From positions 55,236-112,168 of the forward strand of contig JAMYWO010000010.1 in NCBI GenBank assembly GCA_024220525.1: a DNA stretch of 56,933 nucleotides, in the 5' to 3' direction. The DNA is from Cochliopodium minus. Its lineage: Eukaryota > Discosea > Himatismenida > Cochliopodiidae. Under the pieces are notes generated by a model. The model was not told where the DNA came from. It did not search any database and was given only the letters and a program-made list of their open reading frames with translations. The translations under genes and the position numbers were made by a program. Positions 1 through 56,933 of the stretch are shown here, one piece after another. Position 1 is the first letter of the stretch; each line of letters begins with the position of its first letter.

Positions 1-77
1 AAAATAAATAAAATAAATAAAATAAATTTGATAAATAAAATAAATTTGATAAATAAAATAAATTTGATAAATAAAAT
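1..77. repeat. Low-complexity contig-end repeat, identical to 50220-50296
   Basis: The first 77 bases are a TTTGATAAATAAAATAAA-type repeat. Base by base they equal the last 77 bases before the N at 50297. The copy lies in what should be one intron of the ABCG gene whose two halves sit at 111-2223 and 48598-50070. It is best read as the overlap of two contig ends. Confidence 0.9.
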
Positions 78-110
78 TAAATAAATAAACAAAAATAAAA
101 AAAAATTTAC

Positions 111-2223
111 CAATGCAATAATAAAACTGCATCAAATAAGAAACGGAGTACTTCTGAAGAGAACCCTCCTTAACAAACTCGGAAATTTTCTTAAACTCAG
201 GACGTTCCTGTTGAATTTCCTTGGTGAGGGCGGCCTCGAAGGGAGAATCTTTAAATACCGAGTTGTACTCGATTCCCTTTTTCTTTCCGACCGGCCCGCA
301 TACGATGTCGATGAAGAAATCTGCGGGGTTGATGTGTTCTGGGACGGGGAAGCCCAGGTACTTGTCGAAATACTCTGCTGCTTTTTTGGCTGGTCCGAAA
401 TAAACTGGTTTTTTTTTTTTGTGAACAAAGATTTTATTTAAAAATTAAATTGAAAATTAATTCATAAATAACTTTTTTTTTCAATGATATATATCATATT
501 ATATAAAAAAAATTTAATTTTATTTTAAATTGAAATTGATATTATCCAAATTTATTTTTTTTTGAATAATATGATCAAATTTATTATTTGAGAAAAAAAA
601 GAGAGATTTTTAACATAAATTAATTTAAATTAATCTAAATTAATTTAAATTATAAATTAAAAGTTAAAAAAATATTTTATAAACACTAGTTTTAATTTTA
701 CCTGTTTTTCCAGCGTCTAAAATCATGAGTTGATCAACGAGATCGAAGATAGTGGATCTGGGTTGATGCAAAGTGGTTATGATGGTTCTTTTCCCCTTCA
801 CTGCCAACTCGTTCAGAAGTTGCATCAAACTCAAACTGTTGAAGGCGTCCAAGCCGCTTGTTGGTTCTGTTTTTTAATTTTAAAAAAAATTATTATTTTA
901 ATTTTACTTTTTAAAATTAATTAATTTAAAATACTTTTAAAAACTAATTGAAAAATGATTTTAAATATGAATTAAGATTATAAAGTTTTAAATGAAAATA
1001 ATTTTATTTTGTAGGAGATTTTTTTTTAAAATGATTGAATGGAAATAATGATATCAAATACAAAAAATAAAACATTATTAATAAAAAGTGAGGATTTAAA
1101 TTTAAATCATTTTTAAAAACAAATAAAAAATTAAAATTAAATAATTTGTTAGTATAAAAAAAAAAAGGTATATATAACAACCAAAATGTAAAAATTTTTT
1201 TAAAAATTTATTGTTACCATCCAAGTACAAGATGGAAGGGTCTCTTATCAGTTGCACGCCTATCGCTACTCTCTTTCTCTCTCCCCCACTTACACCTCTC
1301 ACCTTCTCGTTACCGATACGAGTGTCGGCAGCCTTTCGAAGACCAAGATCATCTATCAGATTCTCTACCTTCTCCACCTTTTGCTCCATCGTCAGCTTTC
1401 CCAGCTGTAAGTTGGCGTAGAACATCAGCGTTTCTCTCACTGTCAACGTTTCTTTGAGACAATCGTCTTGGTAGACATATCCTGAAATGCTTTATAAGAT
1501 AAAAAATTAATATTTCCATTTCAATAAAAATTTTTTATTATTAATTTTTTGAATAAAAATTTAAATTTTATATTATTATAATATAAATAAATTAAAATTT
1601 TTATTCAACAAAATATTAATTTTGAAAATTCTTTATCAGTGTTTTACCTTTTGAATGCTCTTTTGGTTGATTTGCTTTTGGATAGATTTTCTCCGTTCAC
1701 TTCGATATCTCCCTCTATCTTTCCAGATTTGGTTCTTTTGGCCAAGATGTCCAACAAAGTTGTCTATGATAAGGAAAATTTTATTATGAATTTTAAGAAA
1801 ATTAAAAATTCAGCGAAATAGTATATTAAAATTGATAAAAAGGGAAATTATAATATAATGGTATATCTCTTGAATCTTCTTAGATATATTAATTTGTAAT
1901 GTTATTTTTAAAATTACTTTTCCTGCTCCTGATGATCCTATAATCACTAGCACTTGTCCTTTTTGCACGAATCCAGAGACATCATTCAATATCACTTTAG
2001 GTTGCTTCACCTTTTTGAATTTGGAGCCCTCCACTTTTTGCTTGATTTCTATTTCATATTTAATGTTTGTCCATTTCAAGTATACAGGGAAATAGGAGAT
2101 GTTGATGGTCGATTTAGCTTCGAATCCGATTGAATAGTTATTATCTCCATTATTCAGGTCTATTTTTTCTAAATTTGTATCATTCCCTTGCATTTCTATA
2201 TCATTTTGATCCACTAAGTTCAT
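111..2223 (-). CDS. ABCG (White-type) half-transporter, N-terminal nucleotide-binding half
   Basis: This is the ATP-binding half of an ABCG transporter. Exons on the minus strand, from the ATG at 2223, give a ~75-residue leader and an NBD. The Walker A (IIGSSGAGK then TTLLDILAKR) is split by an intron. The Q-loop region (GYVYQDD), the signature VSGGERKR, Walker B (ILYLDEPTSGLDA) and the switch His (TTLHQPR) follow. The last exon (111-405) carries VYFGPAKKAAEYF and NPADFFIDIV, typical of the linker before the ABCG membrane domain. It ends on a GT donor at 110/109 in phase 1. The membrane domain is absent here but lies at 48598-50070 with a matching acceptor phase, so the gene is complete but split by contig order. 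The family exports lipids, sterols or pigments; the substrate cannot be told. Confidence 0.93.
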
Positions 2224-2674
2224 TTTTGGTAAAGATTTATTCCAATTTCCTTTTTTTTTATTTAAATTTTATTTGTTTTTTAAATATTTTATTTTTTTCA
2301 AAAGAAAACAGCGAAAAGATTAAAAAAAATATATTATTTATTCGCAAATTGATCGTTTTTCGTTGGGATTAAAAAGATCAAAAAATTCAAAATGCAGAGT
2401 AATGGAGAAGACATTTTTGTTTGCAATTTGTTTCAAATTTTCAGGAAAGAAATTCATCATTTTAAAGTGGAGCGGTTATTTAAAATCCCTCGAAACATAA
2501 AATGAGGGATTAAAAATTTTATTAATCCCTCTAAAAGAATTTTTCAATTATCATTAAGAAACTTGTCTCCAAATTTTTATCAAAATAGATCTTAATTGTG
2601 ATTATTAGAAATCACAATTCCATTTCTTCACAATCTTTTTTTTTTTAATTTTGAAATAAATAAAATTGGATTGA
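2224..2674. promoter_or_regulatory. Divergent intergenic region with two perfect hairpins
   Basis: This 451-bp stretch lies between the ABCG start (minus) and the GT90-like start (plus). It contains a perfect 10-bp inverted repeat GAGGGATTAA / TTAATCCCTC (2504-2513 and 2522-2531), with a third half-site AATCCCTC at 2484-2491. A second perfect 10-bp inverted repeat, AATTGTGATT / AATCACAATT, is at 2594-2603 and 2610-2619. No ORF is supported. The position suggests a shared promoter; the function of the repeats is inferred only from symmetry and place. Confidence 0.45.
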
Positions 2675-3192
2675 ATGAGGTTTATTAAAATCTTATTGAT
2701 AGCTGTGGCAATCATATCATTGATTCTTTTCCTCTTAATATTCAATTATAATGTGAAATACGATCAAAATGATATTTCTATCCATGATAATAATCAAAAA
2801 GAGTTTATTGATTGGAATTCTCTTGTGAAAGAAGATCTCATATCACAATTGAATCAATTCAGAAAGGATGGCATTGATGATTCCTTCATAGATTTCTACA
2901 GAGATCATAAGAATCAAAATTCTATGTGCAGGATCCAAATCATAGACTCCATAATCTATCTGGGTAACATAATTAACATATAATACAATATCTAATAATC
3001 ATACAATGCTGACAGACGACAATAAGTAAGAGTAGATTTTATAATAGATAAAAAAAAATTTATCTTGATGTTAAAGGCTGAATGGATTCACCTTGGATTA
3101 TTGCAAATCTATCCCAAAGAAATTCAAAGAATGCATGAAAAAAGGATATAAATTCACAAGTATAAAAAAAATCATATTATTTTTAAAAGATT

Positions 3193-3228
<36 letters not shown>

Positions 3229-3562
3229 ATATAAAAATAAAAAATAAATTATCAATTGATGAATTTTTTTATGCAAAGTTTATCGCTTGGTATAATCAAG
3301 AAATTTCGATTATTTTTTTATTTTTTTTATTTTTTATTTTTTTATTTAATTATTTAATTATTTTTTTTTATTTTTATATTTCTCTAGATTTGGATTTCAT
3401 TTTGTTGAATTATGACATTTATTATCCTTACTCCGAAAACATGAAAGAATCAGTCGAAGTCAAAGTGCCCCTCGTTAAAATGTCCATCAACAAAGAGCCT
3501 TCTACACAAACCATCCTTTTGATACCCGACACCTACATGCTTCAAAGGTGGGAAGGTCTCAG
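2675..3562 (+). CDS. Type II membrane glycosyltransferase, GT90/CAP10-like, 3' end missing
   Basis: The ATG at 2675 opens an exon with a short basic end and one hydrophobic segment (about residues 4-25), a signal anchor as in Golgi glycosyltransferases. Later exons encode NGFTLDYCKSIPKKFKEC (around 3078-3150) and, at 3388-3562, DLDFILLNYDIYYPYSE followed by KVPLVKMSINKE and ILLIPDTYMLQRWEG. This order (LPDvdF, a P-containing strand, then a D-x-x-x-P strand and a W) resembles the CAP10/POGLUT (GT90) family. The splice joint near 2960-3075 could not be settled. The gene stops at a donor at 3563 and an intron that runs into the N at 3750. The ORF beyond the N is not recognisably GT90, so the 3' half is missing. 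The family call is moderate. Confidence 0.5.
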
Positions 3563-3749
3563 GTAAGTTAAATAAAAAAATAAAAAAAAAAATAATAAGA
3601 TTAAAAATTAAAAATAATAAAGAAATATAAAAATAAATAAAATAAAAAAATAAAAATAAAGTGAAAATGAAAATTTCCTCAGTTTCAATATATATAGAAA
3701 TAAGAAGCACATTGAATATAAATCTTTATTTCGGTCATTCTTATTTAAA

Positions 3750-3827
3750 NTTTTATTCATTTTATTCATTTTATTCATTTTATTCATTTTATTCATTTTA
3801 TTCATTTTATTCATTTTATTCATTTTA
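3750..3827. repeat. Single-N joint followed by (TTTTATTCA)n tandem repeat
   Basis: An N at 3750 is followed by about eight tandem copies of the 9-mer TTTTATTCA, ending at the start of an exon. The N separates two genes that do not continue each other, so it is probably a contig joint. On the minus strand the repeat reads as (MNK)n, which is not a real protein. Confidence 0.8.
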
Positions 3828-3828
3828 G

Positions 3829-4877
3829 CTTCCATAAATTCTTTTACAAATAAACCTGTGTCTATTGATGATTTATTTCCTCATTTGGTATTAGTAATTG
3901 TGAAATATAATCCCAAATGGTAAAAAATTATTTTATTTTTTAAAATTTTTTAATCTTTTTTTTATCTTTTTTAAATTTTTTTTAATCTTCTTTTTTATCT
4001 TTTTTAATTTTAATTTTTTGAAACAAGGTTACATTGCAATATTTCTTTCGTTGAAAGATTTTATGACAGTGAAAACGATGAAAAAAGTGGGGAAAGACTC
4101 TACTCTTTCACCACTTTCCTCTCCGCAATATCTTTCATCCAAAACATCTCTGCAAAAGACCTCAACATGACCGAAGAGAATTTCACCGAGCTTTTAAATA
4201 ACAATAAGATAGAAAATCAACAAATAATGCTCGAAAAAACTCCGCGAAAAGAAATTAATTTCGATGGAATTTTGAAAACTGAAGTCTCCACTTTTTTCAA
4301 CCCCAAAAACAAGTTTTTGATGATGGATATCAACAGTTTGCCTCTTCAGGACATCCCCACTCTTTACCAATCTTACACTGAGATTTTTGAGAGCAAAAAG
4401 AATAATCCTACCTCTTCGTCCATTCACAAGCTCAAGCACGAAGACAAAAGATATTCTAAAATGAGTAAAAAAAAGTTTTTGAAAATATTTCTTTTATTTT
4501 TATTTATTTTTCTTTTTTTCTTTTTGTTAATTTTTGTTTATTTTTTTCTTTTCTTTTATTTTTATTTTTATTTATTTTATAATACTTTTTACTTGACTTT
4601 ATTATTTATTATTTTTTTTTAAAAAAAAGCAAAAATAAAGGTTCGTTTACCTGGAGGACATTTTAGGATGATTTTGTTGAGAAAAGACTGCAAATTGTCT
4701 GACTTAATGATACAAATCAACAAAAAATTGGGTGTGCATGCAATACAGATATTCAAGCTGAGCATCAACAAGCAAGATCTTATTTTGACAGAGGATTCCG
4801 TCAAAGAACTCAAAGATAATGATTGTCTTGAAGTTATTTCCAAAGAAAGGAGGAGCACATTCATGTTGAAAAATTGA
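3829..4877 (+). CDS. Unrecognised protein with C-terminal ubiquitin-like domain, 5' end missing
   Basis: Three exons are visible: about 3829-3921 (FTNKPVSIDDLFPHLVLVIV), about 4028-4459 (charged and polar, with the Ser/Thr-Glu-rich run MTEENFTELLNNNKIENQQ), and 4630-4877. The last exon starts KIKVRLPGGHFRMILLRK and continues LSDLMIQINKKLGV and DLILTEDSVKELKDNDCLEV. This beta-beta-alpha-beta pattern suits a ubiquitin-like, RA or PB1-type fold. The splice at 4460-4629 is in phase and removes an F/L/I-rich pseudo-coding intron. The stop is TGA at 4875. The 5' end is lost at the N joint. I do not recognise the family; a signalling adaptor is possible but unproven. Confidence 0.6.
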
Positions 4878-5120
4878 AAAGAGTTTAATTGTACAAATAA
4901 AATAGAAAAAAAATTATTGTATTAACTTTTTCAATATTTTTTTTTAATTGTTTTTTGTTTAAAAAATGGTTTGTTATGGGTATTTGTTATTTGCATTTTT
5001 AATGTGTTTTCAAATTAACTTCAAAAAAAAAAAAATAAAAAAAATTTGATTTTGTTCAAAAAGACATTCTAAGAAGAAGATATAAAAGCAATTATAAACT
5101 GATTATAAAACAAATTAAAT

Positions 5121-6074
5121 ATGGAAGATAGAAGACCTTTGCCTACATGGAATTTCAGTTTGGTTGTCGTAAGAAATAAAAAGGGTGAATTTTTATTAGT
5201 GGATGAATCGAAGAATAGAGGATATTGGGTAAACAAATTAAAGTAATAAAATGAGATTAAATGAATATAATTTATAAATAATTCATATAATGGTATAGTT
5301 GCCAGGAGGAAGAGTAGAAGGGTAAAAAATAATTTTTTTGGAGAATATATCATGAAATTAAGATAATTAAAAGAATCTTGGTATTTTATTCCAAACCAAA
5401 TGAGTTTTCGAATACTCTTTTTAATTATGTTTAAGAAAAAGAAAATATATATTTTCTTATAAATTTTTTTATTTGAAATGATAAATGGATAGAACCGAAA
5501 CTTTTGATGAAGCAGCAATTCGCGAAACAGTAAAACATTTTTTTAAATTAATTTTAAAATCTTTTATAATTAAAATCTATTTTTTTATTGATTGAAATAA
5601 TAAAAAAAAAAAAAGAAAGAAGAAGCAGGTATCTTCACAAATTTTTTTACCCCAATTTAACATTAAACACAAATCAATTTTTTATTTTGAATTAGGTATT
5701 GATGTGAAGTTGTTGGGAGTCTTGAGAGTACAGAGAACCCCAAGCAAAAACTCAGCACGTATAAGGTACATTTATTTAGCTGGTAATAAAAAATAAAAAA
5801 TAAAAAATAAAAAATAAAAAAAACATAAATAAAAAATACATTTTTAAAAAAACTTTGTTTAGAGCCCATTGACGAGAACCAACAACCAAAATCAGTCCCA
5901 GATAAAGAGTCCAATGGTGCACAATGGATTAGTTACGAAAACATGATGAAAGATGTGAAGGAGAAGAAAAAGAGATTGAGGGGGTTTGAACCTGTTCATT
6001 TTTTTGATCTTGTAAATAAAGGAAACTTCCAAATGGCTCCTTTGTCCATTTTTACACTTGAAGGAGAATTTTAA
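5121..6074 (+). CDS. Nudix hydrolase
   Basis: From the ATG at 5121 the exons read MEDRRPLPTWNFSLVVV, then LPGGRVEG, then TETFDEAAIRE, then EEAG and onward. Spliced with canonical GT-AG sites they give a complete Nudix box G-x5-E-x7-R-E-U-x-E-E-x-G-U (GRVEGTE ... RETKEEAGI). This box binds the metal ions that hydrolyse nucleoside-diphosphate-linked substrates. The total length is about 170 residues, normal for a single-domain Nudix enzyme. The Nudix box is broken by three introns, one after LPGGRVEG, one after RET and one within the Gly codon of EEAG. The enzyme is cytosolic by default (no signal seen). The substrate (8-oxo-dGTP, diadenosine polyphosphate, ADP-ribose or other) cannot be assigned. 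Confidence 0.9.
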
Positions 6075-6199
6075 AAAAAAATTTGTTTCTTAAACATAAA
6101 AAATAATTTAAATTAAAATCATTAAAATGAATAACTTTGTGAGAAAATTTTTAATTATCTTTCCAAAGTTCAAATGAAAATTTTTTTTCCTTGTTAACT

Positions 6200-6425
6200 T
6201 TAAATTCAAATCAAATCACTATTTGTATGTTTAAATTATTTTTACGTGCCAAATCAATGGGAGTTTCTCCATGTTCGAATTTTATTTTTATGGTTTATAT
6301 CATTTTTTTTGCCAAAGATAATATCTTCAAATAATTGGTAATTTGAAATAAGATCAGTATATGAGATAATCATGGAATAAAGGGAAGTCAAACCACAAAA
6401 TTTTTTTTTTAGAATTCTGCTTTGA
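6200..6425 (-). pseudogene. Ankyrin-repeat gene remnant
   Basis: On the minus strand one frame reads GLTSLYSMIISYTD, LFEDIIFGKKNDINHKNK, and a one-base shift then gives FEHGETPIDLARKNNLN before a stop. Together these match the ankyrin pattern (…LL..gadiN.kn..GeTPlDLA...). The frameshift and the lack of flanking exons mark it as a remnant. The shift lies inside a 38-bp sequence that recurs inverted at 8950-8987. Confidence 0.6.
6266..6303 (-). repeat. 38-bp inverted duplication, left copy
   Basis: The reverse complement of 6266-6303 is identical over 38 bp to 8950-8987. It lies within the ankyrin remnant. With the other copy it brackets a 2.65-kb block carrying a divergent pair of decayed genes. 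Confidence 0.9.
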
Positions 6426-6639
6426 TTCACTAAATTTGATTATATAATTTATGTTATTTTTTTTTTATATAAATTTCATATGATCAAAATAGGATAAATA
6501 TTTTGATTCAAAACAAACATATTTATATCTCATAATTTTGATTCAATCAAAATTGATTCTCCAAATATATCTTTATTTGCTTTATTTGTATTTCATATTA
6601 AATTAATTTTTTTCTTTGACTATTTCCATCTATTCCTTT

Positions 6640-7622
6640 GTGACTTTATTTTGTTGCCCTTCAAGATTATTGATTCTATTCTTTAATTCCTCATTTTGTT
6701 TGGATAAATTCTAATTTTAGATTTAAAATCTCATTTTCTCTTTAAAATTTCATTATTGTTGATTTATATTCTTCATTTTCATGAGTATGTTTGGATAATT
6801 CGTTGACTTTTAATAAGAGCGTTTGATTAAAAGAATAATCTTCCTTTATTTCTTTCTTTTTTTTTTTTTTTTGGTCTTTTCTTTTGCATTGTTCTTTTCT
6901 TTATCTTCAGATTCAACTTAATCAGAATAACGGCTGATGACAATCCTATCTCTTTTTGATTTCCTAGTTGGTTCTAATTTAAGTTTTTGTTCAGTTTTAT
7001 GTTTATTGGGTTCAATTTTTTTATTTTTCTTCCAATACTGAATTTCTTTTTGAATTTTGAAAAGATCAATCTCCAATTTTTGTTCATCTTCAGTGGGTAA
7101 CAAATCATTCAATGCTTGGAATAATAATTCCCCATTTCGTGAATAAATGAAAGCATCATATTTTTTATGATTATGGAAGAGTTCAACAATTCGATACTTC
7201 TTTTCTTGATACATACAGTCATGATTTGCAGACCAATAATACTGTGAATGTTTGTCCAATATACAAATGGGAATGTCATCATCTCTGTCAGCATAAATGG
7301 GATAATGTTCTGTTGTGCGTATAGGATCGTATACGTGGATTTGTCTTCCACCATTCTATTATTTTTAGTGGATTATCTGATAAAATTAAATTTTGAATTG
7401 ATTTTTAAAATTTATTTCATTATTTTGTTTTGGTGCTTCAGGCTTTGATATTTCTGGATCTATTTGTAAAGAAGCTATGATTTTATCTTGAATTTTGAAT
7501 TCCTCTATGTTTTTGGCTTCTTTCAAATTAATAGTATCTATTCTCTTTTCAGTATTTTTGAATTCACTTTTACTTCCCTTTTTATCTTTAACTTCATTTG
7601 ATTTCTTGTTTTTGGTTGACAT
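6640..7622 (-). pseudogene. Decayed accessory gene, divergent partner of the transposase-like gene
   Basis: It begins MSTKNKKSNEVKDKKGSKSE (ATG at 7622), a Lys-rich leader. A frame change near 7385-7340 leads to a globular-looking segment with GGRQIHVYDPIRTTEHYPIY, CILDKHSQYYWSANHDC, KYRIVELFHNHKKYDAFIY and SRNGELLFQALNDLLP. After the stop at 6918 the remaining frames still read as a Lys/Glu-rich coiled coil (NQTLLLKVNELSKHTHEN; KRENEILNLKLEFIQ) with several stops. Only 49 bp separate its start from the transposase-like start at 7672, so the two shared a promoter. I do not recognise the fold. It could be the second gene of a two-gene mobile element. Confidence 0.55.
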
Positions 7623-7671
7623 TATAACTAAATTTTTTAATATATTTGAAAATAAATAAAATTTATCATTT

Positions 7672-8837
7672 ATGATGGAAGAAGAAGAAGAAATTGAAAA
7701 TATTAAAGAACAAATATCATTGAGCGTATTGGATAATGTAATTTCAAATCTAAAATCAAAACAAATTCCGAAATATTTGATATCATTAATTTTTGAAGGA
7801 GTGCAACAAAACCATATATCTCTTTTAATCGATACAACACCCCAAAATATCAACAATTTTTTCCATCCTTCCAACCAAATTATGAAAAAGGAAAAAAATG
7901 GAAAATTAAAAAGAAAATATAAACATATAAAAGATCAATTATCACATTGTTTAAACTTCCATTATGGATATCCCATCTACAATACCAAAAAAGATTTGTT
8001 ATCAAAAATAAAGGATAATATCTCTGATTTGATAAAACAAAGGAGTATTTCTCAATCATTGAAAATCAAAATTTGAAAAAAGAGTCCTTGATAAGAAAAA
8101 ATTCATTAAAAGCAGAAATAGATATTCATCATAGGGCAATCAAAATACAAAATGAAATATTCAAAAAACAAAAAAAGATTTGTTAAACAATGAATGTCCA
8201 ATCCTCATCGATTTTTGGGCCAACCAACAAAAAAAGAAGGGAGAGCACACATACTCAATTTTTCTATCATCAAAAGAGGAATTCAGTCCCACATGGAAGA
8301 AATTAATTATATAGATTTTTTTTTCGATCAAAATTATTCTGCAGCATCAACATTGGCTTCTGCATGGGGAGATATTCTTTGATTAAACAGGTAACATTAT
8401 TAGGATTCAAATCAGAAAAAATATATATTTGGACTGATCGTGGAGGAAGCGATTTTATCAATTATAAAGTACTATATTTTTATCAATGCTTGGGAAAGAG
8501 ATGTGGTGTCCCCATGATTATATCAACATTCGAATCATTACACGGTCATTCAATATGTGATGCTCATTTTGGGAGAGGAAAGAGAAAAATCAGGCATGAT
8601 ATTAATCTGGAAATCAGTAGTTTACGATTTACTAGAGCATTTGTGTCTGAGTGTTTTTCAAAATTGAAAAATACCACATCATATAAAATTATTCCAATTA
8701 TAAAAAAATCGAAAATTGATCCAAAAAAAGAGTTTGGATTCAAGATTACCGAATATAGATGTTTTGATTTTACCAATGAGAAACTTGAAAAAAACAAGTA
8801 TACTGCAGAACTCATGTTCTATGAAGATCATAAATAA
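7672..8837 (+). pseudogene. DDE-transposase-like gene with several frame breaks
   Basis: Four overlapping frame pieces follow one another. 7672-8076 carries an acidic start MMEEEEEIENIKEQ and FHPSNQIMKKEKNGKLKRKY. 8056-8180 is a coiled-coil-like stretch. 8165-8382 carries NECPILIDFWANQQ, SHMEEINYIDFFFDQNYSAA and ASAWGDIL. 8364-8837 carries IYIWTDRGGSDFINYKVLYF, QCLGKRCGVPMI, FESLHGHSICDAHFGRGKRK. The IWTDRGGSDF and HGHSICDAHFG blocks resemble the RNase-H-like catalytic core of eukaryotic DDE/KDZ-like transposase relatives; this rests on pattern memory, not a search. At least three frame changes make it inactive as assembled. No introns are seen, unlike the neighbouring cellular genes. Confidence 0.6.
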
Positions 8838-8996
8838 ATGTTAAAATTATTATCAAAACCTTCAATTAAAATTCATCTAATCAATGTCTATTTCATTTAT
8901 AATACAAATCCCCCAAAACATGATGATATTCAAATTGAATATTTTTTTTATGATATAAACCATAAAAATAAAATTCGAACATGGAGAGAATATTGA
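8838..8996 (+). pseudogene. Short ORF remnant ending in the 38-bp inverted duplication
   Basis: The ATG at 8838 directly follows the transposase-like stop. It encodes 52 residues (SKPSIKIHLINVYFIYNT ... DINHKNKIRTWREY) and ends at TGA 8994. The same frame stays open past the TGA for about 29 codons (NLQVNDQWFNNRNNWK), so the stop may be a lesion. The last part is the right copy of the 38-bp duplication. The function is unknown. Confidence 0.4.
8950..8987 (+). repeat. 38-bp inverted duplication, right copy
   Basis: This is an identical, inverted copy of 6266-6303. Identity ends on the outer side after GGAGA and on the inner side at a T/A run. No clear target-site duplication is seen next to either copy. 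Confidence 0.9.
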
Positions 8997-9135
8997 AATT
9001 TGCAAGTCAATGATCAGTGGTTCAATAATAGGAATAATTGGAAAGTATTTGTTAATGTAAATTTTATAATTTCATATATTTTGTAAGGAAAATAATTTTG
9101 TTTTCCAAAAAAAAAATATATTAAATGTTAAAACT

Positions 9136-9763
9136 ATGAGTCAAAACTGGTTTAATATTAATGAAAGACATTCAAGTAATTTTGTTGGAAATTTAAATCA
9201 AGAAATATTCAAAAAAGATAAAAGTGGATTTCCTGAAGCAACAAATATTATTTTTCCTCCAACAACTATGAAGCAAGTTGGTTAAGACACAAACCTGCCA
9301 CTCAAGTTCCAACATCTTTTGATGGATCTATATTTACAATAAATGGATCAAAATTCTGCATTATCAGATATTAATAATATTACAAATGTAAATATATCAA
9401 GTCCTATTAATAATCAAGTTTTAACATACAGTGGATCAAACTGGATAAATCAAAATTCTTCTTCACTTTGTTCCTTTTAACAATATGAATGGTATTGAAG
9501 CAAGAAGTGTAATTGTTATGCCAAATAATGGTATATTAAAGAGTTTATATGTTCAATTAACAGTTGCTCCTGGAGGAATAAACACTAGAACTTTTACAGT
9601 AAGAATAAACAGTGTAAATACAGCACTAACTCTTACATTAACTATGACAGGTTCTACAACAATAAATACTTCAATTGTAAATGTTTCTTATGTTTCAGGA
9701 GATAAAATAACAATATTTCACACTATGTCAGGAGCTGCTGGATCTGAAGCATATTTATTTTGA
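9136..9763 (+). pseudogene. Virion-fibre/spike-like gene remnant
   Basis: Starting at MSQNWFNINERHSS (ATG 9136), three frames are used in turn. The middle piece contains ALSDINNITNVNISSP followed by NNQVLTYSGSNWINQ. This 'LsDl.dVniSsP.nGqvL.Y....W.n' signature is common in tail-fibre and virion-attachment proteins of phages and large DNA viruses. The last piece (about 9463-9763) is a beta-rich domain (IEARSVIVMPNNGILKSLYV; PGGINTRTFTVRINSVNT; VSYVSGDKITIFHT), a jelly-roll or trimer-forming pattern of viral receptor-binding tips. It is intronless. Frame changes near 9270, 9350 and 9465 show decay or poor sequence. The host of the virus would be this protist. Confidence 0.55.
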
Positions 9764-9776
9764 GTTTTATTTAAGC

Positions 9777-9919
9777 AGAGAAAAAAAAAGAAGAGAAAAG
9801 GAGAGAGGAAAGATAGATTTCAAAAAAATATTTATAAAAATATAATACTAAAATAATTAATATTTTAATATAAGTTTTCAATAATCATATCTCTCCCTCT
9901 TTTTCTCTTCTTTCTCTCA
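9777..9919. repeat. Long GA/CT imperfect hairpin after the fibre-like gene
   Basis: A GA-rich arm (9777-9815) and a CT-rich arm (9888-9919) are nearly reverse-complementary and separated by about 70 bp of A/T. The arm starts 14 bp after the stop at 9763. Two related hairpins lie at 11576-11705 and 11760-11896. Confidence 0.7.
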
Positions 9920-9948
9920 TAAATTATTTTTTGAGATATTAATTTAAT

Positions 9949-10159
9949 ATGTCTTCATATTCTATTGTAATGATTAATAATTCTATCGATATGAATCAAA
10001 ATGGATATACTGGATATACAAAGAGTAGATAATAATGTATTGAATATGTGTACACTGAGAGCATCGAATGGAACAATGATTAATGATGGAATTAATCAAT
10101 ATGTTGAAATTGTAAATTATGGAGGAAACTGGTATGCACCAAGAATAAACACAAATTGA
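9949..10159 (+). pseudogene. Small intronless ORF with one frameshift, virus-like neighbourhood
   Basis: The ATG at 9949 gives MSSYSIVMINNSIDMNQNGY. After one frame change near 10010 it continues IQRVDNNVLNMCTLRASNG and INQYVEIVNYGGNWYAPRIN to TGA at 10157. It is Asn/Tyr-rich and short (about 70 residues in total). A minor virion protein would fit the context, but no family is recognised. A GA-rich tract follows the stop. Confidence 0.4.
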
Positions 10160-10311
10160 GAGAAAGAGATGGTGAGAAATGAATTTTGAATAATTTATTT
10201 AAAATAATCTATTAAAAACTATTATATTTATTATAAATAGGACTCTCCATTAAATAATTTAAATTCATTTTAGTAAATTTACAAAATTAATTTTGTTAAC
10301 AATCAAAAATA

Positions 10312-10497
10312 ATGCAAACTATCGTACAAAAACTTAATTTAACTGAAGGAAAGACAAATAGAAAGAAAAATAAAGCAGGGACAGGAAGAAAATCAACATT
10401 AAGATCATCAAATTATTTTCTAACAATAAATACAAATGTATTTCTCATGAAATGTTTTATTCCAGATGTTCTTGATGAATATGGTGGATTGCAATAA
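10312..10497 (+). CDS. Basic ORF, probably a truncated fragment
   Basis: Sixty-one codons from the ATG at 10312: a Lys/Arg-rich start (EGKTNRKKNKAGTGRKS) then LRSSNYFLTINTNVF. From about 10413 the frame only mirrors the antisense methylase gene. Real coding would therefore end near 10440, and the ORF is probably a 5' fragment fused to the back of that gene. SNYFLTINTN faintly recalls motif I of rolling-circle Rep proteins; this is too short to rely on. Confidence 0.3.
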   Translation: MQTIVQKLNLTEGKTNRKKNKAGTGRKSTLRSSNYFLTINTNVFLMKCFIPDVLDEYGGLQ

Positions 10498-10742
10498 TTA
10501 TATTGTCCCCATTCTATTTCCTCATCCAAATTATTTTGTTCGCTGTATAATGGGCAACAATCAAAATCAAAACGAGAGCAATCCATCCATTGTATCATCT
10601 CTTTTGGGGTTTCAACATTATTGTTGTTTTTGTTCAAATTGTACACTCTGAGAGTTATTTTTTCTTTTTTGATTTTGTTGGGCATATCTCTTTTCAGAAT
10701 TATAAATTTATTTTTAGTTAAAAATAAATGCTCTTCCATCAT
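10413..10742 (-). CDS. Phage/virus-type DNA N6-adenine methyltransferase (Dam, PF05869-like), truncated
   Basis: From the ATG at 10742 the frame reads a ~30-residue leader, then NNNNVETPKEMIQWMDC, FDFDCCPLYSEQNNLDEEIEW and QYNYCNPPYSSRTSGIKHFM. The order (ETP helix, FDfDpcP strand, W, CNPPYS catalytic motif) is that of the small Dam-type methylases of phages and DNA viruses, which methylate adenine N6. The protein ends about 20 residues after NPPYS, so the C-terminal half of the Rossmann fold is missing. It is intronless, head to head in sequence overlap with the fragment at 10312. Virally derived by inference. Confidence 0.65.
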   Translation of the reverse strand: MMEEHLFLTKNKFIILKRDMPNKIKKEKITLRVYNLNKNNNNVETPKEMIQWMDCSRFDFDCCPLYSEQNNLDEEIEWGQYNYCNPPYSSRTSGIKHFMRNTFVFIVRK

Positions 10743-10824
10743 GATCCTATCTATTTGAGATCGATTTGACTCATTATTTCAAACAATTATTAAAAACTTA
10801 AAAAAATATGTGTTCAATAAAATT

Positions 10825-11142
10825 TTAATATGTTAACAGTATATCGTTATCATCATCATCATCATCATCATCTCTTTCATCAAAAACTTGTTTTTCCAGT
10901 TCTTTGTTAACTTGAATTGATTTCTTGGCCCAATGGTTTAATGAAGAAAATTTCTTTATTGTTTTCTCCAAGTTATCTACTCTTTCTTTAAGACTTTCAA
11001 TTTCCTTATTTTGATTTTCGAAAATTTTATGAGCATCTGATTTGATAGATTTTTTTAATCCAACCATCAATTTATCCAATGATTGATCAATTGACTCATC
11101 TAATTGGGTGATAGTGGTAATTTTTTTGTTTCTGTTTGTCAT
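10825..11142 (-). CDS. Coiled-coil protein with poly-Asp tail
   Basis: The 105-codon intronless ORF begins MTNRNKKITTITQLDES. A heptad-patterned coiled coil follows (NQNKEIESLKERVDNLEKTI), and a run of eight Asp near the C-terminus is encoded by a GAT repeat (ATC on the plus strand, 10850-10872). Its frame is intact. No family is recognised; small coiled-coil proteins of this kind are common in virus-derived elements. Confidence 0.5.
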   Translation of the reverse strand: MTNRNKKITTITQLDESIDQSLDKLMVGLKKSIKSDAHKIFENQNKEIESLKERVDNLEKTIKKFSSLNHWAKKSIQVNKELEKQVFDERDDDDDDDDNDILLTY

Positions 11143-11290
11143 AGTTGCTATTTTTTTTAAAACAATAACTGAAAAAATAATTTTAATTTTTTTTGCGCCA
11201 AAATTATCACAGGAAATATATTATAAAAATATTTGATCGGGTAAGTCACATATAGTAAAGTTTTAAAAAGATTGTTGGGAAGTTTTAGAC

Positions 11291-11564
11291 ATATCATATT
11301 TCTATTATTATTTTTGTTGCACAATATGCTTCTGTCATTCCAACTTATATTAGAGAGTTAAGTTATTACAATATAATATTCAATCAAACTACTTTTGCAT
11401 CATTAAAGAGTATTTATGAAAGTTATTTTAGAAATTTTAATAGTGAAAAAGAGTTTGAAGAATGGTTGAGAAATAAATTGAGTTTACCATATTCTTTTTT
11501 CTTTGTTGATAAAATAAACAAAAGAAAATTTATTGCAAAAGCACCTGTACTTGATAATTTTTAA
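11291..11564 (+). CDS. Orphan ORF fragment in the virus-like island
   Basis: The open frame 11291-11564 (no ATG near its start) encodes QYASVIPTYIRELSYYNIIF, NSEKEFEEWLRNKLSLPYSF and KFIAKAPVLDNF, then TAA. It is aromatic-rich and looks like real protein rather than A/T noise. The 5' end seems lost. The function is unknown. It is followed within 15 bp by a GA/CT hairpin. Confidence 0.4.
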
Positions 11565-11575
11565 ATTATGTGAAG

Positions 11576-11705
11576 TGGAGAGAAAGAGAAAAGAGAAAAG
11601 TTTGCAAAATACTTTTATAAATATTGTAGAAAATTAAAAATCTATTTTATACAATAGACTTTTTCAAATCATTTTCTCTCTCTCTTTTCTCTCTTTTGTT
11701 TTCTC
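11576..11705. repeat. GA/CT hairpin module, copy 2
   Basis: A GA-rich arm (11576-11605) and a CT-rich arm (about 11672-11705) flank an A/T loop. The right half, starting CAATAGACTTTTTCAAAT and ending TTTTCTCAAAGTA, recurs in copy 3. Confidence 0.7.
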
Positions 11706-11759
11706 AAAGTAATAATTAAAGAATTTATTATCAGGATGGAATAACTAAATAAAAAAGGT

Positions 11760-11896
11760 GAAGAAGAGAGAAAGTGAGAGAAGAAAATAATATTGTAAAA
11801 AACTTTTAGAAATATTTTCTATTTTTAATATTATATTTATTCAATAGACTTTTTCAAATTATATTTCTCTACTCTCTCTTTTTCTCTTTTGTTTTC
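11760..11896. repeat. GA/CT hairpin module, copy 3
   Basis: A GA-rich arm (11760-11787) and a CT-rich arm (about 11863-11896). The right half is near-identical to copy 2, so the two are a direct duplication with about 188-bp spacing. Confidence 0.7.
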
Positions 11897-11928
11897 TCAA
11901 AGTATAAATGAATATAAAATCGTGGAGG

Positions 11929-12099
11929 TGTTGCCGTCCATCAATTAAGAAACTACACAATTTTGATAATAGTAAAAATATAGATTATATAGGAAAAAAT
12001 GCGAACTGTTGGCGAGGCTAAGGATGGCGAAAGTAAGGGAATAATATAGGGAAAGATTAGGGGAATGGAGGGCGAAAGATAAGGTGATGGACGGCAACA
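11929..12099. mobile_element. 171-bp element with perfect 15-bp terminal inverted repeats (MITE-like)
   Basis: TGTTGCCGTCCATCA (11929-11943) and its exact reverse complement (12085-12099) bound a 171-bp segment. The inside is G-rich on the plus strand (GGCGAGGCTAAGGATGGCG; GGAGGGCGAAAG), unlike its surroundings. It has no ORF. No target-site duplication is evident. A miniature inverted-repeat element is the simplest reading; a structured RNA or a viral replication element is an alternative. Confidence 0.5.
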
Positions 12100-12616
12100 A
12101 AATTAAGCAATAAAATAGATTTTGGTTTGAAAGAAATGATAAACAATTAAATAATTTTCGAAAAAAAAAAAAAAAATTGCTTCTTTGAAATTTAAATTGG
12201 AATGATTAATAGTAATTTCTAATCCCATATTCTGGAATATTAAAGTTAATTTTTCATTTTTTTTTAAAATATGAGAACCCCCAATAAAAAAAGAGATATC
12301 CCTGGTAGATTCATCAATTTAAGCTTCTTTTTTATTTAATTTGGTATTTATCTCAGAAATCAAATTTGGAACTCTTTGAATCAAACAGAGAACTTGTAAA
12401 ACCATATGGATGGAAATTAAATCTTGATATGAAATTGAAAAATAGATTAACTTTGGGAGAGAATGATACAAGTAAGAATCATCTTTCAATTAAAAATTTT
12501 GTTATTGGATCAAATTATAAAACAACTTTACTATCACGAATAATGTTTTCATTGAAATTAAAATTAATATCAAAAATTAATCAAAAAAAAATTTTTCCAC
12601 TGATAATTGATTATTA
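12100..12616. other. Boundary between the accessory island and the LRR fragment
   Basis: No firm gene. A plus frame 12366-12617 (LELFESNRELVKPYGWKLNL) and a minus frame at about 12325-12180 (STRDISFFIGGSHILKK) look protein-like. Neither has a credible start, and they are probably remnants. Confidence 0.25.
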
Positions 12617-13183
12617 AAAGTCATTTTGTTCGAGCAACTCTTTACTTTCATCGAGAAATCACAGACCACCGATAAAAAAATCACTTGGTTGTCCATAGAC
12701 AATAACTTCATTGGAGATAATGTGGGCGATATGATGTGCAATTACATCATGTCGAACAAAGATATTATTTTCATAAGCTTTTCTGAAAACAAAATTTCAA
12801 GGAAATACACTGACGTTATAAACAAATGTGTAAAAAAAAAAAAATTTTTAAAAGAGTTTTTTAAATTGTTTTTCATTGAATATAAAGGTACAGGAAAACA
12901 GAACTAAACCACAACAAGCATTGGAAAGAATTCAAAGTTTTAAAGAATGGACACCTTGGACTCACCAGTAAAAATTAATGTTAATTTTTTTTAATTTTTT
13001 TTAATTTTTTTTTAATTTTTAAAAACTAGCCGCTTCCCACTTCAATTTCACCGTTCTATTCATTCTTTTCTTCTTTGTTTGAAAAGACAGCAGAAGCTTA
13101 CTAAATTGAAAGTTCCCAAATTTGTTTTGTATGAGATTCTCAAAAATTTTAGATTTGCTTCTTTTAATATCACCAATTTTTAA
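12617..13183 (+). pseudogene. LRR-family gene, 5' truncated
   Basis: The first visible exon follows an AAAAG acceptor and reads LFEQLFTFIEKSQ, ITWLSIDNNFIGDNVGD, DIIFISFSENKISRKYTDVI, a leucine-rich-repeat pattern. Two in-phase introns (about 12828-12889 and 12969-13028) join it to WTPWTH, then FHRSIHSFLLCLKRQQ, then LKVPKFVLYEIL and TAA at 13181. The C-terminus parallels the LRR protein at 43117 (TFLLILKRNKVKIPKFVLFE). There is no start codon or upstream repeat; the 5' part is replaced by the accessory island. Truncation by insertion is likely. Confidence 0.5.
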
Positions 13184-13385
13184 AATTTTATTAAATTCTT
13201 TCTTTTCTTCCAACTCATCAGAATGACTAAATTACTCAATATTTTTAACTCTTTAATGGAGTTTACTTTCTCCTTTTGAGATTTCTTTTCATGTTTAATA
13301 AAAAGATAAATAATTTTGAAAGGATTGGAGAATTTAAAAAAATTTTAATAAAAAAACAATTAAAATTATTAAAATAAAATACATT

Positions 13386-15611
13386 TTATAAAGTTTCAAT
13401 TTGATAATCAATGAAATACAAGAGAAAAATGAAAGAAGTCCCAAATATCAAAAAGTTCCAAACAAATATTTTTCCGAAAATGTCACCAAGTCTCTTTGAA
13501 ACAAACTGAGAAAGAGGAACCAACAATACCTGAGAAGACAAGGCCACAAAAGACCATAACTTTAAATTACCATAAGAAACACTGATGATAAATTCGTTTA
13601 AAACAGCACTGAAGATGAAACAAAGGGAAAAAGAAATGTTCTTTGGGTACCTCGCGCTCTTCATTGGAAAGAAAAGATGTCTTGAAATCCAGTTACGTAG
13701 CGTTGTGTTTATTGTGGACCAAAAAAATTTCAAATCCGAAGAAGTCCACCATTCTCCTAAATAATTTAAAAATAAAGTAAATGATTAATAAATAATTTAA
13801 AATATTTTAAGACCATAAAATTGTCTATCACCCCACATTAAGATTTCTGCCCAAACATTTAAAAAAATTTCGAAGACAACATAAAAAGCCAATACCCACA
13901 TTAACGTGAAAGGAAGCGCAATGTTAAAATTGAAAATTATCATACTGTGTAAGGAGAAATCCTTATTTTTTACAAAATCTTGTAGCAATGGCACCTTTAT
14001 TTTCGAAAAATAGATTTTGTATTTAATCGTTTTATAACAAAATAATAAATTTTACCATCCATTCTACGTTGATCACATATATCACATAAGAAAGAAATAA
14101 CTAAATTCAAAAAAAATAAACTAACAACTTTATACAAAAAATCATTCAAATTAACAAATAAGATTAAAAAAATAATAATAAAATAAAAAAAAATAAAAAA
14201 TAAAAATAATAAAATAAAAAAAAATTTTTAATAAAAAAAAACAATAAAATAATAAAATAAAAATAATAAAGAATAAAAAAAATAATAATAAAATAAAAAA
14301 TAAAAAATAAAATACAAATTGCAATATGCTAAAAACGAAATAAAAAAGATCTTTTCTTTTGGGAGGACGAGGATAGATGACTTGATAACACAAAGAAGGA
14401 GCGAGGAGAAAATGGTAGAGGTTGAACAAGGAGAGATTGATGGGGTACTTGAGTTTGTGTGCGAAAGACATCACTGGAGGGTTTTGTCTGTACATGTTCC
14501 TCAGTTTGAAGTTTATGTGTGTGTAGGAGATTAGTTTCAAAACCCAGGACATGATCACTATCATGATAAATATTGATGTGACTAATTCAAATATAAAACA
14601 TTAAAAAAATAAAATCAGAAAAAGAAAAAAATATTTAAAAATAATATAAAAAATTAATTTATTTGTATAAAAAGTATTTTTAATTAAAAATCTAAAAAAA
14701 AGTAAAATTTTATATTTATTAGTTTTCAAAAAATTGTTTCTTTTTTTTTTTTTTGAATTAAAAAATGATATTAATAAAATAATTTATTTTAAAATAAAAA
14801 TTAGTTTTTGTGTTTGGAAAAATATTAAGATAAGGAAAGGAGAATTTAAAAATTAAAAATAATTTTTTTTTTAATTCCCAAATTTTCAATTTACTCATCA
14901 TAGGTTTGGAAACAGTGACAGAGACTACAGAAAAGATGATCAAAGCAACCACATTGACGATTTGAGTCAATAGGATGTTTTCATCGGACATCCTCCTTCT
15001 CACCGCGGCGATCTCTAAAAAATAGGCGAAATGCGCGAATATTAAGGCTCCCCCCATTATCTTGATCAAGATGGGCCCATCTGGGATGCTGATGATATCC
15101 AAGCAATCTGAAATTCCTCCTATGTTTATCATAGTGCGGATATTCATTTTCTCCATGTTTTTTATTATCAAGGGGATGTTTATAAACACCTAAAAAAGAT
15201 TATTTATAACAAATTATTTGAATAATGCTCATTCCATGGTTATATTGCATATTATATCAAAATGATTATTTAAATATGCATATTTAATGATATATCATTA
15301 TTATCATTATATTGTTATCAGGAAATCTATTTATGTTTAATTCAAAAGTATATATGGATCAAAGTTTAAATTATGATTTTATTTGCCATTATGAACAGAA
15401 TTATATTCTTGAGTCTCATTAAACTTCCATTATCCTCCGATGTTAGCAAAGATGGTCTTATCCACACATCATAGTTGGGCACCCCCTTGATTTTAGGGAT
15501 CATAAGACCTTTGCTGTTGTCTGACGATAACATTTTTTCATTGATGATGAGAGGGGATGAGATTGATGATTCATTGCTTTCATTAACAATAAAAGAAACT
15601 TTATCGTTCAT
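13386..15611 (-). CDS. DGAT1/ACAT-like membrane-bound O-acyltransferase with Asn at the catalytic His
   Basis: Six minus-strand exons from the ATG at 15611: a polar leader (MNDKVSFIVNESNES), then hydrophobic segments with MGGALIFAHFAYFLEIAAVR, SFAHKLKYPINLSLFNLYHF, LAPSLCYQVIYPRPPKR, DRQFYGEWWTSSDLKFFWST, RHLFFPM and a C-terminal membrane region. LCYQVIYPR and the spliced FYGEWW (the family has FYxDWWN) place it with the DGAT1/sterol O-acyltransferase branch of MBOATs. That branch makes triacylglycerol or steryl esters in the ER from acyl-CoA. The active-site motif normally reads S-A-F-F-H-E; here it is FSAVLNEFIISV with codon AAC, so the catalytic His is Asn. The frame is otherwise intact. 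It could be a pseudo-enzyme, a neofunctionalised paralogue or a sequence error. Confidence 0.82.
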
Positions 15612-16031
15612 TTTTTTTTTATTACAAAATTTTGTTAACTTCTTTGGATCACAATAAAATATCTGTAATATCATATTTTTGGATAGTTTCTAATTCCAAT
15701 TCTCCCTTTTTAGAAAGTAAAAAAAGATAAATTTTTTTTATTAAAATAAACGATGTGTGTCAAATGAATCATTTCCATCTAAAAAATTTTATACAAAAAA
15801 CTCTTTTTAATGAAATCAAAAATATGTCAATTGATCTGTGTTCAAAAATTCGATTTTTTACATTATTTTAAATTAAAAAATTAATTATTTTATAGAAACT
15901 TTTGAATTTGTTCCCAAAAATTAGAGGGATTAATTCAAAGCCAAGAATACAGAAAATATTTTATCTTTAATGATTCAATTAAAAAAAAAAAAAAAATCAA
16001 ATAAATAAAGAAAGGAAAGAAAAAGAGAGGT
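15612..16031. other. Intergenic, A/T-rich
   Basis: The interval between two minus-strand genes: upstream region of the MBOAT and 3' region of the GT18 gene. Homopolymer A/T runs only; no ORF or RNA gene recognised. Confidence 0.6.
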
Positions 16032-18673
16032 TCATGAAGATTTGTATCGCTTGACATGAGCATCAATGTTGACTTTAAAACGATCCAGAAAATCTCGAAG
16101 TCGAAAAGGGGGATGGATATAAGAATGATCCAACTTGTTTTTTTTGATGTTGATGAGGGCATTCTCCAACTGAGTTAAATTGTTGAAGTTGACATGGTAA
16201 ACGTAGGGAGGACCGACGTACTCCAAGTATCTATGTTGGGATGATCTGCTGTTGAAGTAGTCGAAGTGGTCTGGGTTTTTTAAGTCGAGGGATCGCTTGA
16301 ATTGGACGATGGTGTCTCCATCTCTATCGCCAAAAACAGCGTTGATGAATGGGACTCCATAACATAATGATTCCATTGCCTGATTAAAAAAAAATGTGAA
16401 TAAATTTATTCAAGAATGCAAAATGCTGAACAACATTGACAAAAAAATTCTTAAATTTGATATGATTTTTGAATATTAAAATAATAAGAAATTTTATTAA
16501 ATAAAATTATCAAATAAAAAACAAAAATAATTGAAAATAATCAAATAATCAAATAAAAAACAAAAATAATTGAAAATAAATTTTAATCTGGTCAAACATA
16601 AGTAAAATAATAAATTAAACAAAATAAAAAAAAATAAAATAAAATAGTGAAATAAAATAATAAAATATTAAAAAATAATAAAATATTAAAAAATAATAAA
16701 ATATTAAAAAATAATAAAATAATAAAATAATAAAATAATAAAATAATAAAATAATAAAATAATAAAAAAAAAAAATTAGATAATTAAATTAGATTAAATA
16801 TGGAAAAAATTATTTACAGAAGGACCATCAGGGGGATACCCCAAACCCAAAAACACAGAAGCATTAGCCATAAAATTGAGCCATTGATCACGAGGCAAGG
16901 GGCCATAATTGTGAATATAAGAAGGGATGAGCGCCGCATTCCCCTTCATAAAACTTATCACTTGTGGAATATACTTTTTGATTATGCTCCATACCACTGG
17001 TTTGTACTTCAAAAATCTCACTTCTTTGCCCCAGACCATCCCTTTTTTTTATTTTTAATTTTATTTTATTTTAATTTATTTTTTTTTATTTTTTAATTTA
17101 TTTTATTTTATTTTTTACATTTAAAATTTATTTTTATTTTATTTTTATTTATTTTATTGCTCCTTATTTAATTTTATTGAATCTCAATGAAAAAATTTTA
17201 TGAATTTATATTAAATCAATTTTTTTTCTTTTTTTTTATTTATTTTAATTTTACATGTAAAATACTTTTTTAAATTACAGTATAGTTTTTTTTTTTTTTT
17301 TTTCATTGAGTTATACCATGAGTTCTCTGCTCATAGGGAACAACCTTCTTAGGACAAGCGTGCTCGACAGAATAGCCCATAAAAGTGTTACCAGGGTGAG
17401 GATAGGGAGTCCAACTCTGAAGAATGTCGATGTTTTCAAAAGTGGATTTGGGATAACCCCAAAAATCCACGAAGATTAACTTGTGGCGGTCTTTGTCTAA
17501 AAATCTCTGGTGTTGTAGAACCTCTTGCATTTGAATGAAATCTGTCACTATTGCATCCACTTTGTGTCTATTTTTTTTAAAAAAAAAAGTTTAAAAATTA
17601 AGTAGATATTTATATCAAAAATTATTGATTTATAATAAATAAATAAAATGAATAATTTGTAAAAAGATAAAAAAATTTTGTTCTACTTTGTAATTTTTTA
17701 AAATTTTTTTTTCTCCTTATTTCATTGCTAGAAATTTCAATTTTATTTATTTGAACAAAAAATAAATTGCATAAACGTAATTTTTCACGGATCTTTTTTT
17801 GTCACATCTTGTTAGAATTAAAATGATATATATTTTTAATTTATATATATATATAGTAACTAAAAAATATTTTTTTTTTTTGGCTTAAGAATATTTTCTT
17901 CAGAATGTTTTTTATTGTTATATTATTGCAGAATATATTAAATTTGTTTATCAATTTATGAATTTAAACATGATTTTTTGAATTATTATTTTATTATTTT
18001 TTTTTAGGATTATCCTTACCCATTTTCCTTATAATAAAGCTCCAATTCATTAACATTGTTCGTGTGGAAGTAAGAGTAATTGTAATATTTCAATGCAATA
18101 TAAAAGGATTCGGACAATATCACTTCTCCCAATGGATAACCCTTTATTTGTTTTAAAAAAATTTTGAATTGAATTTTTTAAAAAATTTTGAATTTCGGCT
18201 GATTTTTTATTTTTTTTATAATTTTACTTTATGACTCATTATTTCATTCTCTAGATTGCCAAACTTCGCCCCAAACATCAAGAAGAAATAGTTTTTCTCC
18301 TAAATTTGAATAAAATGAAATTAATTTTGTTTTATAATTATTATAATCAATAATAAAAAAAAAATATGTATTTTTTTTCAATTACATCAGATTCTGTTTG
18401 AAATAAATTGGATTAATTTATAATGTTGAATTTTTTTTTTTTTATTGGTATACTGGTTTCCATCTTGATATTTTTGAAGATATTTTCCACATGAGATTTA
18501 TCATCAGTATAAATTTCCTATGAATATATTAGGGAATAAAATAAAATATGAATTCTTACTTCTTTGACCAGATTCAATTCTAAGGGATCATGAGATCGAT
18601 GGAGAAATATATAACTGATATTATTCAACATGATCAAGATGAGGATGAAAATAATGTAGACAATCTTTTTCAT
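16032..18673 (-). CDS. GT18-family (MGAT5-like) glycosyltransferase
   Basis: The ATG at 18673 begins MKKIVYIIFILILIMLNN, a type II signal anchor. Short exons follow: HVENIFKNIKMET, EKLFLLDVWGEVW, then GYPLGEVILSESFYIALKYY. Larger exons read VDAIVTDFIQMQEVLQHQ, KLIFVDFWGYPKSTFEN, WTPYPHPGNTFMGYSVEH, then IPSYIHNYGPLPRDQW, FLGLGYPPDGPS, ESLCYGVPFINAVF, YLEYVGPPYVYHVNFNN. This matches GT18/MGAT5 in order: LGE.vLS.elY.AL, tDf.g..., fPHtPdNtFLGfvVE, IPsyv.nhG.l, lFvGLGfP.eGPs, a late 'e..~G.~fln', PhVytvd.nn. MGAT5 adds beta-1,6-GlcNAc to N-glycans in the Golgi; the acceptor here is unproven. A simple A/T intron of about 400 bp lies at 16380-16795. Confidence 0.8.
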
Positions 18674-18948
18674 TCTCGGCGATTTTTTTAATTTTTTTAA
18701 TTTATATGTTTGTTTTTCTCATTTTTCTTGAATTAAACAATACAAATCTTAGATAAAAGAGATTTATCTTCAAATTTTATATTATATTATAATATATTCC
18801 TCAATCAATAGACTAATATTTTGATAAAAATATATTTCGGATGCTTTTTCTTTCCTCTAAAATATTTTATTTAATAAATAAATTGACAAATTTTGTACAG
18901 AAACCTCAAAGAAACTCCCAAAATACTCAGAAAGAATGAAGAGTCAAG

Positions 18949-20652
18949 TCAAAACTTTATCAAGACCTTTGAACGAGAATAAAAAACAAAGAATTGGATG
19001 ATTAAATGAAGGATGGGACGAGGGGCAAAAAAAGATTTTTTGGAAATCCGAGCTAAAAACTTGAAAGAAATCAAAATCTGGAAAATACATCTGTTTATGT
19101 ATGGAGAGAAGTACTTGCTGATGGAAGGGCTCCAGAAAAAACCAGATTCGTATGCTAGTATCCACTGTAGCTGATGCGAAACGGAAAAATCTCCCAAATC
19201 AAAATGAGTAAAGGTGATGTTGGACTGGCACAACAAGGTAAGCAGAATGGAGTCTTTGCGTGTTGCCAAGATTTTGTGAGGGGAGATGTTTTGCGTTTTT
19301 ATTGAAAAATCTAAATCAATTAAAAAATTTGGTAAAGTAAAAATTTATTTTTTAATAAAAAAATTATTCAAGAAAAAAAATTAATAAAATAAATAAAAAA
19401 AAAAATAAAAAAAATAAAATAAAAAATTCAACAATATTTTTTTACCTGCTCTGTACTCCAATAGCAACTTTAAACATTTATATTCCAAATTGGGGTTGGC
19501 GATGGCGTAGTCAAGAGGGATGAGTTTGGATCGGCTCATCTCGTTGACGTTCGTTATCTGCCCCAGCAAAGTTTCAAGTAAATCAACACAGTTGACGAGC
19601 ATCTTGTTCTCACAAAAGAAATGTAAAGCATTCTTCCCATATTTATTTACATTGTTAATCTCCGCTTTCAATTCGATCAGTTTTTTGACGATATCTGTGT
19701 CTATTGACTTGTTCATCAAAGCACATAACAAGGGCGTATTATCTTTTTTCCCTTTCTTGTTTATTTCGCTGCCATTTTCTAGATAATGGCCGATTATCTC
19801 TTTGGTGGTGTTAGGATTGAGCAAGGCCAAGTGGAGAGGTGTATCTTTGTCTTTATTGGCCAAATTCACATCGATTTTTGTATCGATGAAAAATCTGATG
19901 AGATCCAAGGAGATCCTCTCATTAATCGATGCGAAATGCAATACCCCATCCCCATGATTGTCCACAATATCAATTTCTGCTTTATTCTCTACCATATATT
20001 CCAATATTTGACAATTTATTTTGGTATTGTTGGATGCCAGCAATAATGGGCTGTATTGAGAATTATTCTTTGAATTAATCTCTGCTTTGTTTTCTATCAA
20101 AAACTTTATGAGATCTATTTCGCAATTTTTTGTTTGGGAACAAACCTCAAGTAGTGGATCCATCCCATCCTTGTTTTTCAAGTTGAGATAAGACTTTTTT
20201 TCCACCATGTATTCCAATATTTCTTTGTTGGTCACCTTGTTTATTAAACAGATATGGAATGGAGTATATTCAAATCCACTAAAACAGATTTTAATGAATT
20301 AGTTCCAGTCAATATAATTTAATATTTTTTTTTTTTACCCTTGTTTGTTTATATCACTGTTATATTGTATTAATAATTTTATCAGTTCAAAATTTTGATT
20401 TAAACATGCATAATGAATAGGCAAATTATCATCCCCATCAACTATATTCAAATCAACTCCATTCTCAATAAAATATTCCACTATAATTTTGATCATATAA
20501 CTTTGTTTAAAATTATTGCTTCTTCTTTTGCATAAATAGTGCATGGGTGTCTTTTCATCAAGATCTTTTTTGTTCAAATCACTTCCATTGAAGATTAATT
20601 CTTTCAATTTCTCAAAATCAAGGTTTAAATCTTTGCATGCATTGTGCAACAT
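18949..20652 (-). CDS. Ankyrin-repeat protein
   Basis: From the ATG at 20652 (in-frame TGA immediately upstream) three exons give about 10 ankyrin repeats. Examples are KTPMHYLCKRRSNN, NLPIHYACLNQNFELIKLL, DGVLHFASINERISLDLI, DTPLHLALLNPNTTKEI and NALHFFCENKMLVNCVDLL. Introns at about 20280-20338 and 19310-19445 are in phase. After the repeats a ~115-residue C-terminal region follows (DSILLTLLCQSNITFTHFDL; HQLQWILAYESGFFW) and ends at TGA 18949. Ankyrin arrays bind partner proteins; no enzymatic domain is visible. It lies 92 bp downstream of the RasGEF stop on the same strand. Confidence 0.85.
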
Positions 20653-20744
20653 TCAAATATATGACTGATTCAAAGGTAAGTATTTTCTTTTTCTATTTTT
20701 TTTATTTCACTTCAAAAAATAAATTCCGAACAAAAAAACAGTTT

Positions 20745-23700
20745 TTATTTATTTTCTCTTTCAGAAATTCTCGAAGACACAGATTTCTTGTTGCTCTCAA
20801 GTTTGATGAGGATGTTCTTAAAATAAACTTCAATGTTATTAATGGAAGACTTTTGATTCTCCACCACCTCAAGGTTGAGATCTGCAGTTTCAAACAAACG
20901 ATAGCAAATATCCTTGACCCTCTTGAACTCTTTGTAGAGCAAGTTGTATCTTTGATGGAGAGACTCCAACTCTTCAATGTTTTTGAGAGAATTGATTTTT
21001 CTGAAGAGATCTTTGAGACATTTAACCAAAAACTCAAAGGTAGGAGAAATGTAGCTTTGAACCAAAGAAAAAGAAAACTGATTGATCTCAACAGATTCAT
21101 TGTAGATCTTTTGATATAAAGGCTGATAACCTTCGGAAAAGCTGGTGATATGATAAACCACCATGCGCAATTCAGAAGCACGAGAAGCAATAGTTTCTAA
21201 CTCATTTTCGATCTTAAAAAGTTGAGAAGATGATTCTTCTTCATTCAAAATCTCCTCTCCGCTTTCAATAAAGACTTGGTTGATAACTTTGAGTCTGTTT
21301 TGAACTTCACCAAGTTTTCTCATCAATTCTTTTTCTTGAAGCTCCAACAGAAACTGTTCTTCTTTTAGCTTTTGTTTATCGAGTTCACTCAGCTTTTTGG
21401 GTGGATCTTTCTTTTTGAATTTTTTGAGGAGGAATTTCTTTTGATTCTGTGTAGTAATCCATTTTTTCTCTTCTGTTTCAGTGCTTTTTACATAAACTTC
21501 AATCAACTGTTTGAAATAAGAGGGAGGAGGCGGGGGATAAAGAGACTATTTTAAAAATCAATGTTATGATTAAACAAATAAAAGTTTTTTTAAAAAAAAA
21601 CCGTTTACCTGTGAAAATAATACAATGTCTGTCAATACATTCATACTCTTTTCAATGTGGGAAATGTTTTCTCCAAGACAATATTCATCATTAAACTCGA
21701 TTTTCTCAATGATCACATCAGATAAATGAATCAATCTGTCTTGGGGAGAACTCTCAAAAAACTTGATAGGAGTGATCGATGAGATCAACTTGAATCGACT
21801 TTCTTGGTCAATAGATTTTTCCGAAGAATACTTGATGAGCTCCATTAAAGAAGTGATGTGCCATTCTTCTAAATTTTCGGCAAAACACAACTCAAAAAGG
21901 GTTTTTAATAATTTTTCTTCTTCTCTTGTAGATATCCACTTCTCGAGGAGAGATTCAATGGTAAGTTCTAAAGCTGGGCTCCTATTGAAAGCATCTCTAT
22001 AACAGATACAATCTCCATTTTGAAGTTCAAAGATGAGAGTGTTGCTGGAGAGGTTTTCGATCCAATCTGACCAGATCTCGGTTCTGGATCTTTTCTGATA
22101 GACTTGGACTTCTAATCTTCTTTTGAAAGCTTCTGCCGAGGGATGTTTAATGTGGGAAATGGATCCTTTAGAATTCTTGCTAAGAATCTCCAAAGAAGAG
22201 GGATCGGAATGTTTCTTCGTGTGAAGATTCAGATCTACCAGCTTTTCCAGTTCTTCCGTGGAATACCCGCTGACAGTCATGAAATAATTGGAAAGATAAT
22301 TGGCTTTGAAAGGATAAGACAAAGACTGAAATTGTTCGAGCTGGCCAATGATTTTTGCGATTTTGTTTCTCTTCAGAAAGTTGATCATTTTTTCACCTTC
22401 AATAAAATCAGAGCTTCCATCTTCCACAAAAGTTAGATCAGACAAATACAATCCAATGTAAGGAATGGCCACAGTGTTTGTTCTTTTGCATATTTCCATA
22501 AGTTTTCTGTATTTCGAGTAGTTGTTTCTCGTGAGGGATTTGAATGCTGTGGCGACTTGTTGCAATCTTGTTTTGGGCACAATTACTTTTTTTTGGCAGA
22601 ACTTGTAGATGTGCACGCTCGCCAGAGCAGATTCTATCCATGTCGCCCCAAATAAGTTATTTAACTTTATAAATTCTTCAAGTAATTCTAAGAAAAAGTT
22701 ATATCTATGGTTCTTCTCTTTGCTAGCTGTGATTATAAAAAATGTTTTTAAAAAAAAATAATATTTAAATAATAAATGATATTAATTAAAAAAAAAAAAT
22801 TTTTTTACTTTTGGCCAAGACTACTTGCGTTACAGCCCATTTACTACAATTATTAAAATATTCAATCTTTCAAGAAAAAATGATGAAGATTTTTTTGTAA
22901 ATAAAAAAAAAAAAAAATGGGTACCATGTTCAAAACATTTGGAGCATGATCCTCTCTTAAATGCTTTTTATTCCACTTTTGACCTAAAAGTTCATTGGGC
23001 ATGATGGCCTTCAACAAATACTGTTCACACAAACAAAACTGTTCCGCAATGACTTTGGGAGGTCGAGTAAAGATAAGGTCTATGATCTCTTCACCATTGA
23101 TGCTATAAGTGTTATTAAGATCTGGGAAGGGAGGATAAGGTTTCAACTCTTTGATTAGAAGCAACAAGAGCTTTTCTTTGACAGTTTGCGCTGTTTCGAG
23201 ACTCTCAACAAAAAACTTTGCCTCTTTAAAAAGTTGTTCTTTTTCGAATGGATCGTACCCAAAGACTCTCCTTTTGAACCAAACAATAAGAGCTCTGATG
23301 ATTTGTAAGTTTATGAACTCTATTGAGAATTTGTCGTTTTTATGGCTTTCAGAGGCAAACTTTTTCATCAACTCTATGATTTTCAAGTCTTCAACAAAAG
23401 TACAACTAGTAGTGAAAAAACTGTGCCTGTATTCTTCAGAACATTCAGGATTTAACAAATATTCAATGAGACCTTCAATAGTACCACTTGAAACAACTTT
23501 TAGTAGGATAAAAAGATTTAATAAAATGTTTAAGATTAATAAAATGTTTTTACCAGGTGGATCAAACGAAGAGAAGCGGATAATTTCTTGATTCATTAAA
23601 CCCAACTTGGCAACAATTTTTCCGCTGGAACAAGAAATGTTTTTGAGAGGGATTTGTTCGATTTGGGGGATTGGCTCAGGAGCTAAAAGCTCAACACTAA

Positions 23701-25890
23701 GATCTTCACCAGAAAAAAAAGATCCCCAAGCAAACAACTTTCCGTTTCTGACGGCCAGCGCGTAAGTGTTTGCACAAGAAACACCAAAGTTGGTTGCAAC
23801 GAGAGGGCTGTGAGACAATCTCAATGAATTCAAGCTCAAATCTTCTTCCCTTTGTTCATTGAAATTGCTGAGAAAGTTTACATCAGAATATGGAATAGAA
23901 TTGTTTTTTTTCCAGTTGGAAACATCAGAATTCAGACTCAAAGTTGACTGTTTCCTGGGTGTCAAAGTTTTGGCCTTTTCATCTTCTTTTTCGTTGGGAT
24001 CTTTAAAATCCAGCTTTACAAAAGTGTCGCTGTACTGTTCTTTATTTCCTGTACCCAATATTCCATACCTCCCATTTCCAAGCACAAACATGTCTTCTTC
24101 GTAATTGATGCACAAAACAAAATCTTTCCCCAGAGACATCTTTTTGATATCCTGATTAGGTAAATCGAGTTTAACAGGTTTTTCAAAAGCATCCTTACCT
24201 CCCTTTAAAGCGACCCAAGTTTGTCCTTCAAATGAACAAAAAAAATGTCAAAAAAAACTCAAAAAAAATTTAAAAATTTTAGTTTTACCCCAATAATATA
24301 TCATTCCATTTGTTAAAACTGCAGAATTATAAGAATTGGTTGAAATGCAAGTAATGGGATTTTTGTATTGAACGTGAATAGGATTTTCCTCTGTCCTGGT
24401 TCCCTTCAGCTCAAAAGAAGAACTCAAACAATAGTAATAGTTCAAACCCCAACACATAATGGAAAGTCTGTCGTCAAGAAGAGCCAAAACATGAGATTCT
24501 CCAAGACTAACGTAGCAAAAAGATTTGTCAATATTTACAAGAGTAGGTTTCACTACAAATTGTTTCGTCCCACTATACAAATCTCCCCACAGAAAAAGTT
24601 GTCCATTTTCATTAATGATTGCAGACTGATTGGCAAATGCAGCTACACACTTTAAAACCCTTGTGTTCTTAAAAACTTCTGTATCTATCTTTTGAGGAGA
24701 TTTTATGTTAAGCGTGGATCCAATACCCAGTTGTCCACTCGAACCTTCTCCGCAAGACCACAACTCCTTGAGATCAGTGTAAAATAAATAATGTTTTCTA
24801 CCACACGCAATCATCTTCACGTTTTGTAAAACTACAAAATGGAGGGGAATGTCAAACTTGTAGATACTGAAAAGATATCTGTTGGAAATTTCCGAAATGC
24901 TTTTTTCTTTGACTACTGACGACTTATTCACCCGAAATTTGGAAGATATCGTAGATGGAGGTGGGAAATGGCCCTCCACTTTCTTCACCTTTTTTATCAG
25001 CTGTGATTTTGTGTATGTCCTGGAAATGCTTTTCAAAGGTGATATTGTGAGAGTGCTCCTACGTTTATCTGATGAAGATTTTTCTTTTTCTTTCAGAGGG
25101 TAAAAATCTATTTGGATGTCTTGAACTTTTTCATAAATCATTTTTCTCCATATTATCTTTAGTTCCGTTGTCCATTCTACTCTCATCTCTTTTGTGAACC
25201 CTTTTAGCATATAAACCTTTTTTAACTTTTTTATTTCAATGTTGAATTGTGTGTCGTTCCCCTTTTCTCTTGTCACTACAAAGCCCTCTACCAACATAAT
25301 GACTCCTTTAGGCTCTACTTTGTCATCTTTTGTTCTGTCATCATAATATTTAAGTTCTCTTGGGTACAATTTGAACCTTTAATTTTTTTGCAATTATTTA
25401 TTAATTTTGAAATGATTTGTTTTTTTGCTGAATTGAAATTATAAAAATTTTATATATATACTTTATGCATGCTCATATATTTTTACCATTTTGTTTTCCA
25501 TATATTCTTCTTTGGATTTATCTTCATTAACCATCCACATTTAATTTCTGTCTCATGATATGATTTTGATTTTTCTTCAAATTTTCTTTCTGAAAGTGGT
25601 GAAGCTATTATCTCGTTATTGAAGTCTATATTCTTGTTTGATTCAGGATTCGTAATTCTTGGTAAATAATCTTTATTGGTTAGAATGAGACTTGATTTCT
25701 TTCCCAGTATCAAGCTTTCTTTTCTGGGTGATTTGGGAGTTAATTTCTCAATAAATTTATTTGCCAGATTGAGTTTTGGAGAGATTTGGAGATGATTATT
25801 CTCCATTGGATTAGATGGAGAGTATAATTCTTCTATTTTAATGGGATTGATTAATATCTTGATCTTTTCATCTTTATCATCTGAAATCAT
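20745..25890 (-). CDS. PH-RCC1-RasGEF multidomain exchange factor with C-terminal coiled coil
   Basis: Predicted at about 1,600-1,650 residues from the ATG at 25890. A Ser/Pro-rich leader is followed by a PH domain (CGWLMKINPKKNIWKTKW, then KLYPRELKYYDD, ending at the conserved W of VEWTTELKIIW). Then come RCC1-type repeats (LWSCGEGSSGQLGIGS; LFLWGDLYSG; MFVLGNGRYGILGTGN; LFAWGSFFSG). A RasGEF-N module follows (GTIEGLIEYLLNP ... FINLQIIRALIVWFKRRV), then a CDC25-type RasGEF catalytic domain (CEQYLLKAIMPNELLGQKW; KCNGATW-like FGATWIESALASV; NTVAIPYIGLYLSDLTFVED). After a ~300-residue linker a long coiled coil ends at ERENK*. RasGEFs load GTP on Ras; PH and RCC1 parts probably place or regulate it. 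Introns are short and in phase. It is head to head with the PH-SMP gene, 175 bp away. Confidence 0.88.
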
Positions 25891-26065
25891 CCCAAATTTT
25901 TTTTTTTTTTTTTTGAATGGAATTTTAAATTTATTTTTACAAATTGAAATAATTCAACTTTTCAAAATTGTGATCAAGATAACTATCGGACAAAGAATTT
26001 TTAACCACAAGACTTTGTTTTTTTTTTTCTTTTGAGTTAATATTTTCAAAAAAAAAAAAAAAAAA
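25891..26065. promoter_or_regulatory. Short bidirectional promoter between RasGEF and PH-SMP genes
   Basis: Only 175 bp separate the two ATGs. The region is poly-T near the RasGEF start and poly-A (18 A) just before the SMP ATG, as seen before other start codons in the window. No other motif is evident. Confidence 0.5.
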
Positions 26066-28211
26066 ATGTTGAATCTTTTAATATCCTATTTGATTGGATT
26101 CATGATGGGCATAGGTTGTTTGGGACTTATCACAAATATATTTCTCAAAAAATCAATCTATGGGATATTTAGGAGATTGAATGAAAGAGATGAAAGATCA
26201 ATGGAGAAATTGGAAGAGGATATCAATTTGTATAATAAAACAAAGAAGAAAGATTTGATAAAAATTATTTATAACGAATATCTGCAAAAAAATAAATGTG
26301 ATAATAAAGAAGAGTTGCCATCATTGGAAATGAATGATCTTAAAAGTGAGTCGACCAAAGTGAATACATCAAATAATTATTTTTTGAAAAAGGGAGATCT
26401 GAGCTTGAGTATGAATGGGGAGGATGGAAAGTATATAGAGACAGAATGTTTGTTGGATACGAATACATTCTCGTTTTATACAAACAACATATCTCTGTAT
26501 GAAAATGTGATAAAATATTACGAGATATCTCCGTTATCTGAAACCAAAATAAGAGTGAATATAGAATCAAATCATTTTATATTTGAGATGGATGGATCCA
26601 ATCTTAAAATAGAAAACAATAATAGCGAGAATAATAAAAAGGAGGGAGAAGAAGTAGAGGATCAACAAGAACAAAAGAACAAGAAAATAGAGATACATTT
26701 CAAAACAAAAAATCTAAAGATACTGAAGGAATGGATCAGCAATCTCAAAAAGAGCTTTATAATCTTTGAAGAAAAAAAAGGGGAACCAACACCCGAAAAA
26801 ACAAAGAAAGATAAGATAGACATCAAAACAATCCAACCCAAAAACTTCATGTCATTGAGTATACTCCCAATAAACGAGATTCAAACTTCTCCTTTTAAAT
26901 ATGAGAAGCTGGAATGGCTCAATCTTTTGATGGAGAGGCATTTCAGAGAGATGTGCTTCTCTTATTTTTTCCAGAAGAAAGTTTCTGCCAAAATCCAAAA
27001 ACAACTCACTACTATGTTCCACAAGAACCGTGGAAAATCATTACCTTCTACTTTGGGTCCTCTCAATCTTCAACAATTTTTTATTGGTTCCTCTTTCTTC
27101 AGAATTGAAGGTTCTAAACTTTTTTTTAAATATTTTCTTAAATTATTTTCTTTTTAGGAATAAAACTCATCACTTCCTCTTTCAATGAATTTGTTGGTGA
27201 ATTAAAGTTGTCATACAAAGGAGGGACAGGAATCGAAATAAAAACTTACATGGACCTTCCTTACAAGAACGAAAGGGTCAACTGGCTCATTGGGAGACTT
27301 CCCATCAGAGCCACCATCCGTCTCAAAAAACTGGAAGGGAATCTCATAGTATTTGCACCTAGGAAACTTCACACAAAATATGCTTTCACTTTCAAAAAAA
27401 TGCCTGAATGCCGCTTCGGAGTTAAATTATTTCTTGGAAATAGTGATATAGAAATTACTAGTTTGACACTTTTAAAATCTTTTGTTGAAAACCACATAAA
27501 GAAATCGTTCGCCATTTCCTTTACTTATCCTTCTCAATTTCAGTTCTACATTCCCTTTCCTGGCCGTACCATGCAACCCAAACTTTGCAAGGTCAAATAC
27601 CACGATGACAAGAGAAAACAAGTTGACAATGTGTTCGTTCCTCCACTCTCTGAATCTCTGTCTCGCGTATTGCAACAAGTCAATGATTCCATAGTTTTCA
27701 TAAAAATATTTGTCAATGAAATCTTGTATAAAAATAATTTTTCAGGTAAAAATTTTCCAATATTAATTTTCAATTGTGGAATATTTCTTTAATTTTTAAT
27801 AATTAATACTCCTTTATAACTAAATTATATTTTCAAATTTGATTAGCTCTTCCGAAACTTGTATCTCCAAACATCAAAGTTGAAGGTCTTTTGGCTAATG
27901 GCAAAGTTATACAGGGAATTCAATCCTTCAATGATGCTCTCTTAGAGTTTTTTTCTTCCTTTTTCGAATTGGAATTCGAAATTGAATACATCCATACCTC
28001 TGCCAAATGTGTTTATTGTCATTGGAAAGCAAAAGGATTTTTAGTGGATGATTTGTGGTCCATTCCTTTTCCCAAAAACGAAAAGAGATACCAATTTGAT
28101 GGTCTTTTTGTCAGTTCAATAGAAAATAATCAAATCAATGGGCAATCTTATTTCTGGGGAATTTCCAATTTATTTTTGCCTCAATTACCACAAACAGAAC
28201 TTCTATTCTAG
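26066..28211 (+). CDS. PH-SMP lipid-transfer protein (Nvj2/TEX2-like) with C-terminal NTF2-like domain
   Basis: About 665 residues in three exons. It starts MLNLLISYLIGFMMGIGCLG, a membrane anchor. A PH-like region follows (YFLKKGDLSLSMNGEDG ... LKILKEWISNLKKSF). The SMP domain begins EKLEWLNLLMERHFREMCFS and includes LGPLNLQQFFIGSSFFRIEG, VGELKLSYKGGTGIEIKT, LPIRATIRLKKLEG and FKKMPECRFGVKL. This anchor-PH-SMP order is that of Nvj2/TEX2 proteins, which move lipids at ER contact sites. After an intron at 27746-27846 a last exon adds VEGLLANGKVIQGIQSFNDA, CVYCHWKAKGFLVDD, RYQFDGLFVSSIENNQINGQ and SYFWG. This resembles a SnoaL/NTF2-like cone fold that binds small hydrophobic ligands. Intron 1 (27111-27157) is 47 nt with donor GTTCTA. 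Confidence 0.85.
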
Positions 28212-28841
28212 AATTTGAATCTCTTCTGATCTATTGAATGATACTTTCAAAATTTTGTATTTATCGGGATTTATTAATTCTAAAAATAGAAAATAAAAAT
28301 TGAGGAATTCTTCAATAGGATTTTAATGGAATTTACACCCAAAAAATATTAAAATGCGTGAACTTTGTTTATAATTAAATTTCTTAATGAATGAACTCAA
28401 ATTTGAGTATAATCACTTTTTATTTTTTTATTTTTTTTTTATTATTTTTAATGGATATTTTTTTTATTTCACCCGTTGATATATAATCCGACATTTAATT
28501 AGCACCCAATTATTTTTTTAATTTCTTGAGAGAAACCAAGAGAGATTCTAAATTCAAAAATTAACTGGATATGGTGGAATATTTTACCATATTAATTTTA
28601 ATTACCTTTTTAATTAATTTAAGATTGTTGCTTTTTCGAACGAACTTTTAACTTTCATTTGTAAAATTGTTTATAAATTAAAGGTAATGCCTCAATAGTG
28701 CATTCTTCCGAATAATAAGAAGAATTAAGAAATAAAATATTTAAAATTTAAAATATTAAAATAAATAAAAAAAAATTGATTATTCCATTTGTTGATAGAA
28801 GAATAAAATTAAAATCTATAAGAAATAAAAATACATTTCCT
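28212..28841. other. Intergenic, A/T-rich
   Basis: This 630-bp interval runs between the SMP stop and the start of the EF-hand/RhoGAP-like gene. No ORF, tRNA or clear repeat is seen. It should hold the 3' end of one transcription unit and the promoter of the next. Confidence 0.6.
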
Positions 28842-31800
28842 ATGGGGCAGAAACAATCATTGATTCTAAAGGATGTAAATAACAATCCATTAATATGTAA
28901 ACACATTTCTTTTTTTTTTTATTTTATTTGTCTATAAAATAATTAATCTCCCAATTCCCCTTTGCCAAATTAAAAATTTTTTTTCCCTCCTAATAAAAAA
29001 TTTTTGCAGTTACCTTGGAAGAAGAATTGTTTCTATTTTATCAATTCAAACAATTCGCAAATAGAGACAAAATGCTAGATTTTGAGCGATTCTATGATTT
29101 ATTGGCAGAAGATGAGACGAATGAATTTTTGACCCGAAAGATATTCGATATGCTCGATAAAAATAAGGATGGATTGCTTGAATTCGAAGATTATAAGAGA
29201 TTATGTGAAATAATACTAAGGGGATGCGTCGAAGTCAAATTAGAACGTAAAATTAAAATATAAAGAATCAATAATTATCAACGAAACTTCTTCATTAAGG
29301 AATTATAAATATTAAAAAAATATATTTTAAATTATATTTTCACAATTATAATCATTTTTTTTTAAATACCGATTTCCCATTGGTACAGTTCTATTCAATT
29401 TGTTAAAAGCAAATGAGAGTGATGAGATAATAGAAGCAGATAATGCAAGATTGATTTTGAATAAAATTATATTTGATCTCAAATCATCTGAAATGGAAAG
29501 ATTGAGCGAAGAAGACAGAAGAATAAGTGAGAATCACATTAATAAATTTCTGGAAAGGATTTTCATAGAGACAAATACCTTGAAGGTAGAAGATTTTGTG
29601 ATGCATGGATTGAATTGCAGAGAAGGATATAGAATAATGAATTTGCTCGATTCCTTCTTTATAATAATCACGAATTACATGGACAGCAAGCTGAAAACAC
29701 AATTATATAAATTGCCCTATAATCTTATCGTGGCGGCTGAGGGAAATTATGTTCCAAAGGCTATTTATTGTCTCACTCAACAAATGAAAGAGATCATAAT
29801 CAAAAAGAAAGAGAATACAGAGATGCTTGAAAGGGAGATATATTCACTCACCAAGAAGAAAGATATCAAGATATGTGATGCCTTGGTGAGCTCTTTCCAT
29901 TTGGGATTTGCGTGTGAAACCGATCTAACGGGCATCTCGCTCTCCATCCTCATTTTCACCCTCAAAAATCTTTTGGCACACATTCCCGCTCCATTATTAA
30001 CTTTCACCCTCTCAAGAAAGTTGATGCAGAGTAATATCAAGAAGAAAACGGACTTAGGAAATTCGATAGCTTTCATTCTAAAGTCCATCCCTATATCATA
30101 TCGAAATACTATCATCTGCATCATCGAAACCTTCAATTTGATCTGCAAAGATTCCAACATGTTGATCAAGCAGTTTTCATTTTTGTTCGCCTGTTGTTTC
30201 GTCAAGATCTATCACGAGTTGGAATTCAATAAGGCCTCTTGTATCGTAGAGTATCTCATTTTGAATGGACTCGATATCATTTCAACGATGAATATATCCG
30301 AAGAAAATACCTCCATCACCGAAGATGATCCTCTCTTATGCAACCAAAACAACGAAAACAGTGATAGTCTTAAAATAAGAAAGTTCAACATCTCTGAACC
30401 TTTGTTGTCCAAAGGGGGTATCAACCTGGGAAAGCTCTTTCTTACCACATCCAAAAGAAGATCTTACAAAGAAAGGATGAGCAATTCCCTTGATCTCAAC
30501 AAAGCCCTCGATGAGGCAGACAACAATTTGGAGAAACTTTTTCTTGCAAAGCTTAAAAAGAAGCCCAAGCTGGATCTACCCCAAATCACAAAAAGAAATT
30601 CCAAAAACAATGTCAAGAAAGATTTTCGCACCAAGTACAGAAAGTCCCACATTGAAAGTGCAACTGTCCATGAAATTGATGGAGACAACAATCTAGAGAT
30701 ACTCTCCAAAAACAAAAACCGAAGATCTTTGATGTTGGGGAGCCCTGTCAACCTTCAAGAAGGAGAAGATGACGAGAACATTTTGGATGAGGATGATTGT
30801 GAATTTGAAAACGATAGATCCGATCAAAAGACTGACATGGAGAAGCTTTTCCCAACCACTCCCAGAAAGAACAATGTTGATAACCACACCATCCCAAAAG
30901 TAGATCAAAAAAACCAAATGAACAAACTTTTTCGTACCAAGAACAACAAAGAAAGACCTAGTGTGGATATCGAGGATACCAACCTGGAAATACTTTTCCT
31001 TGCGAAGATGAAGAGAAGCAAAATCGAACACCCTGTTTTGGCCAAGAGAGAACACAACGACAACATGAAAAAACTCTTTCGTACAAAGTATAGAAACTCC
31101 AATGTGGATGGCCCTGTGCCCGACCTAGAGAACAGCAATCTAGAAAAGCTTTTTCTTGCAAAACACAGAAACTCCAATAACACCGACGAATCTCTTTCAC
31201 CAAAGGATGAATCAAGCAGTGATTCCAATTCTCAGATCTCCACCAAGAAGGATCCACCTACCGTAAAGAGACTCTTCCGTACTAAGAATAGAAACTCTCA
31301 CAATGGAAACTCTGTTTCGGATGTCGAAGACAGAAACTTGGAGAAGCTCTTCCTTGCAAAGTACAAAACAAACTCTCCTAGTGAGAACTCTGGCATTGTT
31401 GGCTTTCCAAAAATATCTCCAAAGCTCGAAAAAATTCTTGAAAGCCCAGGTGCTGACATTGAACAAACTGAGGAAGAAAGCAGCAGCACCAAAACTGAGG
31501 AGAGTGTCAAAGAAGAAAAGATTGAATTAAATAAAGTGCAAGTACCATTAATGACCATCAATAACGGAGATCTACTTACTATGAGCCCTGTTATCCTGCA
31601 AAGACCAAAGTTTACTAATTGGAAGAAAATAAAGTCTAATGATGTGAGTTTCAACTCTGATTTCGACTTGGAAGAAAACTTGGAAAAGTTTGTCCACACC
31701 AAAAACTTAATAATGAACAGTGATCCTCTCTTGAAAAAAGATAACCAATACAATGAAATCGATTCCTTGAAGCCCATCAAGAGGGATTCCAAGAGTGAGA

Positions 31801-32510
31801 ACTTGAAGAAAATATTTCGTACCAAGAACCGAAAATCTAACATTGAGACCACTTCCAACTCTAAGCTGGATCTGGGGGACCACTTGGAAAAACTCTTTCA
31901 AATGAGACACAAAAACGTTTGTAGTAGTGATCCCTTGGCTTCTAAAGACAATCATAGCACAAGAATTGATGATTATAATGAATTGGATCAACACACTCCT
32001 ATAAGAGAGAGGAAAAACGGCTTGAAAAAAGTTTTTCGCACAAAATACAGGAGATCCACCAACGAAAGTCCCGTCTCAGACTTGGAGGACAAAAACTTGG
32101 AGATTCTCTTTCTTTCAAAGTACAAAGCCAATTCTCCTGGTGAAGACACCAAAGAAAACCTTTCTCCTAAAAAAGATCAAAAGTCTCATTTCAAAAAAAT
32201 ATTTCACACAAAGTATAGGAACTCTGTCGGCGTAACCTGCTTTGCATCTGACTTGGAACTTGAAGATATCTTTCAGAAATTTTCTAAAAACAAGTCAAAA
32301 CTCAATAACTCTGATCCTATCATATGCAAAGAAAACCACAATTCAAATGGCTTTACTAAAGAGGATCGCACCATCCCTAAGGGCGAACAGTCTGTTGAGA
32401 ACATCTCTTTGGAGAAAAGAATCATCGATGTTCTCGACTATCCTTTCAATGTTACCACCAAATTTACAAACGTCAACGAAAGGAAAAGCTTCTACCAAAG
32501 GAATGATTAA
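28842..32510 (+). CDS. EF-hand/RhoGAP-like protein with a novel alternating repeat array
   Basis: Three exons (28842-28896, 29010-29246, 29389-32510) give about 1,138 residues. The N-terminus MGQKQS fits the N-myristoylation rule (Gly2, Ser6). Residues ~20-90 resemble calcineurin-B-like EF hands; the clear loop is DKNKDGLLEFED (Asp, not Glu, at position 12). Residues ~200-390 look RhoGAP-like (LLAHIPAPLLTFTLSRKLM), but no GxFRxsG arginine-finger motif is seen, so GAP activity is doubtful. From residue ~430 to the end about 18 short units alternate between type A (NLEKLFLAKxK) and type B (KKLFRTKYRNS), spaced 25-60 residues apart in Ser/Asp-rich linkers. I know no family with this array. A calcium-responsive, membrane-tethered signalling scaffold is a reasonable inference. 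Confidence 0.75.
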
Positions 32511-32688
32511 GAAAAAAATTGTATAGAGAACTTTTGAACGGGAATTATTTATTAAAATTTTGTTTTGTAATTTCATTTTTTTCACTTGGTTATAACTATC
32601 AACATTCGAATTATCTTGATATTGTTTGAAGAATTGACCCCTTTTTATTTTGAGAGTAAAAAATTCAAAAAAAAAAAAAATTTGGAAA

Positions 32689-33459
32689 ATGAATAATACC
32701 AATAATTCAGTATGGCAAAAAGGAGAAAAGAAGAAATATCTGGATGAAGAATTCCAAGACGAAATTCTTGAAATAATTCCAAATTTATTTCTAAGTGGCC
32801 ATAAATCAGCCTATTCATTAGAAACACTCAAAGATAAAAAAATCCATTCAATATTGGTTGTGGCTAAAGAGTGTAATATGACATTTGCCAATAATTTTAA
32901 ATATCTCAAGTTGGATGTAGAAGATTGGGAGTATGAAAACATATCTCAACATTTTGAAAAAGCATTTGAATTTTTGTGTATGAAAGAATTTTTATAATTT
33001 AAAAAATTTATATTTATAATTTAATTTCAACACTGATTTTCATCTTATTTCAACAGCCCCAAGTAAAAAAAATTTTTTTTTTTTGATCTAAAAATTAACC
33101 TATTGAATTCAATAATTTTTTATTAAAGATGTAAAGTGGAATAGACCATGTCTTGTTCATTGTTGGGGTAAAAATATTCACAATAAAATCTTTAAATTCA
33201 TAATACTATTCTTCTCAAAACTAATTATGATAATCATAATTTTATAGAAGGAGAATCTAGAAGCCCCACAATAATTATTGCTTTCTTGATGAAGTTTAAA
33301 GATATGCCACTCAAAGAAGCATTTGAATTTGTAATAAAAATAAAACCAGAAATAGAACCCAATGAAGGTTTTGCCAAACAACTAATTACTTACGAGAAAG
33401 AGCTCTTTGGAAAAAACTCGATGGAAATTACTGATTTTGAATTCAATGAAGATGACTAA
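32689..33459 (+). CDS. Dual-specificity protein phosphatase
   Basis: Three exons give about 180 residues from the ATG at 32689: EILEIIPNLFLSGHKSAYS (DUSP start), KKIHSILVVAKE, YLKLDVEDWEYENISQHFEK (general-acid Asp region), then PCLVHCW. An in-phase intron (about 33167-33247) splits the P-loop. After splicing it reads HCWEGESRSP, a full HCx5R(S) signature with the nucleophile Cys and the phosphate-binding Arg. KFKDMPLKEAFEFVIKIKP follows as in DUSPs. It removes phosphate from Tyr/Ser/Thr, or possibly other phosphate esters. Cytosolic; no targeting signal is seen. The acidic C-terminal tail is FEFNEDD. Confidence 0.88.
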
Positions 33460-33934
33460 TCAAGTCTTTTCGAAGATGGAATGATCTTTTTTTTTACAGA
33501 AAAATTTTTTGATCTTTTTTTCAATTCAAACTATATAAAAATCAAATTAAAAAATTTTGAATTCTTTCTATATTCCTTATCATTTATCGGATTTGGATAG
33601 ATCAAATTTGAAAGTATATTATACTTTATAAATGATTTTTATAATACAGTTTTGGTGGGAAAGTGGGATTGATTTCTGGAGTATTTTTGTTGCTTAAAAT
33701 AAGTCTTGATTTTTGGATCAATTCTTATATCCAGACAGATATATAAATCCCATCGATTTTATATTGCTAATAGGAAATCTCAATTTGATTAATTGAAAAT
33801 ACAAATGCTTTTGGGATACTTCTTAAAGCTTTTCAAATTGTTTCTTTTTATCTTTTGATAGATTTGCTATTTGATGAATATGCAATATAAGAAATTGAAA
33901 TATATTTATAAAATAAAATTTGAATTTTAAAAAG
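33460..33934. other. Intergenic, A/T-rich
   Basis: Nothing recognised between the phosphatase and enoyl-CoA hydratase genes except A/T runs and an A-rich leader before the next ATG. Confidence 0.55.
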
Positions 33935-34929
33935 ATGAATCAGGAAGTAATCTATAGTGTGGAGAATGGTTCTGCTATTATCACTTTGAATAGACCAAAT
34001 AGAGGTAAATAAAACTTGATACATAGGATTTCTGAATATTCCTTAAAATTATAGCTAATTCCCTCAATTCTGAGATGTCATTGAAGGTTATTGAATCCAT
34101 TAAAAAATCAGAAGAAGATATCAATGTTCATTGTGTTGTGATAACAGGAAATGGAAAATTTTTTTGCACAGGGATGGATCTTTCTGGTGCTTTGAGCTCA
34201 GGTATGTTTTATAAGACAATTTTCTTTCAATAAAGAACTCGATTAAAAAAGATGGAAATAATGATCCAAGCAAATTATTTGATTCCATTTATGAATGCAA
34301 AAAACCCACCATTGCAAAAATAAATGGACCTGTGATTGGAGGTATATGGAAAAAAAAATCCTTTTATTATTAGTTCAAAATAAGTTTTTGAAAAGGTGGA
34401 TTGGGTATTATGTTTGCATGTGATGTGAGAATATTATCAGATCTATCCTATTTACAATTTTCTGAAGTTTTGAGAGGAATAGCCCCTGCATATATCTCTG
34501 GTAAAGAAATATATAATATAACCAAACGTAATGTATTTTCTCTTATATTTGATACAAGTATATATTGTGAAGGAGTTAGGATTATTCAAATCAAAGCAAT
34601 ATATGATGAGCGGAGAGAAAGTTGATATAAATGAAATTGGAAAAGGAGATTATGTAACCAAAATAGTTCCTCATCTTGAATTAGATAAAGCAACAAATCA
34701 TTATATTGAATTATTCAAAAAATCAGCACCCAATGCTTTATCCAAAATCAAAGAATTGGTCAAATTTGTTTCAGAGAATAAAAAGATTGATAATTTGAAA
34801 AAGGCTTCTGTTGTTTTTGATTGGATGATGAAGAGTGAGGAGGCACAATATGGAATCAATTCATTTTTACAAAAACAAATCCCAAATTGGAAGGAATTCC
34901 ACAGCAATAAAGGCCATTCAAAACTCTAA
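33935..34929 (+). CDS. Enoyl-CoA hydratase/isomerase (crotonase) family protein
   Basis: Five exons give about 245 residues: VIYSVENGSAIITLNRPNR, then ANSLNSEMSLKVIESI, VVITGNGKFFCTGMDLSG (oxyanion-hole region), KKPTIAKINGPVIGG, GLGIMFACDVRILSD, FSEVLRGIAPAYIS, then KELGLFKSKQYMMSGEKVD and a C-terminal helix ending KGHSKL. The crotonase fold acts on enoyl-CoA thioesters. Only one of the two usual catalytic Glu positions is apparent (FSEV); the other is not acidic (GGLGIMFACD), so an isomerase or a relative is more likely than a classic hydratase. A 31-nt intron (34528-34558) is needed to keep the frame. The final SKL is a canonical type-1 peroxisomal targeting signal, so the enzyme is probably peroxisomal. 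Confidence 0.87.
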
Positions 34930-35198
34930 TTTTAAAAAATAAAATAATTTTACTCTCAATGTTGGTTTGATGACAAAACTTATTTCAGTTTAACTATAAG
35001 AATTCAGAGTAATATTATACTGAATTCTTTTTCTCATACTTTTCTTATTTTTAATAGTGAATTATTACTAATTTTTAATTCATTTTTTATAAATAAAAAA
35101 ATCTTCATAAAAAATAAAAAAAAAAAAAAAAAAACTCAGTATCTGAATAAAGAAAAGTAAACTACTTCATTTATTAATCTAATATTTAAAATAATAAA

Positions 35199-35471
35199 AT
35201 GCCAAGACTCAATAAAAATAAAAATACCTATAATCTCATTCTCAAAGTTTCTGTAATCAATGGTAAAAGAAACATTATCAAGGTAACTCCAAAGGTAACT
35301 CTTAGCAAGAAAAGAAATTCCCTTTCAAACTCCCAAAAGAAATGCGTAAGAAATCTTCCAAAGCCAAAACATGTGGAACCAATTTATGAATCCCCTGAAG
35401 AGAAGGAAATCAAGTTTTTTGGTATAAACTCATATGGATCTAATTTCTCATCTGATTTGCTGGTTTTTTAA
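35199..35471 (+). CDS. Small basic protein, unrecognised
   Basis: A single open frame of 90 residues from MPRLNKNKNTYN, with LSKKRNSLSNSQKKC and VEPIYESPEEKEIKFFG. The first two thirds are strongly basic, the C-terminus neutral. It has an A-rich leader like the neighbouring genes and looks translated (balanced codons, no homopolymer tract). No family is recognised; a nucleic-acid-binding or regulatory peptide is possible. Confidence 0.45.
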   Translation: MPRLNKNKNTYNLILKVSVINGKRNIIKVTPKVTLSKKRNSLSNSQKKCVRNLPKPKHVEPIYESPEEKEIKFFGINSYGSNFSSDLLVF

Positions 35472-36000
35472 AAAAATCCCTCTTTATTTATTATCTTCCA
35501 ATATTATAATCAACAATATTCTTTAATATTTTTATAATATTTGTAAAATATAAATTTAGCTCGATCGCCTTTTTAATAATTTGTATTATTACCTTTTCTG
35601 TTTAAATAAATAATTTTTCATTAAAACTAAAATCTGTTTCAAAAAAAATTTTTTTATTTCATCTCAACTCATTATAATTACTCTTTTCAAACAATTTATA
35701 TTTATTAAAAATAAGTTTTTTTTTTTCTTTCCTTTTCTGAATTGAGACATATTATTAGAAAAAAATATAATGAACATCTTCAAAAATTATCAAAAAGTAA
35801 AATATTTCTCCCAAACTTGTTAAGTAAGCTATTTAAATGTCCTGCATCACATGTTTTGATCCTTTGTAAGAAGGATAAAAGTGTACAATCTTAATATTCC
35901 TATATTGGGAAAGAATGTGCTTACATCATTTTTTTTAATTTATTGGAAAATTACAAGAATTTAATAAAGACTTTAATATAATAATTTTTGTCTTTTCATT
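35472..36000. other. Convergent intergenic region
   Basis: 529 bp between a plus-strand and a minus-strand gene end. A/T-rich; both 3' UTRs should lie here. No ORF or RNA gene recognised. Confidence 0.55.
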
Positions 36001-39000
36001 TTATAATTTGGAGAAAGTTTCACAGTATGAATCATCAGAAATACCTTGGTGAGAGTAACGAACAGGAAGAGGAACTACAGTGGCACCCTTGATGTTCAAA
36101 GAATTCCACATTCTCTCCAATTTGTCAATTATCCCTTCATCCAAAACAATAGCAAATATAGCATCATAACCTTTTTTTTGTTCAGAAAAATATGTTTATA
36201 TTAAAAATATTAATTATTGGACAAAAAAGAAAACCTCCTGCTCCAGGAACTCCAGAAATCAAAACACCTGGAAAATTATTAGTTTTGTCTATCAACTCTG
36301 TTTGTTGAGGTGGCTCGATTGGAGTGTTAGAAAGATCTCCCATTTTCTTCAGATTACTTCTTATCTTTTCAAACACATTTCTGATTTCAAACAAGACGAT
36401 ACCTATTTTTTTTTTGAAGAAAATGCATATTTTTTTTTTTATTTTTTTTTTTTAATTACCAATATCACTTTTTGTATCCCAATTTTGGTAGCTTTTTTTC
36501 GAATGTTCCAAACGAAATTTTTGGAAAGTAGAAGGATCAGAGGTTTCCAATTCTGATAATCTGATTTTTTCGAAAATAAAAATTAAAAAAATGATTATTT
36601 TTATTCCATATTTTATTTAACCTTTTGAACAATAATTCTACTTTTTGGTTTTCTGTGGACAAAGTTTGCCAAATAGTGTTCACTTCTTTTCCTACTTTGG
36701 GATCTTTTCTGGAATTCATCACATTTTTTGCCATTGAGGGACTAAAACAATATTTTTTAAAGTTTTAAATTTTTTTTTTAAATATTTTTTATTTATTTAA
36801 ATATTTGTAATTTTTTTTTAAAACATTTTTTTTGCCTTTCAGAACCTGCGCTTATATCGGCCAACACGATGTTAAGTCCTTTTGGAAGTACGAAAGGGTT
36901 CACTTCGCAGTCCCATTTCGTGTTATTTCCCGAAAAATTGAGAGTGTCCAACAAGACTTTAGTTTCTACACTTCCTTTTGAAAAATTTAAAAAAATGTTT
37001 AAACAATAAAATGTTTAGAAAAAAAATTCAAATAATGAGGAATATGAAAAATTAAAAAATTAATAATAACAAATCCAAAAAATAAAAAAAAAAAAAATTC
37101 AAAATAAAAATAGCATAAAAAAAAAAAAACAAATAAAAAAAAAAAAAGAATTTTAAAACAAAAGTAAATAAATTTAAAATAATTTTTTTTAAAAAATTAC
37201 CTTTAATGGCATTGTTGAGGAGACTATCTAAGATGTCGGAAGAAAATCTTTTGTAGATGTGAGAACCATAACAAGCAGAAGAAACATCGAAACCACTCCC
37301 TATTTTCCCTTGAGCGAGGCAATGGCAAAACTGAGCGAGGTTGTGGCATTTCTCGATCGAATCGAGTTTACTCTTAATTACTTTGTCATTTTTCGGAAAG
37401 TCCAAAATTTCGAAATGTTGTAATAAAGAAGACACGATACTTTTTTTTTTTTTTTTTTTCAAAAAATGATTCAAAATTAATATGATTTTAAAATCAACAT
37501 CAAAATTTTTTGATTTTAGATTAATTTTCAAATTAAATGTAAAACAAAATTAATTTTTTTTTGTTTTTTAAAATTTTTTTGATATTGGATTTATTTGAAT
37601 GAGAATGTTTTTATTTTAAGGTTGTTTTTGTTGATCGCCCTTGTTTGTACATAAACAAAATCAATATTTTTTTTTTCAGAAAGGGTATATTTTGTTTTAA
37701 ATTTTTTTTTATTTCAGATATTTAATTTACAATAATTTTTATTTCATACTTTTTTTTGACATTAAACATTTAATTTTAAACCAAATTTGAATATCTTATT
37801 TTTTTTTTAATTAATTAATCAATTTTTTTTTTTTACCTAGTGACCATGGCAGCAGAAGAACCCAAACCAGTCTTCTTCATCTCGTGGATGGAAGAGAGAA
37901 AATTTCCAAAAGGAATTTTTTCAAAAGAAGAAGACAAAAGAGGGAGTTCCTTCTGCTTGAGATAGTCGAGCTGGGAATAAAAGGAGTTGTCCCCTATGAT
38001 CACGATCCTCAATCTCTTTAGATTCATTCTCTCCTCAAAAATTTCTTTGGAGGTTACTCCCTTGATCACTTGCAAGGTGTAGATCACTGCTGTTTCGATG
38101 TAGGGGTTCTTTCCTTTCCTAAAAATCATTTCATTTTTTTTTTTTTTTTTTTTTTGTTATGTTTGATCCTATTTTTTTTTTAAAAAAAACTGTTAACACC
38201 AACTATTATTATTATTGAAATTTTTTTTCTTTTTTGTTTTTGTCATAAATTTTTATTTTAAAAGAGTTTTTTTTTTTTGATTTTTTAAATAATCACAAAT
38301 TAGGAAATGTAAAAAATTTATGTAAAAATGTATTTAGAAAAGAGCCAGTTCTTCAATATTTTAGGTTGTATGTAAAAAACTTGAATTCGAAGTTTTTTAG
38401 AAACAAATTTTTTAATCATTTCAAGTATAATTATAAATCATGTGATTAGTGTTTGCTTGATAATGTTCATAAAAATTTCATATTAATTGCTCTTTAAAAA
38501 ATAATTTTATTATATTGGAAGATTGAAAATTTGTTAGTATCAAATGATGATATGATTATATTCAATCAATTTATATACTATCATATCTTGAAATATAAAA
38601 ATTGATCCAAATTATATTGCATATTAAATTGTTACAAAAAAATTTTCATTCCAATTATTAAAAGAGATATTATTTATAATATTATAATATTCTGAGTAAT
38701 ATACAAAATAAGATTAGATATCAGGATGTTTGATTACATTTTGGAATTCAAAATAATATTATTTTGTTACGGAGTGAGATTTATTTGATCCTCTTTCCAA
38801 TCCAACACATATCTTTCCTGATATTTGAATTGGGGACTTTCTATCTTCAATTCAATCTGTCTATCTGAAGAGCCCAATTTAGGATCATTGGATTCAGAGA
38901 CGACAGTACTATAAAATCTTGAGGAGCCCGCAATAACTATGCCAGTATTGGGTCTTTCCAAAATTAAATAACCACCAGTGATCAATGCTTTACCTGGACA

Positions 39001-39024
39001 GCTTGTTGTTGTTCTTTTCTGCAT
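36001..39024 (-). CDS. Phosphomevalonate kinase (GHMP family)
   Basis: Minus-strand exons from the ATG at 39024: TTTSCPGKALITGGYLILER (GHMP motif 1), LRIVIIGDNSFYSQ, KKTGLGSSAAMVT (ATP-binding motif 2, PxxxGLGSSAA), GKIGSGFDVSSACYGS, a middle region with NPFVLPKGLNIVLADISAGS, GVLISGVPGAGG then YDAIFAIVLDE (motif 3), and a C-terminal PLPVRYSHQGIS. The order and the SPGKALI(T)GGYLVLE start are those of eukaryotic ERG8-type phosphomevalonate kinase, which makes mevalonate diphosphate for isoprenoid and sterol synthesis. The gene has about seven introns. The first, 38128-38768, is long for this locus (about 640 bp). All three GHMP motifs are intact. Confidence 0.9.
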
Positions 39025-39728
39025 TAATCGATTTTTTTTAATTAATATTTATTGAATAAATTTTTTTTAAAAAAATAGAAGCTTTTTTTATTCCTCATCA
39101 CATTAACTATCATCTTTGGAAACTGACGTACAATTGCTTGTCTATGTGATGTCCAATGCAAATGTCTGTTCTAAAAGAAAACTAACCATTTGGGAATTAG
39201 ATAAATAAAACCTTTACAGATTGAAACTGAGACATTTAATCAAAAAATGAGGGGTATAATGCTGAGATACCATTATTTATTGTTCCATGTAATTTACGTT
39301 TCTGTGTATCTTTGAAAAATTTTCACTCTTCAGCTATACTTAGGATTGGATTTTATAAGCAGGTGAAAACATTCTTCATTGTGACTTTGCAACAATAGGG
39401 GATATCTACAAATAGTATTCCAAATTCCTGAAATAAACAAAAAAATAAAAAATATCAACTTTTTTTATGGGTTAAAAGTTCTTCTTCAATCAATTTAAAA
39501 AATAAAACTAAAAATGTCAAACAAGGTCACATTTAACTGACAGATACTTTTCAGATTAAAAATACAATTTTCAGTTTGTTCTTGTTTTGAGGCTTTTAAT
39601 TATTTAAAATCAAATTTTAATTTTCAAAGAATTTTTTTAAAATACCATCAATAATCACTTTGCTATGTTTTGTTTTGATATTCTAGAATATTCTATTTTT
39701 TAAACGAAAATCATTAAAAATAAAAAAA
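39025..39728. other. Divergent intergenic region with a less A/T-biased block
   Basis: 704 bp between divergent genes. Positions 39070-39430 have a more even base composition than other intergenic DNA here and lack homopolymer runs. No ORF of note and no tRNA or snRNA that I recognise. It may hold a non-coding RNA or a regulatory block. Confidence 0.3.
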
Positions 39729-41939
39729 ATGAAAATAATTTTTCTCTCTTTAATTTTATTTGTATTTTCTTGCCATTGTTACAACTATACCAACCCTGTC
39801 TGGAATGAAGATTTTGCGGTGAGTTGCAAGCGAAAAATATTTATTTATATAAAATGATTATTTTCATAATGAATGTTAGTCTCATCATCCAATTGATGCG
39901 ACAATCGAATCACAAATACAATAATATAAATAATTTAATATTTATATTTCATAATTCCTTTTTGATTCTGAAATTTTATTCAATCAGCCACCTTTTATGA
40001 TCATATTGCAATTTTGAACCACTCTATACATTGGTTAAATAAATATTCTTAAATCCAAAATAATATTTATTTTCATTAAGGATCCCTTCATTTTATCTCC
40101 ATACAGAACACCCAACTACAGCCCATCTTCAAAGACATTCTATGCGTATGGAACCAATAAACCAAACTATCTTTTGCAAGTGATGTCATCCAACGATTCT
40201 GTACACTGGACATTTCACGGAGAACCCTTGAAGGAATTGCCAAAATGGGCAAACAGAAATACAAAATCCTTAACTTGGTAAGAATAAAAAAAAAAAAAAT
40301 AGATTTTCATCCAATAATCAATCAAGGGCGCCTGTAAATCTTTTTCAAAAAAATAATATTATTTTTTATAATTTATAATTTTTTTATATTTATAAAAATA
40401 ATATTTTTTTAAATTTATTTAATATGTATTTTATTCAATCAATTTTTTTTCAGACCGTTGTTTGTTTGAGCGAAACAAAGTATGTCATGTTTTACACCAC
40501 AAGAAGTGTTGGTCTTGACTGCCAATGTGTCAGCAGAGCTGTTGCATCTTCTCCACTGGGCCCATTTGTAGATGGTAAAAATTTCATTAATTATTTTTCA
40601 ATATTTTTAAATTTACAATCAATTTTTTTTATTTTTTATTTTTTTTTTTATTATTTACTATTTTTTAAAATATTTTTATTTGTTTTGTTAAAATTAACTT
40701 TAATTTTTTTTTTTAAGACTCTGATGCTCCTCTTGTTTGCCAAAAATCCATTGGTGGAAGCATAGATCCATCTTATCATTATGTGGAACAAACCAACAGC
40801 TACTGGCTTGTTTGGAAAAACGATGGAAACTCTATTAGTAATAAAATAATTTTTTTTTAATTTTTTATTTATATTTATTTTTAATTTAAAAAAATTTCTT
40901 TTAATTCCAATAATTTTTTTTTTCATTTAATTTTTCATTTTTTTTTTTCATTTTTTTTTTCGTTTTCCATTCACACCAAAGATGTCAAGTGCCACATTTG
41001 GACGCAACAATTAACTGCAGACTGTCTTGGATTCACTGGGCAAGTAACTGAGTTGATAGAACAAGGTTCGGATGAATAAACATTTAATCTAACAAATTTA
41101 AGCCATTTGTTTTTTTTAGATCAAACATGGGAGGGAGTTTTAGTAGAAGCGCCTGTATTATAATTTATTATTTAATTATTGTTAATAATTTTTATTATTT
41201 TTTTTTTGTTTTTTAACCTATTTATTTTATTAATTTTTTATTGATTTTATTTTATTATTTAATTATTTTTTAATTCATTTTATTTTTAAAAGTCAATGAT
41301 AAATATTTCGAACGTCTACTATCTCTTGTACTCTGCTCAAATGTACAACACTTACCAATATTCAGTCGGTTTTGCTAGATGCAAATCGCATGTTGGACCT
41401 TGTGAGAAACCATACCAAGCAGTAAAACCAAATATTTTTTTTTTATTTTTAGTCTTATTGTCATCTTTTTTTTTTTATTAAAGCCTGTTTTAGGGTTTAA
41501 AGGTCTTGGTAATAATTCATATTTTTCAAAAAAAAATATTTTTTTTTGACCTTTTATTATTTTTATTTAAGTTTGGGGACCTGGTGGGTATGGAAATAAT
41601 TTTAAATTAATTTAAAATTATTTTGCAACAATTTTTTTTTTTTATGATCTTTCAAAACAGGGCCGAATTTTACTATGATCAAAACAAAAATTTGGTTGAA
41701 TTTTTTAACAAATTTTTTTATTAATTTTTTTTAAAAAGGAATTTTTTTAACAAATTTTTTAATTAATTTTTTTTTTTAAAAAAAACTTTTAAAAGATGAT
41801 TTGCTATCATGGTTATAAGGCACCTTACTTGTACACTAATGGGGGTTTTCGTTCTTTGAGAATTGATAGGGTAGAAATCGACAAATATGGCAACATTGAC
41901 ATTAGAGGTCCTACTTTTGAGCCCATCAACATAAATTGA
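39729..41939 (+). CDS. Secreted GH43-like glycoside hydrolase built from micro-exons
   Basis: MKIIFLSLILFVFSCHC is a signal peptide. NYTNPVWNEDFA joins in phase to DPFILSPYR (catalytic base Asp region). Exon 2 ends ...LTW, where a 7-nt exon (40327-40333) supplies the end of TGG GCG CCT. It joins to VVCLSETKYVMFYTTRS, giving the GH43 hallmark W-A-P-x-V. Then come GGSIDPSYHYVEQTNSYW, CHIWTQQLTADC, QTWEGVLVEAP (acid Glu region), NVYYLLYSAQMYNTYQYSVG, two tiny exons of 19 nt (41484-41502) and 12 nt (41572-41583) reaching VWGPG, and MICYHGYKAPYLY. GH43 enzymes cut arabinan or xylan side chains; digestion of plant or bacterial food is the likely role. The junction before MICYHG is unresolved. Confidence 0.8.
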
Positions 41940-42056
41940 AGATCTTTGATTTCTTTGAAGATTTAATAATAAAAAAATTAATTTTAAGTTAAATCAATAT
42001 AAAAATCTTTATTTTTGAAAAAAAAAAAAAAAAAAAATAAAGATTCAAAACAAAAA

Positions 42057-42875
42057 ATGCTCTACGATCCAAAATTTCTTGATCAATACCTCGAAATGGA
42101 ACAATTTTATTTTGGTTTCTATAAACCAAGAAAAATAAACTTGGATAAACCCTTATATCTCGATAACATCTCCTCCCCCAGAAATGCGATAAGAGCTTTG
42201 TATTTTTTATTCGATTCCCTATTCAAACGAAATAATGTGGGAGAATGCTACGTGATGTGGAAGAATAACAAATATAGAATACAGAAAAATGGTAATTCTC
42301 TTGATGCTTCTTTTAAACCAAATATGAAACATAATATGTCACTCACATACATCTAACCAATATGATAATGTATTTTATCACTATGAACTAGAATAAATTT
42401 TTTTTTGCTTTTGTCATTATTTAATTATTATTTAATAGCAACAGAATCACAGCCATGGAATTTCATTTTGAACCCAGGATACAATTATGAGACCTTGAGC
42501 AATATATTGGAGAAGAGGGAGGAGAAAATCAACAAGAAAACCATCTCTTTGCTTCTCTTGTTAGAGATAGTGAGAAGACAAGCACCAAATGATAGATTCA
42601 ACACATTTCCCATCTCAAGAGCAATTTCCTCATTTGATTATCTCCTCTATAAAAAGCATCATGAAAATAAATTTGAGGATATCGAGGGCAAGAATCTTTT
42701 TCAAGGTGATCTTGGTGTTTTTGTTGGTTCTGCAGAGCAAAGAAAGCAGGCATTCGAAAAGATCATTCAAAAAGAGGGACAACAATTTTTTTATTGGCAA
42801 TTTATAGATTCCTTGGTTGATCTATTTGCCAATTGGAGGGCTTTTAATCAATTCATCAATAACCTATCGGAATAG
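42057..42875 (+). CDS. Unrecognised two-exon protein
   Basis: Spliced at 42293/42438 in phase, it gives about 225 residues: MLYDPKFLDQYLEMEQFY, NISSPRNAIRALYFLFDSLF, ECYVMWKNNKYRIQKN, then ATESQPWNFILNPGYNYETL, KKTISLLLLLEIVRRQAPN and a C-terminal helix FIDSLVDLFANWRAFNQFIN. It is mostly helical, with no signal peptide or membrane segment. I do not recognise the family. The frame is intact and A runs precede the ATG. Confidence 0.7.
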
Positions 42876-43116
42876 ATCTGTGAAGAAAAAAAAATTTGTC
42901 ACATTTCAATCAAATAATAAAAACTTTTTTTCAAGATATTTTAACGATAAAAAAAAATCATTCATCTTTTTTGATATTTACATACAGTTCATGGTGATTC
43001 GCATAATTATGTAGAAGTTTTCCAAATTACAAGCATTATTATTGATCAAAATATATTAACGAGAATGAAATTTAATAAAAATTGAAAACCTTCAATCCCT
43101 TTTCAATTTGATCAAA

Positions 43117-43944
43117 ATGAATAAAAATTGGTGGTTAGATAATAAGATAAAATCAGTTTTAAAAAACAATGGGGTATTGGATTTATTTTTCATGGGAGGA
43201 TTATTTGGAGATATTGATGAGGAAGGGGATTTAGATTTGATTTATCTCACAGATATCTTGAAGAAAAACAATACAATTAAAGAATTGATATTTGATTCAA
43301 GAATAGAAATAGAAGAGGATTGGAATTATTTTTTTGGACAATTAAATTCGTTTGATTCATTGATTCATCTATCCCTTGACCACATCTTAGAAAATAATAA
43401 AGAAATTTTTTTTAAGGGATTGAATGGGAATAAGAATTTGCAAAGATTGACCATCTCAAACGAAAATTTGATTAAATGCAATCTTTTCTTTGAATTCCTC
43501 AAGAATAACACAACTTTAAAATCTCTCACCATTTATTTTTACGTTCAATCCAATTTTTTTATAAAATCTCTTTCTCAAAGCATGAAATACAACAAAACCT
43601 TGGAAGAGCTTGTTTTTGATCAATACATCCTTGATATAAATGAAGAAGATTTAAATGATATTTTCAATTTAGTCAAGGACAACCACTCTTTAAAGATCTT
43701 CAGAGCTAACATTGGTGCCAAGTACCAGAAAATACTTGCTTACTTTTTAGAGTGCAACAAAAAATGGGAAGTTTCCATTCACAAAAGTTGTTGTGTTCAC
43801 TTCCAGAACTCTATCTCTACTTTTTTGCTGATTTTGAAAAGAAATAAAGTTAAAATCCCCAAATTTGTTTTGTTCGAGATTATCAAGAAGGTTGACAGAA
43901 AATCATTCTTCGATATTTCCTCTCCCCAATCGACTACAAACTAA
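43117..43944 (+). CDS. Leucine-rich-repeat protein
   Basis: Single-exon frame from ATG 43117 (MNKNWWLDNKIKSVLKNN), about 275 residues. Repeats follow the ribonuclease-inhibitor-like pattern: LTDILKKNNTIKELIFDS, LNSFDSLIHLSLDHI, LNGNKNLQRLTISNEN, LKNNTTLKSLTIYF, MKYNKTLEELVFD, VKDNHSLKIFRANIG. After the repeats comes a conserved tail NKKWEVSIHKS, then STFLLILKRNKVKIPKFVLF. The same tail ends the truncated LRR gene at 12617-13183. LRRs serve as protein-binding platforms; no catalytic domain is present. Confidence 0.8.
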   Translation: MNKNWWLDNKIKSVLKNNGVLDLFFMGGLFGDIDEEGDLDLIYLTDILKKNNTIKELIFDSRIEIEEDWNYFFGQLNSFDSLIHLSLDHILENNKEIFFKGLNGNKNLQRLTISNENLIKCNLFFEFLKNNTTLKSLTIYFYVQSNFFIKSLSQSMKYNKTLEELVFDQYILDINEEDLNDIFNLVKDNHSLKIFRANIGAKYQKILAYFLECNKKWEVSIHKSCCVHFQNSISTFLLILKRNKVKIPKFVLFEIIKKVDRKSFFDISSPQSTTN

Positions 43945-44189
43945 TTCTAATTAACCAACAATACCAATAAAGATTTTTTTATTTCAACTGTATGAAAATT
44001 GATAGAAGGATATAAAGAAATGAAAAACAATTAAACTCGCCTTAAAGTATTTTTAAAATATTGATAACTTTTGGAAAAGAAAGTTAAAAATTTATTGGGA
44101 GGATCATTCATTTAAATAATAATTTTAAATTAGAGAAATACTTTTATTAACATTATTCATAAATAATTTAACCTTTTCAAAAAAAAAAA

Positions 44190-45426
44190 TCATAACTCTT
44201 TCTTCAATTCCTGCACCTTCTTTTCGATCCTCCTCATCTTGGTGTCGATGTTGGACAAGTTGATGATGAGATCCAAAGAAGACTTGAAGTGATTCTGGGA
44301 GTTTTTCAACTTGTTTGAAGGCAAGTAACCAAACCAATAACTTTAAATAAAAAAAAAATGAGAAAATAAACAAAAAAATTTGAACAGCTTAAAAAAGGTA
44401 ATATGAAAAAAAAAAACACTATTAAATAATAAAAAAAAACATTTTACAGAGGATCTTTGTTTTCTTTTTTCTCTGTCTTTTCGGTTGTAGTTATTTCAGT
44501 GGTTGTGCTTTGTTCGTTGGGGTTTTTGTTGGTTTTTCTTTGTCGCAGGCCTCCGCTCTCCTTTGACTCCACCCCAAAACTGGGGACTTCATCGATATCC
44601 TATTAAAATGGAGATCATGAAAAAAAGATGTAAACAAATGTATTTCAGTATTCAGCTTTGTAAAAATATGGATCCATTGATCAAATTAATAGTTATCTTA
44701 TATGTTGAGATATAAAATTTGTGGCAAGATTAAAATTCCCACAAAAAAATTTTCATTATATTATATGGCCAAATATTTGATTTCTGAAGTTGGATAGTGT
44801 TTAAATTTTAATGTTAAAAGTTAAATGCAATTGATAAAAAATTTCATATATTCAGTATAATTAGATGTTAGTTTAATGGGTAGCTGAGATTTTGATATAT
44901 GACTAAATTCCATTAATGTATGGAAACATATATTTTAAATTTTATGGATGATTGCAACATAGATAATGATGGAATTCACTTTTAGTTGGTTCACTTTATA
45001 TTTGATGTATGTGTTCTTTTATGGAATTTTCTCTTTCTATTTCTTTAATTTTTTTTACCTGATTTTTTGATTTTTGTATTTGATCATCTTCATCTATCTC
45101 CAAGAAAGTGCTGGCCTTCATATTATTGTCATATTCTTTTTGAGTAATGGATACCAAGCCAGACATGCTCCTTCCAGAACTGAATCTAGCTTGACTGATC
45201 TCCCATATGCCCTATTATATTAATATAAGATTGTTATGAGGATTGATATTGTGTTTCTTTTACTGATTTGAATTTGGATTGTAATAGTTCTTTGAGTTTT
45301 TGATATTGATCGAAATAATCGAAATATTCCAACATTAATTCGTCCAATTGAAGATTGGGTGTTTCTTTATCCTAATTAATTACAGAATTTAAAAATAATA
45401 TTTGAATAATTCACTTTGACAAACCA
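44190..45426 (-). CDS. Vma22/CCDC115-like V-ATPase assembly factor
   Basis: Exons on the minus strand give (M)DKETPNLQLDELMLEYFD, YFDQYQKLKELLQSKFKS, GIWEISQARFSSGRSMSGL, QKEYDNNMKASTFLEI, a Ser/Thr-rich linker with GGLRQRKTNKNPNEQ, then DPLYWFGYLPSNKLKNSQNH, FKSSLDLIINLSNIDTKM and KVQELKKEL*. The two-helix start, 'G...ls.AR', and 'DPL.WFG.L....Lk.aQ..F...l' are the marks of CCDC115/Vma22, which helps assemble the V-ATPase V0 sector at the ER. The predicted first coding exon is only the ATG (45424-45426), followed directly by a GT donor. The linker between the halves is longer and more polar than the domains. Confidence 0.75.
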
Positions 45427-45924
45427 TTTGCTTTCAATTTTTTATTTTTCCTTTTAATTTGCAAGATTTGAACAAAAGTTTCTTATAAGAAATTAACCCA
45501 AGTAAAAATGATCCCTTTTGACAACGAAAAATTTGTTTTTATTTTAATAGAAAGAATAAGTCAAAAAATTAATTAAAGGTTAAGTCCTCTCAACATTCAT
45601 TACTTCATTCTTTTTCTAGGATTAAACTTTCGAGGAGTTTGACAAGCTTTCTGTGGGCTTGCTAACAGATTTGCGAACAACAGTTGTCCCTCATTGCACC
45701 CTTAGAAAGGATAAAAAGAAATGATACAAAAATTAAAGCAAAAAAAAAAGTATCTAAATTTTCAACAAAATTTCTCAAAGGGATGAGAATCAAGGTCAAT
45801 GGATTTTTATTTAATTCTATTTTTTTATTTGGTCCCAAAAAAAAAAAAAAAGATCAAAAATCTTTAAATATGTATTTCATAAAGCTTATAATAGAGGATT
45901 ATCTAAATTTGATTTACTCGAAAG
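45427..45924. other. Intergenic, possible 5' remnant of pirin pseudogene
   Basis: The frame 45684-45968 (ERIKRNDTKIKAKKKV) is Lys-rich and has no ATG near its start. It could be a leader of the decayed pirin gene or noise. Nothing else is recognised. Confidence 0.3.
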
Positions 45925-46702
45925 GTATACATTGTGCCAACATTCTCTTTCTATCAATACTACAATGATCACAACAAAAAGAATTTTGGGGCATTGAGCT
46001 GATGATATAGTTCAACCAGGTAAGCCAATAACCTTACAATTGTTAATCATTGATAATTGATCTTTTAAGTTGAGATATAAACAGATCTAACAAAAGAATC
46101 ATCTCTTTAATAGTTTAGTTTCTATTTAAAACTTTCTTTTTAGAACAAACAGATAATCTGGGAAATGTTTCAGTCATCAATCAAGGAGAGGTGCAGGTGA
46201 GCGCAGGATATGGCACAGAGAGTATGGCAAAAATAACGACAGGCTCCAAATTTAGGTGACTCCCAACAAAAAGATCGTTGTTCCTAGGTACCAGAAGAAA
46301 TATTCAAGAGCAGCCAAAATGTTCCTGAGCAGATCGTTTCTCCCAACCGAGATGAAGATGGTGTTTGGTTATACCATGTAAAACTTTTGAAAAAAAAACA
46401 ATTAAAAAGAATTATTTGAAAAAATAAAATTTAAAGACAAACCAAGGTTAATTTTTTTTAAAATTCTAATTATTTTTTTTTTGGTTAGAATGCTTGGTTT
46501 CATATGGGCTTGTTCGAAAAAGGATTTAATTCTGTCTATCACATTAAACGAGAGGGCAATGGGATTTACTCCTTTGTGGCCGATGGCGAATTTAAATGGA
46601 ATTGATTTTAGTTCTAGGGATGCTTTGAGTTTTTGTGAAGTGGATTCTCTTGAGATCCTCTCTTTCCCAAATCTGACGATGACAGGATATCTTCTTGATT
46701 GA
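45925..46702 (+). pseudogene. Pirin-family (bicupin, YhaK-like) pseudogene
   Basis: Pieces of a pirin-like protein follow in the correct order but in different frames: FSFYQYYNDHNKKNFGALS (the 'TFSFa.YydP..mgFG.LrV' start), TDNLGNVSVINQGEVQVSAG with YGTES (cupin 1 metal-site region), KIVVPRYQKKYSRAAK, EQIVSPNRDEDGVWLYHV, NAWFHMGLFEKGF, and after another shift NGIDFSSRDALSFCEVDSLE. The H-x-H metal ligands of the first cupin lie in a damaged, partly missing segment, and stops interrupt every frame. Pirins are iron-binding cupins, some acting as quercetinase or regulators. Here the gene is dead unless the sequence is badly wrong. Confidence 0.6.
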
Positions 46703-46888
46703 ACCTTTGGACAATTATCGATTTGATTGGTTTAAAAAGTTTATGAAATCTCACTTTTTCAATTAAATTTTTTCTTTTTAATAAACTTAAATTCATTGAA
46801 ATTAAAATTTATTTAATAAATTAATAAAAAAATAAAAATATAAAAAAAAATTGATAATAATAGTTAATACATCATAAATTTTTCTACA

Positions 46889-48454
46889 ATGTATTTGACA
46901 AATGGAAGTGTTGTGACCCTCCTATCTCATCATATGAATTATCTCAGCTCAAATAAATTGATGACTGTTTATCTCGATAAATCTTTGGAAAATGCTCAGA
47001 AATGGTCAATAGAAATCCATGGTAATTTTAGAAAATAAGGAATTAGAGGAATGATCGATAAATATGACTTTTATATGAAATTATTTTTTTTTGAAAAACA
47101 AAATTTGATTATTATTTTGAATAGGAAATAAAATAGCATTCAAATCATGCCATGGGACCTATCTCAAAGCAAATATAAAATATAATTTGATAAGCTTGTC
47201 AGATAAGCTCGATATAGGGACATTATGGACAATGGAGCAACAAAGAGACGGGAAGATGGCAATAATATCATGCCATAACACATATTTGAGAGCAGGATTG
47301 ACAGGAGCAAATCATGTTGGCTATTGCAGAAAATGGGTAAGAAACTTCAATTGAATTATACAACCATTTAATATAATAAACATTTGCAACATTGAAGGAA
47401 AAATGGACTATGAATGTTGCTAAGAATGTTCAACATGAACAACAATTATATTATGCACAAATATTGCATCAACAACAACAGTTGCAACAGCAATATCAAG
47501 TGCAACAACATCAACATTATCAGCTGCAACAACAACATCAAACACTATATAATTATTCGCTCCTCTTGCAAGCACAGCTTCAACAGCAGCAACATACACA
47601 ACAAAGGAGTCAACAGACACAACAAATAAATCAACAGCTCTCCAATCTCAATACCATCAAGAACCCCAATATGGTTCCATCACATCAATACCAACCTCAT
47701 GATAGGGAGAATCTCAATCATCCCAATCCTAATCAACAGATGCCCTTCAATCAATTGATCCCCCAGATGCCCCTCTCCACATCCCAACCCCTCTTGATCC
47801 CACAACTCCCAATATCGCCTCAGATGCCCTTATCAAATCCAATTTCATCCCTATCGCTCTCCACATCCCAACCTCTCTTGATCCCACAACTCCCAATATC
47901 GCCTCAGATGCCCTTATCTAATCCATTGTCCATGCCATCCTCCCTATCCACATCCTCTCCCTCCCTTTTCATCGATCCCACCGTCTCTTTTTCCAACCCC
48001 ATCCAAACTCAGCTCCAACACTTGCAGATCCAGCAGCTCCAACAACATCTCCAACAGCAGAGACAGCAACAACAGCAACTCTTGCAACACCAGCAGCTCC
48101 AACAACAAGTTCAGCAGCTTCAACTCCAAAATAGGCAACTCCAACAACAAGCTCAAATTCAACAAGTCCAACATGTAAAGTTTTTTTTCTTTTTTTTTTT
48201 TTTAATTTAAAGGTTTTTTCTTGTTTTTTTTATAATTTAAAAGTTTTTGGTCACATTTTTTAATTTTTATTTTTTTATTTTTTCTTATTTTAAATTTTTA
48301 TTATTAATCATTATTATCTTGTTACTTTTAGATCAAAAATCCTAATATGATCCAACCTCCTCAAGATCCATCTACTCTCCCCCTTCCTCGCCCGTTGCAA
48401 CCCCAACAATTACTATTCCCTCCTTACCCTCTTTCTAATAATGGTAATAAGTGA
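46889..48454 (+). CDS. Fascin-like beta-trefoil protein with long Gln-rich tail
   Basis: Exons 46889-47021 and about 47126-47336 encode VVTLLSHHMNYLSSNKLM, GNKIAFKSCHGTYLKAN, LWTMEQQRDGKMAIISCHNT and YLRAG. These are two fascin-type beta-trefoil strands ('vAlks.hG.YLsA'). Exon 3 (47396-48174) is a Gln-rich region of CAA repeats. Within it is a tandem duplication (about 47771-47850 and 47855-47928) of a Pro/Leu segment QPLLIPQLPISPQMPLSN. A last exon ends PPYPLSNNGNK*. Fascin-fold modules bundle actin or bind other ligands. Poly-Q tails of this sort are frequent in AT-rich amoebae and may drive assembly. The low-complexity part is coding, as the frame holds across it. Confidence 0.7.
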
Positions 48455-48597
48455 TGAAACATCAGTAATGCTTCTTGTTCATAATTAAATATAAAATAAA
48501 ATAAATAAAAAAAAATTTTCCACAAAAGATTTTTTTTAATTTATTAATTTATATTAACAAAATTTTGATGTTATTTGTATAACAACCTGTTATGGTT

Positions 48598-50070
48598 TTA
48601 ACGCTTTTCTTTGTACAAGAATTTCAATGCTATAAATCCGAGTATTTTGTACAAAAAGAAGAATGCTAGCAAAACAAGGCACCATCTCCACACTTTTCAG
48701 AATTGTTTTTTTAATAAAAATAAAATTTGTATTTATTTTTTATTTCTCAAAAAACTTACCAAAAACACCACTAAAGTCGAGATTTCTCAATTGGGTTGCC
48801 CCATCTGGAATTGGACATGTTCCACTTTATTTTTAGAATTTTAGATTTGTCAAAATTGTTAAGTTTAAATTTGTTTTCTTACTTGACTTTTTGACTTTCT
48901 AGGCATGTGTAAACTTGCCCCAGAACTTCGTTGGTCATCAAAGCTTCAAAAGCATACTTGAAGAAACTTATGTAGTGGATCCAAATGCTGTTTTTAAATT
49001 AAAAAAAAAAAAAATAACAATTAATAAATTAAATAAAAAAAATAAAAATGAAATTATTAAAAAAAATTTTACTAATATTTTGGGATACTAGATTTGTTCA
49101 GAAAAAACCCACCAAACAAGAAAAACAACACAATAATAATAGGAGCGAGGATACTTGCTTTTAGAAAAAAAAAAACAAAATAAAGTTACACAATTAAAAA
49201 AAAAATAAAAATAAAAAAAGAACATACCCAACTCTTTTGAAGGGCTGATGCACCCAATCAAATTCTAAATTTTAAAATTGTATTAAAATTTGTTTGTATT
49301 AATATTATTTATTTTTTATTAATATTTTTTATTTTTGATTTTTTATTTTTTTTTTTACCAGCATTGCGGCAGCTACATTCGAACTTAAAAATAATAAGCC
49401 AAGAAAAGTGAAGTATCTCGCTGCGCTATTATTCAAGCTGGCCATCCAATACGCTATCGTACCCGTCAAGAAGCTCGAAGTCAAGCAAACTGGCACTTCA
49501 ACAAAGAATTTCGCCAAGTAATAGGGAAACAAGGAATACACTATTACAAAAATAATATATTATTATATTATTGTTATTTTTTATTTTTTATTTTTTTTAC
49601 TTTTTTTTTTTTTATTTTATTATTTTTTTTTTTTTATTTTTTTTTTTTACTCGATGAGGATCGTTCTCTGTTGAAGAGAGTTCTTTCAGACAAGAAAGTG
49701 TCGATGGAAAAAATCATACCAAAGGCCTGGTTGATCACTAAGAAGAACAAAATACCCACTCTGTTCTGGATTGAAACTTTTTTTTTAATAAATTTAAAAT
49801 AAATCAAAAATATAAAAAATTTTAAAAATGAACAAAATTTTTTATAAAAAATAAAAATTTTTTAAAAAATAATAAAAAATTTTAAAAATTGAAAAAAAAA
49901 CATTAAATCAAATTTAAAAAAAAAAAAATTGTTTAAAAATGTTTTTATTTTACCTTGATCAAAATCGATTCCAAAATAAATACTTCCAATGAGAAGACCC
50001 ATGAATATGGCCTGAAATATCAAGACGAAAGAAGTCATGGGGTTTCTCACTGTATCTTTAATACAGCGAC
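48598..50070 (-). CDS. ABCG half-transporter, C-terminal membrane half (belongs with 111-2223)
   Basis: The first exon here (50070 downward) reads GRCIKDTVRNPMTSFVLIF, then QAIFMGLLIGSIYFGIDFDQ. Next come QNRVGILFFLVINQAFG with DTFLSERTLFNRERSS, YSLFPYYLAKFFVEVPVCLT, FLGLLFLSSNVAAAMLV, ILAPIIIVLFFLFGGFF, IWIHYISFFKYAFEALMTN and FYKILGFIALKFLYKEKR-type end. This is the full ABC2-type membrane domain of ABCG proteins (six helices, E-loop region 'F.sERtlf.REr'). The phase-1 acceptor fits the donor at 111/110, restoring IGRCIKD. So this is the 3' half of the gene whose 5' half lies at the start of the window. No ATP-binding domain precedes it locally. Confidence 0.92.
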
Positions 50071-50219
50071 CTTTTTAAAAATTATAAAGAAGCTTAATAC
50101 AACAAAAATTAAATTCAAAATGAATTAAAAAATAAAAATGAATAAAAATTAAAATGAAATAAATAAGATAATTAAAATATAAAAAATGATTTTTGGGAAA
50201 TAAAATAAATAAAATAAAT

Positions 50220-50297
50220 AAAATAAATAAAATAAATAAAATAAATTTGATAAATAAAATAAATTTGATAAATAAAATAAATTTGATAAATAAAATN
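50220..50297. repeat. Contig-end repeat (copy of 1-77) and N joint
   Basis: 77 bp identical to 1-77, ending at an N (50297). The sequence after the N is T/A repeat of different type, and the next gene (C2 domain) is in the opposite strand with no link to the ABCG gene. Confidence 0.9.
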
Positions 50298-50378
50298 TTA
50301 TTTTTATTTTTTTATTTTTTATTTTTTATTTTTTATTTTTTATTTTTTATTTTTTATTTTTTATTTTTTATTTTACAG

Positions 50379-51516
50379 AAACGGACATCTTTATGGGATG
50401 TGCGTTGGTCCCTTTGGAGAACTCTGTTAAAGGGAAACCTGTCAGAAGGTGGTTCCCCTTGTACGCTGGACAAGGTAGACACTTTAATATATTTTAAAAA
50501 TTTATTTTATTTATTATATTTATTATTTTTTTATTTTATTTATTTTATTTATCTTATTTATTTTATTTATTTTATTAAATTTATTTATTTTATTTATCAA
50601 ATTTATTTTATTTATTTTTTTATTAAATTTATTTAATTCATATTATTATTTTTTATTTTAAAATTTTATTTATTTATCAAATTTATCAAATTTATCAAAT
50701 TTATTTTATTTTTATTTTTTTTTAATTAGGAGAAATTGAGGTCGAGTTGACTCCACAATTTGACTTAAAAAAAGCACCCTTGCCTATCATCCAAGACAGA
50801 ATCAACATAGTTGGTAAAAAATATTTTTTATAAATTTTTATTTTTTTATATTTTTATTTTTTTATATTTTTATTTTTTTTATTTTTTTTATTTTTTTTAT
50901 TTTTTTTATTTATTTATTTATTTATTTTTTATTAAAAATTTTTTTTTTAGTTGATCACCTCGTGTCCACACTCGATTACTTCACTACTACAAAGAGGTAT
51001 CTCTATGAAGAAACCGATGAAGGTGAAAATGAAGAATGTAAAATAAAATTTTTTTATTTATTTTTTATTTATATTTTATTTTCATTTTATTTATTTTTTT
51101 CAATTTATTTTTTTTTTTTCAATTTTTCTAATTTATTTTTATTTTTATTTTTTTCCACAATAAATACTTTTAATAGTCAAAGGAACCAGAACTTTTAAAG
51201 TGATGAAAACCATTACACCTAGAATGCATAACAAGCGTCAAAACGTGAAAACAGCAGGGATGGTGGTAAGCAAACATTTTTTTTTGATTTTGTTATTTTA
51301 GTTTATTTTTGTTTTTTTATTTTTATCATTTTTTATTTTTTATTTTTTATTTTTATTTTTAAATTTATTTTGTATTTTTTTATTTTTTATTTTTTATTTT
51401 TTTTATTTTTATTTTTCTTTTTATTTTTTATATTATTTATTCATTTATTATTTTTTCTCCAGATCTGGTTCACTTTGACTTTCCCATACCAAATAAGACA
51501 CATAAACTTTTGTTGA
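50379..51516 (+). CDS. C2-domain protein, 5' end missing
   Basis: Five exons are visible. The first (50379-50475) reads TDIFMGCALVPLENSVKGKP, RRWFPLYAGQ, and joins GEIEVELTPQFD. This is the end of a C2 domain ('D..lG.a.ipL...........~W~pL....Geiev~l'). The rest reads LPIIQDRINIV, DHLVSTLDYFTTTKRYLYEE, KGTRTFKVMKTITPR and VIWFTLTFPYQIRHINFC*, unrecognised. C2 domains bind membranes, often with calcium. The 5' part is beyond the N at 50297. Introns here are T-rich, including repeats that are reverse-complementary to the 1-77 repeat (50520-50720). Confidence 0.65.
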
Positions 51517-52405
51517 TAAATAAGGAATTTTAATTTTGTGTCATTCAATAAAATGAATTCAATAATTAAATATATTTTTGTTTTACATTTTAAAACAGTT
51601 CATTTTAATTTTTTATTTTATTTTTTTAATTTAATTTAAAAATATAAAAACAATTAAATTAAATAAAATCAAATTGGAAAGTGGATGATGGAGAAATGTG
51701 TAAAATGTTATTCAATAAACTTTTATATTCAAAAGGATTTTTCATCTTCTGGACAATTGTTATTATGACTCAATAATTACAAAAATGAAACTTGTTCAGA
51801 TGGAAGGTATCATCCATAGCAATTATTAGATTAATCAGATGTTTGCATTTGTTTGTTTATTTGGAAAGATGAAAAAATAAAATGAGAGCTCAAATCGATG
51901 TTCGTAAAAAGAAATTAATTTTTTTCGGAAAATAGGTGAATTCACCTATTGATGATAAGATTTCTTGAGAAAATATTTATTCTTGACTCTCCTCTTCCAT
52001 TTGGAATAAACACGATATCAAAAAAACTATATCTTAAATGATGATCTCAATGTTATCTTTTAAAAAATAAGATAATGGAAAAAAAGATGAGATAAAGAGA
52101 AAATTATCAATTTTAATAGAAACTACGAAGAAAAAGTTTGACTTACATTCATCATACAAATTTGATTTTTCTTCAGAACTTGGTTTAAAAACAATCAAAA
52201 AAATCACTAATAATAAAAAAGGATTTCCAGTGGAACACGAATTACTTTAAAATTTCATTAACAACAAGATATTTTCAGTTATTCCAAATAAAATATCAAA
52301 TTTTTTTTTTTGAAAGTTTTTATTTTTCTTATCATCTCTCAATTTATATTATAAAAAAAAAAATTTATAAACCACATTTTATAAAAAAAAAAATAGACTA
52401 TCAAA
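51517..52405. other. Intergenic with one protein-like fragment
   Basis: 889 bp. Most is A/T-rich. A plus frame at about 52067-52250 (DEIKRKLSILIETTKKKFDL, GFPVEHELL*) looks protein-like but has no start or partner exon. It may be a remnant of a gene related to the next one. Confidence 0.3.
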
Positions 52406-53292
52406 ATGAATTTAATCAAAGAAAACAACCAAACACTCTTTCAAGTTACAAAAGAAAAAAACGAAGAATATCCAATGAACAATCAGAATCTTGATAAGGA
52501 GATGATTCAATTGAAAGCTTTAATTGAAGATGATAAAAGATTTGTTGTTGTAAATCTCCCAAGAAAAGGTACAGGAAGAACATATCTGATGAAATGGGCA
52601 GTAAATCATTTTGGAGATAAGATGGGAACATTTCATATCTGCAAGAAAGATAATTTAAAGGATGAAAGAGAATTGGCTTTACATCTTTTAACTTGGTAAA
52701 AATTGATAAATAGATATTTTTATTTTTTTTAACAAAACCCAAATTTTTAGTATATCCAATGAATCAGAGATAGATAAGGAAGTGGTGTCGCTCAAGAAAA
52801 GCATCTCTGATATTTCTCAGTTTCTTGGGAAGGGATTGATCATTTGTGTTGATGATGCAGATGAAGACACAAAAATTGCCCAAATCCTTAACTCTTGCTT
52901 AATAGAGAATAAATTTGAGAGGAAGATCATTCTGATTGTTGCATCAGATACCTTTGTATCACAAGAATCAATCACGATTCATTTGAGTTTTTTTGATGAA
53001 TAAAGAAAGAATGGACAAATCTTGGAGGAGGAAATAGATTTCAATGGTGGAAAGATCTAGATAAACATATCGCTAGGATGATAATTCATGGATGTGGTGG
53101 ATCAAGAAAGAATTTCAGGAAAATAGACTTTATCAAGAATCATTACAAAAATTTGGAAATATGAGCAAAATGATGCCTATTATCACTTTGATATTTTCTT
53201 ACTCAAGCAATTTGATCAAGAAATCATCAATCTCACTTTTCAACAGTCTTTGATCTCAAGGGGACCAACGATTGGAAAGATTGGCAAAGAGT
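52406..53292 (+). pseudogene. P-loop NTPase with altered Walker A and frame breaks
   Basis: The ATG at 52406 begins MNLIKENNQTLFQVTKEKNE. RFVVVNLPRKGTGRTYLMKW follows, a P-loop-like segment with Arg at the usual Lys position (KGTGRT). After an in-phase intron (52696-52750) comes SDISQFLGKGLIICVDDADE, a Walker-B-like strand with DD, and KIILIVASDTFVSQES (sensor-like). The frame stops at 53001. A shifted frame then reads KEWTNLGGGNRFQWWKDLD, and another IWKYEQNDAYYHFDIFLLK. The order resembles AAA/STAND NTPases. At least two frame breaks without clear introns suggest decay. Confidence 0.45.
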
Positions 53293-53808
53293 AAGAATTT
53301 TTCTCCAAATCAATTCACCTTACTGGAAATCTTCAATTTTTTTCTATTCGAGATGATAAATTGGCAGAATGTCAATTTGTATAAAAATGGTTGTCAGTGA
53401 GTTGAATTATGAAGTTTTGATTCAACCAACAATTTGCTCGTGCAAATTTGATATAAGGACAATATCGCCCCAGATTGGGAAACAGGTATTTGTTCTGATC
53501 ATACTTTTACTAAAAATCTTCTAACTTTTTATTCATAGATCAAAATCAAAAATTTGGAAATATTATGTTTTCTGCAAATTTTACATGAAATACCAACCCA
53601 TTTTAAATCTTTTGATATCATAGAAACAAAGATTTTATTGCTTTAAATTGTAACTTCTGTTACCACAAATCCATCAAACCTGATATACTCTTCCTCATTT
53701 TTTTCTTTATTTGATTAAAAATTTAAAACATTTGAACATTATATCAAAATATTCAACAATGGCTTTGGAAATTTAATGCAGTAAAATCACAAGCATTGAT
53801 GAAGGATN

Positions 53809-53849
53809 TTTTATTTTTATTTTTATTTTTATTTTTATTTTTATTTTTA

Positions 53850-53880
<31 letters not shown>

Positions 53881-53905
53881 TTTATATTTTTATTTTTATT
53901 TTTAT
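53809..53905. repeat. N joint followed by (TTTTTA)n repeat
   Basis: An N at 53809 is followed by about 16 copies of a TTTTTA hexamer-type repeat up to the acceptor before 53926. The gene fragments either side do not connect. Confidence 0.8.
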
Positions 53906-53925
53906 TAATCATTATTAACAATAGT

Positions 53926-54874
53926 GCAAGAGAATGGTCTGGAAGTTACTCAGCAAATTTTCACCTTTGTTGAACACTGTCAACGAAGTTCCAGAAACTC
54001 AGATGAAGAAGAAGATCCTCACATCTCCCTTTTCTCCCAAACCATCATTGAAAAAGACACTTTCCACAACGAAACAAAAACAACCAGATTGTCATCGCAA
54101 GTAGACAAGGCAAAAAATAATTTTTAAATAAAAATAAAATTTTTAAAATAAAAATAAAATTTTTAATGTAAATAAATGATATTTCTAAATAATAATAATA
54201 ATAATAAATAATAAATAATGAATAATAAATAAATATAAAATTAAATTAAAAAAGTAAAACTATCATTTAAATTTTTGGGCACGTAAAAAATTAATAATCA
54301 AAAAATAAAAAATAAAAATAAAATAAAAAATAAAATAAAAATAAAAAATAAAAAAATAAAAAAATAAAAAATAAAAAATAAAAATAAAAATAAATAAAAA
54401 TAAATTAAATAATAAATTTAAATTTTGTTGTAGATATAATGAGAATCAGCCTGCTTCTTACAACTTTCCAAAGAGAATTTAAAGGACTGGATCCTACTGT
54501 TCAAGATTTGCCTGTCGAGTTGGCCATACAGGGTCGAAAGGTATTGCAATGGGCTATGATAACGAGCCGTTCAAAGCCAACTCGAAAACAACAAAAAAGA
54601 TCCAAACAAAAAAATGTTGAAAATAATAAAGGTAAATTTTTTTAATTTAATCATTTTCTTTTGAATTAATTTATTCAGTTAATTTATTTTATTTATTTTT
54701 ACAAATTTTTGTTTTTGTTTTTTTTAACTATTTAATTTTTTTTTAATTTTAATTTCTCCTTTGTTTTTTATTTCAAATTTTATTTTTCTTTGTTTACTTA
54801 CAGTAAAGAGAACACTTGAATGTAGTAAGAGAAGTGAATCCCACCCTAAAAGGAGGAAGAAGAAAACATTGTAG
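53926..54874 (+). CDS. C-terminal exons of a basic, probably nuclear protein
   Basis: The exon at 53926 reads VQENGLEVTQQIFTFVEHCQ and RNSDEEEDPHISLFSQTIIE. Later exons read FQREFKGLDPTVQDLPVELA, RSKPTRKQQKRSKQKNVENN and KRTLECSKRSESHPKRRKKK then TL*. The C-terminus is rich in Lys/Arg clusters resembling bipartite nuclear localisation signals. The splice between the first two exons is unresolved. The 5' end lies beyond the N. The family is not recognised. Confidence 0.45.
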
Positions 54875-55228
54875 AAGATGAGGGAACTGGAGATCTATTC
54901 TGAACCAAAAAAATGAATTAAAAATTAATTTGAATCAAAATTTATTTAAATCTCAAAAATTGATTAAAATCCAAATTTGTCGAATTTATTCTTGGCTTTT
55001 TTTTATTCCAAGCTTTTTTATTCTGAGCTTTTTAATTTGGAAATTCAATCTAAGCTTTCTCAGAATTTCCAAAATGGGTCTTCTTTCATTTAGATATATG
55101 ATTGAATATCAATGATGGTTCAATTCGAATCTAGGCTTGTAATTAAAGCTTGGTTTTTCTTTCACTATCAAATAACATTTTATCTTGATTTTTCAAAAAA
55201 AAAAACTTTAAAATTATATTTGAAATTA

Positions 55229-56933
55229 ATGAAAACAGAAAATCTATCACAAAGAGAATTGGTCCTTCCAAAACTCCATATACCCAGAATACCGTAAATA
55301 TAAAAACAAATTATTTTATTTTTGAAAATTTTTTAAATTCAAAACCAAACAAGATTCAAACCTATTGTGGATTTCAACAGAAATATATTGCCAGCCTGTA
55401 TATTGTACAATAAGAGCAACAAAAATCAAAAATGCCCCATCAAAGAAATCCAGTTGGATGTTAACATCAATGATATGGCATGTGGGATGACAATAATACA
55501 GAAATATACAAATGAAGGAGATAATCCAATCGAAGCAGTGTAAATTTAATTAAATTTGTTTTGATTTATCAGTCAGTTAATTAAATCATTTATCAAAAGA
55601 TATGAATTGCCATTGTTCGATACATTCGTCACCAAATTCGTAGCTTTAATAGATGGGAAGAAAGTTGTCGGAGAAGTGAAAGAAAAAGAACAGGCATTGA
55701 ATGAATATGATGATGTAAAACAAAAATTTTAATTTCAAATGAAATTCGTTAAAAATTATTTAATTTAAATTAATTAAATATAAAAAAAAAAATGATAAAA
55801 AATTATTTCAGACTATAATAAACAAAATAAAAATAATTATTTTTTTTAAAAGGGAATCTCATCAGGTTCAGGAGCATACTTGGGGCAAGTGACAGGGAAA
55901 AAATTCGAAATCTCTGTGGGCAACCTCCCACCTAAAAAGACAGTAGAACTGATCATAGAACTCAATCAAACGCTTCCCACCATAGGAGGAGAAATGGCAC
56001 TGGTCCTCCAACCAGAACTTTTTCCCAAAAGCAATCAAGAATACAAAGCTAACATAGATTTTAACATTAATGTCACATGCGGAATTAAAAAAATATGTGT
56101 GATCGGAAGAGAAGAAATCAAAGCAAAAATCGATGGAAACACTGCCACTTTTTCTCACAAGATCAACCCAGATGTCGATTTGGTGAAGGATTTCATTGTC
56201 ATCATTCAACCTGCCGAACCTTTCAAACCCATGAGCGTTGTTGAGAAAAGTTCTGATAACAAGAGTTTGGCCGTTCTTTTGAACTATTACCCTTCCTACG
56301 ACGAAATTGATGGTATAAACATTTTTATAAAATTTACTAAATTCAAATCTTTTTTTAGAAAACAAAAATTTAAAATTTTTAATAATTTTTTTATTTTTAC
56401 ATTTTTTGAATAATTCTTTTTTTATAGAGGATCTACTTGAACCTGCTTCAGAAATACTGTAAAAAAAAAATTCAATTATTTAATTTAATTCAATTATTTA
56501 ATTTAATTCACTTTTCATTAATTAAAATCTAATAATTTTTTAATTTTTTAAATAACTTCACTAAATTATTCAATTAATTAAAAACAAAAAACAAATAAAA
56601 AAAAAAATTTTTTTAAAAAAAAAATCAAGGTTTGTTGTAGATCGTTCAGGATCAATGCAAGGCACAAGAATCGAGGCAGTGAAAATAGCACTACACTTTT
56701 TTTTGCAATCACTCCCGGAAAGTTGCAAGTTCAATATCATCGGGTTTGGTTCCTCCCATGAATCTCTTTTTCCGACAAGCGTTCCTTACAATGAAGAAAA
56801 TCTTTTAAAAGCTCAACACCACGCAAGTAAAAAATGAAAAGAAAAATAAAAAAATCTGAAAAAAAAAATAAAAAATAAAAAATAAAAAATAAAAAATAAA
56901 AAATAAAAAATAAAAAATAAAAAATAAAAAATA
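55229..56933 (+). CDS. VIT and VWA domain protein, 3' end outside window
   Basis: The ATG at 55229 gives MKTENLSQRELVLPKLHIPR. The VIT domain follows over four exons: LDVNINDMACGMTIIQKYTN, YELPLFDTFVTKFVALIDGK, VVGEVKEKEQALNEYD, SSGSGAYLGQVTGKKFEISV, NLPPKKTVELIIELNQTL. A short exon precedes FVVDRSGSMQGTRIEAVKIA, the VWA MIDAS motif (DxSxS), and FFLQSLPESCKFNIIGFGSS. The VIT-VWA pairing is that of inter-alpha-trypsin-inhibitor heavy-chain, PARP4 and many amoebal proteins; it binds ligands through a metal ion. No signal peptide is seen, so a cytosolic form is likely. The last visible exon ends at about 56825; the rest is intron and low-complexity repeat. Confidence 0.85.
56855..56933. repeat. 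(AAAAAT)n-type repeat at window end
   Basis: Tandem A-rich hexamers inside the intron of the VIT-VWA gene. The window ends within the repeat, as contig ends do elsewhere in this sequence. Confidence 0.8.

Follow-up and report, generated by a model that had tools for sequence, protein, structure and literature searches.

The window, i.e., the whole 56,933-nucleotide stretch of Cochliopodium minus DNA that was analysed (A+T 72.9%), contains a gene whose product ends in a long series of short, similar units. This raises the question of whether the series is a genuine repeat and, if so, what it might do in a protein that had been suggested to carry EF hands and a myristoyl anchor as well.

The array gene and its family

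The gene lies on the + strand (28842-32510), encodes 1137 amino acids and consists of three exons, its two introns being both GT-AG and in phase; the array occupies the C-terminal ~725 residues of the protein (Table 1). The three-exon model is supported by a paralogue located on contig C22 (L002), which has the same layout, begins with the same four residues (MGQK) and shares 38% identity with the window protein over their common part. The genome was read as eukaryotic on the basis of its introns and gene content. Anaeramoeba was weighed as a source and not adopted, A. ignava having 80.65% A+T (PMC11550330) and the iron-hydrogenase family giving two adjacent matches, probably from a single gene.

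Table 1. Features of the array gene, in window coordinates (for units, the position of the unit start).
Feature	Position	Strand	Remarks
Exon 1	28842..28896	+	MGQKQSLILKDVNNNPLI..., Met-Gly start, candidate N-myristoylation signal; GT-AG splice in phase
Exon 2	29010..29246	+	EF-hand region resembling neuronal calcium sensors, with one canonical loop, DKNKDGLLEFED
Exon 3	29389..32510	+	Remainder of the EF-hand module, followed by the RhoGAP-like domain, the motif tail and the stop; single open frame, splice phase consistent
RhoGAP-like domain	29859..30203	+	About aa 257-369; arginine-finger motif absent; Pfam RhoGAP
Disordered-type tail with 18 A/B units	30333..32330	+	First unit at 30426
A-type units	30528, 30693, 30837, 30984, 31140, 31338, 31680, 31884, 32097, 32259	+	
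B-type units	30426 (intermediate), 30612, 30918, 31065, 31263, 31803, 32022, 32190	+	
Best-kept stretch	30885..31385	+	Three consecutive B-A pairs: B 30918, 31065, 31263; A 30984, 31140, 31338
Unit-free spacer	31395..31670	+	About 100 residues; divides the array into two halves
C-terminal half	31680..32306	+	Unit 31680 (A) followed by three B-A pairs

Over residues ~1-185 the protein is similar to neuronal calcium sensors: in a phmmer search of the PDB, KChIP2 was matched at E 2.4e-7 over aa 42-184, the match extending into exon 3, and was followed by other KChIPs, NCS-1, GCAP1 and recoverin. The similarity covers the EF-hand module as expected of this group. Neuronal calcium sensors have two or three working EF-hand loops; in the window protein a single canonical loop was recognised by eye, in which D replaces E at position 12, and Pfam EF-hand_1 found one stretch (E 3.9e-4; 20.2 bits, below the cut-off of 25.4). 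Thus, of the EF hands originally predicted, the module stands, but with one canonical loop instead of several.

The protein starts with Met-Gly (MGQKQS), as does that of C22 (MGQKNT), and further Met-Gly starts are found upstream of the frames at C425 (MGNTNN) and C61 (MGNNNVS). Where C61 has V, the myristoylation consensus calls for a residue that is small or polar, so that the start of C61 breaks it; at C81, no ATGGG codon pair is present within the 5 kb examined. Since the C61, C425 and C81 loci are unspliced, their Met-Gly starts are to be regarded as candidates. On these grounds the window protein is probably N-myristoylated, and the suggested myristoyl anchor is plausible, the signal lying in exon 1 and having counterparts at C22, C425 and C61, the last of them off consensus.

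Downstream of the EF-hand module lies a domain similar to RhoGAP, to which Pfam gave E 3.8e-5 and 24.0 bits in the spliced protein (cut-off 24.5), 28.5 bits, over the cut-off, in a six-frame search of the genome (G000:C10:85094-85438), and 26.1 bits, again over the cut-off, in L002. A profile made from the window protein and L002 matched RhoGAP structures at E 2e-4 and p85 at 0.0034. The arginine-finger motif G-I-[FY]-R-x-[ST]-G is absent from all four aligned family members (window, L002, L003 and L004) and is carried by the canonical references L029 (GIFRVTG) and L031 (GIYRLSG), which were chosen for having it, L028 and L030 having been dropped because a script did not find it there. The missing motif suggests that the domain is probably devoid of GAP action, i.e., that it probably binds a Rho GTPase but does not switch it off. 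A single-sequence model of this part was useless (mean pLDDT 34.8). The array does belong to a protein with an EF-hand module, as had been proposed, whereas the resemblance to neuronal calcium sensors and the RhoGAP-like domain had both been missed.

With 150 of the 158 candidates scored, at least 128 matches to RhoGAP were obtained in the genome (E <= 0.001), and one gene may contribute more than one of them, as some are its exons; judging from these matches, its set of Rho regulators is large.

When exon 3 was searched against the genome of the same organism (44.65 Mb, 598 contigs), four other loci emerged, on contigs C22, C61, C425 and C81, giving a family of five loci that share the EF-hand/RhoGAP-like part. 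Pfam found RhoGAP over the cut-off and an EF-hand below it in the C22 protein; by eye, both C61 and C81 have EF-hand-like exons upstream, and at C425 an upstream frame may belong to an EF-hand module. The C425 paralogue (L035) appears, by eye, to end in an F-box-like stretch, QPWPLILQFVIPFLPFKDLLKCRGVCRIWNNL, after its RhoGAP-like domain. A profile of the array scored at best -3.9 in the C22 protein, 4.3 in the C61 frame, -3.4 in one C425 frame and -10.1 in the last C81 frame, compared with 16.9-38.0 on its own 18 training units. On these scores the array is excluded from the paralogue frames that were scanned, which indicates that the family can do without it. Since the two weakest array units, when left out of the profile, score just -0.3 and -0.8, the C61 stretch VNFVKKSNLKKPKKSS may be a single decayed copy of a unit.

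Several other genes were noted in the window. The next one downstream (32650-33460, +) resembles dual-specificity phosphatases (for the first exon only, DSPc at E 3.5e-5 and 24.1 bits against a cut-off of 33.5). On the minus strand, successive frames at 21573-25378 carry RCC1-like repeats, RasGEF_N (below cut-off) and RasGEF, and probably encode an RCC1-RasGEF protein, and an ankyrin-repeat protein is found at 19384-20298 (Ank_2 E 1e-38). A very Gln-rich open frame lies at 47380-48210 (+).

Two apparent versions of one element in the tail

Eighteen unit starts were placed in the tail, ten of type A and eight of type B, in agreement within 6 nt with all 18 centres listed in the original prediction. 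The A consensus is D-[LVI]-E-D-x-N-L-E-[KI]-L-F-L-A-K-x-[KR], with the core [NH]-L-E-[KI]-L-F-L-A-K frequently led by D-[LVI]-[ED]-[DN]; that of B is [LMVF]-K-K-[LIV]-F-R-T-K-[YN]-R-[NKR]-S. What they have in common, [LMV]-[EK]-[KI]-[LI]-F-x-x-K, makes A and B look like diverged copies, or two versions, of one element of ~12 residues.

The array is real as a protein repeat. In the 707-aa tail the core [MLVF][EKNGR][KRI][LIV]F..K occurs 11 times, compared with a mean of 0.014 and a maximum of 1 in 5000 shuffles, and the looser [LIV][FV]..K also occurs 11 times (shuffles: mean 1.41, maximum 7), both patterns having been devised after the units were seen. With a 16-column profile in a leave-one-out scheme, 16 of the 18 units were equalled by just 0-7 of 200 shuffled tails; the exceptions are 31680 and 32259 (120 and 128 shuffled tails, respectively), which were placed by position and by eye. 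A tandem repeat at the DNA level was considered and rejected, the tail having just a 20-base run of a 9-mer (30341-30360).

Spacing is from 22 to 34 residues from B to A (25 in three cases out of eight) and from 27 to 46 from A to B (seven cases), and A is twice followed by A, after 48 and 114 residues. This pattern points to B-A as the natural module, present eight times in two halves round the spacer, and its variation is as for motifs on a flexible chain. The alternation formerly proposed therefore holds for the two flavours and the eight B-A pairs, but is broken by the A-A successions 30693/30837 and 31338/31680 and blurred by unit 30426 (LGKLFLTT), which is intermediate. Similarly, the Ser said to end type B is located at F+7, always as R-x-S, in six of the eight B units, the remaining pair having theirs at F+8 and F+10; all eight have a Thr at F+2.

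A second, smaller repeat was seen by eye in the linkers (DDPLL, SEPLL, SDPLL, SDPLA and SDPII, at 30318-30410, 31715-31735, 31920-31945 and 32305-32330), where DDPLL precedes the first unit and SDPLL, SDPLA and SDPII follow the A units 31680, 31884 and 32259. The tail has five [DE]P[LI] in all.

Comparison of the units with one another revealed unequal divergence of cores and linkers. Over nine codons the cores gave pN/pS 0.28 (seven of the eight B units) and 0.30 (nine of the ten A units), 30426 and 30837 being left out, and these values are biased downward because the units were chosen by protein similarity; the nine codons before and after gave 0.75 and 0.72 for B, and 0.85 and 0.93 for A. 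Over the five codons around F, pN/pS was 0.16 in B and 0.46 in A. A safer point than the core pN/pS is that silent differences are near saturation (pS 0.73 in B cores and 0.91 in A cores), which suggests that the copies are old and that their cores have not drifted in the way of the linkers.

By the charge-hydropathy measure, four pieces of the tail fall on the disordered side (-0.16, -0.05, -0.18, -0.06) and the N-terminal modules on the ordered one (0.06, 0.12, 0.31), which agrees with a tail of disordered type that carries the motif array in its two flavours. A model of the B-A pair built from seven stretches places residues 36-50, which cover the A motif, in a helix (pLDDT 82 for 41-50) and has just three helical residues over B, and its mean pLDDT of 66 and pTM of 0.25 make it a hint. 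The helical moment ranges from 0.46 to 0.77 in B units and from 0.08 to 0.70 in A units; amphipathicity stands out from self-shuffles at 0.05 in two of the eight B and two of the ten A units.

Searches for relatives and known motifs

The whole protein, the tail and the EF-hand/RhoGAP pair alignment were each compared with 5.8 billion protein sequences, and among the candidates scored (7991, 7989 and 7994, respectively) none reached E <= 1 for the protein, E <= 10 for the tail or E <= 1 for the pair. That search needed shared words of five residues and scored just the candidates sharing most words; on account of this limit, and since the window's own protein is absent from the results, relatives may be missing from them. 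When viral and prokaryote contigs were scanned for the tail, 6 and 53 pattern matches were obtained, respectively, with no relative among them.

A search of the own genome with the tail found this gene alone, and one with a 57-aa B-A stretch found seven places, all of them in the array gene, the six other B-A copies being recovered at E 1.6e-9 to 3.3e-4 in five cases and at 0.0985 in one. As a DNA pattern that does not cover Leu as TTR, K-[LIM]-F-[RS]-T-K has 15 matches in the genome (three in the array gene) and 9 in the reversed control. The alignment of units gave a single match in the PDB (E 0.33). In Pfam, the best family for the tail was TC1 (PF15063), at 13.7 bits for the whole tail and 15.3 for its first half, its scores of 12.3-15.3 bits (E 0.17-0.021) lying below the cut-off of 27; the second half gave MTRES1_C alone (E 0.67). 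None of the searches that were run, whether of protein sequences, Pfam, the PDB or the own genome, thus matched a described family, as had been anticipated.

Known short motifs were sought by regular expressions, and matches were counted when starting within -6..+8 of a unit start. For the LD motif, the expression (L,V)(D,E)X(L,M)(L,M)XXL (PMC7703752) fits 0/18 units in the strict form and 1/18 in a relaxed hydrophobic version; the F-actin motif SFM, VxxLxxxFE (PMC13364712), fits 0/18, and 1/18 if relaxed to [VIL]..[LIVM]...[FWY]. RVxF, the clathrin box, PxIxIT, LxVP and the 14-3-3 expression R..S.P have no match in the tail. A nuclear export signal expression (NES) matches one of ten A units, LIR one of eight B units and CaM 1-5-10 two of ten A units, which assigns the units to none of these motifs. 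WH2 has one match in the tail, starting outside the counted range and, by eye, ending in the LKKV of B unit 32022. A reading of the B-A pair as an EF-hand-like helix-loop-helix was dropped by eye, its loop being without acidic ligands. Focal_AT and vinculin have no match in the genome, nor in the control genomes, so that this result carries little weight. In open-licence papers LEKLFLAK was not found, nor, judged from their listings, was the combination of a calcium sensor, a finger-less RhoGAP-like domain and a two-flavour array.

Possible roles of the array

The reading that we favour, tentatively and with a probability of about 45%, is that of a multivalent docking scaffold. N-myristoylation would anchor the protein at the membrane; an EF-hand module of the neuronal-calcium-sensor type would be followed by a RhoGAP-like domain binding a Rho GTPase without switching it off; and a disordered tail, with its eight B-A pairs plus two additional A units, would bring numerous molecules of a single partner, or of two related partners, together at the membrane. 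As docking elements, A would combine a helix tendency with an acidic lead, and B would be basic, with an F+7 Ser whose phosphorylation might switch it. Docking is favoured by the repeat statistics, the B-A copies that the own-genome search found in this gene, the kept cores, the A helix, the disordered-type tail, the varying spacing and the existence of a five-locus family. It is weakened by the paralogue frames without array, by the mostly non-amphipathic A units and their greater variability around F, by the failure of every known docking pattern tried, and by the lowering of the core pN/pS through the choice of units.

An unlikely alternative is an electrostatic array of the MARCKS kind, in which the N-myristoyl group and the basic-hydrophobic B units would hold the protein on acidic lipids until phosphorylation of the B serines released it. 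The Met-Gly start, the charge of the B 11-mers (from +3 to +5; +2 in 30426) and the prevalence of Ser at F+7 are in line with it. However, the A 11-mers have a charge of just -1 to +2 and are mostly preceded by acidic residues, positive and negative side chains almost balance over the 737-aa tail (134 K+R, 121 D+E), just two of the eight B units are conspicuously amphipathic at 0.05, and the alternation with A is left unexplained.

It is rather improbable that the tail is a weakly constrained, repeat-expanded disordered region having no specific binding role. Such a tail would fit an array confined to one gene of one genome, the lack of homologues in the searches run, and a K-[LIM]-F-[RS]-T-K pattern that is not clearly enriched elsewhere; kept cores alongside diverged linkers, with silent sites near saturation, speak against it, bearing in mind that the core pN/pS is biased by the choice of units.

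Quite improbable, in turn, is an intramolecular switch, in which the groove of the calcium-sensor-like module would bind a unit of either type in cis, with calcium altering which of the units are free. A module of this type does lie in the same chain, neuronal calcium sensors bind hydrophobic helices, and a helix was modelled for A. Yet there is one canonical loop, with D rather than E at position 12, the array was not found in the scanned frames of paralogues having the EF-hand module, and 18 ligands are excessive for one groove. Finally, it is very improbable that the protein is an LD-motif or filament-binding cytoskeletal scaffold with A as a degenerate LD helix (LExLF), because, even though A begins with L-[DE]-x-[LI]-F, like LDXLLXXL, and the tail is of the disordered type described for LD motifs (PMC7703752), the LD and SFM patterns fit at most one unit and, in the units, Lys mostly takes the place of the final hydrophobic anchor of LD.

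A bolder reading, and a long shot, would take A and B for a novel pair of short linear motifs that have a receptor of their own. The protein would then be a Rho-effector scaffold, anchored at the membrane and gated by calcium, in which the eight B-A pairs would cluster that receptor and the B serines would act as an off-switch. Should a receptor for the motifs exist, the array would offer a convenient multivalent ligand of natural origin, and it would show a signalling scaffold growing through motif copies added to one member of a gene family.

Compared with known systems, the protein is an orphan variant of a familiar kind, its array having been seen in one gene of one genome. It shares with the neuronal calcium sensors (KChIP, NCS-1, recoverin, GCAP), which are myristoylated, the similarity best seen with KChIP2 and the Met-Gly start, and differs from them in its single canonical loop and in the RhoGAP-like domain and long tail to which the module is joined. 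The p85 subunit of PI3K and OCRL have RhoGAP-like domains that are not known to have GAP activity, and the window protein is like them in its RhoGAP similarity without the arginine-finger motif, as well as in the profile match to p85; it is, however, remote in sequence, and no SH2 or phosphatase domain was found in it. As in LD-motif proteins (the paxillin family and DLC1, the latter also a RhoGAP), several short leucine-rich, acidic-flanked helices would lie in a disordered region, but the last anchor is mostly K in the window units and the basic B unit is without counterpart there. The possible N-myristoyl anchor and the basic segments with serines recall MARCKS, which has one long basic effector domain, whereas the tail of the window protein has many short basic units alternating with an acidic-led version of the same element.
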